From assembly GCF_004210375.1 (NCBI RefSeq), contig NC_134830.1:70472326-70536325 (forward strand): DNA of 64,000 nt. Reading direction: 5' to 3'. This DNA is from Tachypleus tridentatus (lineage: Eukaryota; Arthropoda; Merostomata; Xiphosura; Limulidae). Position 1 is the first letter of the stretch, and each line of letters opens with the position of its first letter. The notes under the pieces are model-generated. The model saw only the letters and a program-made list of their open reading frames with translations. It was not told where the DNA came from and searched no databases. Of this stretch, positions 1-64,000 are shown one piece after another. The translations under genes and the position numbers were made by a program.

Positions 1-2142
1 GTTACATGGACTAATGCGTATGGAAGCTTCAAAATCGCTTTGATAAAACTTTTAAACCTCTGTAATATTTAGATGTTGATAGTTGACCATTATGTATCTT
101 TGTGCTTATTTAACTATAAACAATTACATAAACCAACAAAGAAAGGAAGGCCTAAAGTCGTAGTCCGAGTTGCTGATTGTTATTAAGCACAAAGGTACAA
201 ATGGGCTATCTGTGCTCTGCCTTCTATGGGTATCGCAAAACGGTTTCTAGCAGTATAAGTCCGTAGATATACCACTGTGCTACGGGGGTGGGGTATAGTC
301 TGAATATCTCTCGCTTCATTTTCTTTTTCTTTTGTTTAAGAATTAACACGACTCAAACTTGAACTAGGGTAGATATCAATCCTTATAAGCATACATATTT
401 ATAAAACTGATGAAATGCAAGAACTGTTATTATTATTACTACTAGAACTACTGGCGAAAATGAATCTCATCGTTACATTAATTACCTGAAGAAAATAATA
501 AATAAAATGGGTAGAATTGTATATTTTTGAAAAACAAATGAGAATGATAATATAGGTTGTGGTAAATCTAATTATTTATATATAAAAGGCAAAATGTAAT
601 AAAAGGATTATTTAAACACGTGTAAACAAGATACAATTAAGGTGAGAGTAATCCAATTGAAACCAGACACTGCTGACGTTGACAGATTTTAACACAGCCA
701 GACATTTGTAGGCTTTCTAGTTATGAGTCATTTTGCATAATACTGAATAGGAATGATGCTATTCATTCAAGATAAACGTTAACATCAGCAATCAATTAAC
801 AGGATTTGGTAGTGTGAAAATAAGGCTAACATGAAAATAATAATTTTAAATACATTAATTCAGGATGGACAAGTTGTATTAGGCCATCCTCCTTGTTTTC
901 TTGTTTCTTTCCATGTTTTCAATAAGCACACTGTTTTAAAGAAGGTAATCTTATAATCATCTATACTAGCTATTGCATTTTTTGAGTTCATTCCTATAAA
1001 TCTAGGAATTTTCATAAAGTAGCTTAAATCAGTCGTGTAATGTATCAAGCGATCACTTAAATCCTATGAATACAGATATATAAATATAAGAAAATGAATG
1101 ACCAAGAGAAACAATCTGTCAAATTTCGAAAAGTAACACAGAGAGAGGATACTTGCCTATCAGATGCGTTATTTATCAATTAGTAATTTTGCTTGACTTT
1201 TCAAAGATATCTAGTCATCACAGTCTAAAAAATATTAGTGATCAAAAAGGGATACGTTTGCCGATGAAAACGAGTATAGTAACCAATCCCCGATGATTCC
1301 TTGGAAGGGAAGATTACTAGACAGTTTTCTAAAATAAAACATATAACAGTCTACGTTCCAGTTAACCGACTTCTTTAATGCAGATTAGGATTTGACTATT
1401 TTCAAATGTGCTATGCAAAACAATTTACAAAACTTATCATAAGGCAGCCAAGCACTATTTTGGAAATTTCTGATTTCAAGTGTAAACGAGAAAATCCATC
1501 TTCAGTGGTGCTTAGAGGATAGATAATGGACAGTAAGTAGCCAGAAACGTATAACGTGGTCTGGTGAATCACGTTCTGTCCTTTTTTTTATATTGATTGC
1601 AGACTGCAAATAATAAATACAAAGGTATGATGCATTTGACACTTTAGACCAGTACAAGGTGTTGGTATAACATTTTTTTTTATAGGGGTTGAGTTCTTTT
1701 ACTGCCAATCATAAAGTCCTTCCCCCGTGCAACGATGGTGGACAAAAGATCTTCTAAGTATTTAACACAACTGTTTACCACATTAGTATTTCGATATTGC
1801 TTCAAAGAGCATAGTTGTGACTTTAGCCAATTTGCTTGACCAACATAGTCACATTTTAACCTGAATGAGCATCTATGGCATGAACACTAAATTCGCATTA
1901 ATCACTGTAATCCTCTGATGGCATCTATGAACCTATGGCTGATAGCACTGAAAAAAGTGGAGGAGTGGTTACAATCGAGGAAGACAGCACTGAGTATTTT
2001 GTGATGGATGCGACACATCAAGCGCAGGCTTGAGTCATAACAAATTAAATCTGGTCCAACATAATATCAGGTGACTAGTCAATATGATATGTATTCTATG
2101 TAAACCCTCTAGACTCTGTATTATATTTTATATGCTGTTTTG
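1..2142. other. AT-rich spacer, one SINE only
   Basis: Apart from the SINE-B copy at 181-290 I see no exon-like reading frame, RNA gene or repeat here. Short open frames are AT-rich and resemble no protein family I know. Confidence 0.6.
181..290 (-). repeat. SINE-B copy
   Basis: Read on the minus strand it has a tRNA-like head (box A near GTAGCACAGTGG, box B near the CGATACCC segment) followed by the tail ACAGATAGCCCA and an AAGCTTTGTGCTTAA-like end. B is a roughly 110-bp tRNA-derived family seen many times in this window. This copy is diverged. Confidence 0.75.
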
Positions 2143-2414
2143 ACTCGGCATGGCCAGATGATTAAGGCGCTTGACTCGTAATCTGAGGGTCGCGGATTCG
2201 ATCCCCGTCACACCAAACATGCTCGCTCTTTCAGCTGTGAGGCGTTATAACGTGACGGTCAATCCAATAATTCGTTGGTAAAAGAGTAGCCCAAGAGTTG
2301 GCGGTGGGGGTTGATGATTGGCTGCCTTTCCCATAGGCTTACACTGCTAAAGTAGGGCCGACTAGCGCAGATAGCCTTTATGTAACTTTGCAGGAAATTC
2401 AAAAATAAAACAAA
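2143..2414 (+). repeat. SINE-A copy, nearly full length
   Basis: It starts with a tRNA-like head (GGCATGGCCAGATGATTAAG, then CTTGACTCGTAATCTGAGGG with a CGT anticodon loop as in tRNA-Thr, then the box B GATTCGATCC). A body of about 170 bp follows (TCAATCC.., GTAAAAGAGTAGCCCAAGAG) and then the tail GCGCAGATAGCC and an A-rich end. Mismatches show it is an old copy. Confidence 0.85.
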
Positions 2415-3360
2415 GCTATTGTTTTAAGTTCTATATTATCATTACTGAATTCAATAATGACATTTCTTTCCAAAATTATTTCAATAGGAAAATAACACCA
2501 CAAATGAGAAGAAAAGAAGGAAGTACATTTTTAGACATATCTGGATATTGAGAAAGCTAAAATTATATGAAAATACAAACAATTTGGTTTGTCTCAGTTA
2601 TTTTCGAAGTCCACACTACTTATTATTTTTAGATTTGACGAAACGTTTGCCAAAATACGAAAACACTTTGTATGACATATTAGTAAATATGTGTAAGTCT
2701 GAATAATTGGAATACAAGTTAAGATAATTATAGTTTCAGCTACTATGTTCCGTTAACATAATTTTGTGTTAGATAGTAAATAGAGAGACTGGAACTGAAC
2801 AACGAGACACTTTGTAGTGGACGGTGTTGATCAAAAGTCTAATCTTATTTGTTGCTAAAATTTTAAATTTTTGAATGACTCAGTGGTTAAATTAATAGGG
2901 AACAACTGGGAATTTCTTACCCCTGTTAAAATAAATATCAGACTCGTTACCCACGTTCACAAAATCACGTCATAGGGAAACGTTCGAGAGTGAATCAAAC
3001 TTCACTGACGGAGTCTCAAAGGAGACACATGTGTACAGCGTCAGTTATATTGATTATCTCTGCGTCAAACAATTTTAACGTTTAATGAGGAACCTACTGA
3101 AGTGAATAGTTGATTCAAATATACAATAACAGCAACTTCTACTGTTTAAATTTTTGATTTTAATTACTCCAACTTTTCGACTCATAACAATCGTGCCACA
3201 TCAGGTAAGAGTTACATTTGATTGTTAAAACGAATTATTTATGTAACCACAATTTCGTATTAGGTGACGCTTATTTCACTAACACAGGTGTTCTTTGGTT
3301 CATTACTTATAATAGTTCATTAAACATTAATCGCCTGTTTGTGAGTGTTAGAAATTAAAC
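2415..3360. other. Spacer, nothing recognised
   Basis: AT-rich DNA between SINE copies. I see no repeat, exon or RNA gene. Confidence 0.55.
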
Positions 3361-3530
3361 AGAAGGCTATACAATGGGGTAATTGGGATTAAATAGAGAT
3401 ATACAATGGGCTAGTTTGGAATTAAACAGAAAGCTATACAATGAGCTACCTATTTTCTGCCCACCACGGGTATCGAAAACCGTTTTCTAACAGTGGAATT
3501 CCGCACACATACCGCTGTGCCACTCAGGGG
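3361..3530 (-). repeat. SINE-B copy with extra tail fragments
   Basis: The minus strand reads as a SINE-B head (GTGGCACAGCGGTATGTG.., box B CGATACCCGTGG). Its 3' tail is followed by two further degenerate copies of the GCTATACAATGGG tail motif (near 3369 and 3401), as if the tail had been duplicated. Confidence 0.7.
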
Positions 3531-4384
3531 ACGTGATATTTTGGTAATGACTGGGTTAAATTGTATCCAAGTGATAGATTTTTGAAGGCGAACATATAAT
3601 GTTGTTTTTGCACTTTAGTACACCTCGACAGAAATAAAATATATTGTTAAAGAATCATAGTTTAATAACTATCAACTCTGTATTTTGACATTGACTGCAT
3701 TTGTTGACACTAAAAAAACTTTGTAAAATAAAGGTTCCATAATTTTACTTTAGAGATAAAAACACCTTATCTTACAAGCAATTTCGTGTTTTTTAGGTAA
3801 AAGCAACAAGTAGTTTCTTTAATTCTTAAAACTTGCATCAACATTCCAATATGCTAACAGAGATAATTGACTTTAGGATAAAATGTCATTGCTGGCTTAC
3901 TTTTCTCTAAACAAAAGGCATACATTTAAAGAAAAAACTATCAGTTGTCATAAGTTTTGCATTTCTAATGTTTTTGTGTTATGTTCATAAAGATAAAATC
4001 GAACAGTTTCTTCTTCCCTATTCTGTACAATGAATGGATCTTATAAATAGAAGATTTACAAATATTAATAAATCACTAAAGAGACCTATATTCTCAAACA
4101 TTTAGAATTATGAGTTTAACAGATTAACAGAATAAAGAGCAGTTTTTATATATAACTTAAATACAATTTGAGAGTTTTAAAGAGCTGGTTAAAATATTAA
4201 GAAATATATTACTGTAACATAATATATATATATATGTGTTGCAAAGTTATATAAATGCTTAGTGTTAATGGAAAGTTTATTTATTTCGGTTCATCGTGAA
4301 ATAAAGAACAGATTAGTTATTTTGTACATTATTTATCTGAATCTTTCAAATAATCGTAATAAACTTACAACAGTTGTTGAATAT
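3531..4384. other. Spacer, nothing recognised
   Basis: AT-rich sequence with a short (TA)n run near 4220-4236. No gene seen. Confidence 0.55.
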
Positions 4385-4659
4385 GTTTGTTTGTTTGTTT
4401 AGAATTTCGCGCAAAGCTACACAAGGACTATCTGCACTAGCCCCACTAATTTAGCAGTGTAAGACTAGAGGGAAGGCAGCTAGTCAACACCACCCACAGC
4501 TTACTCTTGGGTTACTCTTTTACCAACGAATAGTGGGATTGACCGTCAAATTATAACGCACACACAATTGAAAGGGCGAGCATTTGGTGTGATGGGGATT
4601 CAAACCAGCGACCTTCAGATTACAAGTCGAGTGCCTTAACCACATGGTCATGCCGGGCC
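4385..4659 (-). repeat. SINE-A copy, full length
   Basis: On the minus strand it runs from GGCCCGGCATGACCATGTGG through the Thr-like anticodon region, the SINE-A body and the GCAGATAG tail to a (CAAA)n end, which appears here as TTTG repeats at 4385-4400. Confidence 0.85.
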
Positions 4660-5070
4660 TCGTTGAATATGTAAGCTAGCCTCCAACCGTTGCTCTCTCT
4701 ATATATCTTTAACATACGTTTGTTACACATTTAAATAAAAATATTACCATCTAAGTAAAATATATCAATCATTTGATGAAAAAAAATGATTAATCTACTA
4801 ATTTATGCATTTTATATTTTTTCTTACTTAAAATATAATTCAGAAATTCAGTACAGTGGTTTTAAATAAACATTTGTTATTTTTTTCCGACCGATTTCAT
4901 CTGTTTGTATGTTAATAAGAAATATATATATATTGATATTTTCAGTCTCTTACGGTTTGTTTTTGGTAAAAAATTCAAAATTCAATAAAATAACCTTATT
5001 GATTAGTAACATAGAAGAATAACATACATATATTGACGCCTATATGGTATATGTATAAAATTATAAACGA

Positions 5071-5312
5071 TGGTCCTGCATCGATAGGTGGTTAGAGCGC
5101 TTGACTCACAATCGGATAGTTATGGATTTGAATCCCTTTCTAATCAAACTTGCTCGCTCTTTCAGCCGTGGGGACATTACAATTCGACAGTTAGTCTCAT
5201 TATTCGTTTGTGAAAGAGTAGATCCAGAGTTGGCGATGACTAAGCTGCTTTTCTTCTAGTCTGACACTACTAATTGTCCCTCGTGTAATTTTGCACAAAA
5301 TTCGAAACAAAG
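5071..5312 (+). repeat. SINE-A copy, diverged
   Basis: Recognisable from GTGGTTAGAGCGCTTGACTC, CTCGCTCTTTCAGCCGTGGG and GTAATTTTGCACAAAATTCG. It has many substitutions and a shortened body. Confidence 0.75.
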
Positions 5313-6297
5313 AAGAAACGAACTGTGTGGGTATTTGAAAAGAAGTATCCATAGTTACAAAATATAAACGTATTGTGGTTAAATGTGCAAATTCGTGTTC
5401 AATATTTAAAGGTTGGAAAAATATTAACACATATAAAAGAAGTATAATATTCATTTGGTATTGTCTGTGGCCTTTAGACGATTCAGGCTCACTTACCATC
5501 TTCCAGTTACCAACGAAATGACTACCTCAAAAAATGTGTTAAAAATGATAAAAAAGGTATGAGGAAATAAAGATGAATTAAAAAATTCCACTAGGTGTTC
5601 ATCATAACTCCACATTTGTATAATTATTAAGATAATTTTTACTAGAATGTGGAGAGAGATAATTACGTGTATAAAAATCGTACTAAAACATTTACTGAAC
5701 ATGCCTGTTGAACTTCGCATCTGCAGCTTTTCTGGTTGACTCCAGCTAAGTTTAAATTCTGCTCTGGGCTTAATCTCGACTGTAGCCGTATTAGTATCTT
5801 TTGATTTGTAATCTAACTGTCAAGGTCAACGATCTCCATGTATTTGTTTTTGAGTCACACTGTATTTTGCTTCAATTATTACGTTCATGTTAAATTTCCT
5901 TACTGTTGATTTCGGTTAGGACATTTTAAAATAATTTCACGTGTGAAAACGCTAATTACTGAAGGCATATTAAAAGAAACTTAAAACAAATCTATCATCT
6001 CCACTTCATCAAGGAAAGGTTATCTTTGCAGATATTAGATTGTGTGAAAACACATTGTATAATTGCCAAATAGAAAAATAAAAATAGCAGAAGAGAGAAG
6101 CCAAATAATGATGTAAGAAATCTCACATACACACTCGTATATACATATATATTTATATATAAATGGTTTTTGACAGTTGTATCTGTTTCTCGTAACACAC
6201 GTTAAGTCAACTGTGATAACAGAACTCCCTAACTATCGCAATGAACCTGTTTTCTTGTAGTTTGAAAGTGTTTTGTAGTTCATACATACATACGTAG
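5313..6297. other. Spacer, nothing recognised
   Basis: Moderately long open frames occur on the minus strand but show no family resemblance, no splice context and skewed AT-rich composition. I read them as chance. Confidence 0.5.
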
Positions 6298-6571
6298 GGC
6301 CCGGCATGGTCAGGTGGTTAAAGCACTCGACTTGTAATCTGAAGGTCGCTGGTTCAAATCCCCATCACACCAACATACTCGCCCTTTCAGCCGTGGGGGC
6401 CTCATAATGTGACAGTCAATCTCACTATTCGTTGGTAAAAGAGTAGCCCAACAGTTGGCGGTGGGTGGTGATGGCTAGCTGCCGTCCCTCCAGTTTTACA
6501 TTGCTAAATTAGGAACGGCTAGCGCAGATAGCCCTCGTGTAGCTTTGCGCGAAATTCAAAAACAAATAAAC
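6298..6571 (+). repeat. SINE-A copy, well preserved
   Basis: Complete tRNA-Thr(CGU)-like head (GGCCCGGCATGGTCAGGTGG, box B GGTTCAAATCCCC), the standard body and the tail GCGCAGATAGCCCTCGTGTA, ending in an AAAAACAAATAAACAA-type run. A good reference copy for the family. Confidence 0.9.
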
Positions 6572-7206
6572 AATACATTCATAAGAGAAGTATATCTTCT
6601 AACACATTTGTTAAGTTACGGCGCTTCGCGCGACATGCGAGTTGTGTCTGGCGAGTAGAGAACTATAGCTTTAATATTCCAGCTAATTTTTAACTGTACT
6701 AAAACTCAGCAATATAAAAATTATTTGTTGAAGATGAGGATATACTTATGATTTGACTTTCTCTTCCAAGCTCTAAAGCTATAAAGCCTACAGCGCAATA
6801 ATAAAAGTTGTATTAAAAGCTAATAATTTTCAACCTCAAAGATAACGACAAGTCGATAATCAAATCTTCTTTCATACGGGCGATATATTAAATGAACATG
6901 TAAGTGTATTACGATAGTTTAACTTTATTCCATGTTTGTATACTTTTTGATCTTAGTTTTGTCAAAATCGTACGGAGTTGATTCTAGTCAAATACATAAA
7001 TAAGAAAATGACAACACTGAGCAACACAGTTTTAACTGAATTCTGTCAGGTTTGCATCTGATTGCAGCGAAAACAATATTTCTATCATCGTTACCAATAT
7101 GGCAGGCTTAGTACAAAAGCTTACGACTAGCCTATTAGTTTAATATGGCGAAGGGAAATGATTTACTTACACATCAACCAGACTCTCCAATTCCATATCG
7201 CATCCT
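6572..7206. other. Spacer, nothing recognised
   Basis: No repeat or exon recognised. A short CpG-rich patch (GGCGCTTCGCGCGACATGCG, about 6619-6638) stands out but has no assignable role. Confidence 0.5.
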
Positions 7207-7325
7207 TCCTCCAGTGGCACAGTGATATGTCTGCAAACTCAAATTACTAGAAACCAGGTTTCGATCCACGTGGGCAGAGTACAGATAGCCCATTGTGTAG
7301 CTTTGTGTTTAATTTCAATCACTCA
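7207..7325 (+). repeat. SINE-B copy
   Basis: Plus-strand copy with head CAGTGGCACAGTGATATGTC, box B GGTTTCGATCC and tail ACAGATAGCCCATTGTGTAG CTTTGTG. The tail closely matches the shared SINE tail described in the findings. Confidence 0.85.
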
Positions 7326-8397
7326 ATATCATATCTCTAATATAACAACAATAAAAGTTATCATAGGAAATTCATTCTCGCAGTTTCACCACAAGTTACC
7401 AAGGTTATAATATTTGATGTTTATTTTTAAGAATAATTAAAGAGCATAATAATTATTATTAGGATTAGCACCTAAGTAAACCTGGCTACTAAATTATCCA
7501 TAAAGGTATATTTATTTATATATATACATAAAAGTGTAGATATGTATTCATATCAAGGAAATTACAACTCACCTTGAAATTCTCATCAGTCACCATGTCT
7601 TAATTATTGTGTAGCTTTCGTTATTTTACGTATATAAGTAACAATGTATTCCATCCAATTAGAGACACTCAAAAACAGCGGAGGATGTTTGATGAAACCA
7701 ATCTAATCTAAGAAAATAAACTGACCTTTCTGAAACAGCTTACCCCACACTTATATATACTTATCTATTCGAAAAATGTCGAACTTAATATGACACACTG
7801 ATTTAAGCCTACATTTAGAGTGTTAGACTCATATACTTCGAATCTAGTTTGCAGTTGATAGTCAGTATCTGAAATCTGACCAAGAATATAGCTTAATAAA
7901 TGGATAAAATTATGTATTACTAAAGTACAGTTCGAGACTATAGAACGTATCACGAGGCTTCAGTAACTGGTCATGCCCTTTACTACGTTGATAACTAAAG
8001 TTAAAACTGAAAACTATTTGATTTATATCACCAATGAGGCACCCATACCATAGCGCATGAGTCACCATTCGCGTCTCTATTTCTACCACTAGCGTGGTGT
8101 GCTTAGCTGTTCTTAAAATTGCCGCTTCTCCCCCACACACTGTCTTGACAGATATGTCAAAATCTAGGCTGAATTGAAAAAGCGAAAATTATTATTTCCA
8201 TTTTGTCATTGAGGAAATAAAGCTTTAAGGTTACTTTGACCAAAAGAGATTTCAGATTATTTTTGAAATCGATTATGAGAGATCTTAGAATCCATATTTG
8301 ATTGGTTCCGCTGTATAACAGATTGGAAAGCAACACTGGTCTGTAAAGAAACTTGTTTGTTGTTAAGCGTAAAGTTACACAGTGTATTGTTTGACTG
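7326..8397. other. Spacer, nothing recognised
   Basis: AT-rich DNA without recognisable exons or repeats. Confidence 0.5.
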
Positions 8398-8580
8398 GTT
8401 GTTAAGCGTAGAGTTACACTTTGCTTTGCCTACCACTGGTATCGAAACCTGATTTTTAGTGTTGGAAGAAAGCAGACTTACCACTAAATCACTGAGAGGT
8501 GGGAGGCTAGACAATAGGTTACCTCTGTTTCGCTCATCCTTAGTATCGAAACACGATTTTGAACGTTATACGCTAGAAAA
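8398..8580 (-). repeat. Two degenerate SINE-B copies in tandem
   Basis: 8398-8505 reads on the minus strand as a SINE-B copy (box B near GGTATCGAAACC in plus orientation). A second, head-only fragment (AGTATCGAAACACGATTTTG) follows at 8510-8580. A stray tail fragment lies just before them (8354-8385). Confidence 0.6.
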
Positions 8581-8625
8581 TACAGCCCAATTAGAATATG
8601 ATAAAGGCCTATGTTTGTAATATAC

Positions 8626-8644
8626 ATATATATATATATATATA
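8626..8644. repeat. (TA)n microsatellite
   Basis: Uninterrupted TA/AT run directly in front of a SINE-C copy. Confidence 0.9.
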
Positions 8645-8758
8645 ATGTCCCTCGATGAGACAGCGGTAAGTTTACGGACTTACAATGCTGAAATCCATTG
8701 TTAGATTCCCTTCGGTGGACACCGCAGATGGCTCAATGTGGTTTTGCTATAAAAACAA
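8645..8758 (+). repeat. SINE-C copy
   Basis: Head GAGACAGCGGTAAGTTTACG and ACTTACAATGCTGAAAT, a box B-like GTTAGATTCCC, then the family C tail GCAGATGGCTCAATGTGGTT TTGCTATAA. C shares its tRNA-like head plan with B but has its own tail end (GGCTTTGCTATAAGAAAACA). Confidence 0.8.
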
Positions 8759-9880
8759 ATATATGTTTTTAATTATTGTTAGTGAAGCGAAGAAGATTTA
8801 TTACGTAAATGTCATTTGCATCTTTTAAGAATTTGTTAGAAAGAAAAGATAAACGAAATTAAAATATTTCATGTTGTAAGCTTACAAGTTTAGCGATGCG
8901 TGGTCTCTTGTTTTATGAACATATATGCTTTACAATGGAAATTACAAGTGTTCTGTTTAGATAGTCTTATCAAGATAAAAGGCTAACTACATTTAAACTG
9001 CGCAAACCCAACAAAAGGACGATCCAAAAACAACTCATGGCGGAGGTGTAGATAAATGTGAAACTGACTAACCCTTTTTATGTGATACTGTATTTGTTAC
9101 TGTGCATGTTATTACGAGAAAATTAAGTGCAATATAAAGCTTACATGTGTATGAGTGTGTGTTTTGTATTTTAATTTTCATTCCTGGTGCTTTTATATAT
9201 TTTAAAAGTAGTCACTATGCTATCACACACATTACTTCTTAGCACGGATATTATTTAAAAGTTGAGGTTTTGTATCCTTGGATAATTTGTGAGACCGGTT
9301 GTGAAATACGTAGTACCAATACTTCATCTAAATGCCCATCTTCTAGTGACATAGCGGTAATGTCTACGGACTTTAACGTTAAAACTCTGATTTTGATACT
9401 CGTGTGCTATTCAATTATACAGTATTTTAAAATGAAAGAAAATTAGCAGATTTGGTTAATATCTGTAATGCACATTGATGGATTATAAAACACATATGTT
9501 TTTAGAAATGAGTGATCGTACAAAACAACATTTAATTTAGTTTTTAATTGATTGGACACTCCAATTGAATTTCCAATTAACTAAACATAAAGATAACAAC
9601 AACTAAAATTAGTGATATAAGGACGTTTATATTTTAGAATCAAGCAACTATGTTTGTAACAAGCAGATCTCATTTCTAATAACAGGTGTCTACACAAAGA
9701 TTACGTTTATGTATGAAAGATTCTCAAGTTTTCAGCTATGTATAGAACTGACTGTGGGATGACTCGAGAACTTTGCTCAGTTCGCATTAATGAGACGCCA
9801 AATAAAAAACACAACAAACGGTATAAAAACGTGAAGAGTTCTAATTTATTCAGATTAGCACTGAGGATCATATATAAATG
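8759..9880. other. Spacer with one head fragment of SINE-B/C
   Basis: At 9340-9412 the text CTAGTGACATAGCGGTAATG followed by ACGGACTTTAACG is a diverged SINE-B/C head. Otherwise nothing is recognised. Confidence 0.5.
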
Positions 9881-10161
9881 TTTTTGTTTGTTTGTTTGTT
9901 TGTTTTAAATTTCGCGCAAAACTATACGAAGGCAAACCGCGCTAGCTGTTCCTAATTTAGCAGTGTAATACTAGAGGGATGGAAGTCAGTCATCACCATC
10001 CACCGCTAACTCTTGGGCTTTTACCAACAGTAATGGGTCTAACCGTAACATTATAACGCCCACACGGCTGAAAAAGCGAGCAAGTTTGATTGGATAGGAA
10101 TTCAAAACGGTGACTCTCATATTTTGAGTATAGCTCTCTAACCACCTGGCCATGGTGGGCC
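9881..10161 (-). repeat. SINE-A copy (left arm of an inverted pair)
   Basis: Minus-strand SINE-A with a (TTTG)n-looking 3' end at 9881-9905 and its head at 10110-10161. It faces the plus-strand copy at 10203-10480 head to head. Confidence 0.85.
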
Positions 10162-10202
10162 ATCCACATATAAAAGTTGTAATGGTTTTCAAACAAGACA
10201 TG

Positions 10203-10480
10203 GCCCGGCATGGCCAAGTGGTTAAGTCACTCGACTCGTAATCTGAGGGTCGAGGGTTCGAATCCCCCTCACACCAAACATGCTCGCCCTATCAGCCGTG
10301 GGGGCGTTGTAAGTGACGGTTAATCTCACTATTAGTCGGTAAAAGAGTAGCCCAAGAGTTGGCAGTGGGTGGTGATGACTAGCTGCCTTCCCCTTAGTCT
10401 TACACTGCTAACTTAGGGACGGTTAGCGCAGATAGCCTTCGTGTAACTTTGCGCGAAATTTAAAACAAACCAATCAAACA
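10203..10480 (+). repeat. SINE-A copy (right arm of an inverted pair)
   Basis: Well-preserved head (GGCCCGGCATGGCCAAGTGG; CTCGACTCGTAATCTGAGGG; GGGTTCGAATCCCCC), body and tail. The two heads are separated by about 41 bp. Confidence 0.9.
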
Positions 10481-11129
10481 AGACCCAGAACTGGAACGTT
10501 TCCGAATAGTTCACTATTATTCTCCTGAAAAACAGTTTTAATTTATTTCATTGTGATGTGGAAATATTTTATAAATAATCGAATTACAGCATCGTACATT
10601 AGAACGATGCAATCTGATATTAATTAGTATTGTTAACTGCTTTACATGTCTCACTCTGACGTTAATAAAAGCTATGCTTTCAAAGAATGCATATTTAGCC
10701 TGAAAATATCAATACTCATACTGCTACAGACTGTGTAATGCTGATATCTGTGATGATTGTGTAAGGATTGAATTACGACAGTTTAAATATACTAACCGTT
10801 TTTTAACAATGGTGTTTTTATTGTATTCTCTGTCTAATTTTGAATGTATGAGTAATACATAATCAATAAGTGAAAATACTTTGTTTAATAATTTTGGTTT
10901 GTTACACTGTTAACTGACAGTACTAGTCCTGTATAAATATAGCTAAATTTAGACAACTAAAATTATTTTTCATGTACCCTTGACATTTTTCTTATTAAGA
11001 GAAAATTCTTATACATTTTCGTTTATTTCGTGTTTATTATTTGAAGGCAGACAAAATAAAAAGTCTGGTTGTACCTTCAACAATATATATTTGCATATAC
11101 CACAGTAGACTGATGGCTTTACAAAACTC
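10481..11129. other. Spacer, nothing recognised
   Basis: AT-rich, featureless sequence. Confidence 0.5.
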
Positions 11130-11480
11130 GGATCAGCTATAGGCGCTCGGATACTGTGCCTTGATAATCCAGTAAGTCGTGAAACCTGCGCGTGCACAGT
11201 TTCCTTCTTTTCCTTTTTTTTTACTGCTAATGATTAAAAGCCACATCCCCCACTGCACAAAAATTATTTCTCCCATGCTAGAAATGTTGGAAAATGAGTC
11301 AGTAAATAAACCGCTGAGGCATAAAGGCTGCTTAGACGGACGGCTGGAACAGTAGGTGGAAAGAGAGATTTGCAGGCAGCTGTGAGCACAATGAGCTTGA
11401 ACACAATACGGGGGGAGGGAACAGATGGGTAAGAAAAATTGGAATAATGGTAAAGCACCCGACTGTAGAAAAGCGGTCAA
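11130..11480. other. Compositionally distinct, unassigned island
   Basis: This stretch is visibly richer in G+C and in non-repetitive words than its surroundings. It carries binding-site-like words: TGAGTCAG (AP-1/Maf-like) at 11294-11301 followed at once by TAAATAAAC (forkhead-like), and CAGCTG (E-box) near 11378. It matches none of the SINE families. Both strands have open frames of 60-115 codons with no recognisable family. It may be an enhancer-like element or an unrecognised exon or repeat; I cannot tell which. Confidence 0.3.
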
Positions 11481-11996
11481 AATATATTTTGGCTAAGTTG
11501 TCGTGCATTCATTTTCAGTTTTATAATAACGTGCACTGAAAATAAAATCTATATTCTTATGAAGCCAATAAAATTATAATATTAAATACAAACCGAAGTT
11601 ATTTCAATACTTTAACCTATTTTTCTACATAATTATTATTATGCTTTTAAATTTATTTTTATTCCTATTGAACATTACTGAACATATTTTAATTCAGATT
11701 TTATAATGAAGTGTATATTAAATAGTACTACTGAACGAACAAATATTTGCTTTACTGTAATACGCAAGATATATATGTAAAAGTTCGAAACTAAAAATCT
11801 CCATTGAACATATATGTTTCGCAATTTCTTTTTTCTTAACGTTTCTTACTTTATACGTAGTGTTGTCTATGGCAAATGTGTGTAATAAAATAAAACATTA
11901 TAGTTTTGTCTGTATTTATATTTAATCATCATATATATGTATACATATACACCTTAGTTTGCAGTTTACAAAAGAAGAAAGAAGTTGTGGAGTCAT

Positions 11997-12115
11997 TCCC
12001 TCACTGGTATAGCGGTAAGTCGACTGAGTTATAACCTTAAAATTAGGAGTTTGATTCCCTACGGTGAACTCCGGAGATAGCTCTATGTGGCTTTGCTATA
12101 AGGGAACACACACAC
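11997..12115 (+). repeat. SINE-C copy
   Basis: Head CTGGTATAGCGGTAAGTCGA, box B GAGTTTGATTCCC and the tail GGAGATAGCTCTATGTGGCT TTGCTATAAGG, ending in an (AC)n run. Confidence 0.85.
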
Positions 12116-12659
12116 TCGCTTCGTCAGACCATACAAAAGGTTCACAGTATAAAATTCTGTGATTTATTAAATGAATTTTCGACAATTTTATTAAAGAAGT
12201 AGATGATTTTACTTTATATATTGGAATAAAAACTAACACTTATAACTAGAATAATTTAATTAGCCAAACAGTAAAAAAAAAACCGTTTTAAGGCCAAAGG
12301 AAATAAAATTTTTTGTGTATGCACGAAAGAAGTGTGTGTTTGAGAATACTTAAATGTACAAAGCAACTAAGAATACATCTTAGTCAAATTGACACAACTG
12401 AAGCAAAGAGCAATAAACTCTTCTTTGACTTGACTTTAAACCATACACACGTTGGCATGTTAAACACACACATGCACACAATAAGAACAATAAAACAACT
12501 TTACGTCCAGCTATAGTTTTGCTTTTGGATATTCATTGTTTGAAATTTATGAGTTTCGTTCAGTGCATGAGAGAGCACGATTTTTGTGAACCGTTTTCTT
12601 CACACAAGAAACTATCAAAAGTGAACTTCACTATATCGGAGCGAAGAAATAGGAATATT
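12116..12659. other. Spacer, nothing recognised
   Basis: AT-rich, no repeat or exon recognised. Confidence 0.5.
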
Positions 12660-12932
12660 GAATTTGTTTTTTTAATTTTTTAATTTCGCTCAATGTTACA
12701 CTAGGGTTATCTGCGCTAGTCGTCCCTAATTTAACGGTGTAAAACTAAATGGAAGGCAACTAGTCATCACCACCCATCGCCAACTCTTGGATTACTCTTT
12801 TACCAATGAATAGTGGATTGACATTGTAACGCCTCCACGGCTGAAAGGGCAAGCATGTTTGGTGTGACGGGGATTCGAACCAGAGACCCTCAGATTACGA
12901 GTCGAGTGCTCTAACCACCTGGTAAGGCTGTT
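12660..12932 (-). repeat. SINE-A copy
   Basis: Minus-strand copy; body and tRNA-like head clear (GGGGATTCGAACCAGAGACC and CAGATTACGAGTCGAGTGCT in plus orientation). The extreme 5' end of the head is degraded. Confidence 0.85.
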
Positions 12933-13607
12933 AAAGAGCATAAAGTTTTATACACACACACACACTAACATATTGTGTTCTTCTTAGCTACTCCTCCAAA
13001 CTTATCTTCCAAATTCGCTAGTTAAAATTATAATATATCTTAAACGAAACAATCTAAATAAATTTTATATTTTTTTATAAATGTAATTCAACTCTTTACA
13101 TGTAAGTTTTACATCAAGATATAATGAAAATGTTTCTATAGTACAGTATAGTTGAGTGAACTTATTTTTTGAAGATGCATAGAAAGTTTAGGGCTTCGTT
13201 AAACCCATTTCTAATACCATAGGAGGATATTATTTACGGTCCGTGATGAGTGTAGAAGAAATATAGCAGAATTTTTCTTACTTGCTTAGCTATTTAATAT
13301 ACTATCTGTCTGACAAAACATGAGTATAGAATTAAAGAAGATGTTATAATCTAAACATAAACAATGGTTATGCGCGTTACATTAAATAAAACTTTGAATA
13401 TTGAAATTAGCAAATCATTCGACAACAATGGACAAAGTCGCTTTGGAACTGTGTTTATTATAATTGCATTTTCAGATTGTTTGACTTTACGTAGGCGTAG
13501 TGCCACCGAAGCTTGGCCGTTTTTGGAAGGGTATGAAACAGCACTTTCAATGTAAACTATTCTTACGCTTTATAACGTTCCGTTCAGATCGGTGATTTAA
13601 CGGTTTT
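12933..13607. other. Spacer, nothing recognised
   Basis: AT-rich; contains a short (AC)n run at 12953-12965. No gene recognised. Confidence 0.5.
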
Positions 13608-13835
13608 GAGCGGAGATATTTATTGTTCTTAATGTCATTGGAAAATAAAATGTGAATCAACCTAGGGTCCCAGGACCACCTAGAAAGAGACCTGAAATTC
13701 GTCATACCCCAATCATGGTAAGCAAAATGAGGCGTCTTGCAAATGGCCAGAGGTAAATAATTAAAACAAATATCCACCTGAAAAAGTGGGCAACAAGGTA
13801 GGGGTTCACAAAAACAATGTCTGCCTATAGTCATA
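13608..13835 (+). pseudogene. Degenerate Tc1-like transposase fragment
   Basis: Frame 1 from about 13669 reads PGPPRKRPEIRH..., then VSKMRRLANGQR and a stop. This matches the GRPRK-type linker and second helix-turn-helix of Tc1-family transposases (established family knowledge). A related but independently decayed copy lies at 30155-30395, and similarity between the two extends upstream of the coding part (AATGTCATTGG versus AATGCCATTGG). No catalytic domain and no inverted termini are seen. It could instead be a piece of another HTH-bearing element. Confidence 0.5.
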
Positions 13836-14259
13836 CCTGCATTCATTTATGGAGGAATGACTCAAATTAATTTACGAATGTGTAAAGTTTATTTAGTAGA
13901 CATAGCTTGTATAATATATATGATATGGCATTATCTAAATGTACTGTATCTTTTCGTTTCTTTCCTACGGTTAACTAGCCATGAAGAAAGTGGTATTTAA
14001 AGTATTTTATGCTATTACATAAAAGTCAGATAAGACGAATAATGAAAAAAGTTTAGTTTTATATAACAAAATATCTGGGGTGCTATTTCAATCACGACTG
14101 TTCAGAAATAATATTTTGTAGTAGATGTTGCATAGTTCTTTTCCTTCGAAAACTAAAAAAGATATATTTATAGATTTTAAATACATTGATAATTGTTCTT
14201 TGGAGCTGTAAACAATGCTCTTTCATAACGTTCCTTGTAGTGAATGTTACGAAGAATCT
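13836..14259. other. Spacer, nothing recognised
   Basis: AT-rich; no feature seen. Confidence 0.5.
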
Positions 14260-14535
14260 GGCCCGGAATGGCCAGGTGGGTTAAGGCGTTCGACTCGTAA
14301 CCTGAGGATCGCGAGTTCGAATCCCCGTCGCACCAAACATGTTCGCCCTTTCAGCCGTGGGGGCGTTATAATGTGACGGTCAATCCCATTATTGGTTGGT
14401 AAAAGATTTGCCCAAGAGTTGGCGATGGGTGGTGATGACTAGCTGCCTTCCCTTTAGTCTTACACTGCAAAATTAGGGATGGCGAACGCAGATAGCCTTC
14501 GTGTAGCTTTGCGCGAAATTGAAAAAACAAACAAA
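14260..14535 (+). repeat. SINE-A copy, well preserved
   Basis: Head GGCCCGGAATGGCCAGGTGG, anticodon arm CGACTCGTAACCTGAGGATC, box B GAGTTCGAATCCCCG, full body and tail GCAGATAGCCTTCGTGTAGC, ending GAAAAAACAAACAAA. Confidence 0.9.
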
Positions 14536-14989
14536 TGAAGAATCTGCACTGAGTGACTGCACTTTATTATGTACCCATCATAATATGAAATTTTTAATAT
14601 TTTTCTGTATAATATTCTGGAGTTTACGTAGGTAAGAAGTTCACAAAGTACAGAATAGACATCGTATTGGATTATAATTTAACTTCACCAAAAATATGTA
14701 TCTGATTCATAGATGCCAGTAAAGGATTGTTCTCTAATGTGACAATGAGGTACGTTTTCTAACAATTTTTGGATCAAACTGAGATCAAGTGTCTTTGTTA
14801 TAATAAGGATATTCGAATGTTGTGTTATTACTTTATTGTATAAGGAGAGCACAAATAAAGCATTGTGAGATGGATATGGTAAATAAAAACTTTGTTCATT
14901 CAGTTCTTTGAACCTAATAATGGGGTTGGTTGTCACTGTTGAAACGTACCTGCAAGCGAAACTGCAAAAACTGTTTAGAATCACCATCT

Positions 14990-15052
14990 CTCTAACCCCA
15001 AACTATCGATTTATAGCCCAACGTTTTAAACGTTAGACCATGTCGGGTCCAA
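14990..15052 (-). repeat. SINE-A head remnant
   Basis: Plus-strand text TAGACCATGTCGGGTCC at the right end resembles the reverse of a SINE-A head. The rest is very diverged. Confidence 0.35.
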
Positions 15053-15339
15053 AGATTAAAATTACTAAACTTTTGGCATTGGAGCAACTCTGCACGATTA
15101 TTATATCTCCATTATGTTATTGCACGACAGAACAAAATAATTATTGTAACGCTTTTGACAGCACAAATGTGGTATTCAAAGGTGAAACTGGAGCCATCAA
15201 GTAACCAACAATGCAAGACAACAACAAGAGACTGTACAGGAGATGTCTGGGAGAACATTTCAGTCAAAATGTAACCAGCAAAATAAAATAGACACACACT
15301 CATAGATTCTGTTGATGTTTTGAGCAAAATATGAGCTTT

Positions 15340-15412
15340 ATTAACTGTGGGGAATCAAACCCTGGATTTCAACACAGTAAGTCCTGAAACATACTGTTGA
15401 CTCATCGAGGAA
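15340..15412 (-). repeat. SINE-C head fragment
   Basis: Contains GGGGAATCAAACCCTGGATT and a decayed anticodon arm in reverse orientation, ending GACTCATCGAGG. Only the head is left. Confidence 0.5.
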
Positions 15413-15516
15413 CACACGTAAATTTAACAAATAACTTTACAAATTGTGTTGAATAACATATCAAGATAGAAAGTGTTGCGTAAAACTCACGGTTTTAACT
15501 TCTTAACATTGGATGT

Positions 15517-16062
15517 TATGGAGAAAGCTTCTTGGTGAACAATGGGTTATAGACAAAGCTTAATGGCAAACAATGTGTTATGGACAAAGCTGAATGATAA
15601 GCAATGAGTTATGGACAAAGCTTAATGCCAAACAATGTGTTATGGACAAAGCTGAATGATGAACAATGGATTATAGATAAAGCTTAATGGTAAACAATGG
15701 GTTATGGGCAAAGCTGAATGATGAACAATGGATTATGGATAAAGCTGAATAATGTAAAATGGGATATGGACAAAGCTGAATGATGAACAATGGATTATGG
15801 ATAAAGCCGAATAATGTAAAATGGGATATGGACAAAGCTGAATGATGAACAATAGATTATGGATAAAGCTGAATAATGTGAAATGGGATATGGACAAAGC
15901 TTAATGGTAAACAACGAGTTATAGACAAAGTTTAATGGCAAATAATATGTTATGGACAAAGTTGAATGGCAAATAATATGTTATGGACAAAGTTGAATAA
16001 TGAACAATGGGATGTGGATAAAGTTTAATGGTAAACAATGGGTTATGGACAAAGCTCAATAA
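15517..16062. repeat. Minisatellite, about 30-bp unit, first segment
   Basis: About 18 imperfect repeats of a unit near AACAATGGGTTATGGACAAA GCTTAATGGT. Units vary as GCTTAATGGTAA, GCTGAATGATGA or GCTGAATAATGT, and some form alternating higher-order pairs (15721-15890). A SINE-A copy interrupts the array at 16066. Confidence 0.9.
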
Positions 16063-16065
16063 TGA

Positions 16066-16343
16066 TTTCTTTGTTTTTGAATTTCTTGCAAAGCTACACG
16101 AAAGTTATCTATCTACGCTAGCCGTCCCTAATTTAGTAGTGTAAAACTAGAGGGAAGGCAGCTAGTCATCACAACCCACTGCCAACTTTTAGGCTACTCT
16201 TTAACCAACGAATAGTGGGATTGAATGTCACATTATAACTCCTCCACGACTGAAATGGCGAGCATTTTTGGTGCGACTGGGATTCGAACCTATGAACCTC
16301 GGATTACGACTCGAGCGCCTTAACCACCTGGCCATGCTGGGCC
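16066..16343 (-). mobile_element. SINE-A inserted inside the minisatellite
   Basis: A complete minus-strand SINE-A (tail side TTCTTTGTTTTTGAATTTCT, head side ending CCATGCTGGGCC) splits the 30-bp array. Array sequence resumes right after the head (AAGCTGAATGATGAACAATG). The flanking words AAGCTCAATAATGA and AAGCTGAATGATGA could be a target-site duplication, but they are also array units, so this is ambiguous. Confidence 0.9.
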
Positions 16344-16432
16344 TAAGCTGAATGATGAACAATGGGTTATGGATAAAGCTTAATGGTAAACAATGGGTTA
16401 TGAATAAAGCTTAATGATAAACAATGAGTTAA
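16344..16432. repeat. Minisatellite, second segment
   Basis: About three more units of the 30-bp repeat beyond the inserted SINE. Confidence 0.85.
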
Positions 16433-18059
16433 CTAAATAAACGAAAATACGTTAATAATTCGAAGATATTTACTTGATATACCTAAACAATGGCATGCTC
16501 TTATTCCAAGTTATTATGTACAGAAAAGGTTGAGACGCAATTTACTAGACGTTATAACATTTTTCCTGTAAATTGTTGTCCATAGTTTACGCTTTAAAGT
16601 ACAACTGAAGTAAATGATTTTTGGATTTTCCATATGATAGTTTATTATATTATTTTGTCATTTGACTGGTGATCGTGAACATTTCTAACACAATAGATCA
16701 ACAAATACTAGCGGTTGATGGCCACTGTTTATTTTTCCTAACAACAGATGTTGTTGTTTTCTCAGTTACTGTTGTTGATAGACTCTGATGGCAGGTGTCT
16801 CGTAGTAACTGACCAAAAACCTATTTAATAATACTGCTTCTGGTAAACGGATAATGCCTCTTCGAATATCAAAGATATACTTACTGTAACTTATCATGTC
16901 AGATATTATTGATTTTAGTCCGGTATAGTAACTACTAAGTTATGCCCGGCATTGTTGGTTTTAGAAGAAACTTTCCACATATTTTGGGTTACAGCGATAG
17001 CTATGATCGGTTTGGAATATAGAAAAAAGATAAGTGTATGTTTAATAATTTAAACAAAAACAATGTGTTTAAAGCACATTCGGTAAAAACAAGTTACAAA
17101 ACTAAGAAACCAATTATGAGAGAGCGATAATTTTTCATATGCTTGTTCAAAGTAACACGTAATTAACTCATTTAAAATAATAATACTATAAATTATTCTG
17201 CTGCTCAGAATTCAAGAGCGAAAACCACCCTTTTGTGGATAAGCTTTCCTTGAGTTAATGAGATATGTAGTCTGAAATATATACCTCCAACTCGAAAATT
17301 ATGTGATTTGGCCTTTTAATTTAGGTTATATAGATTTAGATTCCTTCTATTAATTACACAAAGCAACTTGTTAGGAACGTGATGACGATTACATGAAGGT
17401 TAATAAGTAATGAAATAACTAAAACCATCTCTCAGATTTTCAAGTGATTTGTAGCTTCTTCCTTTGACCTTTGTTAAATGCGATTGTAAACCATTCACTA
17501 TTTGTTTTAACTAGCATTATTGACTTAATGTGCATTCAACGTTATAGAGCTACAAGTCATTATATCGTGAGTTGAGTTAAACATTTGTTGTGCATGACAA
17601 TAATTGGTATAAGCAGTAACTCACATATTTCTTATGTCAAATGTTCAAAGATTACAATTTTATCACACATGTTTGATGATTTAAATGGCTGATGGTCGAA
17701 GACTGTAAACTAACAATTATAAACATGTTTTATGTGAAACTTTGTTAGACATAGAGTTGAAATAGGAAGAATAATGTTCAACTGAATATCTATATCTATA
17801 AGGTTATTTGTTTTCCTTTAATTAAATTTTCAAAAAAGTCAATAGTTAAATGTATCTTTTAAAATTAATCAACGAAAATAAAAACGTTTGTCTTTTGTGA
17901 AGACGTTATATCAATGGAAACAATATTCATATTCTTATGTTTCACTCGTGTGGTCAATGGAAACTATTTACATTCTTATCTTGCTAGCAGATTTTGAGAG
18001 AAATGGAAATGGACATAATTATGAAACATGATGAGAACCCTTCCTGATGTTAATAGATA
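16433..18059. other. Spacer, nothing recognised
   Basis: 1.6 kb of AT-rich DNA with no repeat, exon or RNA gene that I can support. Confidence 0.5.
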
Positions 18060-18165
18060 ATGCTCCTCACCAGTGGCACGGCGGTACGTCTGCAGACTCA
18101 CAGCGCTATAAACCATGTTTCGATACCCGTGGTGGGTGTAGTACAGATAATCTATTGTGTACTTA
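18060..18165 (+). repeat. SINE-B copy, joined to SINE-A
   Basis: Head CAGTGGCACGGCGGTACGTC, box B TGTTTCGATACCC, tail ACAGATAATCTATTGTGTA, lacking the usual GCTTTGTG. It runs directly into a SINE-A head at 18166. Confidence 0.8.
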
Positions 18166-18418
18166 AGCCCGGCAATGCCAGATGGTTAAAACGTTCGACT
18201 CGTAATTTAAGGATCGCGGGTTCGAATCCCCGTTACGTCAAACGTGGGGGCATTATAATGTGACCATTAATTCCACTATTCGTTGGTAAAAGAGTAGCCC
18301 AAGAGATGGCAATGGGTGGTGGTGACTAGCTGCCTTCCATCTAGTCTTACACTGTTAACTTATGGACGGCTAGCGCAGATAGCCCTCGTATAGCTTTGCG
18401 CAAAATTCTAAAACAAAG
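18166..18418 (+). repeat. SINE-A copy, short body
   Basis: Head GCCCGGCAATGCCAGATGG, box B GGGTTCGAATCCCCG and tail GCGCAGATAGCCCTCGTATA. The segment between head and body (CATGCTCGCCCTTTCAGC in other copies) is missing. Confidence 0.85.
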
Positions 18419-18954
18419 CAGTTTTATGTTTCACTCATGTGATCAATGGAAACAATATTCAGTATTTTGTGTTTCACTTATGTGTGTCTGTTTGCAAATG
18501 GTCTTACCTTCTAAAGTTTTATATTTTCTTGGGTGTTTTATTCAATACGACTGTTTTTTTTTTTGTTGACCACAGTTGACCGTTTGTAGATGGATAATTC
18601 AACTAAATACTTATTTTTCTTTATGAAATATAGACATGGAAAATGAAATTTATTTTTTTATTTTTTATTATGAAAGATATAAAACTAAAGTGTAAAAATC
18701 CAATACTCTAATAAAATAAAAATGTCTAGTAATAATCCTTGGACATTCCTGTTGTGAAAAATCTCATTCACCACGCATTTAGAGTAAAAAGTCATGTTCA
18801 GTTAACATAGATGTCACACAGACATAAGAAGTCACATGTATAAAAAATAATTTGAAACAGAGTTGAACGACGGGTGTTAAGATGAAAGAGAAAAACAGCT
18901 TCAGCTTCACAATGACTTAACTGTCGTGACTGTGTTCATACATGTGAACAACAT
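18419..18954. other. Spacer, nothing recognised
   Basis: AT-rich with long T runs (18548-18560). No gene. Confidence 0.5.
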
Positions 18955-18964
18955 CCAACGATTT

Positions 18965-19132
18965 AAATTCTATCAAATTGAAATTTTATCAAATACGTAT
19001 GAAATTCTATCAAATTGAAATTTTATCAAATACGTATGAAATTCTATCAAATTGAAATTTTATCAAATACGTATCAAATTCTATCAAATTGAAATTTTAT
19101 CAAATACGTATCAAATTCTATCAAATACGTAT
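18965..19132. repeat. Tandem repeat, 37-bp unit, about 4.5 copies
   Basis: The unit is AAATTCTATCAAATTGAAAT TTTATCAAATACGTATG. The unit is itself built from two similar half-units (TTCTATCAAATT and TTTTATCAAATA). Copies are almost identical, pointing to recent expansion. Confidence 0.95.
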
Positions 19133-20150
19133 TGCGCATTTTCTTTGTTTCAGCAGAAATCTGGCCAACAGACTCTCTGAGCTGTGTCCATCGCAGGGTT
19201 CAAATCTCCTCATTGTAGCAAGTTCCAAAATACTACCGCTGAGGCTCGACTGTCTTTACATAAAAGAGTAGTCAGACCTTCACCATATAAAACAATTATT
19301 ATTCATTTATTTTCCAAGCTCAACAGAAGTGGTATATTCTTATAGTATAAGCCATTGTGATTGAAATTAAAAAAAAGAAAATTTTGATGTTGTGAATCGA
19401 TTTTTTTTCACACAAGTTTTTAAAATGAAACTTAATAAATACTTCTTCTCGGTAAAAATATCTATTTAACTATCTATAAATACAGATAGGTATCCAGTGT
19501 TCTGTTATGTTTGTAAAATATTTTTTTATATTATTTTCATTAGTTTAGCTCTGATCCAAATATTAGAGGTTTCTACTGAAAGTTTGATGTTCGATAAAAA
19601 TTCTTATTTGCAAACATTACACGCGTATTCAATCAGAAAGAGGTCAGTACAAATCTACGCATTTCTATAGATATATAAAGAAGCTCAAAACATATGATAT
19701 TATAAAAACCTGGTTTAAAACAGTAAAATCAAGAATGTAAATATAAGACCTAAGAACCAGGAAATCGGCTCACAGTGTAAATAACAGAAACATTTTCTGT
19801 TATATATACATAATATTTTTATTCTCAGCATCCTAATTATCTTTAAAAAAATAACCTGATCAGTCAAGCACGAAGAACTAACGGAGAGATTACGTCATCC
19901 CCCGTGTTTCTGTGATGGAAGCTTCTATGAGCTGAAAATATCTTCTCAATCAATACCAGCAAGCAAACCTCAGCTTAACCAAGAAACCGTGTATTTACAG
20001 CCAACAATTTTTCTTACACGTAAGGAAGATGAAAGAAGCGCGTTAACAAAATGTTTGTGTGTGTCAGGTTATTTGTTTCCACTTCGTCTTTTAGCCGTGT
20101 TTCTTTGCTGGTTATATAATATCGACTGAGCTCAACTTAACCGCGAATAT
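19133..20150. other. Spacer with a sequence-complex patch
   Basis: Mostly AT-rich. From about 19850 to 20110 the composition is less biased and includes GATTACGTCATCC (bZIP/CRE-like). No function can be assigned. Confidence 0.4.
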
Positions 20151-20347
20151 TGTTTGTTTGTTTTTTTAATATTCGCGCAAAGCTAGCCACCCCTAATTTA
20201 ACAGTGCAAGACTAGAGGAAAGGCAGCTAGTCATCACCACCCACCGCCAACTCTTGGGCTACTATTTTACCGATGAATAGTGTGATTGATCGTAACATTA
20301 TAACGCCCTCATGGCTGAAAGGGTGAGCATGTTTGGTGCGAAGGGGC
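20151..20347 (-). repeat. SINE-A copy, head lost
   Basis: Minus-strand SINE-A from the A-rich end through the body to GAGCATGTTTGGTGCGAAGGG, where the tRNA-like head should begin. It is cut off there and replaced by a plus-strand SINE-C. Confidence 0.8.
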
Positions 20348-20349
20348 TT

Positions 20350-20470
20350 ATAGTCACCCATTGATACAGCGGTAAGTCCATGGATGTGCAACACTGAAAC
20401 CAGGGGTTCGATTCCTCCCGGTAGACTCAGCAGATTGCCCAAAGTAAATTTGCTATGAGACAAACAAAAC
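20350..20470 (+). repeat. SINE-C copy joined to SINE-A
   Basis: Head GATACAGCGGTAAGTCCATG, box B GGGGTTCGATTCC and tail GCAGATTGCCCAAAGTAAAT TTGCTATGAG. It abuts the truncated SINE-A copy in opposite orientation. Confidence 0.8.
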
Positions 20471-21214
20471 ACACTTTCTTTACATCCTTACAATTCATGA
20501 GAACAATTGTGTGTTTAGAACTACATACGAATATCTATCAAATATTTTATTCTATAATAAATTTTAAACATGAAAAACAACGCGTGCTATTTAAATATCA
20601 GAATGCTGTCTTCAAGGAAACTTTGATCACGAATGTTTGATCAAGAGCACGTTCAGACTCGTAAGTTACTCTTGGCTATCAGTTAAGTATTTTCTTGATG
20701 ATGTACGTTTGGAAAATATTCAAGTTAAAGCTTTTTCAATTAAATTATTTATGTTGTTCATTGAATTTTTTTTTTCAGTAAAATGGTATCTCCCACTTCT
20801 TGGTGATCACAAGAATACATTTGCGAGAAGCTCTAAGATAAGTAGTTTTCATAAGAGAACATAAGGGAAGATGTATTTGTTTTTGTTGAATGACCTTTCT
20901 CCCGCAGAAGTAACCATGGACAATGATACGAAACGGCAACAAAATATAAAACTAGGAGAGCAGAACTGTGGTTTCTTGTTGTTATTGTTTAACGTAACGT
21001 GATAATTAGACAACATTCGTATTAACTTTAACAGAAACAATAAATAATGCTGTTATTTATGAAACAACCAAAACAATATCTTTTTGATATTTTCGAACAT
21101 TAATAATAAAAAAAAAGATTTAGGGTTAAGTAGGTATAAACAGGCCAGTGGTGTATATGCACATGCATATATATATACATATACCTGTATATATACTTTC
21201 AACCACTGTACCCT
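20471..21214. other. Spacer, nothing recognised
   Basis: AT-rich. A short TA-rich run near 21165-21200 precedes a SINE-C fragment. Confidence 0.5.
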
Positions 21215-21297
21215 CTCCCACCGCTGACTCAGCGTTAAAACTGAAAGCTTACAGCGCTAAAATTCGGGATTCGATTCATGCTATGGGCGGTGAGGAT
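21215..21297 (+). repeat. SINE-C head fragment
   Basis: Text CTTACAGCGCTAAAATTCGG GATTCGATTC matches the anticodon arm and box B of family C. The tail is missing. Confidence 0.5.
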
Positions 21298-22049
21298 ATT
21301 TTGAATGTAAGCAAGCTAACAATGTATGTACAAGCAACTTTTCATAATATTAGCGTGAGTATCCATATCTGTATTAATTAATTTGTTTGGACTATCAAAA
21401 AGGTTTTTTAGTTTTTTTTTTGGTTTGGTTAGATCCTGTTGTTTATTAAAAATCTTGCATCTGTAGAATGTTTAGATAATTGAGACAAAAGCTGGTGCGT
21501 TAATTTAAGAAAACTAATAAACGTGGTGATAATCCAAATAAATTAATTAAAACAAATACGTATACATACACATCAGGAGTTGCTATACAAGGAAAGTTCG
21601 AAATTTTACCGTTGAGAAGCCCCATCTGTAGGACAAAAAAAAGACTATCTATTAACATTTTTTTCCTTTTATATTTCATATTGATTTTGAAAGTGTGCAT
21701 TGATTTTCGGTATTGAAATTTGTATGTTTGATTTAGTTACACAGTACATCACGGCATAAATTATAATGACCTTAAAAGCGATTTTTGTTTTTCCAAACTG
21801 CAATTCGAAACTTCCTCATTTTCGAACCTGGAATGATAGTGTTAAGGCACTGATTGATTGTCAGACCAAAATGACAATAAAAGTTGTGAACTTTGTAAAC
21901 GGAGAAAAACATCGGATTTTTCGCCAAATCGCATGCGTGCCCAGTAAATTTGTTTGAGAGATCTGCATGTTCTGCAAGTGCAACATGTGCAAAATCCCTA
22001 TAAAAGTGACGGGTTCTCGGTTTCCATAGCTCAGTGTTAAGCCACCGAC
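21298..22049. other. Spacer and 5' flank of a Tc1 relic
   Basis: The part after about 21900 may belong to the Tc1 element, but I found no clear left inverted terminus. Confidence 0.4.
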
Positions 22050-23188
22050 ATGCAATACAGTTACGCCAAGACTGACTGAAGCACAACGCAACAACGCCAT
22101 TGGTCGCTTGGAAGCAGGCGAATCTCGATCAGATGTTGTCAAAGCTGTGAATGTTTACCCAAGCACCATCACAAGGCAATGGAATCGTCACCAACAACAT
22201 GGATCAACTCGTGACCGTCCACGATCTGACAGACCTCATGTGACCACGCCCGCACAAGATCGCTACATCCGGTTATGTCACCTTCGGGATAGGACCACTA
22301 CTGCGACATCTACTGCCTCAACCATACCAGGGCTGCGTAGGATTTTCGATCAGACCGTACGCAGCCGTCGACGAGATTCTTAGGCCCCATGTGCAACCCA
22401 TCATGGTGAATGTCAACGACGTTTTTCAACATGACAACGCCCGTCCTCACACAGCCCGACTCACCACTGTCTTCTTGAGACACCACGACATCAATGCAGG
22501 AATCCGACCTCGACGTCCAGTCAGAGGCGTCATCCTTACCCAGCAACATCGTCAAGCACGGCTGCAGTGGACTCGGGCACATCGGGTATGACCTCATCGA
22601 CGATGGAGGCATGTTTGGTTCAGCGATGAATCACGTTTTGTGCTTCGTAGGCAGGATGGAAGGACCCGTGTTTACCGTCGCCGAGGTAAACGTTTGGCAG
22701 CAAACTGTGTGCAGGATATTGACAGATTTGGTGGTGGCAGCGTCATGATGTGGGCTGCCATCGCCTACAATGCCAGAACAGACATTTTGCACATTTGAGG
22801 GAATCTTACGGCTCAACGATACGTCGACGAGATTCTTAGGCCCCATGTGCAACCCATCATGGTGAATGTCAACAACGCTTTTCGACATGACAACGCCCGT
22901 CCTCACACAGCCCGACTCACCACTGTCTTCTTGAGACCCTACAACATCAACGTTCTTCCCTGGCCCTCCAGATCACCAGGTGTAAACCCCATCAAACATC
23001 TTTGGGACGAGTTGGACCGACGTCTGAGACGGCGACAATCTCAACCGCAGACTCTACCTCAGCTTGCAGTAACTTTGCAGGCTGAGTGGACAGCCATTCC
23101 ACAGAATGTGATTCGTCATCTCATCGCTTCCATGGGCAGGATATGCCAAGCAGTTATTGATGCTTACGGGGGGCATACTCGTTATTGA
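22050..23188 (+). pseudogene. Tc1-like transposase relic with internal duplication
   Basis: Pieces in order: RLTEAQRNNAIGRLEAGES (HTH 1, needs a frameshift after the ATG at 22050), a linker with PRSDRPHVTTPAQDR, WFSDESRFVLRR with the first catalytic Asp (about 22612-22650), GGGSVMMWAAIAY, a stop in the frame near 22797, RHDNARPHTARL with the second Asp, then SPGVNPIKHLWDEL near 22975. In Tc1 transposases this last motif is NPIEHLW and its Glu completes the DD34E triad; here it reads Lys, so the enzyme would be inactive even without the breaks. A 129-bp block (22366-22494) containing the second-Asp region has been copied from 22822-22950 into the N-terminal part, splitting the DNA-binding domain. 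Confidence 0.9.
22366..22494 (+). repeat. Ectopic copy of an internal transposase segment
   Basis: Begins CGTCGACGAGATTCTTAGGC and ends CATCAATGCAG. It is nearly identical to 22822-22950 apart from a few changes (AACGACGTT versus AACAACGCT). Removing it restores continuity of the flanking transposase reading, so it was inserted secondarily. Confidence 0.85.
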
Positions 23189-23299
23189 CGTTGAGTGACG
23201 TTAAACTTCACCTAGTGAGCGTTGACTTCGCCTTTGCAGACTTTAGATGTTCAGTAAAGAATGTGCAAAGTTTCACACATGTCATACAGAACTACCCGG

Positions 23300-23362
23300 A
23301 ATAAACTTGTTAACAATTTGTCTCATATTTTGCCTTTTGCGTTTCTTTTTTTGAAGAGTATA
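23300..23362 (+). repeat. Candidate right terminus of the Tc1 relic
   Basis: On the minus strand the sequence starts TACTCTTCAAAAAAAGAAAC, a Tc1-style terminus next to TA. A matching left terminus was not found, so the 5' end is probably lost. Confidence 0.4.
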
Positions 23363-23599
23363 TAAATGGTCCTATTTAGTTCTAACATAACAGCTAGGAC
23401 TATTTATGTGCTCTCCGTAATGAAATTATTTTAATTTCTTTCTCATGAAATAACATTTATAATTTTTATAATGAAGTATTGCTTTTTCCTCTTTCTTTAC
23501 TGGTTGTAGGGATTTTTTGGTTATGTTTCCATTTTTTCATATATCACATTTTCATGTTTTTTTGAAACGTCACCTGGTGTTATAATACTAAAACTAGTT
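23363..23599. other. Spacer, nothing recognised
   Basis: AT-rich flank. Confidence 0.5.
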
Positions 23600-23703
23600 T
23601 CTTCCGGTGGGATAGCGACATACAATACTAAAATAAGGAGCTCAATTTCTCGTAGGTGACACAGCAGATAGTTCAATGTGGCTTTGATCTAAAATAAACA
23701 CCA
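23600..23703 (+). repeat. SINE-C copy, diverged
   Basis: Anticodon arm shortened (ACATACAATACTAAAAT). Tail GCAGATAGTTCAATGTGGCT TTGATC is clear. Confidence 0.65.
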
Positions 23704-24255
23704 AGTTAATATTAATGACTAAAAAGAAGTGAAAACGACGTGAAAGACAGTGTGAACACAACCAAATGTATCACTCAGACATGTATCACTCAGACGTTAA
23801 CCACTCAGACGCCTGAGTTATGTTTCATTCATTCTGATGCATAATTTATTTTTATTTACTCAGTCAGATGCCAAAGTTATTTTTTATTCAGTTAGCCTAG
23901 TTATTTTTGGATTCATCCAGATGTCTAACTTAATTTTTATTCATTCACTCACATACATAATTTATTTTTTCAATCACTCATGGGCTTAAAACATTTTTCA
24001 TTTCAAAATATTATTATTTCTATTCCATGATTTCAGGGTCAAGTTCTCAAAAAGATTTATTTATTATTGGTGGAAAACTCATCTCATATCGTAAAGATGA
24101 CATTAACCATTTCAATCGCATGCTAGTCTAGAGGACCTTGTTCACCTCTTGGCTGACGAGCGTAGTCGACTTTAGAAAACTATACATTAGATTAATGTAA
24201 TGTATTATACAATATGATGATAAAGAAAGTTGTTATAATTTTATACTATAAAATG
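23704..24255. other. Spacer with degenerate CACTCAGA repeats
   Basis: 23766-23990 contains irregular repeats of CACTCAGACG and ATTTATTTTTATTCA-like words at roughly 45-bp spacing, a decayed tandem array. No gene is seen. Confidence 0.45.
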
Positions 24256-24370
24256 TTTGTCGTTAAGCGCAAAGCTACACAATGAATTATCTGTGCTCTG
24301 TCGAACACGAGTATCAAAACATGTTTTTTTTAGTGTTATAATACTTCAAGCATAACTCTGGGCCACTAAG
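24256..24370 (-). repeat. SINE-B copy, diverged
   Basis: In plus orientation: AAGCGCAAAGCTACACAATG, ATCTGTGCTCTG, then ACGAGTATCAAAACATG (decayed box B) and a head ending GGGCCACTAAGG. Confidence 0.65.
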
Positions 24371-25075
24371 GTTCTATACTTTTTATGGGTGCTGCAATAC
24401 GGTTTTATTAATACTTCTTTTTATGCTTAATACCGATACAAATACGGGAAGAATATTCATTAAGTTTTGAAACAAAGTAATTATCAAGATTATCATGCTG
24501 AAGAACTCAGCTATCCTCTTCTTCTTTCATTAGGCATCGTTAATATATATCTAATCACACGATATTTCCGTTACAAACGACGCTGTTATCAATCGGATAT
24601 GTGTGTGGAATTTTCACAGTTCTCTGTGGCCATACGAGAAATAAACATAAACGTGCAGTTTCCATTCTCAAACGTTCATTGTTCCTCGAGTTAACACCAA
24701 GACGATATGTATTCTATTATTATGGATACCAGTATCAGTTGTTTTCTTTATATATAAAAGAACTTATGAGTTATAGAGTAATTAAACGAATGTTTGATAA
24801 GAGAATATGAAACCATGATTTGGTACCAAAAAATAAATGGAAAAGCGCCATGCTGTCAATACGTTTGTAAAACATAGCAATAAAGTAAACTGATTACAAG
24901 CGTATAAAGCTTCTCATGGAAACACCAATCGTTAGAATGAATCAAGAACAGTAAAACAAAAACACTTAGTACGCAGAAAGCCACATCTGTAAATTAAATG
25001 TAACGAAAAGATGGATGTTAACTTTGACTGACAAAAAACCTTGTAGAAAAAGGAATACGTATATTCACTGATCTT
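24371..25075. other. Spacer, nothing recognised
   Basis: No gene or repeat recognised. Confidence 0.5.
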
Positions 25076-25440
25076 GTGTTTTACACATTCCACCATCAGA
25101 TGATTAGTTCACTATTTTAATGTTTCACACATACCACCATAAGATCAATAGTTCACTATTTTAAAGTTTCACACATACCACCATCAGATGAATAGTTCAC
25201 TATTTTAATGTTTCACACATATCACCATCAGGTGAATAGTTCACAATTTGTATGTTTCACACATACCACCATCAGGTGAATAGTTCACTATTTGTATGTT
25301 TCAGACATACCACCATCAGGTGATTAGTTCACTATTTTAATGTTTCACACGTACCATCATCAGATAATTAGTTTGTTATTATTATGTTTCGCACGTATCA
25401 TCATCAAATGAATACTTCTTTATTTTTATGTTTCACTTCG
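25076..25440. repeat. Tandem repeat, about 44-bp unit, about 8 copies
   Basis: The unit is close to TTTCACACATACCACCATCA GGTGAATAGTTCACTATTTG TATG. Inner copies are similar; the last two (from about 25360) are strongly decayed, the usual pattern of array-edge divergence. Confidence 0.95.
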
Positions 25441-25498
25441 ATCACCGTCAAATCACTAGTTAACTATTCTTGTAATTTACGTATAATTATCATATAGT

Positions 25499-25540
25499 TT
25501 ACGAGTCGAACGCCTTAACCCACCTGGACATGCCGTGTCT
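25499..25540 (-). repeat. SINE-A head fragment at the edge of the array
   Basis: TACGAGTCGAACGCCTTAAC CCACCTGGACATGCCG is the reverse of the first 40 or so bases of a SINE-A head. No body is present. Confidence 0.7.
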
Positions 25541-27560
25541 TATTGGGAGAAAGAAAACTAAACAATTAAATAGAGCGAGCCTAATGAACATTTCTTAGAC
25601 GTGATTAAAAAACATTGATAAAAGAAGAAGAATAAAAAATAACGGCGTCAGGATTCGAATAAAATGACAAAAACTTATTGCTCACCCGGAAATGGGTGAC
25701 AACACCTGGGTAACAAGTTTTATTTACAGTTTTTGTATGTTCTAAATAAATTTATCAGTATACTTGAGAAAGCTCTCCAATATGTAAATCTCATAATCAT
25801 CTAGTTACTTATTTCAAGTAGCCAAAGATTCTAATCTGTTAGAGACTGATATCTAAATGATAACAGAACCTAAACTTGTTTGTATTATGTAAATCATAAT
25901 ATTCGATACATTTAAAAAGTTTCAAATTAGATTAAGCGTGATGTTTTGTGTTAAAACACGTAATGAATCGACTTGCAATTTACTCTCTTTATGTTTCCAG
26001 AAGTATTAGGATTATCGGTATAAACTAAAGTCAGTATATAACAGAATAATTAATAAAATGACACGAGCAGAGAAACATTTATTAGTTATGCAATACATTA
26101 ATTACTTCTGAATAGCTGTCAAAATATTCTGTTCGAAAATTTTCATGAAAAACTAAATAGTAAACCTGAAAAGACTTTATCAAATCATCTGAAAAGCTGT
26201 TGACGTTTGTAACTTTATGTTTCATTTTCGAATCCTTTCAATATAAGAGCTTGTTTTAAACAACACATTTTTACTCAGTAAATACGTAATTGAGTGACTA
26301 TAAATTATTAGGTTATTAAAGTGGGTACATTTATACAAATATTAATACAAAGTATATTCACACTTTTCATAATATAACATTTTAATATTTTTACGAGCCA
26401 CAACTAATTAATTCCTCTTTTTTAAATCACAAAATTACATTGGATAACACTCGATTATTTTAATTTTGACCACAGAAGTATTTCTTCAAGTTTTTCTTTC
26501 TACGGATTGTGTCTCAATCTGTAAACGAAGATATAAAAGTTGTCTTTAAACTAGTACTTGACAGGAATATTAAGCCTGTTTAAAGATTTTAAACTGTTTT
26601 TCGATTAGTGTTTGCTATGCCACATTACAATACTTTATCTCATTACTATTTATTGAGAGAATTATTTTAATTTCATATTCAAAACACAGTGAAACTCAAA
26701 TTATTCTTTTTATAAAAAAATTGTTTAATTTAGTGTAAATTTAATGAATGTAAATAGAAATTCAGCATCCTAAGTATGTATACTGTTAATGACTTTTACT
26801 ATAATGAATTAATAATTTTCCTTAATTTATAATAATTTTAATTAATGCATAAAGGCCCAGCAAAATTATCAACCATATTATAATTTTACTGAGGTTTAGA
26901 ATATAAACGCAATTCAAAATATTACTTGAAATATTATAAACCAAAACTCACACAACTGTAACACATAAGTTTGGTGTGTTTGTTAGGATGTAGTTATCAT
27001 TTTGTGGTAATGCTTTTTCAAGATTAACATTTTTTTGTAGTTTCAATCAGCCCCAATTTTCTTTCAAATTCATGACATTTGTTTTAGATAAAGCGATGCA
27101 ATATTAACTGATGTACTAATTCTAATTAAGGTAATTTAATTACATTTTTATCTACAACTATACTTTATTTATTATTTTTTCAATGTCTACAAAGAAATTT
27201 CAACAACTGTCGTTATAATCATATCAAATTACAAGCACTTGAAATTTCCTTTCTATAAACGAATATCATACGAGACTGGAACAAAATTGTAAACATTTAA
27301 AATCTAATTCAAAAACATTTTAAACATTCATATTATTCTGGGTATTCCAAGCTGCCTTCCCGTTTGTTGTCTAACCAATATACTTTTATGATAGTAAGAA
27401 ATTCGCGGACAAACAGAAAGAAATTGAGAACAACTCTCTTTTTATCGTTCTAAGTACGCTGAGCCACCAAGGGCTTGTAAAATATATAAATTGATGGATT
27501 TCAATAACTATTTTATAATAGATACTACATTATATTTTTAGTGTTCTAAACATTCTGAAC
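25541..27560. other. 2-kb AT-rich spacer, nothing recognised
   Basis: Very AT-rich. No SINE, tandem repeat or exon-like frame seen. Confidence 0.55.
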
Positions 27561-27840
27561 GGCCCGGCATGGCCAAGCGTGTTAAGGCGTGCGACTCGTA
27601 ATTTGAGGGTCGCGGGTTCGCATCCCCGTCGCGCCAAACATGCTTGCCCTTTCAGCCGTGGGGGCGTTATAATGTGACGGTCAATCCCACTATTCGTTGG
27701 TAAAAGAGTAGTCTAAGTGTTGGCGGTGGGTGGTGATGACTAGCTGCCTTTTCTCTAGTCTTACACTACTAAATTAGGGACGGCTAGCGCAGATAATCCT
27801 TGAGTAGCTTTACGCGAAATTCAAACCAAACAAACCAAAC
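27561..27840 (+). repeat. SINE-A copy, well preserved
   Basis: Head GGCCCGGCATGGCCAAGCGT, box B CGGGTTCGCATCCCCGTCGC, full body and tail GCGCAGATAATCCTTGAGTA, ending in CAAACCAAACAAACCAAAC. Confidence 0.9.
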
Positions 27841-28752
27841 CGGGGATTTCTAAAGTTTATTGATGACTGTATTTTGATAACTATTTTAGAAGAGATATAC
27901 TGTTTGAACTAGTATAGCATTACCTTCACTGGAAGTAATTCACTATATAGAGTTTAAAAGACAACTATGGTTCAGAAAAAAATATTTTCCAAACAGCCTG
28001 ACTTGTACGTCAAAATATTTCAGCTTGCATCAAATGTCTATATGTTTTTGTTAATTACATGTATTGTCATTTTAAAATTTTAATTGGGTCATAATGGAAT
28101 GCCTATAATGTACCAAGACAAACCTTTTAGCTGGTAGAGGTAGAATTTTAAAAGTTATTTCCATTTTCGGTTTTATTATGAACATTTTTACGATATGAAG
28201 CTATGTTAATTCCTTTGTACATAAAATTTACTACTATAATGACAAGAATGTTACAATTTTGAAATATCTAATGTGCATTATAAAACATAAATGTGTGTTT
28301 GCGTGATATTTTATATTGATATTTTAAATTATACTACACGAAATATATCGAAGATTTGAATCATATTAATATAAAAATATGTCATATGGGAATATAGTTA
28401 AGAAACAACAACTTTTAACGTATTTCTGAAACAATTAACAAAGTTCAATAACTCTTCTTTGCAAATCTTCAAGTATCATGATTTACTACAAAGGTGATCA
28501 AATAAAAATAAGTTCTTATGTTTTAAACAGCAATTGCACTGTCAGAGTAAAACTATCAGGGTAATGAGTCATATAGTTTCCTTCTGTCAGTGCACAAAAT
28601 GTTAAAGAACGACTCGACAGATTATATTATTCGTTTCTAGTTGCGACCTAAGCACCAACGAAACCTTGTTTTTCTGTTTGCACCTGAGGAAATCACTTTC
28701 TAGAAGCGGGCTTCAACTGCCTGATGTCAACTTTTTAACGTCCTTCCTAATA
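27841..28752. other. Spacer, nothing recognised
   Basis: AT-rich; no feature. Confidence 0.55.
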
Positions 28753-28830
28753 TAAGCATAAAGCAATACAATGGGATATCTGTGCTCTGCCCACCGTTGG
28801 TATCAAAATCTGGATTCTAACCACTGGGGA
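28753..28830 (-). repeat. SINE-B copy, head truncated
   Basis: In plus orientation AAGCAATACAATGGGATATC TGTGCTCTGCCCACC, then a decayed box B and a shortened head ending CCACTGGGG. Confidence 0.7.
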
Positions 28831-30154
28831 AATATAATGTATGCATATGTAAATATACATATATTTATAAAAACGCAAGATGTAAGTTTCGTAAGTATCA
28901 TAACAGCAATAACATAAACCTAGCTATCAGTGTTTGAATGCTTTGTTGATTTTAGTATTTTGATATAAAATATTTTCATCTTGTTTTTTCAATCTCTCTG
29001 ATAATTTATTTCATAATTAGAATTGCCTCATGAAACTTTTCTTAGTTTTTTTCAAATGTCAAGTGTCTTTTATAACATTTTGTTGCCGTTGCAAAATTTT
29101 AAAAATTGCTTTTTTAACCAGATTAGCTTTCTTTGCTTCATAATAGGAAATAACTATGGAGTTATTTGCTTTTTTAATCCTCGCATTACAGAATGACTCT
29201 TTCTGTATCTTACTTGTTGGTACACCATCGTTGTCCCAATATGGAAAACACTTAAAAACAGGAAATTACTTTGGGAGGTAATTATCAGAAAATAATTAGG
29301 CTCGTCAATCAAACCAAATGATTTCGGAGCAGACATTGTCTTTATGTATATTATTTTATGAAATAAAACGGATATAATTCCATGCTGATGTTTAAGCGTA
29401 TGTATTTTAATTACTATTTTCCCCCTTACCAAATACATCTAGGTATATTCGTTTCGTTAGAGTATGAAATATGCTTAATACGTTTGGCTTTCAGTGGTTC
29501 AGTGACACAATGGTCGACTTCAACCAAAATTAACCCATTCGGACTCCATGAGCATATAGACCTAGTTCCAGATTGAGTGGATGAGACTGATGACATGTTT
29601 TACTTTTACAAGATGCCAATCCATCATAAGTTAATCTCTGATACTCATTTTGCAGCAACATGGATAACATGGACTGAGGTAATTTTGGAGTCTTGACTTG
29701 ATCAAGGAAATAGTAATTCGGCATAAGCAGGCTTCGAATGTGCATCTTTTTAGTTATGAATCGAATCCCTAAATAATAAGCTACGCTCTTCCTATAAGGC
29801 ATTAAATAGTTCAAAATTTTTAGTGAGTTACTTGTAACATTAACTAACATACACAAAACTCACATAATTAAAAAACTGAGCATCGTTATGGAATCTCCTT
29901 GGAAAAGTAAGAAAGAGTTCATTGCTTTTCTGAACAGAATAGGCACTAAATGTTTTATTTTATACGGTGATTTATATTTAATTTTTTCCATAATTTGTTA
30001 TTAATGAATTGACACGTACCAGAAACACATTTTGACATTTTGACGTTTCATAATTGATAGTTTTGGGAAGGATAACTAAAAGCCCTTTCAGGTGCAAAAT
30101 ATTCATATACACTCAGGTTATAAAGATGTGATCAGACTGAGGGTTTAGAGCTTC
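28831..30154. other. Spacer, nothing recognised
   Basis: Two minus-strand open frames of 94 and 108 codons (29154-29438, 29530-29856) occur here. They resemble no family I know and lack splice context, so I do not call them genes. Confidence 0.45.
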
Positions 30155-30395
30155 CAAGATGGAGATATATGTTGTATCTAATGCCATTGGGATAGACAAA
30201 TTAATATGTATCATTCTGAGTCACTAGGACGATTTAGAAAGGGACCTGCAACAAGTCATTCTCTAGTAGTAGTAAGCAAATTGCAACGTCTTATAATAGG
30301 TGAGAGTCTACGAGCAAATACTTCATTGTCAATAGCCGCCTAAGTGAACAAGGCAACGGTACGAAAAAAAATTTCCGCCTCGAAAAGCGATACAA
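30155..30395 (+). pseudogene. Degenerate Tc1-like transposase fragment
   Basis: Frame from about 30217 reads LGRFRKGPATSH..., VSKLQRLIIGESLRANTSL, a stop, then VNKATVRKKISA. This resembles the GRPRK linker and second HTH (..TVRR.L..) of Tc1 transposases. It is the sister of the fragment at 13608-13835. No DDE domain follows. Confidence 0.55.
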
Positions 30396-30955
30396 GTTAC
30401 GTGTATAGAATTTACTTTAATCAAATATCTATTTAATACATACCTTAATTATCTAGAACATTAAACAGATATTCATATCATTCTTTTAGAAGATGTATAG
30501 TTCAATTCGCATATTGATTTCTCTGTAATTATATTATTAAAATGATCACTTGTGTGCCGTCGTTCTCATACACTGGATGGAATATGGAAAGCCTTACGAC
30601 GGAACCTTTTTCAATAAAAACTACGCTGCCTCGCTATTTTCAAGTCATAAGATAAAGCATGAAAGGACGTGGCGACACAAACTGTAACCATGTAGTGAGG
30701 GTCTAGTGCCTTTAATATAATATACTTACTACCCGATGTATTTTATAAGTTTTTGATTTTGTATCGTATCATTAGCCTTGTTTGTTCAGCAAAAATATTT
30801 GTTTTGACTTTAATTTTACCACTACTTTCATAAATAAATCTATGATATATTCCAACAAGTACTTCAATACGTTTACCATCATTATAAACAAATTCACGTT
30901 TCAAAAAAGTACCCCTCTTTTAGTTATTGTGCAAAAAAAAAACTAGTTAATTTCT
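30396..30955. other. Spacer, nothing recognised
   Basis: 30545-30710 is less AT-biased than its neighbours but matches no family I know. Confidence 0.45.
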
Positions 30956-31075
30956 GTTGTTATGAATTAAGCACAAAGCTACTCAAACGTCTATCTGTGT
31001 TCTGCCCACCACGGGTATCGAAACGCGGTTTTTAGCGTTGTAAGTCCGCAGACATACCGCTGAGCCACTGGAGAG
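30956..31075 (-). mobile_element. SINE-B copy with target-site duplication
   Basis: Full minus-strand SINE-B. It is flanked by TAGTTAATTTCT (30944-30955) and TAGTTAGTTTCT (31076-31087), a 12-bp duplication with one mismatch, which shows real retroposition rather than a tRNA gene. Confidence 0.9.
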
Positions 31076-31221
31076 TAGTTAGTTTCTAGTACCATATAAA
31101 TCCAAAGTATCACCACCGTCGTTTCTATTTTGATAAGAGAAAGCACAACTATTGCTAAAAATAATTTGGTTTCATTGTAACATACTTAGAAACTTTTTAT
31201 CAAAGGCTTACTCTATTATAC

Positions 31222-32710
31222 ACTGTTGGCCAAAATCTTAAAGCCAACGAACATAAAAAAAACTACGCATTTTGCGTTGTTAGACTTAACCACTTCGAAA
31301 ATGAAAATCAGAAAAGAGAAAATAAAAATAAAAAAGTTTTCTAGCATTTAATAGGGAAAATGTGAACAATATGAAATTAGCCTAAATACTAGCTGATCAA
31401 AGGTTTAAGACCATACCAAAAAGAAGTCCTAAACAGGGTAGGAAGTGCCCAACAAGAGGTCTCAGAAGTGATTTCACGGCCGTCATTGCGAATAACTGCA
31501 AACATTAACTTTGGTATGGTCGATATAAGCGTTTACAGAAGGTTGGCTGGAATGTTATTCCAAGTAGTGAAGATGGCTTCATGAAGATCATGCACTGTTT
31601 AAAATTGACGTTCATTTATATAGACTTCCCTTGCCATCCATCCCCAAAAATTTTCAATGGGGTTCAGTTCGGGCAAACACGCTGGATGGTCCAAAGGAAT
31701 CACGTTATTCGCCATTAAAAAATCCTTTGTCCTGCGGGCATTGTAGATTGCAGCGTTGTCCTACTGAAAGATCCAGTCATTTCCATACAAGCGAGGGCTT
31801 TCAGTCAATAAGGATGCTCTCTCCAACATGCCAATGTAGCCAACTGCTGTTTGACGCCCCTGTATAACCTGAAGCTCCATTGTTCCATGGAAGGAGAAAG
31901 CACCCCAGATCATGATGGAACCTCCTCCACTGTGTCGTGTAGAAACTGTCTCCGGTGGGATATACTTATCGTGCCTGTAACGTTGGAAGTAATCTGGAAC
32001 ATCCAGATTAAGTTTTTCTCATCAGAGAACAAAACCTTCGTCCACTTTTCTACGTCCCATATTTGGTGTTTCTCAGCAAAGTTTAATTGAGCTGTTTCAT
32101 GACGTGGAAGGAGGCATGGCCTTTGAAGACGTTTACGGTTTTTAAAGCCTTTCTCTCGTAAATACCGTCTCATTGTTCTTGAGCTGCATTCTGCGTTCGT
32201 AAGGGCCTTAATATGGTTCGACGATCGGCTGGTGTCTTGTCAGACAATCCGTCGAATCCTCCTGCTCAACGCCGGCGAAATTTTCTTGGGCTGACCACTT
32301 GAAATTCTCGTTCCGTATCCCTCAGGGTCTTTTAAGAAATTAGCAACAGCAGTTTTACTTTGCCCAATCTCACCAGCAATGGCACGTTGACCTTGCTTTT
32401 TAGCTCGACAATTGTGCCACGTTCAAACTCTGTCAGCTGTTTAGCCCTTGCCATGTTTTTACCCAATATAACACAGGAGATGTCAGTGGGAGATGTTGAC
32501 AACGCTAATGCTTGAATACAAATGAATAAATTTCGTTGCGTGTTTAACGATTAACGCTTAGTTTCAGTACGATTTTAATCTTTTAACAAGCTAGTATTTA
32601 GGCTAATTTCATGGTGTTCACATTTAATAGGAAAATGTCTAAAATAAAAATGTCTTTTATTTTCTCTTTTCTTATTTTCATCTTTCAAAGCTCTGTTTCG
32701 AAGCTTTGTT
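31222..32710 (-). pseudogene. Tc1-like transposon relic
   Basis: The transposase reads on the minus strand from the ATG at 32452-32454 (MARAKQLTEFERGTIVEL) with frameshifts and stops. Recognisable pieces are MRRYLREKGFKNRKRLQRPC (second HTH region), [11 protein letters not shown] with the first catalytic Asp (about 32030-32050), DNAAIYNARR with the second Asp (about 31740) and LNPIENFWGWMARE with the catalytic Glu (about 31650). The triad residues survive but the frame is broken in several places. Inner inverted repeats of about 130 bp match between 31300-31410 and 32590-32700 (TTAGCCTAAATACTAGCT.. in both). The left terminus (TACACTGTTGGCCAAAATCT) is present at 31219; its right counterpart is missing. 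Confidence 0.9.
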
Positions 32711-33532
32711 TAAAAACATGTAAGGCTACGAGGTACATTTATTTTATATTAACTTAAAATTACTACTCTTTAGTTTTTCAAACATTTTACATGAGAGTTA
32801 AGAATTATTTTCAATCGTTTAATTTTAACAATATTACTACACACTGCACTTGATTCTTTTCATCCAGTAAAGCTAAGTTTGTAGTTTACAAGAAGTTACG
32901 ATTCACTACTGTTGTTTTCCATTATTCCTCATACACTGTTTCGAGTGCTAGAGTGATTTACAATTTGTCTGTATAATTTTCCTACACATAAACGTACATT
33001 TAATATTGGTAACAAAACATTGTGACAAACAAATTACAACATTTTACAGATACTGTACAATAGCTTTACGTGAACTGATTTCGTTTGCCTGTTCTAGAAT
33101 TAATAAGAAATTAGCTGACATTTTATTTAAATATAAAACTCGGTATAAACCAACAACTATCTTATATTGCTATTATTATTTTCACATTTATCAGTCCTCC
33201 GGTAATACAGTGGTAAATCTACATAATTCATTTACGTCTTCAATATGTTTACTGTAATAGATTAAGTTTTTCTTTGTATTCGCTATTTAATAATTTGTCT
33301 TTATTCTTAGAAATGTATCTTTTTCTTCTTTGACTTTTTTCAGTATACCAAATTTTATTTCATAAAGTAACTTATATTTAAAATATATGTACATTTGTCA
33401 TTGATTTTCTTCAGGTTGTAAAAGTAGGTAAACACCTTAATCGTATTCTACTGTTATGGCATCTTTGATAAAGACATAAGACGTTACGTTAAACAATAAA
33501 TACAAGTAACCAGTTCGTTTATTTTCACAAAA
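32711..33532. other. Spacer, nothing recognised
   Basis: AT-rich; no feature. Confidence 0.5.
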
Positions 33533-33745
33533 GTGGCCTTGGATGGCCTAGTATTTAGAGCTCTTGACTCACGAGGTCGAAGCATCGAATCATTAACCAA
33601 ATGTTCTCGCTTTTAACAACTTCGAGGACGTTATTAACGACAGTCAATCCAACTAGTTGCATTCCTTGTGAATGATGAATCCAAACAATGGTGGAACAAT
33701 GCGTCAACGGTAGTTAGAATTCAGTAGTGCATTAGACATAGAAGA
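33533..33745 (+). repeat. SINE-A copy, very old
   Basis: Faint match: GGCCTTGGATGGCCTAGTAT, GAGCTCTTGACTC, then CAGTCAATCC and decayed body words. Confidence 0.5.
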
Positions 33746-33942
33746 CTCTGACGTATCGATCTATCCATAATAACCTATCATACCAAATAAAAAAAAAAAC
33801 ATACGATAAACTGAAATGATATAAGAATAATGAAATATGAGCCACATGTAAGAAAAAGCCAGGTAAAAGAAGCCGTATACATTCATATAGCTAATAATCA
33901 CTCTGTTAATTTAATATATTAATTTGGTTGATTGATTGACAT

Positions 33943-34053
33943 GAATTAAGCACAAAGCCATACAATGGCTTATCTGTGCCCTGCCCACTATGAATATCGA
34001 AACACGGGTTTAACGCTGTAAGTCCACAAACATAACGCTGTGCCATCGGGGGG
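33943..34053 (-). repeat. SINE-B copy
   Basis: In plus orientation GAATTAAGCACAAAGCCATA, CTGTGCCCTGCCCACTATGA, ATATCGAAACACG and a head ending GCTGTGCCATCGGGGG. Confidence 0.8.
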
Positions 34054-34156
34054 ATAATTAACATAGATATCCCCTTACATAACAGACAACTTTTAATTTA
34101 TGTCCTAACGAGGGAGACTCAAAGCAAGTGGATAGACTCCAGCTCTTCTATCAAAA

Positions 34157-34270
34157 TACCGCTGGTAAGATAGCGGTAAGTTTACGGACTCACAACGTAA
34201 AAATGCTGGGTTCTATTCCTTGTGGTGAACATAAATGATAGCTCAATGCGGCCTTGGTCTAAAACGAACC
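34157..34270 (+). repeat. SINE-C copy
   Basis: Head AAGATAGCGGTAAGTTTACG, GGGTTCTATTCC and tail GATAGCTCAATGCGGCCTTG. Confidence 0.8.
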
Positions 34271-34279
34271 CTAACAGAA

Positions 34280-34375
34280 TGACTTCTCTACGGATTAGTA
34301 GTAAGGCTATAATGCTAAAAATGAGGTTTTGATATCGAGTGGTGCTGCATTGGTAGCCCGTTATGTAAAATTAAC
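34280..34375 (+). repeat. SINE-B/C head remnant
   Basis: Decayed head and box B (AGGTTTTGATATCGAGTGG) following directly on the SINE-C copy; tail TAGCCCGTTATGTAAA. Confidence 0.45.
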
Positions 34376-34631
34376 AAATAAATAAATAAACAAATTTAGT
34401 CAAGAAAACAATCGATAGAATACCAGCCATTACTGCTACAGATATAATCTTACTTACCAACTAAAAAAGTAGGATATAAACTAATTAGTATCTGGTGCCA
34501 AAAATTGTAAATAATTAAACTTGTGTGGTTACACAAGTTGTTAACCACGAAAATGTCTTCTCTTTTATTTCGTCATCGCCCTCACATTTACATGCTAGTT
34601 TATACATGTTTGAAACTATATGGTGGTCGAA

Positions 34632-34868
34632 ATTGTTTGTTTTTGAAATCCGCATAAAGCTACTCGAGGGCTATCTGTGCTAGCCGTCCCTAATTTAGCA
34701 GTGTAAGACTAGAGAGAAGGCAGCTAGTCATCATCATCCACCGCCGACTCTTGGGCGACTCTTTTACCCAACGAATAGTGGGATTGACCGTCACATTATA
34801 ACGTTCCAACGGCTAAAAGGGCGAGCATGTTGACGCGACGGAGGTGCGAACTCGCGACTCTCAAATTA
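34632..34868 (-). repeat. SINE-A copy, head truncated
   Basis: Minus-strand copy, clear from the tail to the box B region (GGAGGTGCGAACTCGCGACT). It breaks off at TCAAATTACG, inside the anticodon arm. Confidence 0.85.
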
Positions 34869-34944
34869 CGCTGATTTCTCCAAGTCTGTTCCATTGGCTG
34901 TGGTTTCGCTAGATAGTAGACAGGGACAGTGGGAATCTCGTTAA

Positions 34945-35083
34945 TCCAACGAATAGTGGGATTGACCGTAACATTATAACGCTTCCACGGCTGAAAGGGC
35001 CAGGATAATTGGTGCGACAGGGATTCGAACCCGTTTACCTCAGATTAGATGTAGAGTGTCTTACCCACCTGGCCATGCAGGGC
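34945..35083 (-). repeat. SINE-A 5' part, second copy
   Basis: A second minus-strand piece holds only the body start and full head (GGGATTCGAACCCGTTTACC ... CCATGCAGGGCC). It is separated from the first by about 75 bp of unrelated sequence (34869-34944), so the pair is not one copy with a simple insertion: the body segment ACGAATAGTGGGATTGACCG occurs in both. Confidence 0.85.
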
Positions 35084-35881
35084 CGTAAAAGAGATGAAAA
35101 TAGAAAATGAAAAGACTGATTTTTGTTTTAAATGTATTTGAAATTTAGATTTAAAGGAGAAAAATGAAATCACAACATCAGGTAAAGAGAACATTTATTT
35201 TATACTGCGTATGTTAAACCCTCAAATACTTCACTCGTAAATTCAGATTTATATTTGACTGGATTAGAACATGAATTCATTAATAAAAAGATCGTATTTA
35301 AAAAGAATAAATCGTGAACACACTATTGTTTAACGTGATTTAAATCAATAAACATTAAAAATGTATAGAACAAACTATGCTAAAATCCGGGATTCGATTC
35401 TCCACAGTTGACACAACAGGTAGCTCAATACAGCTTTACTCCAAAACAAATAAAGTGGAAAAACAAGCAACATATGTCACTTAATATCAGATTCGAATTT
35501 TTGTATATCATAATTGAACTATTTGAAATTTGTAGCTTAATTATTTTAGCGCAAGATAAAGTAAGTTCACAAGGTAATTATACATGTAAACAGAACGCAG
35601 TCTTTTTAAAACGATAATAAGATAAACACTAAAGAGATTGGAATATAAGTAAGCAAAACAGGTGAAACCAGTTCAATTAAACTCGAACTTTATTTTTTTC
35701 ATTATCCATTGATTGTGAATAAATAACTAAAGGCATAATTCGTATATGAGGTTTCTTATTATATGGAATTGTAAAGGTTTTTTTTACTTAATTATTAAAC
35801 AAATTAATAACATTTTAGGGTTTGCACCTAACTACTGGACGAGAACATTAAAAATTAATTTAAAAATAACACAACTTTTAT
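35084..35881. other. Spacer with a SINE-C fragment
   Basis: 35383-35455 carries box B and tail of family C (CGGGATTCGATTCTCCACAG; CAGGTAGCTCAATACAGCTT). The remainder is featureless. Confidence 0.5.
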
Positions 35882-35982
35882 AATTAAACATAAAACTACA
35901 CAATAGACTATCTGTACTATACCCGCCATCGATATCGAAACCCTGTTTTTAGTGTTATAAATCTCCACTCTTACCATGTGTG
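35882..35982 (-). repeat. SINE-B copy, diverged
   Basis: In plus orientation AAACTACACAATAGACTATC TGTACTATACCCGCC, ATATCGAAACCCTG and a decayed head. Confidence 0.65.
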
Positions 35983-37011
35983 TGGAGACAGTATAATATG
36001 AATAAAAGTTTCTCAGTTAGATTTATAAAATAAACTATAAATCTTTGAAAAGCCTTGAAATTTCCTATGCCACCCACAATAGTGACACTATAAGTGTCAT
36101 CTAATACTTATATACGTATTTCCTGAAAGCATGCACTGTAGCTATAAATAACTTACTTCTGTAGAATTTTATTATATTGTAACGTGCGTATTTGCAAAGT
36201 CTAAGTGAGTTCCAAGCTGGAAAACACCTGCGTTAAGGATTGAAATCATGTAATTTTCGATTCATCGTATCTTACTTGTTGGTGTGAGTGGAATACGTTA
36301 TAAGTCTATGATGTTTTTTTTTTTTTTTTCATTTGACATTATTTGTTGACCTTTATATTATTGTTCACCTTTTGTTTTATATTAGTTGTATTTTTCAGAC
36401 CATTTAAAATTATACTGTTGTTTTTACTATTTACCAGTGCATTTAAAGAACACGGTGATCAATTAAACAGTTAATAATATAATGTTATGTTTGTTTCTCG
36501 TAGGTGATTTTGTCTAAACATTTTGACATCACATCGTTAACAAAAGGTGAATTACTGCCAGTACCTTGACTAAATTTCATCCACTATACACCTCTCCCCC
36601 TTTATCTTGTAAAAAATGCGTCTGCTTGAGTTCTCATGTGGAAACTTAGTCGACCATTGTTAAGTGAGAACATTCTATAATATCATTCCGTTGTAGATGT
36701 TGATATGCTTTCAGTATTTTCAACCTGAGTGTGTATATAGTTAATTTTGGGCTTTTCTGAGGGAAGGCAGCCAGTTAGTAGCACCCGCTCTCAAAATGGC
36801 TTTGACTGGTGGTATTCAGTAGAATAATGGAGTTTATTGTGATACTTATAACACATTTCCAGCTAAAAATGCAGAATGTATCCAGCTGCATCGTAACGCA
36901 AACCTTGGACATTTAGATCATAAGCCCATTACGCTAGTTACTGGGCTACGTTTGACTTCTGTTAAAGATCTTAGCAGTGGTTAATTTCTAGACATCCTGT
37001 CTATGTTTCTT
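35983..37011. other. Spacer with an old SINE-A-like remnant
   Basis: Near 36760-36955, words such as GAGGGAAGGCAGCCAGTTAG and a reverse tRNA-like end suggest a very decayed SINE-A. A run of about 18 T lies at 36314-36331. Confidence 0.4.
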
Positions 37012-37230
37012 TGTGTTAAAGGTAAAGTTACACAATGGGTTATTTGTGCTATGTCTACCAAGGGTAACAAAACCCGATACTTAGCATGAAAATTCTCTAT
37101 TTTATCTCTGAGTCATTGGAAGGCAAAACTTCACAATGAGCTATCTACATTCTCTCCACTACATTGAATCGAATTTTGGCATTATAAGTCAGTAGTCAGT
37201 AAATTTATCGTTGACGTACTGGGAGATTAG
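37012..37230 (-). repeat. Two old SINE-B copies in tandem
   Basis: 37012-37120 and 37121-37230 both read as decayed minus-strand SINE-B (AAAGTTACACAATGGGTTAT; AAAACTTCACAATGAGCTAT). Confidence 0.55.
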
Positions 37231-37537
37231 ACTTCTTGAAGATAATATTTTACTGCTAACATAATTAGGTAACAAAACAGATTATGTAAAAAAAAGAAAA
37301 AAAAATTGATAAATACTCGTCTGTTTTATCATTTTCAAGTCAAAAATATGTTTTTGTTTTATTTAATACACTTGATATTTACAAAGTGTTTCAACATTAT
37401 TGTATTTGTTCCAAATGCTGTTTCGATCCAAAGGTATGAACGTGCATGCACATTTGTTGTATATATTTTGGTATTAGTTAAACGATTCTAGGTGTAATTT
37501 ATTTGTTGGTTTTCTGTTTTCGTTTTGCTTTGCCCAC

Positions 37538-37615
37538 AGTAACACAACGGTATGTCTGTAAACTTACGCTGCTACAAATCGGATTTTGATACCCGTAGCA
37601 GGCAAAATATCAGCT
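37538..37615 (+). repeat. SINE-B head
   Basis: CACAGTAACACAACGGTATG, CTTACGCTGCTACAAATCGG and ATTTTGATACCCG; little tail remains. Confidence 0.6.
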
Positions 37616-39927
37616 AATAAAAATGATATAGTATGTTTGGATCGAATTAAGTACTGAGCAAAAAACAATTATTTAAGTTTTAACCAATATTCTTACCACA
37701 TAATATAAATGTTAATCATAATGCAATAAAGTTGAAGACAATAATATTAATTGACAAGCTGAATACCCGTCATATGACCGGAAATAATAATTAAAACTTG
37801 TTCTCAACATTATATCTAAATAAATATTTTCTATTAATTATTATACAGTGACAATATATACGTATGGAGAACGACTATCACATTTCTAGTATTTCACGAA
37901 AGCAATATTTTTATTTACATTTGATCATCTTCTTTGAATACATCTTGATTGGCATTTTGATTTCTATATATTTTTAAGTTATGTTAAAATTTTCTTCGCG
38001 AGATACCCTTATAAACTGAAACATAAAACAAAACTAAACAGATTCTGAAAGATATATTTCTACATGGTCAACTGTATAACCTCGCAAAATATTAATTGTG
38101 ATGGTAAAGGAAGTGGAATTTATTATGACTTTTGAGATAGCTTCTTTGAACTATCTTCTTGGCTTTTGGATTTTTTAACTTACTAAGCTGAAGAAACGCG
38201 CCTTAATTTGGGTATTTTCTCAATTGTTTCATGTAATTAACGTGTCGATCGGTACCACAACGGCCGAGATATCATATAACACACAGATAAACGTCTTCGT
38301 CTTCATATAGCACATTAACTGCAACAAACAAAACATTCACGGTAGTTTTAATAATATTTATTCGAATTATCCTTAGTCTCTCATTTTCACACACGGCATT
38401 TAAGCTAAGTTCGTTTTGTTTTGTTTTTTGCAGGTAGCTTGTGTTAGATCTATGGTGTCCAACACAGTCTTCGCTCGCTATTGACTTGTGACGAATTGGC
38501 GCTTTATTTCTACCGTTTATTTTTTAAACATAATTAATTCTTCCAATAAATAATTGAAAAAAAAATTGTTGTGTATTTTCCTACCTCTCTATTTCTATAA
38601 AAACACAGTTTATAATTTTTTGTCATGTGTCGAAAACGTTGACACATTCTCCATAATTTTGGCGATTACGGAAAACAACTGTTGGACACAGCTGCGTAAG
38701 ATCGTCAAATTTTGGTCTATTTGAGAAATTTAAGAAGTCAGATGTAACTTTATTTAATAACACTACAAGTAAGGTAAACAGTAAAATAAAGTAATGTTAT
38801 TTATAATAGTATACAGGGTATAAAATAGTTATGAGTGTTTAATTTATAACGATTTTATGCGTTAAAACAAATAAAGTGACAAAAACGAAGAATAAAACTG
38901 TTATTAAACAGAAAAGTAGCTAAAGGTGTTTACAGCAGTTTGTGAAACGAACTGAAGGAAACTTATGGTAAAGTAAAGTAAATATAAAGTTGTAATGAAG
39001 GCAAACTTGCCTGATTATGCAAAAACGTCTGAATGTCTATTCACAAAGTGGTGAACATACGATTTTGAACGAACTGCAAATGCATATTTTGGATCTGAAT
39101 ATTTAAGATAAATTGTATTTAGTGTAATGTTCATATTTTAAGGAAATTACACAGTGATTAAATGTTTTCGTGTGAAGTGCTTTGCATACTACAGAAATGA
39201 GATTGAAATTGAAGTCAGCCGAAGGCATTTGTCATGTAATTACAGAGATATTGTGCCATCGTGTAACATACTCAATGTATTAAGAGGTTTGGCTAAGCAA
39301 CAAATAGGTAAAATGGTTATTTATGAAAAAGCCGATATGCAATCCGGACTCCTCGGACAAATGCCTTTTTAATGATATGAGATTTGTAGCATTTGATAGA
39401 GAAATCTGCGAGAAACGTTTTATACAGAGAAAAAAATCGCCAACATACTGATGCCATAACTTTGTTTTCAGAATGGGGCTTGGTTTGTTTGAATGTTTCT
39501 GAAAAGATATTCAAGAGCTTCACAGACAGCCTTTCTTGCAAAAATAACCTTGTTTTGTTAGTCTCCTAGTTACTGCTGTGCTATATACGTTGGGATGAAC
39601 GGGTTCATACCATTTCTGTTGTAAGGTGTTCAATACTTCTTTCGACCTTATTATGTTAACCTGATTAAAACATGGTCATGTCGGGCAGTAGTTTTGCAGC
39701 GTCTACCAGTAAACTTTTCTAGAACAACATTTTCTTCGATCTAATGACACTTCAGGATCCTTGTTCCAGTGCATTTGGGGTACCTTAATCTCCTGACAAT
39801 ATTTGTTTGCCTCAAAACCATTTCTGGGCGGTCGAATATATGACGTTGTATAACTTCTGGCACGTGACGAGGCATGATTTTACACCAAGTACAGCAAAAT
39901 TGTGTGAAAAAAGGGTTGATCTGATTT
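37616..39927. other. 2.3-kb AT-rich spacer, nothing recognised
   Basis: Only chance-sized open frames. No repeats of the families seen elsewhere. Confidence 0.5.
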
Positions 39928-40190
39928 GGCCCGGCATGACCAGGTGGTTAGGGCGCTCGACTTGTATTCTGACGGTTGGGAGCTCCAACCCTGTCACACC
40001 AACCATGCTCACCGTCTCAGCCGTTGAACGTTATAATGTGACATTCAATCCGACTATTCATTGGTAAAATAGTAGCCCAAGAGTTAGCGGGGATGGTGAT
40101 AACTATTTGTCTTTCCTTTAGCCTTATACTGCTAAATTAGAGACGATTAGCGCAGATAGCCCTCATGTAAATTTGCGCGACATTCAAAAA
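39928..40190 (+). repeat. SINE-A copy
   Basis: Head GGCCCGGCATGACCAGGTGG, body with small deletions, tail GCGCAGATAGCCCTCATGTA, ending in a run of about 15 A. Confidence 0.85.
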
Positions 40191-40370
40191 AAAAAAAAAA
40201 AGATTCATCTCGAAAAATCTTATACCCAAACAGGTGTGTACGTGTGTTTTGACGAACAATTGCTCCATAAAATTCATACACACCAAAATGACAATTCGTG
40301 CATATTTGTCTTATCATAATCTACTTTTTCTGTTACTACTTGAGTTCTTACTCAATAATTACTCCATGTA

Positions 40371-41276
40371 CGAGGGCTGTTCAAAAAATACGCGGACTGT
40401 TTGAATTGCGCGGCTCCAGTTGGTTCCAGGGGAATCCGCTTGGTGTTGCTAGGTTTGCACAGATCAGTTGATTACGACGCCATTTCCCGATTGCAGATAT
40501 CTTCATTTGTGTATTAGCTACGCGGTTTTAAGTGAAGTGCGATTTTTTCGTTTGGCGGATTTCAGAATGAATGACCTGAAGGAGCAACGATTTGCTGTGA
40601 AATTTTGTGTTAAACTTGGAAAATCTGCGACTGAAACTTTTGCTATGCTTAACACGGCTTACGGTGATGTTGCTATGAATCGTACGGCATGTTTCAAGTG
40701 GCATGAACGTTTTAAGGATGGTCGACAGTCCATTGAAGATGATGAGCGTCCTGGACGTCCTTCCACGTCAACTGACGACCCACACGTCGACAAAATCAAC
40801 ACCCTGGTGCGGGCAAATCGACGTCTGACTGTCAGGGAGCTTGCTGAAGAGTGTGGGATATCAGTTGGATCTTGTTACGAGATTTTGACCAAAAATTGAA
40901 GATGCACCGCGTTGCTACGAAATTCAGCCCTCAGAACTCGTGAGTTTTTGGCCAAACACTCGATCACTGTTCTTCCCCACCCCCCCTACTCACCTGACCT
41001 TGCTCCTTGCGATTTTTTCTTGTTCCCCAAACGCAAAAGACCCTTGAAAGGGAAAAGATTTGAGACGATTCCCGAGATTAAGGCAAATGCGACGAAGGAG
41101 CTGGAGGACATTACAAAAGAGGCGTACCAGGACTGTTTCAACAAGTGGAAACACCGTTGGGATAAGTGTGTGCGTTGGGGAAGAGAGTACTTTGAAGGGG
41201 TCCCAGACCTGTAACTTCTAAATAAAGTACATTTTGTTTTATGACGTCAGTCCGCGTATTTTTTGAACAGCCCTCG
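40371..41276 (+). mobile_element. Internally deleted mariner element with perfect termini
   Basis: The first 29 bp (40371-40399, starting CGAGGGCTGTTCAAAAAATA) are the exact reverse complement of the last 29 bp (41248-41276). TA dinucleotides flank both ends (40369-40370, 41277-41278), the expected mariner target duplication. At 906 bp it is shorter than the roughly 1.3 kb of an autonomous mariner because the middle of the transposase gene is missing. Identical termini suggest recent movement using transposase made elsewhere. Confidence 0.95.
40567..41214 (+). pseudogene. Mariner transposase, catalytic core deleted
   Basis: The N-terminal part runs from ATG 40567 (MNDLKEQRFAVKFC) through FKWHERFKDGRQSIEDDERP GRPSTS, the HTH and linker typical of mariner, to RELAEECGISVGSCYEILTK and a stop at 40897. 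That stop is caused by what looks like a one-base loss in an A run. Shortly after, near 40918-40922, the reading jumps to SALRTREFLAKHSITVLPHP PYSPDLAPCDFFLFPK, which carries the third catalytic Asp of the DD34D triad, and continues to the stop at 41212. The segments with the first two Asp residues (TGDE and HDNA motifs in the family) are absent. It cannot make active transposase. Confidence 0.93.
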
Positions 41277-41278
41277 TA

Positions 41279-42118
41279 TGTAAGTATACATATAGAATAT
41301 ATGTATATTCTATATAGAACATTATGCAAACATTTTGGCCAAGACTCTGTCTTTAAATTAACAGTTACTCTGGTACTGAAAAACTGATTTACCTAATGTA
41401 TATTTTTCGTGAGAATCTTCGTCAAAGGATATGTTGTGTGTATAAATATCACACAGTTTTACAATTTCAGAACTGTGTTTTGGGAAGTAATATAATATCA
41501 TTCCAGAGGTTTTTTTTAAACTCTTTTTGCAACATTTTGTAAACTGTATTCTTAGATGAATCAATAAGAATAACATTAATCAATTCAAGGCTGCTTAACA
41601 TTTTATTGAATATAAGGATTATATTACACGTATATAAAATAAAACCCGTGAAAAATTTGCGTGTGATTTAAAGATAGGAATATTATGCTAATTTTTGAAA
41701 AGAAAAATTCATCTAAATCATATAAATTTTACAACATGCAAAAGACCACAGTAAATCTGAAGATACATCTTAGAAGTAATATACAATTTCTAAACAGGCA
41801 AATATTCTTGCTTATATATGTGCATACAAGTTGTAATTTGTGGTATGTTAATCGATCAAGTGGCTTATTGGCGTTGGTATCGCTCATAAGAATAAGAAAA
41901 TTGCAGTTTATTAATAAAAATTTAATTTTCAATTAATTATTAACTTACAAGGAACATCTAAATTCCAGAGTTAGTTTTTCCGTTTTTAAGTTGCATAAAT
42001 TTATTTAATTGTGCAAATTAATATCAATTTTCCATGTAATGCCTTGTCAGTCAATGATAATAACGATTTGAAGGTGAGTTTTATTTTGATTATTATTACT
42101 TTGTATGTATGTATGTAT
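41279..42118. other. Spacer, nothing recognised
   Basis: AT-rich; a small (TGTA)n-like run at 42103-42118. Confidence 0.5.
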
Positions 42119-42230
42119 GGGGGGTTTCTTATAGCAAAGCCACATCGAGTTTTCTGATGTGTCCATGGGGGTGAATCGAACACCTGATTTTGGTATTATA
42201 AATCCGAAGACTTACCTCTGTTGTAGCGGG
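42119..42230 (-). repeat. SINE-C copy
   Basis: In plus orientation TTTCTTATAGCAAAGCCACATCG (tail), GTGAATCGAACACCTGATTT (box B) and a head ending CTGTTGTAGCGGG. Confidence 0.8.
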
Positions 42231-42396
42231 ATAATATTACTTTGTCATTAAAGACCACTGTTGAACAGGTATTATATCAGCAACGCTTGGCATTTTTTCT
42301 TTTCTCATTGATAAGTTTGCTGTCTGTGTATGTGATATTCGATGAAATAGTTTTTTTTTAAATGTGATTTAATATTTGTCTTAGAATTTTCCTTTC

Positions 42397-42402
42397 TTTA
42401 TT
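42397..42402 (-). promoter_or_regulatory. Candidate polyadenylation signal of the opsin gene
   Basis: AATAAA on the minus strand, about 155 bp beyond the opsin stop codon. Plausible in position; not proven. Confidence 0.4.
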
Positions 42403-42556
42403 GAGATCGATAAAGATAGTTGTTTGAAATAACACCTAAATTTTTTTCTTTTCCTTCAACCAAACGCCATTTTGAATTATTTGCAAAAAATGGGTTGTTT
42501 TGATTGACTCATTGGCAATGTTCATCAAATTAATATGAGAAAGAAATCGAATATTT

Positions 42557-43428
42557 TCATTGTGGATGATCAATTTCTGGGTGAATTACAGTCAGCGGTA
42601 TGCATTGAAATCTAGTTTCAGAACTCTCCTCATGATATCTGTTTATACGTGATAGCCGGTGATCGAATGACTCTCTACTCTCCAGTGTTGCGGTTTGTGA
42701 CCTGTGAATATTGAATAATCGCTTTCGATTTGTGTTCTTGCCGGTATTTTGTAGATAAGAAAACTTTTCCCTTAAGGCAGCCTTAAAGCGAGGGTGACTC
42801 AAACCATATAAGAATGGGTCTAGAACTGAGGCTGTTTTACAGAACAATGCTGGCACCACAGAGATAGTAGGTGTGAGTAACTGTTGGTTAAAAGAAATAC
42901 CCAACAGTGCAACTACAGCGTAAGGTGTCCATGATATCATCCAAAAGGATATTAAAGCAAACACTAATTTTGCTAATTTAATTTCAGTTTTTTTATGCTT
43001 TTGAATATTGAAACGATTGAAATTAATTTCCCTTTCCTGATTCCGATAAATAAATTGTTTTTTACACACAATAAAAATTATACCAGAGTAGCTCAAACAG
43101 ATTATTACTACTGGAAAGCACCAAGCCGCGATAAAAAACACTAAAACAAAGATCCGGCTTTTCAAATCACTTGCTATATAATCAAAGCTGCAGCCACTTA
43201 AATAGCCCTCGGGAACGTATTGGTTAATGCGGAATACAGGCATCACACTGAACGTGAGTGAATATATCCATATGCAAATAGCAATGACTGTTCCTCGAAG
43301 TCGGGTCATCTTCCATCTGGGGTCTAGAAGACGAGAGATTGAATAATACCGTTCTCCAGCCATCGCGGCAATAGTCATAATGGCTGTTGTTCCTGTTAAA
43401 CCACCAATAAACCCATACAGCTGACAAC
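42557..43428 (-). CDS. Opsin exon 3 (TM3 to C-terminus), rhabdomeric type
   Basis: Light-sensing GPCR; family role is retinal-dependent activation of Gq in photoreceptor membranes. This exon encodes residues 137-425. Visible: C137 at the start of TM3 (disulfide partner C215), FIGGLTGTTAIMT as in arthropod r-opsins, ERY (161-163) in place of DRY, YVPEGYLSGCSFDY in loop 2 with E209 at the usual r-opsin counterion site, KTEIKLAKL before TM6, SWTPYAVVALLG in TM6, retinal-binding Lys K333 in ALFCKTAS, DPFLY for NPxxY and HPR where many r-opsins have HPK. The 3' splice site (CTCTTAG before 43428) and phase 1 join give Gly-Cys. Stop TGA at 42557. The family is clear; the subgroup (UV/short-wavelength-like or a non-visual chelicerate group) is not. 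Confidence 0.95.
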
Positions 43429-43496
43429 CTAAGAGAAAAAAGATAAGACATAGAATATTAGGCAACATAAAATAATAAAAGTTCCATTTATATGTT

Positions 43497-43752
43497 GGCC
43501 CTGCATGGCCAGGTGATTAAGGCGCTCGACTCGTAATCCGAGGGTCGCAGGTCCGAATCCCTGTCACACCAAACATGCTCACCCTTTCAGCTGTGGTGGC
43601 ATTACAATGCACTTCGATGCTAAAAGAGTAGCCACAGAGTTGGCGGTGGGTGATGATGACTAGTCGCCTTCTCTCTACTCTTAGACTGCTAAATTACGGA
43701 CGGCTAGTGCAGGTAGCCCTCGTATAGCTTTGCGTGAAATTAAAAAACAAAT
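43497..43752 (+). repeat. SINE-A copy next to the exon 3 acceptor
   Basis: Head GGCCCTGCATGGCCAGGTGA, CTCGACTCGTAATCCGAGGG, then body with a small deletion (CAATGCACTTCGATGC) and tail GCAGGTAGCCCTCGTATAGC. It is antisense to the opsin gene and leaves only about 68 bp of intron before exon 3. Confidence 0.9.
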
Positions 43753-44825
43753 CATATTTTGATAAGTGTATTTTATCTTACGATCCAGCTATGGTGAACT
43801 TCTTACTGATTAAATGCAAAAATGGCTCTGAAGACAGAAAGTTTTTTTCAAACGTTAGTTTTGCTAAATAAAAGAAGTCTCTAGGCAGAACAACATCATT
43901 GTAAGGTAAAAAACAATGATATTAAAACAACAGTAATGAGATTTTGAATTTCTTTTCAACACCAATAAAGTAATCTAAAATAATTATTTTAGTTATTTGA
44001 ATAATGTTAGGGATTTTTCTTAAATTGTTATTTCACACTATACATCGGACCAAGTATTTAATAATTACATATATTCGTTAAAGGTTTATTTCCAGTTTCA
44101 CGTAGAAGCCTAATGTTTTCCTTGATTAGCTTCGCTCACTGCTTTGGACTACAATTTCGCGTATTCAAGGTTCATCAGCACAGCTTGGGTTGGCAAGTAA
44201 AATAATACAGTGAGGACTGTCAGTCACAGACTCTCCTTTCAATTTTCTATATGCACAACTATGACTTTTATAACACTTTACACATCTTCTGTCCAACCAA
44301 AATGAATAAATAAAAAATCCATCTCAGTTGTGTATCACAGATAATAAACCTTTTAAAAATGCGTACGTATGAAACATACAAAACATTACTAATTTATCCT
44401 ATTGAACATTTTAATACCCAAATTTGTCTATATTAATAACAACGTTGCGCGTGATGAAAATAATTTTTGCAGTTTATCTTTCTGACACCCTGTTCTTCAG
44501 CTGGAGCGGTTTGAAAGTTTGAGACAACTCTAGCACAATCAACCAGAGAGTTCTCTGACATTCTGAGAGTTTTGTGATGAAAGATACTCAATTTCTGGTG
44601 CAAACTGATTAACTTAATTATTATATATACACATTTTTAGTTTTTGTGGTGTCGAGATTCAACTTCACTTCCAAATACTGGAAAGGCTGTCCCACAGAAT
44701 TACACTTTTCACCAGAGATAGCCATTCGCCCATTTTTTTTTCTCTATTAGCGTTGGTTCTAGTCAAATAGATAAATCAACTTCCAACCAACTAACCTCAT
44801 CCACTGCAGAACAGGCAGATAGTGG

Positions 44826-44981
44826 ATGTATCTCAGAAATACTGCTGTGGGTATTAATACGTTTACTGATAAGCAGAGAACAACGTTTCGACCTGAAGAT
44901 AACCTAAAAAGGTCGAAACGTTGTTCTCTGCTTTATTTTGGTAAAAGTATTAATACCCATACCAGCCATCCTGAGATACAT
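44826..44981. repeat. Fold-back element with a 24-bp perfect inner stem
   Basis: Inner arms 44871-44894 (AAGCAGAGAACAACGTTTCG ACCT) and 44910-44933 are exact reverse complements around a 15-nt loop. The outer arms also pair imperfectly (TGTATCTCAG... with ...CTGAGATACA), giving a stem of about 70 bp. The sequence CAAGTGGGTTTCTCG follows on the right, as it does at the hairpin at 53288-53407. Confidence 0.9.
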
Positions 44982-45431
44982 TTTTATTTCAAGTGGGTTT
45001 CTCGTCATCAAGAATAACTAGTAAATGATTTAATACGAAATTTGTTAGATTTTTTCTCAATCTTTTCTGGCTACATAGAAAAAATATTCTAGGTTCCAGC
45101 TGATAAAACAGGTTCAAATTAATTAAATTGTAAACGGTTAACCTGATAAATCAATGTCTACCTGTTTCTAAAAAAACAGCAAGCTGAAACTGCTCATGTT
45201 TTAACGAAATTTGTGAAAATGACTTGATGAGTTTCGGGTTAATACCGTGGAGTGGTTAACATCAACATTTAATGAAGGGTCACTTCTATTACACTGTGTA
45301 ACAAATTTTTTTCTTATTTCTGGGCAAAAAATATTATTTCCCAATTGTCTAAAGTGAATGGAAAAAACCATTTTTTCTCTTCAAACTTTGTTTTTGTGAC
45401 CCGGGTAATAAAAGTTTCAAATTTACTCATT

Positions 45432-45553
45432 TTCCAGAACATTCGAGATAGATTCAGTGCTGAGTAGCTGATAGAGAATTTTCTTGAACTTTCTAGAATG
45501 TTGTAGAACTTACGAGAATTTTCAAGAACCGTTTATAATTTTCTAGACTTTTC
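45432..45553 (+). promoter_or_regulatory. Heat-shock-element array upstream of the transposon gene
   Basis: From 45481 to 45528 the 5-bp heat-shock modules alternate in perfect register: TTC, GAA, TTC, GAA, TTG, GAA, TAC, GAA, TTC, GAA at 45481, 45486, 45491, 45496, 45501, 45506, 45511, 45516, 45521 and 45526; eight of ten are exact. A further TTC, GAC, TTC at 45541, 45546 and 45551 stays in phase. A separate TTCnnGAAnnTTC lies at 45432-45444. Heat shock factor trimers bind such inverted nTTCnnGAAn arrays (established). A TA-rich stretch at about 45560-45578 could act as TATA box, some 80-95 bp before the ATG at 45656. Confidence 0.8.
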
Positions 45554-45655
45554 CATAGTAATATATATATATATATACAAGGGCTCACCACTCACCACTT
45601 CAGTTTAGTTCTAGTTGCCTAAGTGAACACATAGACCGACCTGATTTTATCAGAG

Positions 45656-46736
45656 ATGGCGTCAAGAAGCTATAAGCATTCTCCAGACGCATTCTGCTAT
45701 GTATGTGGCCAATTTATCAAGAAAAGAGCGAAAAAGTACTTTGTGACAGCATCTGCTAAAATGTGTGAAGCCTACCAGGCATATTTCGGCATGCTTGTCG
45801 GGGATCAAGACAAACCTTGGGCACCTCATTTTACCTTCGACCACCGCTTAGAAACTCTAGAAAGTAAGACGGACAATTTTTACTTGCTTGAATAGTATGA
45901 TTTTATATCATATAAGTTTTATACCTTTTAAATTTTAAATATATTTCGTTGCACCTCAAGTAGGAATACAACAGTGTCAAGACCTTGTTAGAAGGCTTGA
46001 AGCATGATGAGTATGGCTGGGAGGTTATCGGAGACTTCAAAATGGTGGCATTCCTGATGGGTCTCCAAGGAGGCTTTACCAAGTTTCCCTGTTATCTTTA
46101 CCTTTAGGACAGCAGAGACACTGCCCACTATGGACCGAGTTCTCTGTGGGGAGGCACAATGTCAAATGTGAGCCACTAGTGGACCTCCCGATGGTATTGT
46201 TCCCACCATTGCACATAAAATTGAGTCTTATGAAACAATTTGTCACAACTTTTGATAAGGAATCTGCAGCCTTCAAGTACCTTCGAGACTTCTTCCCTAT
46301 GTTGTCTGAGGCAAAGGTCAAAGATGGTGTCTTCGTTGGACCACAAATAAAAAAGACCCTGGAGTGCACAGAATTCCCCAAGAAGCTCAGTGGGAAGGAG
46401 AAAAAAGGAAAAAAAATGTGCAACTTTGTTGCAGTGGTTCGGGGCTTCTTGGGTAATCGCAAGGCCGAAAATTATGTGAAATTGGTTGAGGCTCTGGTGA
46501 AGAACTACGGCAAAATGGGCTGCAGGATGTCCCTGAAAGTCCACATCCTTGACGCTCATCTTGATAAGTTCAAGGGGAATATGAGAGCATACTCAGAGAA
46601 GCAAGACGAGCACTTCCACCATGATATACTGGATTTTGAACGCCGCTACCAAGGAACATATAATGAAACTACGATGGGATACTATACTTGGGGGCTGATA
46701 CGTGAAAGTGATTTACATTATAGTCGCAAATCTTGA
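45656..46736 (+). pseudogene. Broken gene of a multicopy transposon-type family
   Basis: Frame 1 from ATG 45656 reads MASRSYKHSPDAFCYVCGQF... with a C-x2-C zinc-finger start, then FGMLVGDQDKPWAPHFTF. It is lost after about 45870. A second piece from about 45965 reads EYNSVKTLLEGLKHDEYGWE, GDFKMVAFLMGLQGGFTKFP CYLYL, then a stop. A third, open from about 46125 to the TGA at 46734, reads FSVGRHNVKCEPLVDLPMVL FPPLHIKLSLMKQF, NFVAVVRGFLGNRKAENYVK, MSLKVHILDAHLDKFKGNMR and ERRYQGTYN. From memory this matches a large family of uncharacterised, highly repeated arthropod and cnidarian proteins. Part of the middle is deleted and there is at least one stop and one frameshift. GDFK and PPLHIKLGLM-type motifs may be parts of a DDE nuclease, which is inference. 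Confidence 0.8.
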
Positions 46737-47629
46737 AAAACTACTCACTTCTAAACATTTTTGTATAACTTTAGTATAAACACATGTAAATCTTGATTCA
46801 TATATTGTTTTATTAAGACCTTATGTAAATAAAAATGTGCAAATTTGCTCTTTTTTACATAGAAAATAGGTTAATTTCTAAATTTCATTATATAGGTCTC
46901 AAAAGCAAAGTTTGAAGGGAATAATGTCCATTTTCTGTACTTTTACAACATAAGCAATTAAGAAATAACACATACTATCCAAGAACCAAATTTGTGTTAC
47001 ATAGTGTTATTTACAAATGCACAATGTTTCTCTCGAATAGAGATTATCGTGACATTTTTATGCAGTGTTAAGATTATTAATTATTTTGTGAAATAATTGC
47101 CGAGCTAAATGGTGTGTTATTAATATTCATTTCAAGTGTTTGGTTTATCCATTGTCAAATATCAGACTGAAACACCTTGAATATCGATCGATTCAAGGGG
47201 AATTCACAATCACGATTATACATTTTAATCATTTCAAATAAAATGAAACTAAAATCAGGGTTTGTTAGTATTTTAAATTATAACAAGGTTAAATTAAAGT
47301 TAGGTAGGATATTTTCGGCCTATTTTACTTTTGTACTGAAAGTACACTTGTATTGTTTCAAGAACTATGCGTATTTTAGTATTACCATTAATAAGATAAA
47401 TACCGAGACAACATGCGTGGTGCAGCTAGAATGTGGATCAATAAAATATTTTAAGTAACTTTCCTCAGTCTAAGCTAATAATCTTACCATATACCATTTA
47501 AAGTGTTATTATCTATTCATCAAAACAGAATGTTCTGCTCACCAAACGTATTTGTTTATTTCTCGAGAAGCAAGTTGTTAATCGCTTTAAAACCTCTCAC
47601 TTCGCGTATTTTTCCTTACTGTAGATTAG

Positions 47630-47892
47630 TTGTTTGTTTTTGAAATTCGCGCAAAGGCTATATGTGCTAGCCGTCCCGAATTTAGCAGTCTGAGACCAGA
47701 GGGAAGGCAGTTAGTGATCACCACCCACCGCCAACACTTAGACTACTCTTTTACTAACGAATAGTGGGATTGACCGTTACATTATAACGCTCCCACTGCT
47801 GAAAGGCCGAACATGTTTTGGTGTGATGGGAATTCGAACACGCGACCCGCGCATTACGAATGGAGCGCCTTAACCACTTGACCATATTGGAC
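47630..47892 (-). repeat. SINE-A copy
   Basis: Minus-strand copy with (TTTG)-type end at 47630, body and head (GGAATTCGAACACGCGACCC; CTTAACCACTTGACCATATTGG). The tail is shortened (GCAAAGGCTATATGTGCTAG). Confidence 0.85.
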
Positions 47893-48139
47893 CTCTATAC
47901 TGTAGACTGTGCATGCCCGACAGGTTTTAGTGTTAACACAAATCATACAGGTAGCAAATAGTAATTTTTGTATTTGGAATGCCCCGTATATGCGTACCCT
48001 CATTTAGTACAGAAGACAAAAATAGAAAAAGAAATAAATTTTTATATAATTTATTTTATTATTTTATGCCTATTTAACGATATAATGGACATTTTCCAAG
48101 TAGTTTTTGGCACCACAAAGTGGTTTATACAATTTATCT

Positions 48140-48350
48140 GTATCCCAGTAGCACAGAGGTACGTCTGTGAACTTACAACTGGATTCGAACCTGCGACTCT
48201 CAGAATACAAATGCAGCAGATATCTCTCTGGTAGCGCCTCCTAGTCGCACAGAGGTACGTCTGCGAACTGACAACTATAGAAACCGTGTTTTGATACCAT
48301 GGGTGGGCAGATCACAAATAGCTCTTTGTGTAGCTTTATGCTCAAGTACG
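48140..48350 (+). repeat. SINE-B fragment plus head-to-head A/B composite
   Basis: 48140-48180 is a SINE-B head. It is followed by GATTCGAACCTGCGACTCTC AGAATAC and CAGATATCTCTCTGGTAGCG CC (48182-48240), a reversed tRNA-like head differing from standard SINE-A in its 5' half, which abuts a plus-strand SINE-B (48240-48350). The same junction recurs at 49857-49930. Confidence 0.8.
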
Positions 48351-49439
48351 TACAAACTTTTTCTTGTAATGCTGCGTATGAAAGGAAAACTGATTCTTAT
48401 GTTCGATTAAAATGAATATGATAGCTTAAAACATGTATCACCACTATACAACAAAGCCTTCTTAATAAAGTTACTATTAAAAATATTCTTAATACCGCCT
48501 ATATTCCTTAAATATTAGAACTTTTATTTTTATTATAATTAGAATGATTTATTGGGGAATACTTTAGATGTTGTTCGATTTAATCATAAAAAATTACGAT
48601 TTTTGTAGTTTGAGTTAAAATTCGGGTTCAAAAATATATGTGAAAGGAAGCTTTTAATGGTTGGTATTTCTATAATATGTAAAGAATATCTTTTAAAAGT
48701 TCGTGTTATTGGTGTTTCTGTGATATACAAATATCTAAAACAGGCTTATGTTACTAAGGATTCGATAATTAATTTGAGCTTGATTGAATTTCTTTTCGTA
48801 TTTCGAAAGTATTTCAAGCTATGCTAAACATTCTAGGTAACGGCAGATAAAGCTGACTGCAACTTGTATATTTTCATGTCACACATACACTACTGATCTG
48901 CATGCTTTCCATAATCAACGAAGACAACAATTTTCAGCATTTTTCCCAGTCCAGTGTCACAGAAATCCATAGTCAGTGAGTCTGGTGACTTGCCCGGTAT
49001 CTATCTCATGTAGAATAATTAACATGAATGACTGTTACATTATCCAGCTATTTGAACGGATATGCCGTGGAAGCAATTTATGCACACGTAACTTGACTAA
49101 GTAACGTATTATTCTTTACAACATGTGGACTGTTTTTGGCACTGAATTTTGTGTTCGTGGTTCTCTCCTGTTATCAAACGCCGCAGTTTGCTGATCAAAG
49201 CTGAGGAAAGACTTATGACAGGGTTCTTTCTGAATAGTTCTGCTTTCCTAAGATGACCCATATTCCTTTGTTTTCCAGTGTCATATATGTACAATGGATA
49301 TTCTTATCTTTGAAATTTTAAATTTCTAAATTCTAATTCTGAATATTCTGCGTCTGAAAGGGGTGCTACCTCACATTCTCAATTTTAAGGTTTGGCGGCA
49401 ATAAAGAACTTATATACGCCAAGCAACGTCGAAATCTGT

Positions 49440-49648
49440 GATTTATGGTTTGGAGGTTAAGGGAGCTCTACTTTGAGAACTGTGGATCACGAGATCGAAA
49501 CCTTTCTTAATTTACTTGTCTTTTCAGCCATGGGGCTATTAAATGTAAGTTCCATCCCACTATGCAGTGTTAGTGAAAACAACAAAGTTGATGTTAACTA
49601 GCTGCCTTCGTTTTAGTCTATCGTTTCAAAATTATGGACGGCTACAAC
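49440..49648 (+). repeat. SINE-A copy, very old
   Basis: Faint head and body (TTTTCAGCCATGGGGCTATT; CTAGCTGCCTTCGTTTTAGTC; ATTATGGACGGCTA). Confidence 0.55.
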
Positions 49649-49980
49649 TTGATTGTTTTGAATTTCACGCAAAACTACACTAGGGATATCTGCGCTAGCC
49701 GTCCCTGATTTAGTAGTGTAAAACTAGAGGGAAGAAAATTAGTCATCACCACTCACCATAAACTCTTTGGCTACTTTTTACCAGCGAATAGTGGGATTGA
49801 TTGTAGCATTATAAGCTCCTCTAGGCTGTAACTGTGAGTATGTTTGGTGTGACAAGGATTCGAACCTGCGACTCTCAGAATACGGATACAACAGATATCT
49901 CTTTGGTAGCGCCCCCTAGTCGCACAGCGGTATGTCTGCGGACTTACATCGCTTGTGTAGCTTTGTGCTTATCTCCAAAC
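49649..49980. repeat. SINE A/B composite, second copy
   Basis: Minus-strand SINE-A (49649 to about 49855), then the variant head GATTCGAACCTGCGACTCTC AGAATACGG, then CTAGTCGCACAGCGGTATGT, a plus-strand SINE-B with an internal deletion, ending TGTGTAGCTTTGTGCTTA. It shares about 90 bp across the junction with 48182-48270. Confidence 0.85.
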
Positions 49981-50194
49981 AAATAAACACTCTCGAGTAG
50001 TCTGGCGCAAACTTCAAAAACAACAACCACGACTTTATATTAACTTTTGCTTCAACGTGGCTTATTGATTTGCATATTCAAAGTCGTTTTAATATAACAA
50101 TTCAATAATAAGTATGAATTACAAAACTGAATGACTGTTCTTATAAGTATTTATAAAGAATAAAAAGTATGTTGAAAGACTTTTGATAATTTAC

Positions 50195-50325
50195 CCCAAA
50201 CTCCAAATGATGGTTTTTGGTAAAAACTGTTGTATATGAATACTGGCATTTCTGTCATCATCAGGAAATCACTAATGGCGAGATTAACAACGAGTATATT
50301 TGATGGTCTTCTTAAGGCTTTGGTC
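50195..50325 (-). CDS. Opsin exon 2 (loop 1 and TM2)
   Basis: Encodes residues 92 (part) to 136 (part), 131 nt. It starts after TTGTTTTTAG and ends TTTGGAGTTTGGG before GTAAAT. It reads TKALRRPSNILVVNLAISDF LMMTEMPVFIYNSF, matching the loop 1 and TM2 of arthropod r-opsins, with the TM2 Asp (D111). Residue 117 is Glu in LMMTEMP; UV-sensing arthropod opsins I recall have Lys in this place (LMMxKMP), so this receptor is probably not a standard UV opsin, which is inference. The phase 2 entry and phase 1 exit fit the neighbouring exons exactly. Confidence 0.95.
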
Positions 50326-50396
50326 CTAAAAACAAGAAGAATAAAAATATAAGAACGAGGTACTAAATTTGGTAACAATGTATTCTTATAAACATA

Positions 50397-51150
50397 CAGT
50401 CATGTGAAAAAGTTAGGACACCCTATGAAAGCCTATGTATTTGTCTAACATTTTTGGATATATAGATATTTAATCTCAATTTCAACAATACTGAGAGATT
50501 ATATAAATATAACTAAACAATTACAACTGAAGAAAAGATGTTTCAAGATCTTCTGTAAATGTAGTTCTACAAAAATGCATATTCTAACTGAGGAGAAAGT
50601 CAGGACACCCTTCCCCCTTATAGTTTGTGTTACCCTCTTTGGCTAAAATAACTGCAGTGAGATGCTTCTTGTAGCCATCTATCAGTCTCTGACATCGGTC
50701 AGAAGAAAGTTTGCCCGCCCCACTCCTCAATGCAGAATTCTGTCAGCTGTGAGATGTTTGAGGAGTTTCTTGCATGTACAGCCCGTTTCAAGTCACCCCA
50801 CAGCAACTCAACGGGATTAAGATCTGGGCTTTGACTCGGCCATCCCAGGACTCTCCATTTCTTAGTTTTCAGCCAGTCCTTGGTGAATTTACTGGGATGT
50901 TTTGGGTCATTGTTGTGTTGCAGGGTCCAATTCCGTTTCAGCTTTAATGTTCCTACAGATGGTCTCACATGATCCTCAAGCACCCTCTGATACACAGTAA
51001 CAGTAGAATCTATGGTGGATTCTATGATTGTGAGCTGTCCAGGTCCTGCTGCTGTCAAGCAGCCCCAAATCATGACACTTTCACCTTCATGCTTCACAGT
51101 TGGTATGAGGTCCTCTGTTCTGGTGTCCAAATAATTCAATTGTTAAATTC
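50397..51150 (-). pseudogene. Tc1-like transposase relic, vertebrate-style
   Basis: The minus strand reads from about 51139: MNYLDTRTEDLIPTVKHEGE, SVMIWGCLTAAGPGQLTIIE, LQHNNDPKHPSKFTKDWLKT, WPSQSPDLNPVELLWGDLKR AVHARNSS. This is the C-terminal two thirds of a Tc1 transposase. The second catalytic Asp motif (usually QDNDPKH) reads HNNDPKH, so the acidic residue is Asn, while the Glu in NPVELLW is kept. A terminus lies at 50397 next to TA (CAGTCATGTGAAAAAGTTAG). The 5' half of the element, with the DNA-binding domain and other terminus, is missing. The style is very close to Tc1 elements I recall from fishes and lampreys. Confidence 0.9.
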
Positions 51151-51173
51151 ACTTAAACCTACTTGACAATTAT

Positions 51174-51390
51174 TTGCGCTAACGGTACCTAATTTATAAA
51201 TGATAAAGTAGAGGGAAGGCATGTTGCCAATACCATCCACCGCCAAATGTTAGTGTATTCTAGTAGTTTGATTAATCGTCACATTATAACTTTCTCGTTG
51301 CTGAAAGGAGAAAAGTGTTTGATGATGAAATTCGAACTCGTAACCAGCAGATTGCAAATCGAGTGATGTCATTCAAGTCATGCCAGACAA
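51174..51390 (-). repeat. SINE-A copy, old
   Basis: In plus orientation GAGGGAAGGCATGTTGCCAA, CACATTATAACTTTCTCGTT, GAAATTCGAACTCGTAACCA; head end TCAAGTCATGCCAG. Confidence 0.65.
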
Positions 51391-51650
51391 TTTGTTTGTT
51401 TAATTTTGTTTTGAAGTTATGCGCAAAGCTATGTTATAACTATCTACGCATATTCTAATTTTGAACTAAGACTTGATAGGAGGTGCTTCTTAGCGGCACC
51501 CATCGCCAACTCTTTGTCTGCTCTTGTCTCACTAAATAGTGACATTTCACTGTCACTGGTTCTCGCAGTTTTAATACGGCAGTTATACGGTAAAAGGACG
51601 CGTACCATAAACCTCATAGTTCGGTCATGATAACCACTATATTACTCCAG
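51391..51650 (-). repeat. SINE-A copy, old
   Basis: Follows the previous copy directly: ATGCGCAAAGCTATG (tail side), CACCCATCGCCAACTCTTTG (body) and a decayed head with CGGTCATGATAACCAC. Confidence 0.55.
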
Positions 51651-51769
51651 ATTAAGGGTTTGAACATTGAAATTTAGAAACACAATAGAATTTACGTGGT
51701 TAGTTCACAGAACGACAAGTACATTTAGCGTTACATTTAATCATAATATCGGGTAGTGGGCTGGTTTTC

Positions 51770-51972
51770 CATCACTATACAAACTCGTTTCTTCAGCCTG
51801 GGGACGTTATAGTGTTACTATCAGTCATATAGTTCGATTAGAGTAGACTAAGAGTCTGCGGTGGTTGGTGTTGACAAAGTGCATTTATTCTAGCATATCA
51901 CGTTTAAATAACAGACCACTAATGCAGATAACCAAAGAGCAGCTTCGCGTGGAACTCAACAAAATTAACAAA
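51770..51972 (+). repeat. SINE-A copy, head lost, old
   Basis: CTTCAGCCTGGGGACGTTAT, AGAGTCTGCGGTGGTTGGTG, CTAATGCAGATAACC, ending AACAAAATTAACAAA. Confidence 0.6.
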
Positions 51973-52002
51973 TATATATTAACGACATACATAAATCAAG
52001 TA

Positions 52003-52019
52003 AATATATATATATATAT
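52003..52019. repeat. (AT)n microsatellite
   Basis: Short AT run directly before a SINE-C copy, as also seen at 8626. Confidence 0.9.
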
Positions 52020-52140
52020 ACACCTTCTACTAGTACAGCGGTAAGTCTACGGATTTACAAGCTAGAATCAGGGGCTCCTCGGTGGGCTTAGCAGATAGTC
52101 CGATGTGGCTTTGCTATAAGAAAAAAAACACACACATACA
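52020..52140 (+). repeat. SINE-C copy
   Basis: Head CTAGTACAGCGGTAAGTCTA, shortened box B region, tail GCAGATAGTCCGATGTGGCT TTGCTATAAG and an (AC)n end. Confidence 0.85.
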
Positions 52141-53287
52141 TATATGTACTGTTCTGAATATCTTCACCGACACATAAAAAAATCATCTAATTTTTCAGGT
52201 TACAGTAATTCCCTTTGTTATCAAATGCAATAACCAGAAACTTACACACTAAAATTTCAATTGTATGGCACATTATGCGCTCATAGCTAAAAGAGACCAA
52301 GCCAAATACGTTACTTGGATTCATAGGTACTCCTTAATTTTGATCTAGTTATCAGAGAGAGTAGAGCAAAAGAACATCCGACTCATTGATTCGTATAAAA
52401 AGATTGATTGGCACTTTAGATAACACACCCATTGGTCATATAAATAACTTGATTGATACGCTAAATAACACACCCGCTGCTAAATGTTTAGGACATGTTT
52501 AACCGCATTACTTCTTGTATTCTAACCGTTTCGAAGAGCAGCCCAACATGCTAACCATTCGATCAAAATAAAACAAATCATGTAAACAGAGTACCGCCAA
52601 TCGCTTAATAGACTTCAGAAATCAATAATAGAAGGTGGTAAAATATGTTGATAATATTTATGAAAATGTTTATAACTTGAGGATAAAACGATATACAACA
52701 AAAAGAAGCTATAGCTAATCACATTAAGTATCTGCAAAATAAACCGCATTAAGAAGGTATATTTTGTTGGTAAATATTATACTGTAATTAAAGCGAATAG
52801 ACAGTTCAAGAAAAAGGTTTTGACATCCGGAAGAATTGCGAGTGTTAAATGTATTGGAATACTGTTACCATTTTTTAAAATAATATTTTACCTTGTGACT
52901 TATCTTACACGGTGGTCTCAGTATCCATTTCTTAAACTGTCAAAGTACGAAGATTCGTTGTCTCTTTTTACCCTCACTATAAGTATAAGCAGAAAGGCTA
53001 ATAAGCACAATACACATCTGTATTTAAGATCCAGGACAAAAGTTAAAGAAGTACATGAGTATTTCGAGGCCTTTGTTAAATGTTGTAGCTGTATGTTGTT
53101 TGACTTTCAGCTGCGTGTTGCAATAATCCCATTGTGCGTAAATTCATTTGTGAATTTATTTGTGTGTCTACAAACTCGTCTCAAGTTTTGAAGATAGCAG
53201 GACGAAAATTTGGAGGAGGACTCGAGGTGGCCTGGAGGTGTCTTTATGTGTGTGACGTATTCCACCTACAACTGGAGTATCAAGACT

Positions 53288-53407
53288 TTTATATGCAAAA
53301 ACGGCTCGTTTGGGTTGAGAAAATATTTTACATAGAAGAGCGAACAACGTTTCGACCTTCTATGTAAAATATTTTCTCAACCCAAACGAGCCGTTTTTGC
53401 ATATAAA
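53288..53407. repeat. Perfect inverted repeat, 51-bp arms
   Basis: 53288-53338 is the exact reverse complement of 53357-53407 (core TATGCAAAAACGGCTCGTTT). The 18-nt loop 53339-53356 contains CGAACAACGTTTCGAC, the same word that forms the stem of the hairpin at 44871-44894. It is followed by CAAGTGGGTTTCTCGACATC. Confidence 0.95.
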
Positions 53408-53489
53408 TTTCTGAACAAGTGGGTTTCTCGACATCACTGGAGTATCAAGACAGCTAAAACGCCTCAAGAAGGTCGTTCTGGTATGCTTT

Positions 53490-53720
53490 GGTCCTAAGAG
53501 CAAATTCACAAAGTTGCTGATACCGAATCTGGCTTCAGGTTTTGTGTTCCTTTTCCTCTTTCTAGTCCTTGGGGCGCCATGTTTGAAACTGTGTTCATAC
53601 TTCCATTCATAACGGACTAAACGTGCAATATGTGCTCAGATACCACGAGCGTGTGTCCTGCTGACGTTTTCCTTTGGGTAGCTATGAAAGTAATTGGAGA
53701 TAATGGAAGATTTTTATATT
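53490..53720. repeat. Local duplication, copy 1
   Basis: Words such as GGTCCTAAGAG, CGAATCTGGCTTCAGGTTTT GTGTT, CCTTGGGGCG and TATGAAAGTAATTGGAGATA ATGGA recur in the same order at 54245-54425 with many differences. Confidence 0.5.
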
Positions 53721-54090
53721 TGTACTTGGAGTTATGTAAATCATGAGTAGACTTGTGATCTTCGTAGTATAGAGTGAGTATTTTACAAAATGTTACCAAT
53801 GTGTGTATCACTTTTCTATGAGAAAATAACTGAGCAGTTACAGAGAGAATTGAGATTGTTAGTCACTGCTCAAAGCGAAAGACGTTCAACAAAATTGTCA
53901 AAGTCTAATTCCACTTATGAATTAACTTATATTAATTCACATTGTGTATGTGCTAAATTGTTTCTCCGAAAACTTGTTTCACAGCTTTAGAGCTAACAAG
54001 AATAAACTTGGCAGGTAGACTCATGGTGGACGTGTGGTATCCTTATCTATATTGTATCGTCAATCACAAGGAACAGAATTAAACGCCACA

Positions 54091-54217
54091 GGGTGTGTGT
54101 GTGTGTGTTTCCTATAGCAAAACCACATCGGGTCATCTGCTGAGCTTACCGAAGGGAATCGAACCCCTGATTTTAGCGTTGTAAATCCGTAGACTTACCG
54201 CTGGACTAGCGGTGGGC
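54091..54217 (-). mobile_element. SINE-C copy with a perfect 10-bp target duplication
   Basis: A complete minus-strand SINE-C (TTTCCTATAGCAAAACCACATCG on the tail side, GGGAATCGAACCCCTGATTT box B, head ending at GGTGGG). AAACGCCACA is present on both sides (54081-54090 and 54218-54227), proof of insertion by retroposition and of recent age. Confidence 0.95.
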
Positions 54218-54244
54218 AAACGCCACACGAAAATCACCCAGACA

Positions 54245-54425
54245 CAATGAGATCCTAAGAGAAGACTTGAAAAGCGTTGAACGCGAATCTGGCGTCATAT
54301 TTCGTGTTTTTATGTCTTTTAGGATCCTTAGCCCTTTTTCAAATTTGCGTTGAGATTATATATCATGTTCGAGTTTTGAAGTGTCTATAAAAATAACTGG
54401 AATAATGGAGGAACTTTACCGATAC
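54245..54425. repeat. Local duplication, copy 2
   Basis: Partner of 53490-53720: GATCCTAAGAGAAG, CGAATCTGGCGTCATATTTC GTGTTT, GGATCCTTAGCCC and TATAAAAATAACTGGAATAA TGGAGG. Confidence 0.5.
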
Positions 54426-54998
54426 TTTGTGTCTGTATGGGATTTTGAACCTGCAAGTGTAGCATGTGTAATTTATGCTAGTTAAAACAAAACACATGAC
54501 GGATCTACTTCTTGATAGGTTTGCTGTAAGACATATTAAAATATTTGCAGAATGAACCCAATATTAGAGGAATACTAAACTTTTTATAATGTCTCATACT
54601 AGTATAATAACAAATGTTATATATCATAATTTGTCTCGTACGAGTCTCCAATTTCTAAAGTTACCTACGTTACGTATTACGATTTCAAATAGCCTGAAAC
54701 TCTAATTTTAACTCAGAAGTTATGTGAATTTCGAGATCTATCAAATTTATATTTGTCAACAAGATTGAAACACACAATTTTCTTTCTCAACACAAGTACG
54801 TTCTAACATAAAAGCAACAATACAGTCTATAATAACGATTATTACAAATAGTTATTATAAATAATGATTTATATACAAAAGTTTTACAAACTTATGAACT
54901 ATACTGAGTCTTCATATGATCTGGAACTGAATCTTTTCATAACAGCAAAAAGTTTTAAAGTAGCGAACAAATCATTGATCTAATAATAGTCTACTTAC

Positions 54999-55273
54999 GA
55001 GAAAACGAGGCAGATTAGCAAGAGATTTCCTAAAACACCCGGGACCATTATCAAGGTATATACTGCTCCTAATACTTGATGAGCTTCCTTTGTTGGTGGT
55101 GGAAACTGAAGCCAAAGGTCTGGGACAATCTCAAAAATTTCCGGGGACAAGAACTCTCTCCACTGGTCAACTGGCCTTTTTTGTGTCAAGTCAGTTGAAA
55201 TGAAGTCCCCTGTTTCGCCTTTTTTTTCTAAACCACCGTCAATCCAGTTTGTTAGTACTGTAGAATCAGTCAT
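54999..55273 (-). CDS. Opsin exon 1 (N-terminus and TM1)
   Basis: Starts at ATG 55273 (MTDSTVLTNWIDGG), with an extracellular N-terminal part of about 66 residues that ends WLQFPPPTKEAHQ, the pattern found just before TM1 in arthropod r-opsins. TM1 reads VLGAVYTLIMVPGVLGNLLL with the conserved Asn. The exon ends TTTTCTC before a consensus GTAAGT donor, phase 2. I see no N-x-S/T sequon before TM1, which is unusual for an opsin. The ATG is the only in-frame Met before TM1. A further non-coding upstream exon is possible: a pyrimidine-rich tract followed by AAAAG lies just 5' of the ATG. Confidence 0.93.
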
Positions 55274-55864
55274 TATCGTGACTTTTATAATGGTTAGAAT
55301 AACGAATGTTATACAAATTAAAGAAAAAAAGCAAAACTAACTTGTGATTGAAACCAGAATTACAATTTCTTATGTAAAGTATTTTCTCGACGAAGATGCT
55401 TGTTCAAAGGCATTGTAAAAAAGAAAAAAAAATGTTTCCTTGCAAAGTGAGAAAATACAGCATCATAATTTGTATGAAACAAGACTTGCAAGCATCATTC
55501 TTTTCTATACTTGGCAACTGTTGCAATATACCTTGTAAGTCGTGTTACACGTTTCACTTTTCAATTGGTACATCACAGCCACGAAAGAGAACATCTCTTC
55601 AATTGAATGTTTAAGTGCTCACTACAACGGTTTTCGACACTTCACTGTTGCCTGTTTATTAACAGCGCTTAAAACACCTGGCGAGACATCAAGTTGTGAA
55701 CGTGCTTGGAAACTAATAGGAGCATAAACGCTATAAAAGGATCGCTGTGTTACTGGCATTTTTTAATACAATGAACAAGTGTAATGATAAAACAAGTAAA
55801 ATTACAAAGATGACTGGCAAGGCTAAAATTATTTTATTTACAAAAAATGTTCAGACGTTTCGAG
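55274..55864. other. Upstream flank of the opsin gene
   Basis: No sure promoter. TATAAAAG at 55732-55739 reads on the plus strand, the wrong way for the opsin. On the minus strand, TATAAAAG sits about 15 bp before the ATG, too close for a normal TATA box. Near 55371-55391 a word similar to the 53288-53407 hairpin arm (TATGTAAAGTATTTTCTCGAC) recurs. Confidence 0.4.
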
Positions 55865-55981
55865 TGTGTGGGCTTTTTTTATAGCAAACCCACAAAGGCT
55901 ATCTGCTGAGTCCACCGAGGGAAATCGAATCCCTGATTTTAGCGTTGTAAATTCGTAGATTTATCGATGTACCAGCGGAGT
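55865..55981 (-). repeat. SINE-C copy
   Basis: In plus orientation TTTTTTTATAGCAAACCCAC, GGCTATCTGCTGAGTCCACC, GAAATCGAATCCCTGATTTT and a head ending CCAGCGGAG. Near-duplicate words GACGTTTCGA and GACGTTTTGA flank it. Confidence 0.85.
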
Positions 55982-56086
55982 ACAGGACGTTTTGAATATC
56001 ACTGGTTAAAGAAGATGGAATTACTGTGTTCCAAAATGTCTGACACTTTTTCTTTTAAATAGAAATGTTTTTTGCTTTACCTGTTG

Positions 56087-56206
56087 TTATTTTGAAGTAA
56101 GCACAAAGCTACTCAATGAGCTATCTGTGCTCTGCCCACAACGGGTATTGAAACCCAGTTTTTAGCGTTGTAAGTCCTCAGGCATACACCGCTGAGCCAC
56201 TGGGAA
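56087..56206 (-). repeat. SINE-B copy, well preserved
   Basis: In plus orientation GAAGTAAGCACAAAGCTACT, ATCTGTGCTCTGCCCACAAC, GGGTATTGAAACCCAG and a head ending CTGAGCCACTGGG. GCTTTACC occurs on both sides, a likely target duplication. Confidence 0.9.
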
Positions 56207-57142
56207 CTCCGCTTTACCAGTCGTCTTCATCTATTTTATTTCCAGTGAACTTTATCTTTAAGTATAATTTTCTTATTAGAGTTTTATACTAGATACATAT
56301 TTTTGAGTAATCTTAACATTAAATTTCTACACTTTGTAGCATTTTTATTTTTGAAATCTTCTTTGATTATTTTGTCTTACTGTCAGACGACTTTTTCTAA
56401 AATTGAACTTATCACGGAGTCCAAAACATCTTCTGAAAATTGGGTGAAGAGCAAGAAGTTAACAAAAAATAGACTACAAATGAAATTTGTTAGTAATGTA
56501 ACATCTGAAAATGTTAATGATGATTTTACACAGCATTTAATCAAAACTGATCTTGAGTGTTGACTGACATAACAATATGTAACAGTTAGAGTTAAAAAAC
56601 ATTTTTTTTATAAATTGATAAATTAACAATAGGTAGTAGTCGTGAATAAAATATGAAGGGCCGGAACATGATCACTTATTATTATTTAGAAAGCTTAAGA
56701 TCTATTACAATAATACTCGGTTTTGTTTCTCCTGAGAATGTGTGCGCACTTTTCAAAAGATTGAAAGAAAAGGTGGTTGTAAATATACTTCACTAGAAAA
56801 ATTTCTGCAACAACATATATTAAAGATTATTAAAGACCTAACAGTAGGTTGTATAATAACATTATGAGTTTGTTTATTAATAGTATTAAGTACAGTAAAG
56901 TTTAGTCTTAACTAAATTAAAGCAAGAAACGTACACAGGTTACAGTATTAAGTCTTCTCTTTATCGAATATAAACTATATTTATTAAAGGCTTAACTAAT
57001 TTGACCACAAATGTTTTTTGGGTCTCAATATAATATGGAAGTTTTGTCTTTGTAAAATTATTTGTAAGTCTACGTAAGAATCTAGTTAATAGCTCATGTT
57101 TTTCTAGAACCTTTTACAATTTATATAATAATTAGGAAAAAA
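56207..57142. other. Spacer, nothing recognised
   Basis: A plus-strand open frame near 56303-56563 begins with a hydrophobic stretch but has no ATG at its start and no family match. I treat it as chance. Confidence 0.45.
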
Positions 57143-57424
57143 GTTAGTTAGTTAGTTAGTTTTGGAATTTCGCACAAAGCTACTCGAGGGCTATCTGTGC
57201 TAGCTGTCCCTAATTTAGCAGTGTAAGACTAGAGGGAAGGCAACCAGTCATCACCACCCACCGCCAAATCTTGGACTACTCTTTTACCAACGAATAGTGG
57301 GATTGAACGTAACATTATAACGCCCCCACGGCTGAAAGGGTGAGCATGTTTCGTGCGACGGGGATGCGAACCCGCGACCCTCAGATTACGAGTCGCACGC
57401 CTTAACACGATTGGCATGTCGGGC
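57143..57424 (-). repeat. SINE-A copy, well preserved
   Basis: A (TTAG)n run at 57143-57160 replaces the usual TTTG end. Body and head are clear (GGGATGCGAACCCGCGACCC; CAGATTACGAGTCGCACGCC; GGCATGTCGGGCC). Confidence 0.9.
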
Positions 57425-58371
57425 CGTAATACTTGAGGCTAATCACGTCGTTGCAGTCCATATTACAATATTACATCATGTTATACTTGACGACCATGTC
57501 TTCAGAACAGTCGTGCAGAGTAATTTCTTTTCATAAAGCGCCACCGTCAGATTGTCATGTTCAAAGTACATCTCTCCTTCCTGTGTACTTTCAATAATCT
57601 ATAATTTAGTATTAAACGACAACAGTTTCCCAAAGCTTATTTCAATAGTTCAATTGATCAGGTATTCAAAAATGCTCTATGTGAATGCTTGACGAGTAAG
57701 TCTTTGAACAGAATACCCACTTTATTCTCCACTTGCTTGTGTGAAGCGACGGTTGAAAAAATGTTGTGTATAAGTGACTTGTGTTGCTTTCCCAAAACGA
57801 GATTCTGCTTGATGTTGCATAATGTAAATAGGGGGAATGGTGGGTGGACTTTGACGTTGACTTGTGTGTTATTGGATTTTCACCTGTTATAAAACGCTAC
57901 ACTTTGCTTGACATGGCTGGGATATAGCTTTTTTTAAGGTCTTTTATGAGTGATCTTGGTACCCAATTTAACCCATGTTACCTTATTTTTCAAACGCATT
58001 AAGCACAGTATAGAAACATATCTCATTCTTGAACGATATAAGTACCTGATTTGAACTCATATTTATATTTTGCATCAGGAGGGATGTTACTCTTATCGCT
58101 GGCACCGTATGACTACAACTATTGGCAAGAAAATAGTAGAATAGTTATGTTATTATAACATATTTAAATGAAAGGGAAGAAAAGACAGAAAGACATTCAT
58201 TGAAGAAAAAACACAATTTTATAAATATATAGCGTAAATCCTAAACAACATTATCAATTATATTATTTATTGCATACACATCTATCGAAGTACAATAAAT
58301 ATGTGACGTAAAATTTTCTAAAAGAGCGAAATTAAAAAGTTATTTAACAGGTTAAAATCTTTCTCACCAGT
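57425..58371. other. Spacer, nothing recognised
   Basis: No repeat or exon recognised. Confidence 0.5.
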
Positions 58372-58742
58372 TTGGCATGGCCAGGTGGGTTAAGGCGCGC
58401 GACTCGTAATCTGAGGGTCATGGGTTCGCATCCCCGTCACGTCAAACATGCTCGCCATTTTAGTCGTGGGGGCATTATAAGGTAAAGGACAATCCTTTAA
58501 GACGTTCCATTCGTAATCTGAAGGTCGCGGGTTTGAATCCCCGTCGCACCAAACATGCTCGTCCTTTCAGCTGTGAGGGCGTTATTATGTTACGGTCAAT
58601 CCCACTATTCGTTGGTAAAAGAGTAGTCCAAGAGTTGGCGGTGAATGGTGATGACTAGCTGCCTCCTCTCTAGTCTTACAGTGCTAAATTTGGGACGGCT
58701 AGCGTAGATAGCCCTCATGTAGCTTTGCGCGAAATTAACAAA
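58372..58742 (+). repeat. SINE-A with duplicated head
   Basis: A first head (GGCATGGCCAGGTGGGTTAAG to GGGGGCATTATAAGG, 58374-58482) is followed by a second partial head (CCATTCGTAATCTGAAGGTC GCGGGTTTGAATCC, from about 58505) and then one body and tail. It is a dimer or recombination product. Confidence 0.9.
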
Positions 58743-59039
58743 AAAAAACACGAGACTTTTTCGCTGTATTTAAGTGGTAGTTTTCTGTATCGTTGTATTT
58801 CATTTAGAGATACTAATACCTAAATGTCTAAAATAGATTCTCTTTGTATTAGTACTGTCATTGAAATGTAATTTGATGCTCCTTTGAGGTACCTAGCTTT
58901 CTCTTAAATTAATTATTTTTCTTTACAATTTCGTTCTGAATGATTGTGACGGATAGCCTAAATTATTGGGTGTAGGCAAATAAATTACAAAACTAAAAAT
59001 CCGTGTTTGGTATCACAATACCTTTAATCAATAGCATGT
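58743..59039. other. Spacer, nothing recognised
   Basis: AT-rich. Confidence 0.5.
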
Positions 59040-59160
59040 TTTGTTTAGAATTAAGCACAAAACAACACATGAACCAATTTGTGCTCTGCTTCCCACTGTT
59101 ATCAAAATCCGGTTTTTATCGGTGTCAATCTGCGGACATATCGCTGTGTCACTGGGAGCG
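59040..59160 (-). repeat. SINE-B copy
   Basis: In plus orientation GAATTAAGCACAAAACAACA, TTTGTGCTCTGCTTCCCACT, TATCAAAATCCGG and a head ending CTGTGTCACTGGGAG. Confidence 0.8.
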
Positions 59161-59682
59161 TTATTATAAATGCTAGAACAACGAAATAAATACAGGAAAA
59201 ACAAAGTTTACCATCGGAGCAAAACCTGTAATAGTATAATAACATTCGACAGACAAAAATAGGGTTCATAAATCTGACAGTTTTCATCAATTTTATTCAA
59301 ACTGTTTAAATATCTGGTTGCATTTCCAATTACTAGTTAAATTATACTATTTGTAATAAATTTTTTAAACGTCTTATAAAATTACCTTCATATTACATTG
59401 CTTAAAACATTTCATATATTTGTGTTTTCCTTTCCAGTTTAAAGCAAAATTAGTTCTAAAAAACTATGATGCATTTTTTTATATTTACCTTCAAAGAGAC
59501 AAGTTATATATGACGCTTTACAAGCAATTTTTTTCTCACATATCCTATTGTAATGTATAAGTTTCTAATTATATTAAAATGTCAAAGTGCAGAACAGGAA
59601 TTAATTGCATCAATAAGAGACTCCATTAAATTAAATCATGTTACACGTATCATTGAAATATTTTGGATCAGTTTTGGTGAAT
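59161..59682. other. Spacer, nothing recognised
   Basis: AT-rich. Confidence 0.5.
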
Positions 59683-59880
59683 TGGTTTGGTTTGTTTTGA
59701 ATTTCGAGCAAAGCTACACAAGGGCTATCTGCGCTAGCGTCCCTAATTTAACAGTGTAATACTAAAGGGAAGGTAGCTAGTCATCACCACCCACCGCCAA
59801 CTGCGAATATTGGGATTGGCTGGACATTATAACGCCCCCACGGCTGCAAGAGCGAGCATTTTTGGTGTAACGGGGATTGG
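59683..59880 (-). repeat. SINE-A copy, head replaced by GC-richer island
   Basis: Minus-strand tail and body, with a small deletion inside (CCGCCAACTGCGAATATTGG). It ends at box B (AACGGGGATTGG), where the distinct island begins. Confidence 0.85.
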
Positions 59881-59919
59881 AAGGAGGATTCTGGGAAGAT
59901 ATTTGGGTTAACTTATTAT

Positions 59920-60540
59920 TCCGTTCCCCTTCGGGGAACGAAAAAATAATCCGGGGTGGTCAGAAACTGTTGTTTCTTTCCGCCCCACACGAGGCAAGAA
60001 TAAATTAGTCACCTGATCTCGAAAATAATTAACTAAATTAGAGTGGCACGTTGGTTGTTAATCTAGACTCAAGAGCGATAGTCACTAATGACCTTGTCGA
60101 GTTGACAGTTTTATGTATGTAATTGAGGAGCGTCGGGACACAGCTGCGAAGCGGGCCGGCGAGCCGGAGGGAAAACGAAAAATGAGGGGAAAAGGTTCAG
60201 CACAACATTCATGAGCGTTCGAAGAATTAAGTGGTGTAAATATCATCGAAGTGAAGGGAGCAGAGAGATGGAAACACAGTACGCCGACATAATTAAGACA
60301 CATGACTTTGATTAACTAGAATTTAAACACTTACAATTTAGGTACTAAAGTGACGGACCTCTTTTCAGGGCTGGGATCTATAGATCCTATGAAACGGAAC
60401 TTTTGATGTGGGGGAAAACGGGAGTACCCCGAGAAAACCCACTTTCACGATCAGGGCGCCGAATAAAAGACCCTGACCGTGCCCGAAAGAAGAGCTGTAA
60501 CCCGCGACTCTCGAATTACGAAACGAGCAGTTTTGGTGCA
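59920..60540. other. GC-richer, complex, unassigned island
   Basis: About 600 bp whose composition differs sharply from all flanking DNA. It includes a short hairpin (CGTTCCCCTTCGGGGAACG, 59932-59950), homeobox-like words (ATAATTAACTAAATTAGAG near 60025, TTGTTAATCTAGA near 60055), a CpG-rich patch (GCGGGCCGGCGAGCCGGAGG, 60150-60169) and GGGAGTACCCCGAGAAAACC CAC (60420-60442), which recalls a core found in several animal SINEs. No convincing coding frame exists on either strand. It is bounded on both sides by SINE-A copies. I cannot tell whether it is a conserved enhancer, a promoter-proximal CpG island or an unfamiliar mobile element. Confidence 0.4.
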
Positions 60541-60571
60541 AAAGAAAAATATCATAGAAACATCGATGAGA

Positions 60572-60859
60572 AAGTTTTTTTTTTGTTTTGTTTTTGTTAA
60601 TTTCGCGCAAAGCTACATGAGGGCTATCTACGCTAGCCGTCCCTAATTTAGCAGTGTAAGAGTAGAGGGAAGGCAACTACTCATCACCATTCACCGCCAA
60701 CTCCTGGGCTACTCTTTTACCAACGAATAGTGGGATTGACCGTCACATAATAACGCCCTCACGGCTGAATGGACGAGCATGTTCGGTGCGACGGGGATTC
60801 AAACCCGCGACCTTCAGATTACGAATGGAACGTCTTAAACCGCCTGTTCATGCCGGACC
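60572..60859 (-). repeat. SINE-A copy, well preserved
   Basis: Long T-rich end at 60572-60598, tail GCTATCTACGCTAGCCGTCC, body and head (GGGGATTCAAACCCGCGACC; TTCATGCCGGACC). Confidence 0.9.
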
Positions 60860-61386
60860 AAGTCTTATGCATAGTTGTGAAGTTTAATAAATTTTTGACT
60901 GTTATATCATATACAAATACATTAATTTACTGATATTAAAATTTTATTAGAAACGAAATCATGTATATTTGAAGTTTTAACATAAAAATTATGCAGAGTC
61001 TTGTATGAATAATTTACAAAATGTCGTTTTATTTGTTCAAATTTAGTGTTGTTACCATAAATTATTCATAAATAGGACATTATACTATAAAAATAATTAA
61101 TCATTTTGCTTTCTGTTAAAATTGTTAGTCTTTCTATGAGACGAGATATAAATCCAAGTAACTAAATTATACGTATTTGGTGTTTCTATTTCTTGAATGT
61201 AGTAGTGTTTTTTAATTTTTTCTAAGGTCTAGATTTAATATTTTAATATAATAACTTTAGTTTGATAAATATTAATACTGAAATGTTTCAAAAATTTTTG
61301 TATTAATGTTGTTAGTACTATGATAGAAGTGCATAAAGCGATGACCGATTACCTAAATAGAGAAACAAAAGTCATTCTAAATTCTC
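60860..61386. other. Spacer, nothing recognised
   Basis: Very AT-rich. Confidence 0.5.
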
Positions 61387-61480
61387 ACCTGCGGACTCAC
61401 GCAGTTAGAAACCGGGTTTTGATCCCCTTGGTGGGTAGATACCCCATTCTAAAGTTTTGTGCCTAATTCCAATCAATCAA
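61387..61480 (+). repeat. SINE-B copy, 5' end lost
   Basis: CACCTGCGGACTCACGCAGT, GGGTTTTGATCCCC, then GTGGGTAGATACCCCATTCT AAAGTTTTGTGCCTAATTCC. Confidence 0.75.
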
Positions 61481-61880
61481 TTCTCACAAATCAATGACTT
61501 TAAAAGAAACCTTAATGAACGTATCGTTACTTAAGTAATCAAACTCAACATTAAACTTAACTTTCTTTCCTTTCAAGAACAGGAAATATTTAAAAACAGT
61601 CTTACAAACTTATTTACAGTTCTTGACTTCACTCCATTTAAAATCATGTTATGAAACGTACAGCAAGTTACCACTGGTGATAAAATTATAAACTATCAAA
61701 CATAAAAAGCTTTCACGAGAATACTTAAGTAAAGTATTTTTGAAAAGGATTATAACTGTTGCTGGTAATTTTCAGATATTAAAATGTATTATTGTAAAAT
61801 GAAATTCTCACTACCAGTTAATTGGAAACACTTCGATATTTTCTCTGAAAAAACAAACAAATTTGATTACAATTTCATTT
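61481..61880. other. Spacer, nothing recognised
   Basis: AT-rich. Confidence 0.5.
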
Positions 61881-62161
61881 GGCCCGGCATGGCCAGGTGG
61901 GTTAAGGCGTTCGACTCGTAATTTCATGGTCGAGGGTTGGAATCCCAGTCGCACTAAACATACTTGCCCTTTCAGCCGTGGGGGCGTTATAATGCGACGG
62001 TCAATCCCACTATTCATTGATGAAAGAGTAACCAAAGAGTTAGCGATGGGTGGTGATGACTAGTTGCCTTCCCTCTAGTCTTACACTGCTAAATTAGGGA
62101 CAGCTAGCACAGATAGCCCTTGAGTAGCTTTGCGCGAAATTAAAAAAAACAAACAAACAAT
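61881..62161 (+). repeat. SINE-A copy, well preserved
   Basis: Head GGCCCGGCATGGCCAGGTGG, anticodon arm CGACTCGTAATTTCATGGTC, full body, tail GCACAGATAGCCCTTGAGTA, ending AAAAAACAAACAAACAA. Confidence 0.9.
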
Positions 62162-62335
62162 TTCATTTAGCCCATATTTCACTGCACGAAAAATACCAAC
62201 AACTTTGTTATGCTGAGATATTTTTCTATATCTCTCTTAACATGTTTTCTTGGATGTTTAAAAATGTTATATGATAATTGTTACACAGTACATCATACCA
62301 GGAGTTTGAAGTTATATAAATTCTTTTATCATTGG

Positions 62336-62633
62336 TCCGGCATGGCCAGGTGATTAGGACGCTCGAATCCCTGTCACATCAAACATGCTGGCCCTTTCTG
62401 CCTTGAGGGTGTTATAAAGTAACGTAACGGTCAATTTCATTATTCGTTGGGAAAAGAGTAGCCAAAGAGTTGGCGGTGGGTGGGCTACTCTTTTACCAAT
62501 AAATAACGGGATTGACCATAACTTTATAACGCCCCATTGCTCAAAGGACGAGCATGTTTGGTGCAACTGAGATTCGAAAGCGAGACCCTCAGATTACGAG
62601 TCGAGTGCCTTAACCACCTGGCCATGCTGGGCC
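62336..62633. repeat. Two SINE-A 5' halves in inverted orientation
   Basis: A plus-strand half copy (GGTCCGGCATGGCCAGGTGA ... GAGTTGGCGGTGGGTGG, 62336-62482) meets a minus-strand half (GGCTACTCTTTTACC ... CCATGCTGGGCC, 62483-62633) at a point inside the body. The result is an imperfect palindrome of about 300 bp. The left half also lost its anticodon arm (AGGACGCTCGAATCC). Confidence 0.9.
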
Positions 62634-62928
62634 TGAATAATATGAACTTGTAACTTAAAAAAAAAAAAGGTTGGGAGATAAAAGTTTTCGTCCGTTTTTT
62701 TTTGGCAAGTGTTCCAAACAGGACATCAGTTATAAACATCTAATTTTCATTTTAATATTTCTTTATACGTAATTTCTATTTTCTTTGTACTACTCTGTGA
62801 AACAGTTATTTGTTTACTTAGATGATATCGTAAAGGATGCTGCATGTGTATATTAAAATATTTATGTAAATGCAATAGAATTCCATTTTTGTTTAATTCA
62901 AGCAGAACTGCTACTACGAACTTACAAA
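62634..62928. other. Spacer, nothing recognised
   Basis: AT-rich. Confidence 0.5.
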
Positions 62929-63395
62929 CTACATCTTATACAATGTTACGGTATGACTAGAGTTGAAAGGACATATTTTACTTTCTTCCATTTATGTTTT
63001 AGGGTACCAGTCTTTTTTCTCTAACATCTTTTACAATGTTACGGTATGACTAGAGTTGAAAGGACATATTTTACTTTCTTCCATTTATGTTTTAGGGCAC
63101 CAGTCTTTTTTCTCTAACATCTTTTACAATGTTACGGTATGACTAGAGTTGAAAGGACATATTTTACTTTCTTCCATTTATGTTTTAGGGTACCAGTCTT
63201 TTTTCTCTAACATCTTTTACAATGTTACGGTATGACTAGAGTTGAAAGGACATATTTTACTTTCTTCCATTTATGTTTTAGGGTACCAGTCTTTTTTCTC
63301 TAACATCTTTTATAATGTTACGGTATAACTAGAGTTGAAAGGACATATTTTACTCTTTTCAATTCATGTTTTAGGGCACCAGTGTTCTTCCTTTA
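62929..63395. repeat. Tandem repeat, 93-bp unit, five copies
   Basis: The marker word CAATGTTACGGTATGACTAG starts at 62941, 63034, 63127 and 63220, with a mutated fifth at 63313, each exactly 93 bp apart. Copies 2 to 4 are almost identical; the last copy has most changes. No open frame runs through the array. Confidence 0.97.
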
Positions 63396-64000
63396 ATTAT
63401 TCAGATTAGGTAATAATAAAACACCAACTTCGTTTATTTTTTAAATATTAAACCTATTCTAACATAAACTCATCAATAAGTGAAAGTTTTAGAAATTTAT
63501 CAGAATCATCTCATAGAACACCTGAGATAGTGAAGATTATGCTATTCAAATATGAAAATGAATGCTGAATAATTACTCGTAGATGCGTAGGATGATGCTA
63601 AGTCTTCTTAAACTTAAGGTGCAGGACATACTATTGCGTAAGTATCGAAGTTTTATCTGTGCATGAAACTTAAAATCACGTAACTGAACTTTCTGGACAC
63701 TAGATGTATGACAGCAGTTGTCATACAGAGATGCTACTACAGACTGAGTGTTTGGAGAATTACGATTAATTGTAATACTGTCCTGTCGAGTAAGCTTCTT
63801 GGAACAAAATTTCTTTTTTAGTTTCATTAAACAATAACATCCAGTAAACATGCTTCTCAAGGATTTTTATAATTTCAATACATGCTTGTGATGTCAAAGT
63901 GTCAGTAAACAAGCTGGATAATGAGAGTAGCTCACACATATTTTAAAAACCTGGTAACACTGTTTAAGGGCAGTAGAAACGGTAAAGCTGGACATTAGAT
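63396..64000. other. Spacer to window end, nothing recognised
   Basis: A 95-codon minus-strand open frame (63573-63860) matches no family I know and is probably chance. Confidence 0.45.

Follow-up and report, generated by a model that had tools for sequence, protein, structure and literature searches.

We identified, in a 64,000-nucleotide stretch of Tachypleus tridentatus DNA (NCBI RefSeq assembly GCF_004210375.1, contig NC_134830.1; hereafter the window, whose positions are used below), a transposon copy in which a long phased array of heat-shock-element (HSE) modules stands directly upstream of a TATA box and the start of a gene. This array probably serves (probability about 0.77) as the upstream activating part of a transposase promoter driven by heat-shock factor (HSF), in a family of inverted-repeat DNA transposons with thousands of copies in the genome. 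A second transposon family, which encodes a piggyBac transposase, carries arrays of the same kind.

The window copy is arranged in the order 5′ terminal inverted repeat (TIR) with an HSE trimer, main array, TATA, TCAGTT and ATG. Its features are as follows.

45289-45291, unstranded: left target-site duplication TTA, flanking CACTGTGTAACA
45292-47006, plus strand: whole transposon copy of 1,715 bp with termini CACTGTGTAACA...TGTTACATAGTG, delimited by the homology boundary over eight copies
45292-45434, plus strand: 5′ TIR, long and imperfect, with 76% complementarity to the 3′ arm over the inner 63 nt (arm pair 45372-45434 / 46862-46924)
45432-45444, unstranded: HSE trimer TTC-GAA-TTC (TTCCAGAACATTC), situated where the 5′ TIR ends inwardly and in a different register from the main array
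45476-45528, unstranded: main HSE array of 53 bp, 9 of 11 alternating GAA/TTC modules exact in a 5-bp register
45529-45553, unstranded: in-register but degenerate extension of the array, reading GTT, TAA, TTC (45541), GAC and TTC (45551)
45562-45577, plus strand: TATA box region with the sequence (TA)8
45600-45605, plus strand: initiator-like sequence TCAGTT, resembling the arthropod Inr
45656-45895, plus strand: start of the transposon gene, beginning with ATG (MASRSYKHSPDAFCYVCGQF...) and open to 45892; relatives start similarly
45946/45947, plus strand: internal deletion junction, with about 770 bp missing relative to the longer copy L027
45990-46736, plus strand: remaining 3′ coding part, split over two frames, with no Pfam match
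46862-47006, minus strand: 3′ TIR, without an HSE array
47007-47009, unstranded: right target-site duplication TTA, identical to the left TTA

From 45476 the main array reads GAA TTC GAA TTC GAA TTG GAA TAC GAA TTC GAA. Its first five modules (45476-45498) are exact in succession, where an HSE is defined by at least three alternating nGAAn units at 5-bp steps. The first-pass annotation of this DNA had described ten modules in exact register over 48 bp, which comes close to the 9 of 11 over 53 bp that we count. It had also begun the array at 45432, where modules do exist and form the separate out-of-phase trimer, and had extended it in phase to 45553, where the TTC modules at 45541 and 45551 are exact and GTT, TAA and GAC are degenerate. 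The modules of this continuation are intact in many other copies. Its description of a TA-rich box followed by an ATG agrees with the (TA)8 and the ATG at 45656.

The same annotation had judged chance occurrence unlikely, and simulation bears this out. Across 300 Markov-1 simulations of a 64-kb window, the highest-scoring 11-module frame contained three (57 windows), four (232 windows) or five (11 windows) exact modules and never more than five, as against nine observed. The five-module pattern GAANNTTCNNGAANNTTCNNGAA, allowing up to two mismatches, matches the window eight times, all inside the array; the mean for shuffled sequences is 0.42, and none of 100 shuffles reaches eight. Scanning the window for HSE arrays of score 3 or above returned none besides the main array and the 45432 trimer. 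A chance array is ruled out by the Markov-1 result together with the retention of the array across family copies, and a minisatellite specific to the window is ruled out by its presence in sampled family copies elsewhere. STAT/BCL6-type sites have a TTC-GAA spacing of 3, and are ruled out because the spacing here is 2.

We searched 2.17 Gb of genome for other members of the family (family 1) and identified at least 5,355 5′ ends with a 39-bp anchor outside the array and up to three mismatches; the reversed control gave 0. Ends were compared at 25 loci, and both matched in eight distinct copies (L048 and L049 are duplicates, counted once). The termini are CACTATGTAACA/TGTTACATAGTG, that is, CACTA or CACTG, and the 3-bp duplication is mostly TWA: the flanks of the eight copies are TTA or TAA, with one TCA, and are the same on both sides in five and different at the middle base in three. 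Family 1 is a terminal-inverted-repeat DNA transposon, with TIRs, a short target-site duplication and many dispersed copies. Helitrons lack TIRs and target-site duplications and move by a rolling-circle mechanism; membership of that group is ruled out by the TIRs and the 3-bp duplication.

The CACTA/CMC superfamily has CACTA/G termini and a 2-3 bp duplication, and the ends and duplication of family 1 resemble it. Pfam returned no families for the two window protein pieces or the read-through piece, and none or one sub-threshold match for pieces from longer copies. Since the protein has no convincing Pfam match, we assign family 1 to no superfamily despite its CACTA-like termini. A PDB sequence search with the transposon protein gave seven weak, unrelated matches (E 0.41 or worse), and its single-sequence AlphaFold2 model (pLDDT 36.7) was discarded. 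Viral and prokaryotic contigs, each scanned once with the 196-aa open reading frame, yielded no relatives, and a tblastn search of phages likewise found none.

The first-pass annotation had made its proposal depend on the array being a feature of the family, and this held: 44 of 60 sampled copies have an array of score 4 or above, compared with 2 of 5,000 null sequences simulated from the dinucleotides of the promoters themselves. The 60 copies (20 apiece from C1, C2 and C3, taken in the order listed) were chosen regardless of array among 100 listed exact anchor matches; they include some near-duplicate loci, and two C2 places already sampled through their arrays were skipped. The other 16 are without a strong main array, which several have lost by internal deletion. 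At one locus (L072, G000:C1:58554990-58555330) the array, as judged by eye, joins the element's 3′-end sequence directly. This locus is apparently a gene-less derivative that amounts to a portable HSE array.

The position of the array relative to the TATA box is also shared among copies. Of the same 60, 15 have no landmark GAA (a landmark free of TATA) and 12 lack a TATA in the next 60 bp; the other 33 copies have both, and in 28 of these the first TATA of the TA repeat lies 16 bp after the landmark. An array-to-TATA count of 59/69 is not independent, because the landmark used there itself contains the TATA start. The distance from TATA to initiator is variable, at 29-34 bp in 35 of 64 copies. 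In each of eight copies scanned at both ends (the window copy and L002-L008, of which L003 and L005 are near-identical duplicates), arrays lie solely at the 5′ end beside the TATA, with none at the 3′ end.

A closely similar layout is present in host heat-shock genes. We identified a tandem cluster of inducible-type hsp70 genes (C8:132.8-133.8 Mb) in which all six promoters contain TTCGAGAAACTTCGAGAA, its last GAA standing 16 bp ahead of TATAAATA; being tandem copies, they are not independent instances. They also bear an HSE trimer about 117 bp upstream. A single trimer is present in two of six other hsp70-family upstream regions, and an array of score 3 is absent from the remaining four. The hsp70 promoters and the transposon have in common phased HSEs and a last GAA 16 bp before the TATA, whereas hsp70 has 4 + 3 exact modules and is not mobile and the window transposon has nine or more. 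The HSF DNA-binding domain was detected above the cut-off at five places in the genome. The genome also encodes coagulogen, a protein of horseshoe crabs: two of its exons each agree with PDB entry 1aoc, from Tachypleus tridentatus, at 48 of 51 aligned residues, with the mismatches at exon edges, which points to a horseshoe crab and probably to Tachypleus.

This layout is consistent with a stress-responsive switch. Once activated by heat or by another form of proteotoxic stress, HSF would bind as trimers to the phased GAA/TTC modules and would recruit the transcription machinery to the TATA 16 bp downstream, so that transcription would start close to the TCAGTT initiator. Production of transposase mRNA would then be confined mainly to periods of stress, and stress-coupled mobilisation could follow.

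It is unlikely, though worth weighing, that the HSF site is instead used mainly in the germ line or early embryo by a developmental HSF, producing transposase where copies are heritable. Heritable copies do require germ-line or embryo activity, and the discussion of the Caenorhabditis study of Garrigues et al., 2019 (PMC6927752) mentions that HSF has a developmental role; the geometry of the array, however, is like that of an inducible-type hsp70 promoter.

We identified a second HSE-array family that encodes a piggyBac transposase (Pfam accession PF13843, DDE_Tnp_1_7, E 1.8e-59, 202 bits, L045:1743-2879). In the three copies examined, TTAA is found at both ends at the alignment boundaries (TTAAC[AC]C at L046:722 and G[GT]GTTAA at L046:3017-3023). 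By its domain and its TTAA ends this family is a member of piggyBac. A 44-bp anchor at the gene start, with up to three mismatches, identified 187 copies, and 99 of the 100 listed are exact. The piggyBac copies are mostly 93-97% identical, compared with 80-88% for most of the better family 1 copies, and the piggyBac family is therefore younger. The last GAA lies 17 bp from the TATA in 11 of 13 piggyBac promoters and 19 bp from it in the other two.

Family 1 and piggyBac are unrelated; the module syntax is common to both, and the spacers differ between the two arrays. The occurrence of one type of switch in two unrelated families suggests that both may have come to follow the host stress response. 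We know of no HSE array upstream of the transposase among the described features of piggyBac elements, and the titles and abstract openings covered by our literature search contained no report of HSE arrays in piggyBac or horseshoe-crab transposons.

These comparisons also bear on whether the transposase itself binds the repeats as subterminal sites that merely resemble HSEs, which we consider improbable. En/Spm-type elements have short repeats near their ends that are bound by TNPA, and both the tandem palindromic 10-bp units near one end of the element and the 45432 trimer abutting the inner TIR edge would suit such a role. Binding sites of this type are, however, difficult to reconcile with a 3′ end that is free of arrays in 8/8 copies, with identical module syntax in the unrelated piggyBac family, with a TATA spacing that matches host hsp70, and with GAAnnTTCnn at 5-bp steps preceded by A, which is the syntax of HSF sites.

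Most strong HSE arrays sampled in this genome are carried by transposons. Perfect five-module arrays have 1,897 genome matches against 12 for the reversed control (158-fold), and perfect seven-module arrays have 183 against 0, with long arrays counted more than once in both cases. With the arrays masked, all 34 distinct seven-module sites examined belong to family 1 (21 sites) or piggyBac (13 sites). These comprise 23 sites that account for the first 30 matches listed, and 11 sites picked from 100 listed for differing from the common piggyBac sequence; some of the family 1 sites are local duplicates (C2 8.7 Mb, C2 55.7 Mb, C5). Among five-module sites, a systematic sample from one contig (every fifth of the first 61 C1 sites, L074 and L075 among them) assigned 12 of 13 to family 1 and one, L135, to neither family; the first 61 also include piggyBac-sequence sites that the every-fifth sample missed. 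Nine further five-module sites were chosen as atypical or clustered, of which six belong to family 1 and three (L144, L146, L147) to neither, L146 matching a reference only in a flanking repeat.

The suggestion that such an element could spread heat-shock elements is thus upheld by the 34/34 seven-module sites: copying of family 1 and piggyBac has spread HSE arrays genome-wide. Because five-module arrays are in such excess and most of those sampled are transposon-borne, HSF target maps of this animal must deal with them. The unassigned site L135 (G000:C1:31393800-31394320) has a perfect five-module HSE (GAACTTTCTTGAACGTTCTAGAA) and is possibly a host heat-shock promoter.

The array varies in length by regular steps. 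Its span ranges from 30 to 120 bp; 40 of 52 distinct segments fit a whole number of 10-bp units, the rest being off mostly by 1-3 bp. These segments derive from 88 loci (20 fetched for their arrays, three of those piggyBac), of which 56 have both landmarks and reduce to 52 distinct segments; adding 20 loci brings the total to 65 distinct segments, of which 48 keep the phase. The 10-bp unit in the 48 in-phase segments is GAAnnTTCnA, and an A precedes GAA in 359 of their 422 units. HSF is known to prefer AGAAN.

Over four length classes, substitutions number 149/1,674 in core bases, 143/1,044 in spacers and 189/1,836 in the 5′ flank, the core rate being below that of the spacers and slightly below that of the flank. 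In the 90-bp class, core substitutions equal those of the spacer and exceed those of the flank, and subfamilies are mixed; core conservation is therefore weak evidence of selection, and with subfamilies pooled selection on core bases is weakly indicated. The 10-bp length steps can be explained by slippage without selection. It is nonetheless highly improbable that the array is a neutral tandem repeat hitch-hiking in a successful element without promoter function. Slippage would account for the length steps and the core is only weakly conserved above the spacers, but the array occurs in two unrelated families, directly adjoins a TATA and initiator at narrow spacing and shows the 158-fold match excess over the reversed pattern.

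The reading of the array as an HSF-driven promoter may be extended, tentatively and with more doubt than conviction, to the genome as a whole. Two unrelated cut-and-paste superfamilies would independently have gained hsp70-like HSF promoters, and heat on the spawning beach would trigger both transposases together. Their copies, including gene-less ones that bear arrays, would be the source of nearly all strong HSE arrays, forming a reservoir that could wire host genes into the heat-shock response.

Several known systems are comparable. ONSEN and other plant LTR retrotransposons have heat-shock factor sites in their own promoter and show stress-coupled transcription. The horseshoe-crab families are alike in having putative heat-shock factor sites in the element's own promoter; the plant elements differ in being retrotransposons, with few HSE modules in the LTR and no TIR transposase. 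Human Alu repeats reportedly contain HSF sites (PMC3334603), and they too are repeats that spread such sites in an animal genome, but they are SINEs without an HSF-driven gene of their own.

The closest likeness is with Caenorhabditis, in which 61.4% of C. elegans HSEs lie in Helitrons (Garrigues et al., 2019; PMC6927752). That study proposes that HSEs began in a Helitron promoter and then spread HSF sites, and describes no increased HSE-Helitron correlation in the other bilaterians examined there. In both animals DNA transposons carry most genomic HSEs, as judged in the horseshoe crab from the perfect arrays sampled. The horseshoe-crab elements differ in comprising two TIR families, one of them piggyBac, with a phased array directly upstream of a TATA and gene; function was shown for the Helitrons in PMC6927752 and is predicted for the horseshoe-crab arrays. 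HSEs are also described in Nematostella promoters in another report (PMC13104882). The principle of HSF sites in transposons is thus known from Caenorhabditis Helitrons, and its use by two unrelated cut-and-paste transposons of one animal appears to be new. What is new here concerns the element classes, the hsp70-like layout beside the gene, the animal and the repeated occurrence. If the promoters are heat-inducible, a strategy documented for Helitrons of nematodes and retrotransposons of plants would also be used by cut-and-paste transposons, in two unrelated superfamilies of one animal, and stress-coupled transposition in an intertidal animal would become directly testable.

The first-pass annotation had the array driving the transposon gene of the window copy. 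The array does occupy a promoter position inside an animal DNA transposon, but the gene here is broken and about 770 bp shorter than in the longer copy. The frame is open to 45892 and continues in two other frames. The gap relative to L027 is shared by L002 and L003, and the window copy therefore looks like a member of a deletion-derivative subfamily rather than the product of a private loss. At L039, which represents the same site as L027, the extra stretch holds an open frame (L039:3495-3950). The window copy does not look able to make transposase and, given its broken frame and gap, its array 'drives' merely a relic; it could act as an HSF-responsive enhancer or promoter.

We also identified other features in the window. 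A 303-aa open frame on the minus strand (42557-43468), which we take to be opsin-like, matches rhodopsin-family 7tm_1 (Pfam accession PF00001, E 4.2e-27). Some 2 kb upstream of this exon is the HSE transposon, whose array could act on that gene. The transposon is preceded, 300 bp upstream, by an imperfect, MITE-like hairpin (44826-44981) with perfect 24-nt inner arms (AAGCAGAGAACAACGTTTCGACCT). Copies of a dispersed repeat that contains a GGATTCGAACC box and probably represents a tRNA-derived SINE occur at 43505-43746 (minus strand), 47656-47885 (plus strand) and 49684-49887 (plus strand), and also at L146. Tandem repeats include a satellite-like 93-bp repeat (62931-63383; 4.9 copies, 97% matches) and two minisatellites, one with a 31-bp unit in 17.8 copies and a higher-order period of 124 bp (15515-16065) and one with a 44-bp unit in 8.2 copies (25077-25436).
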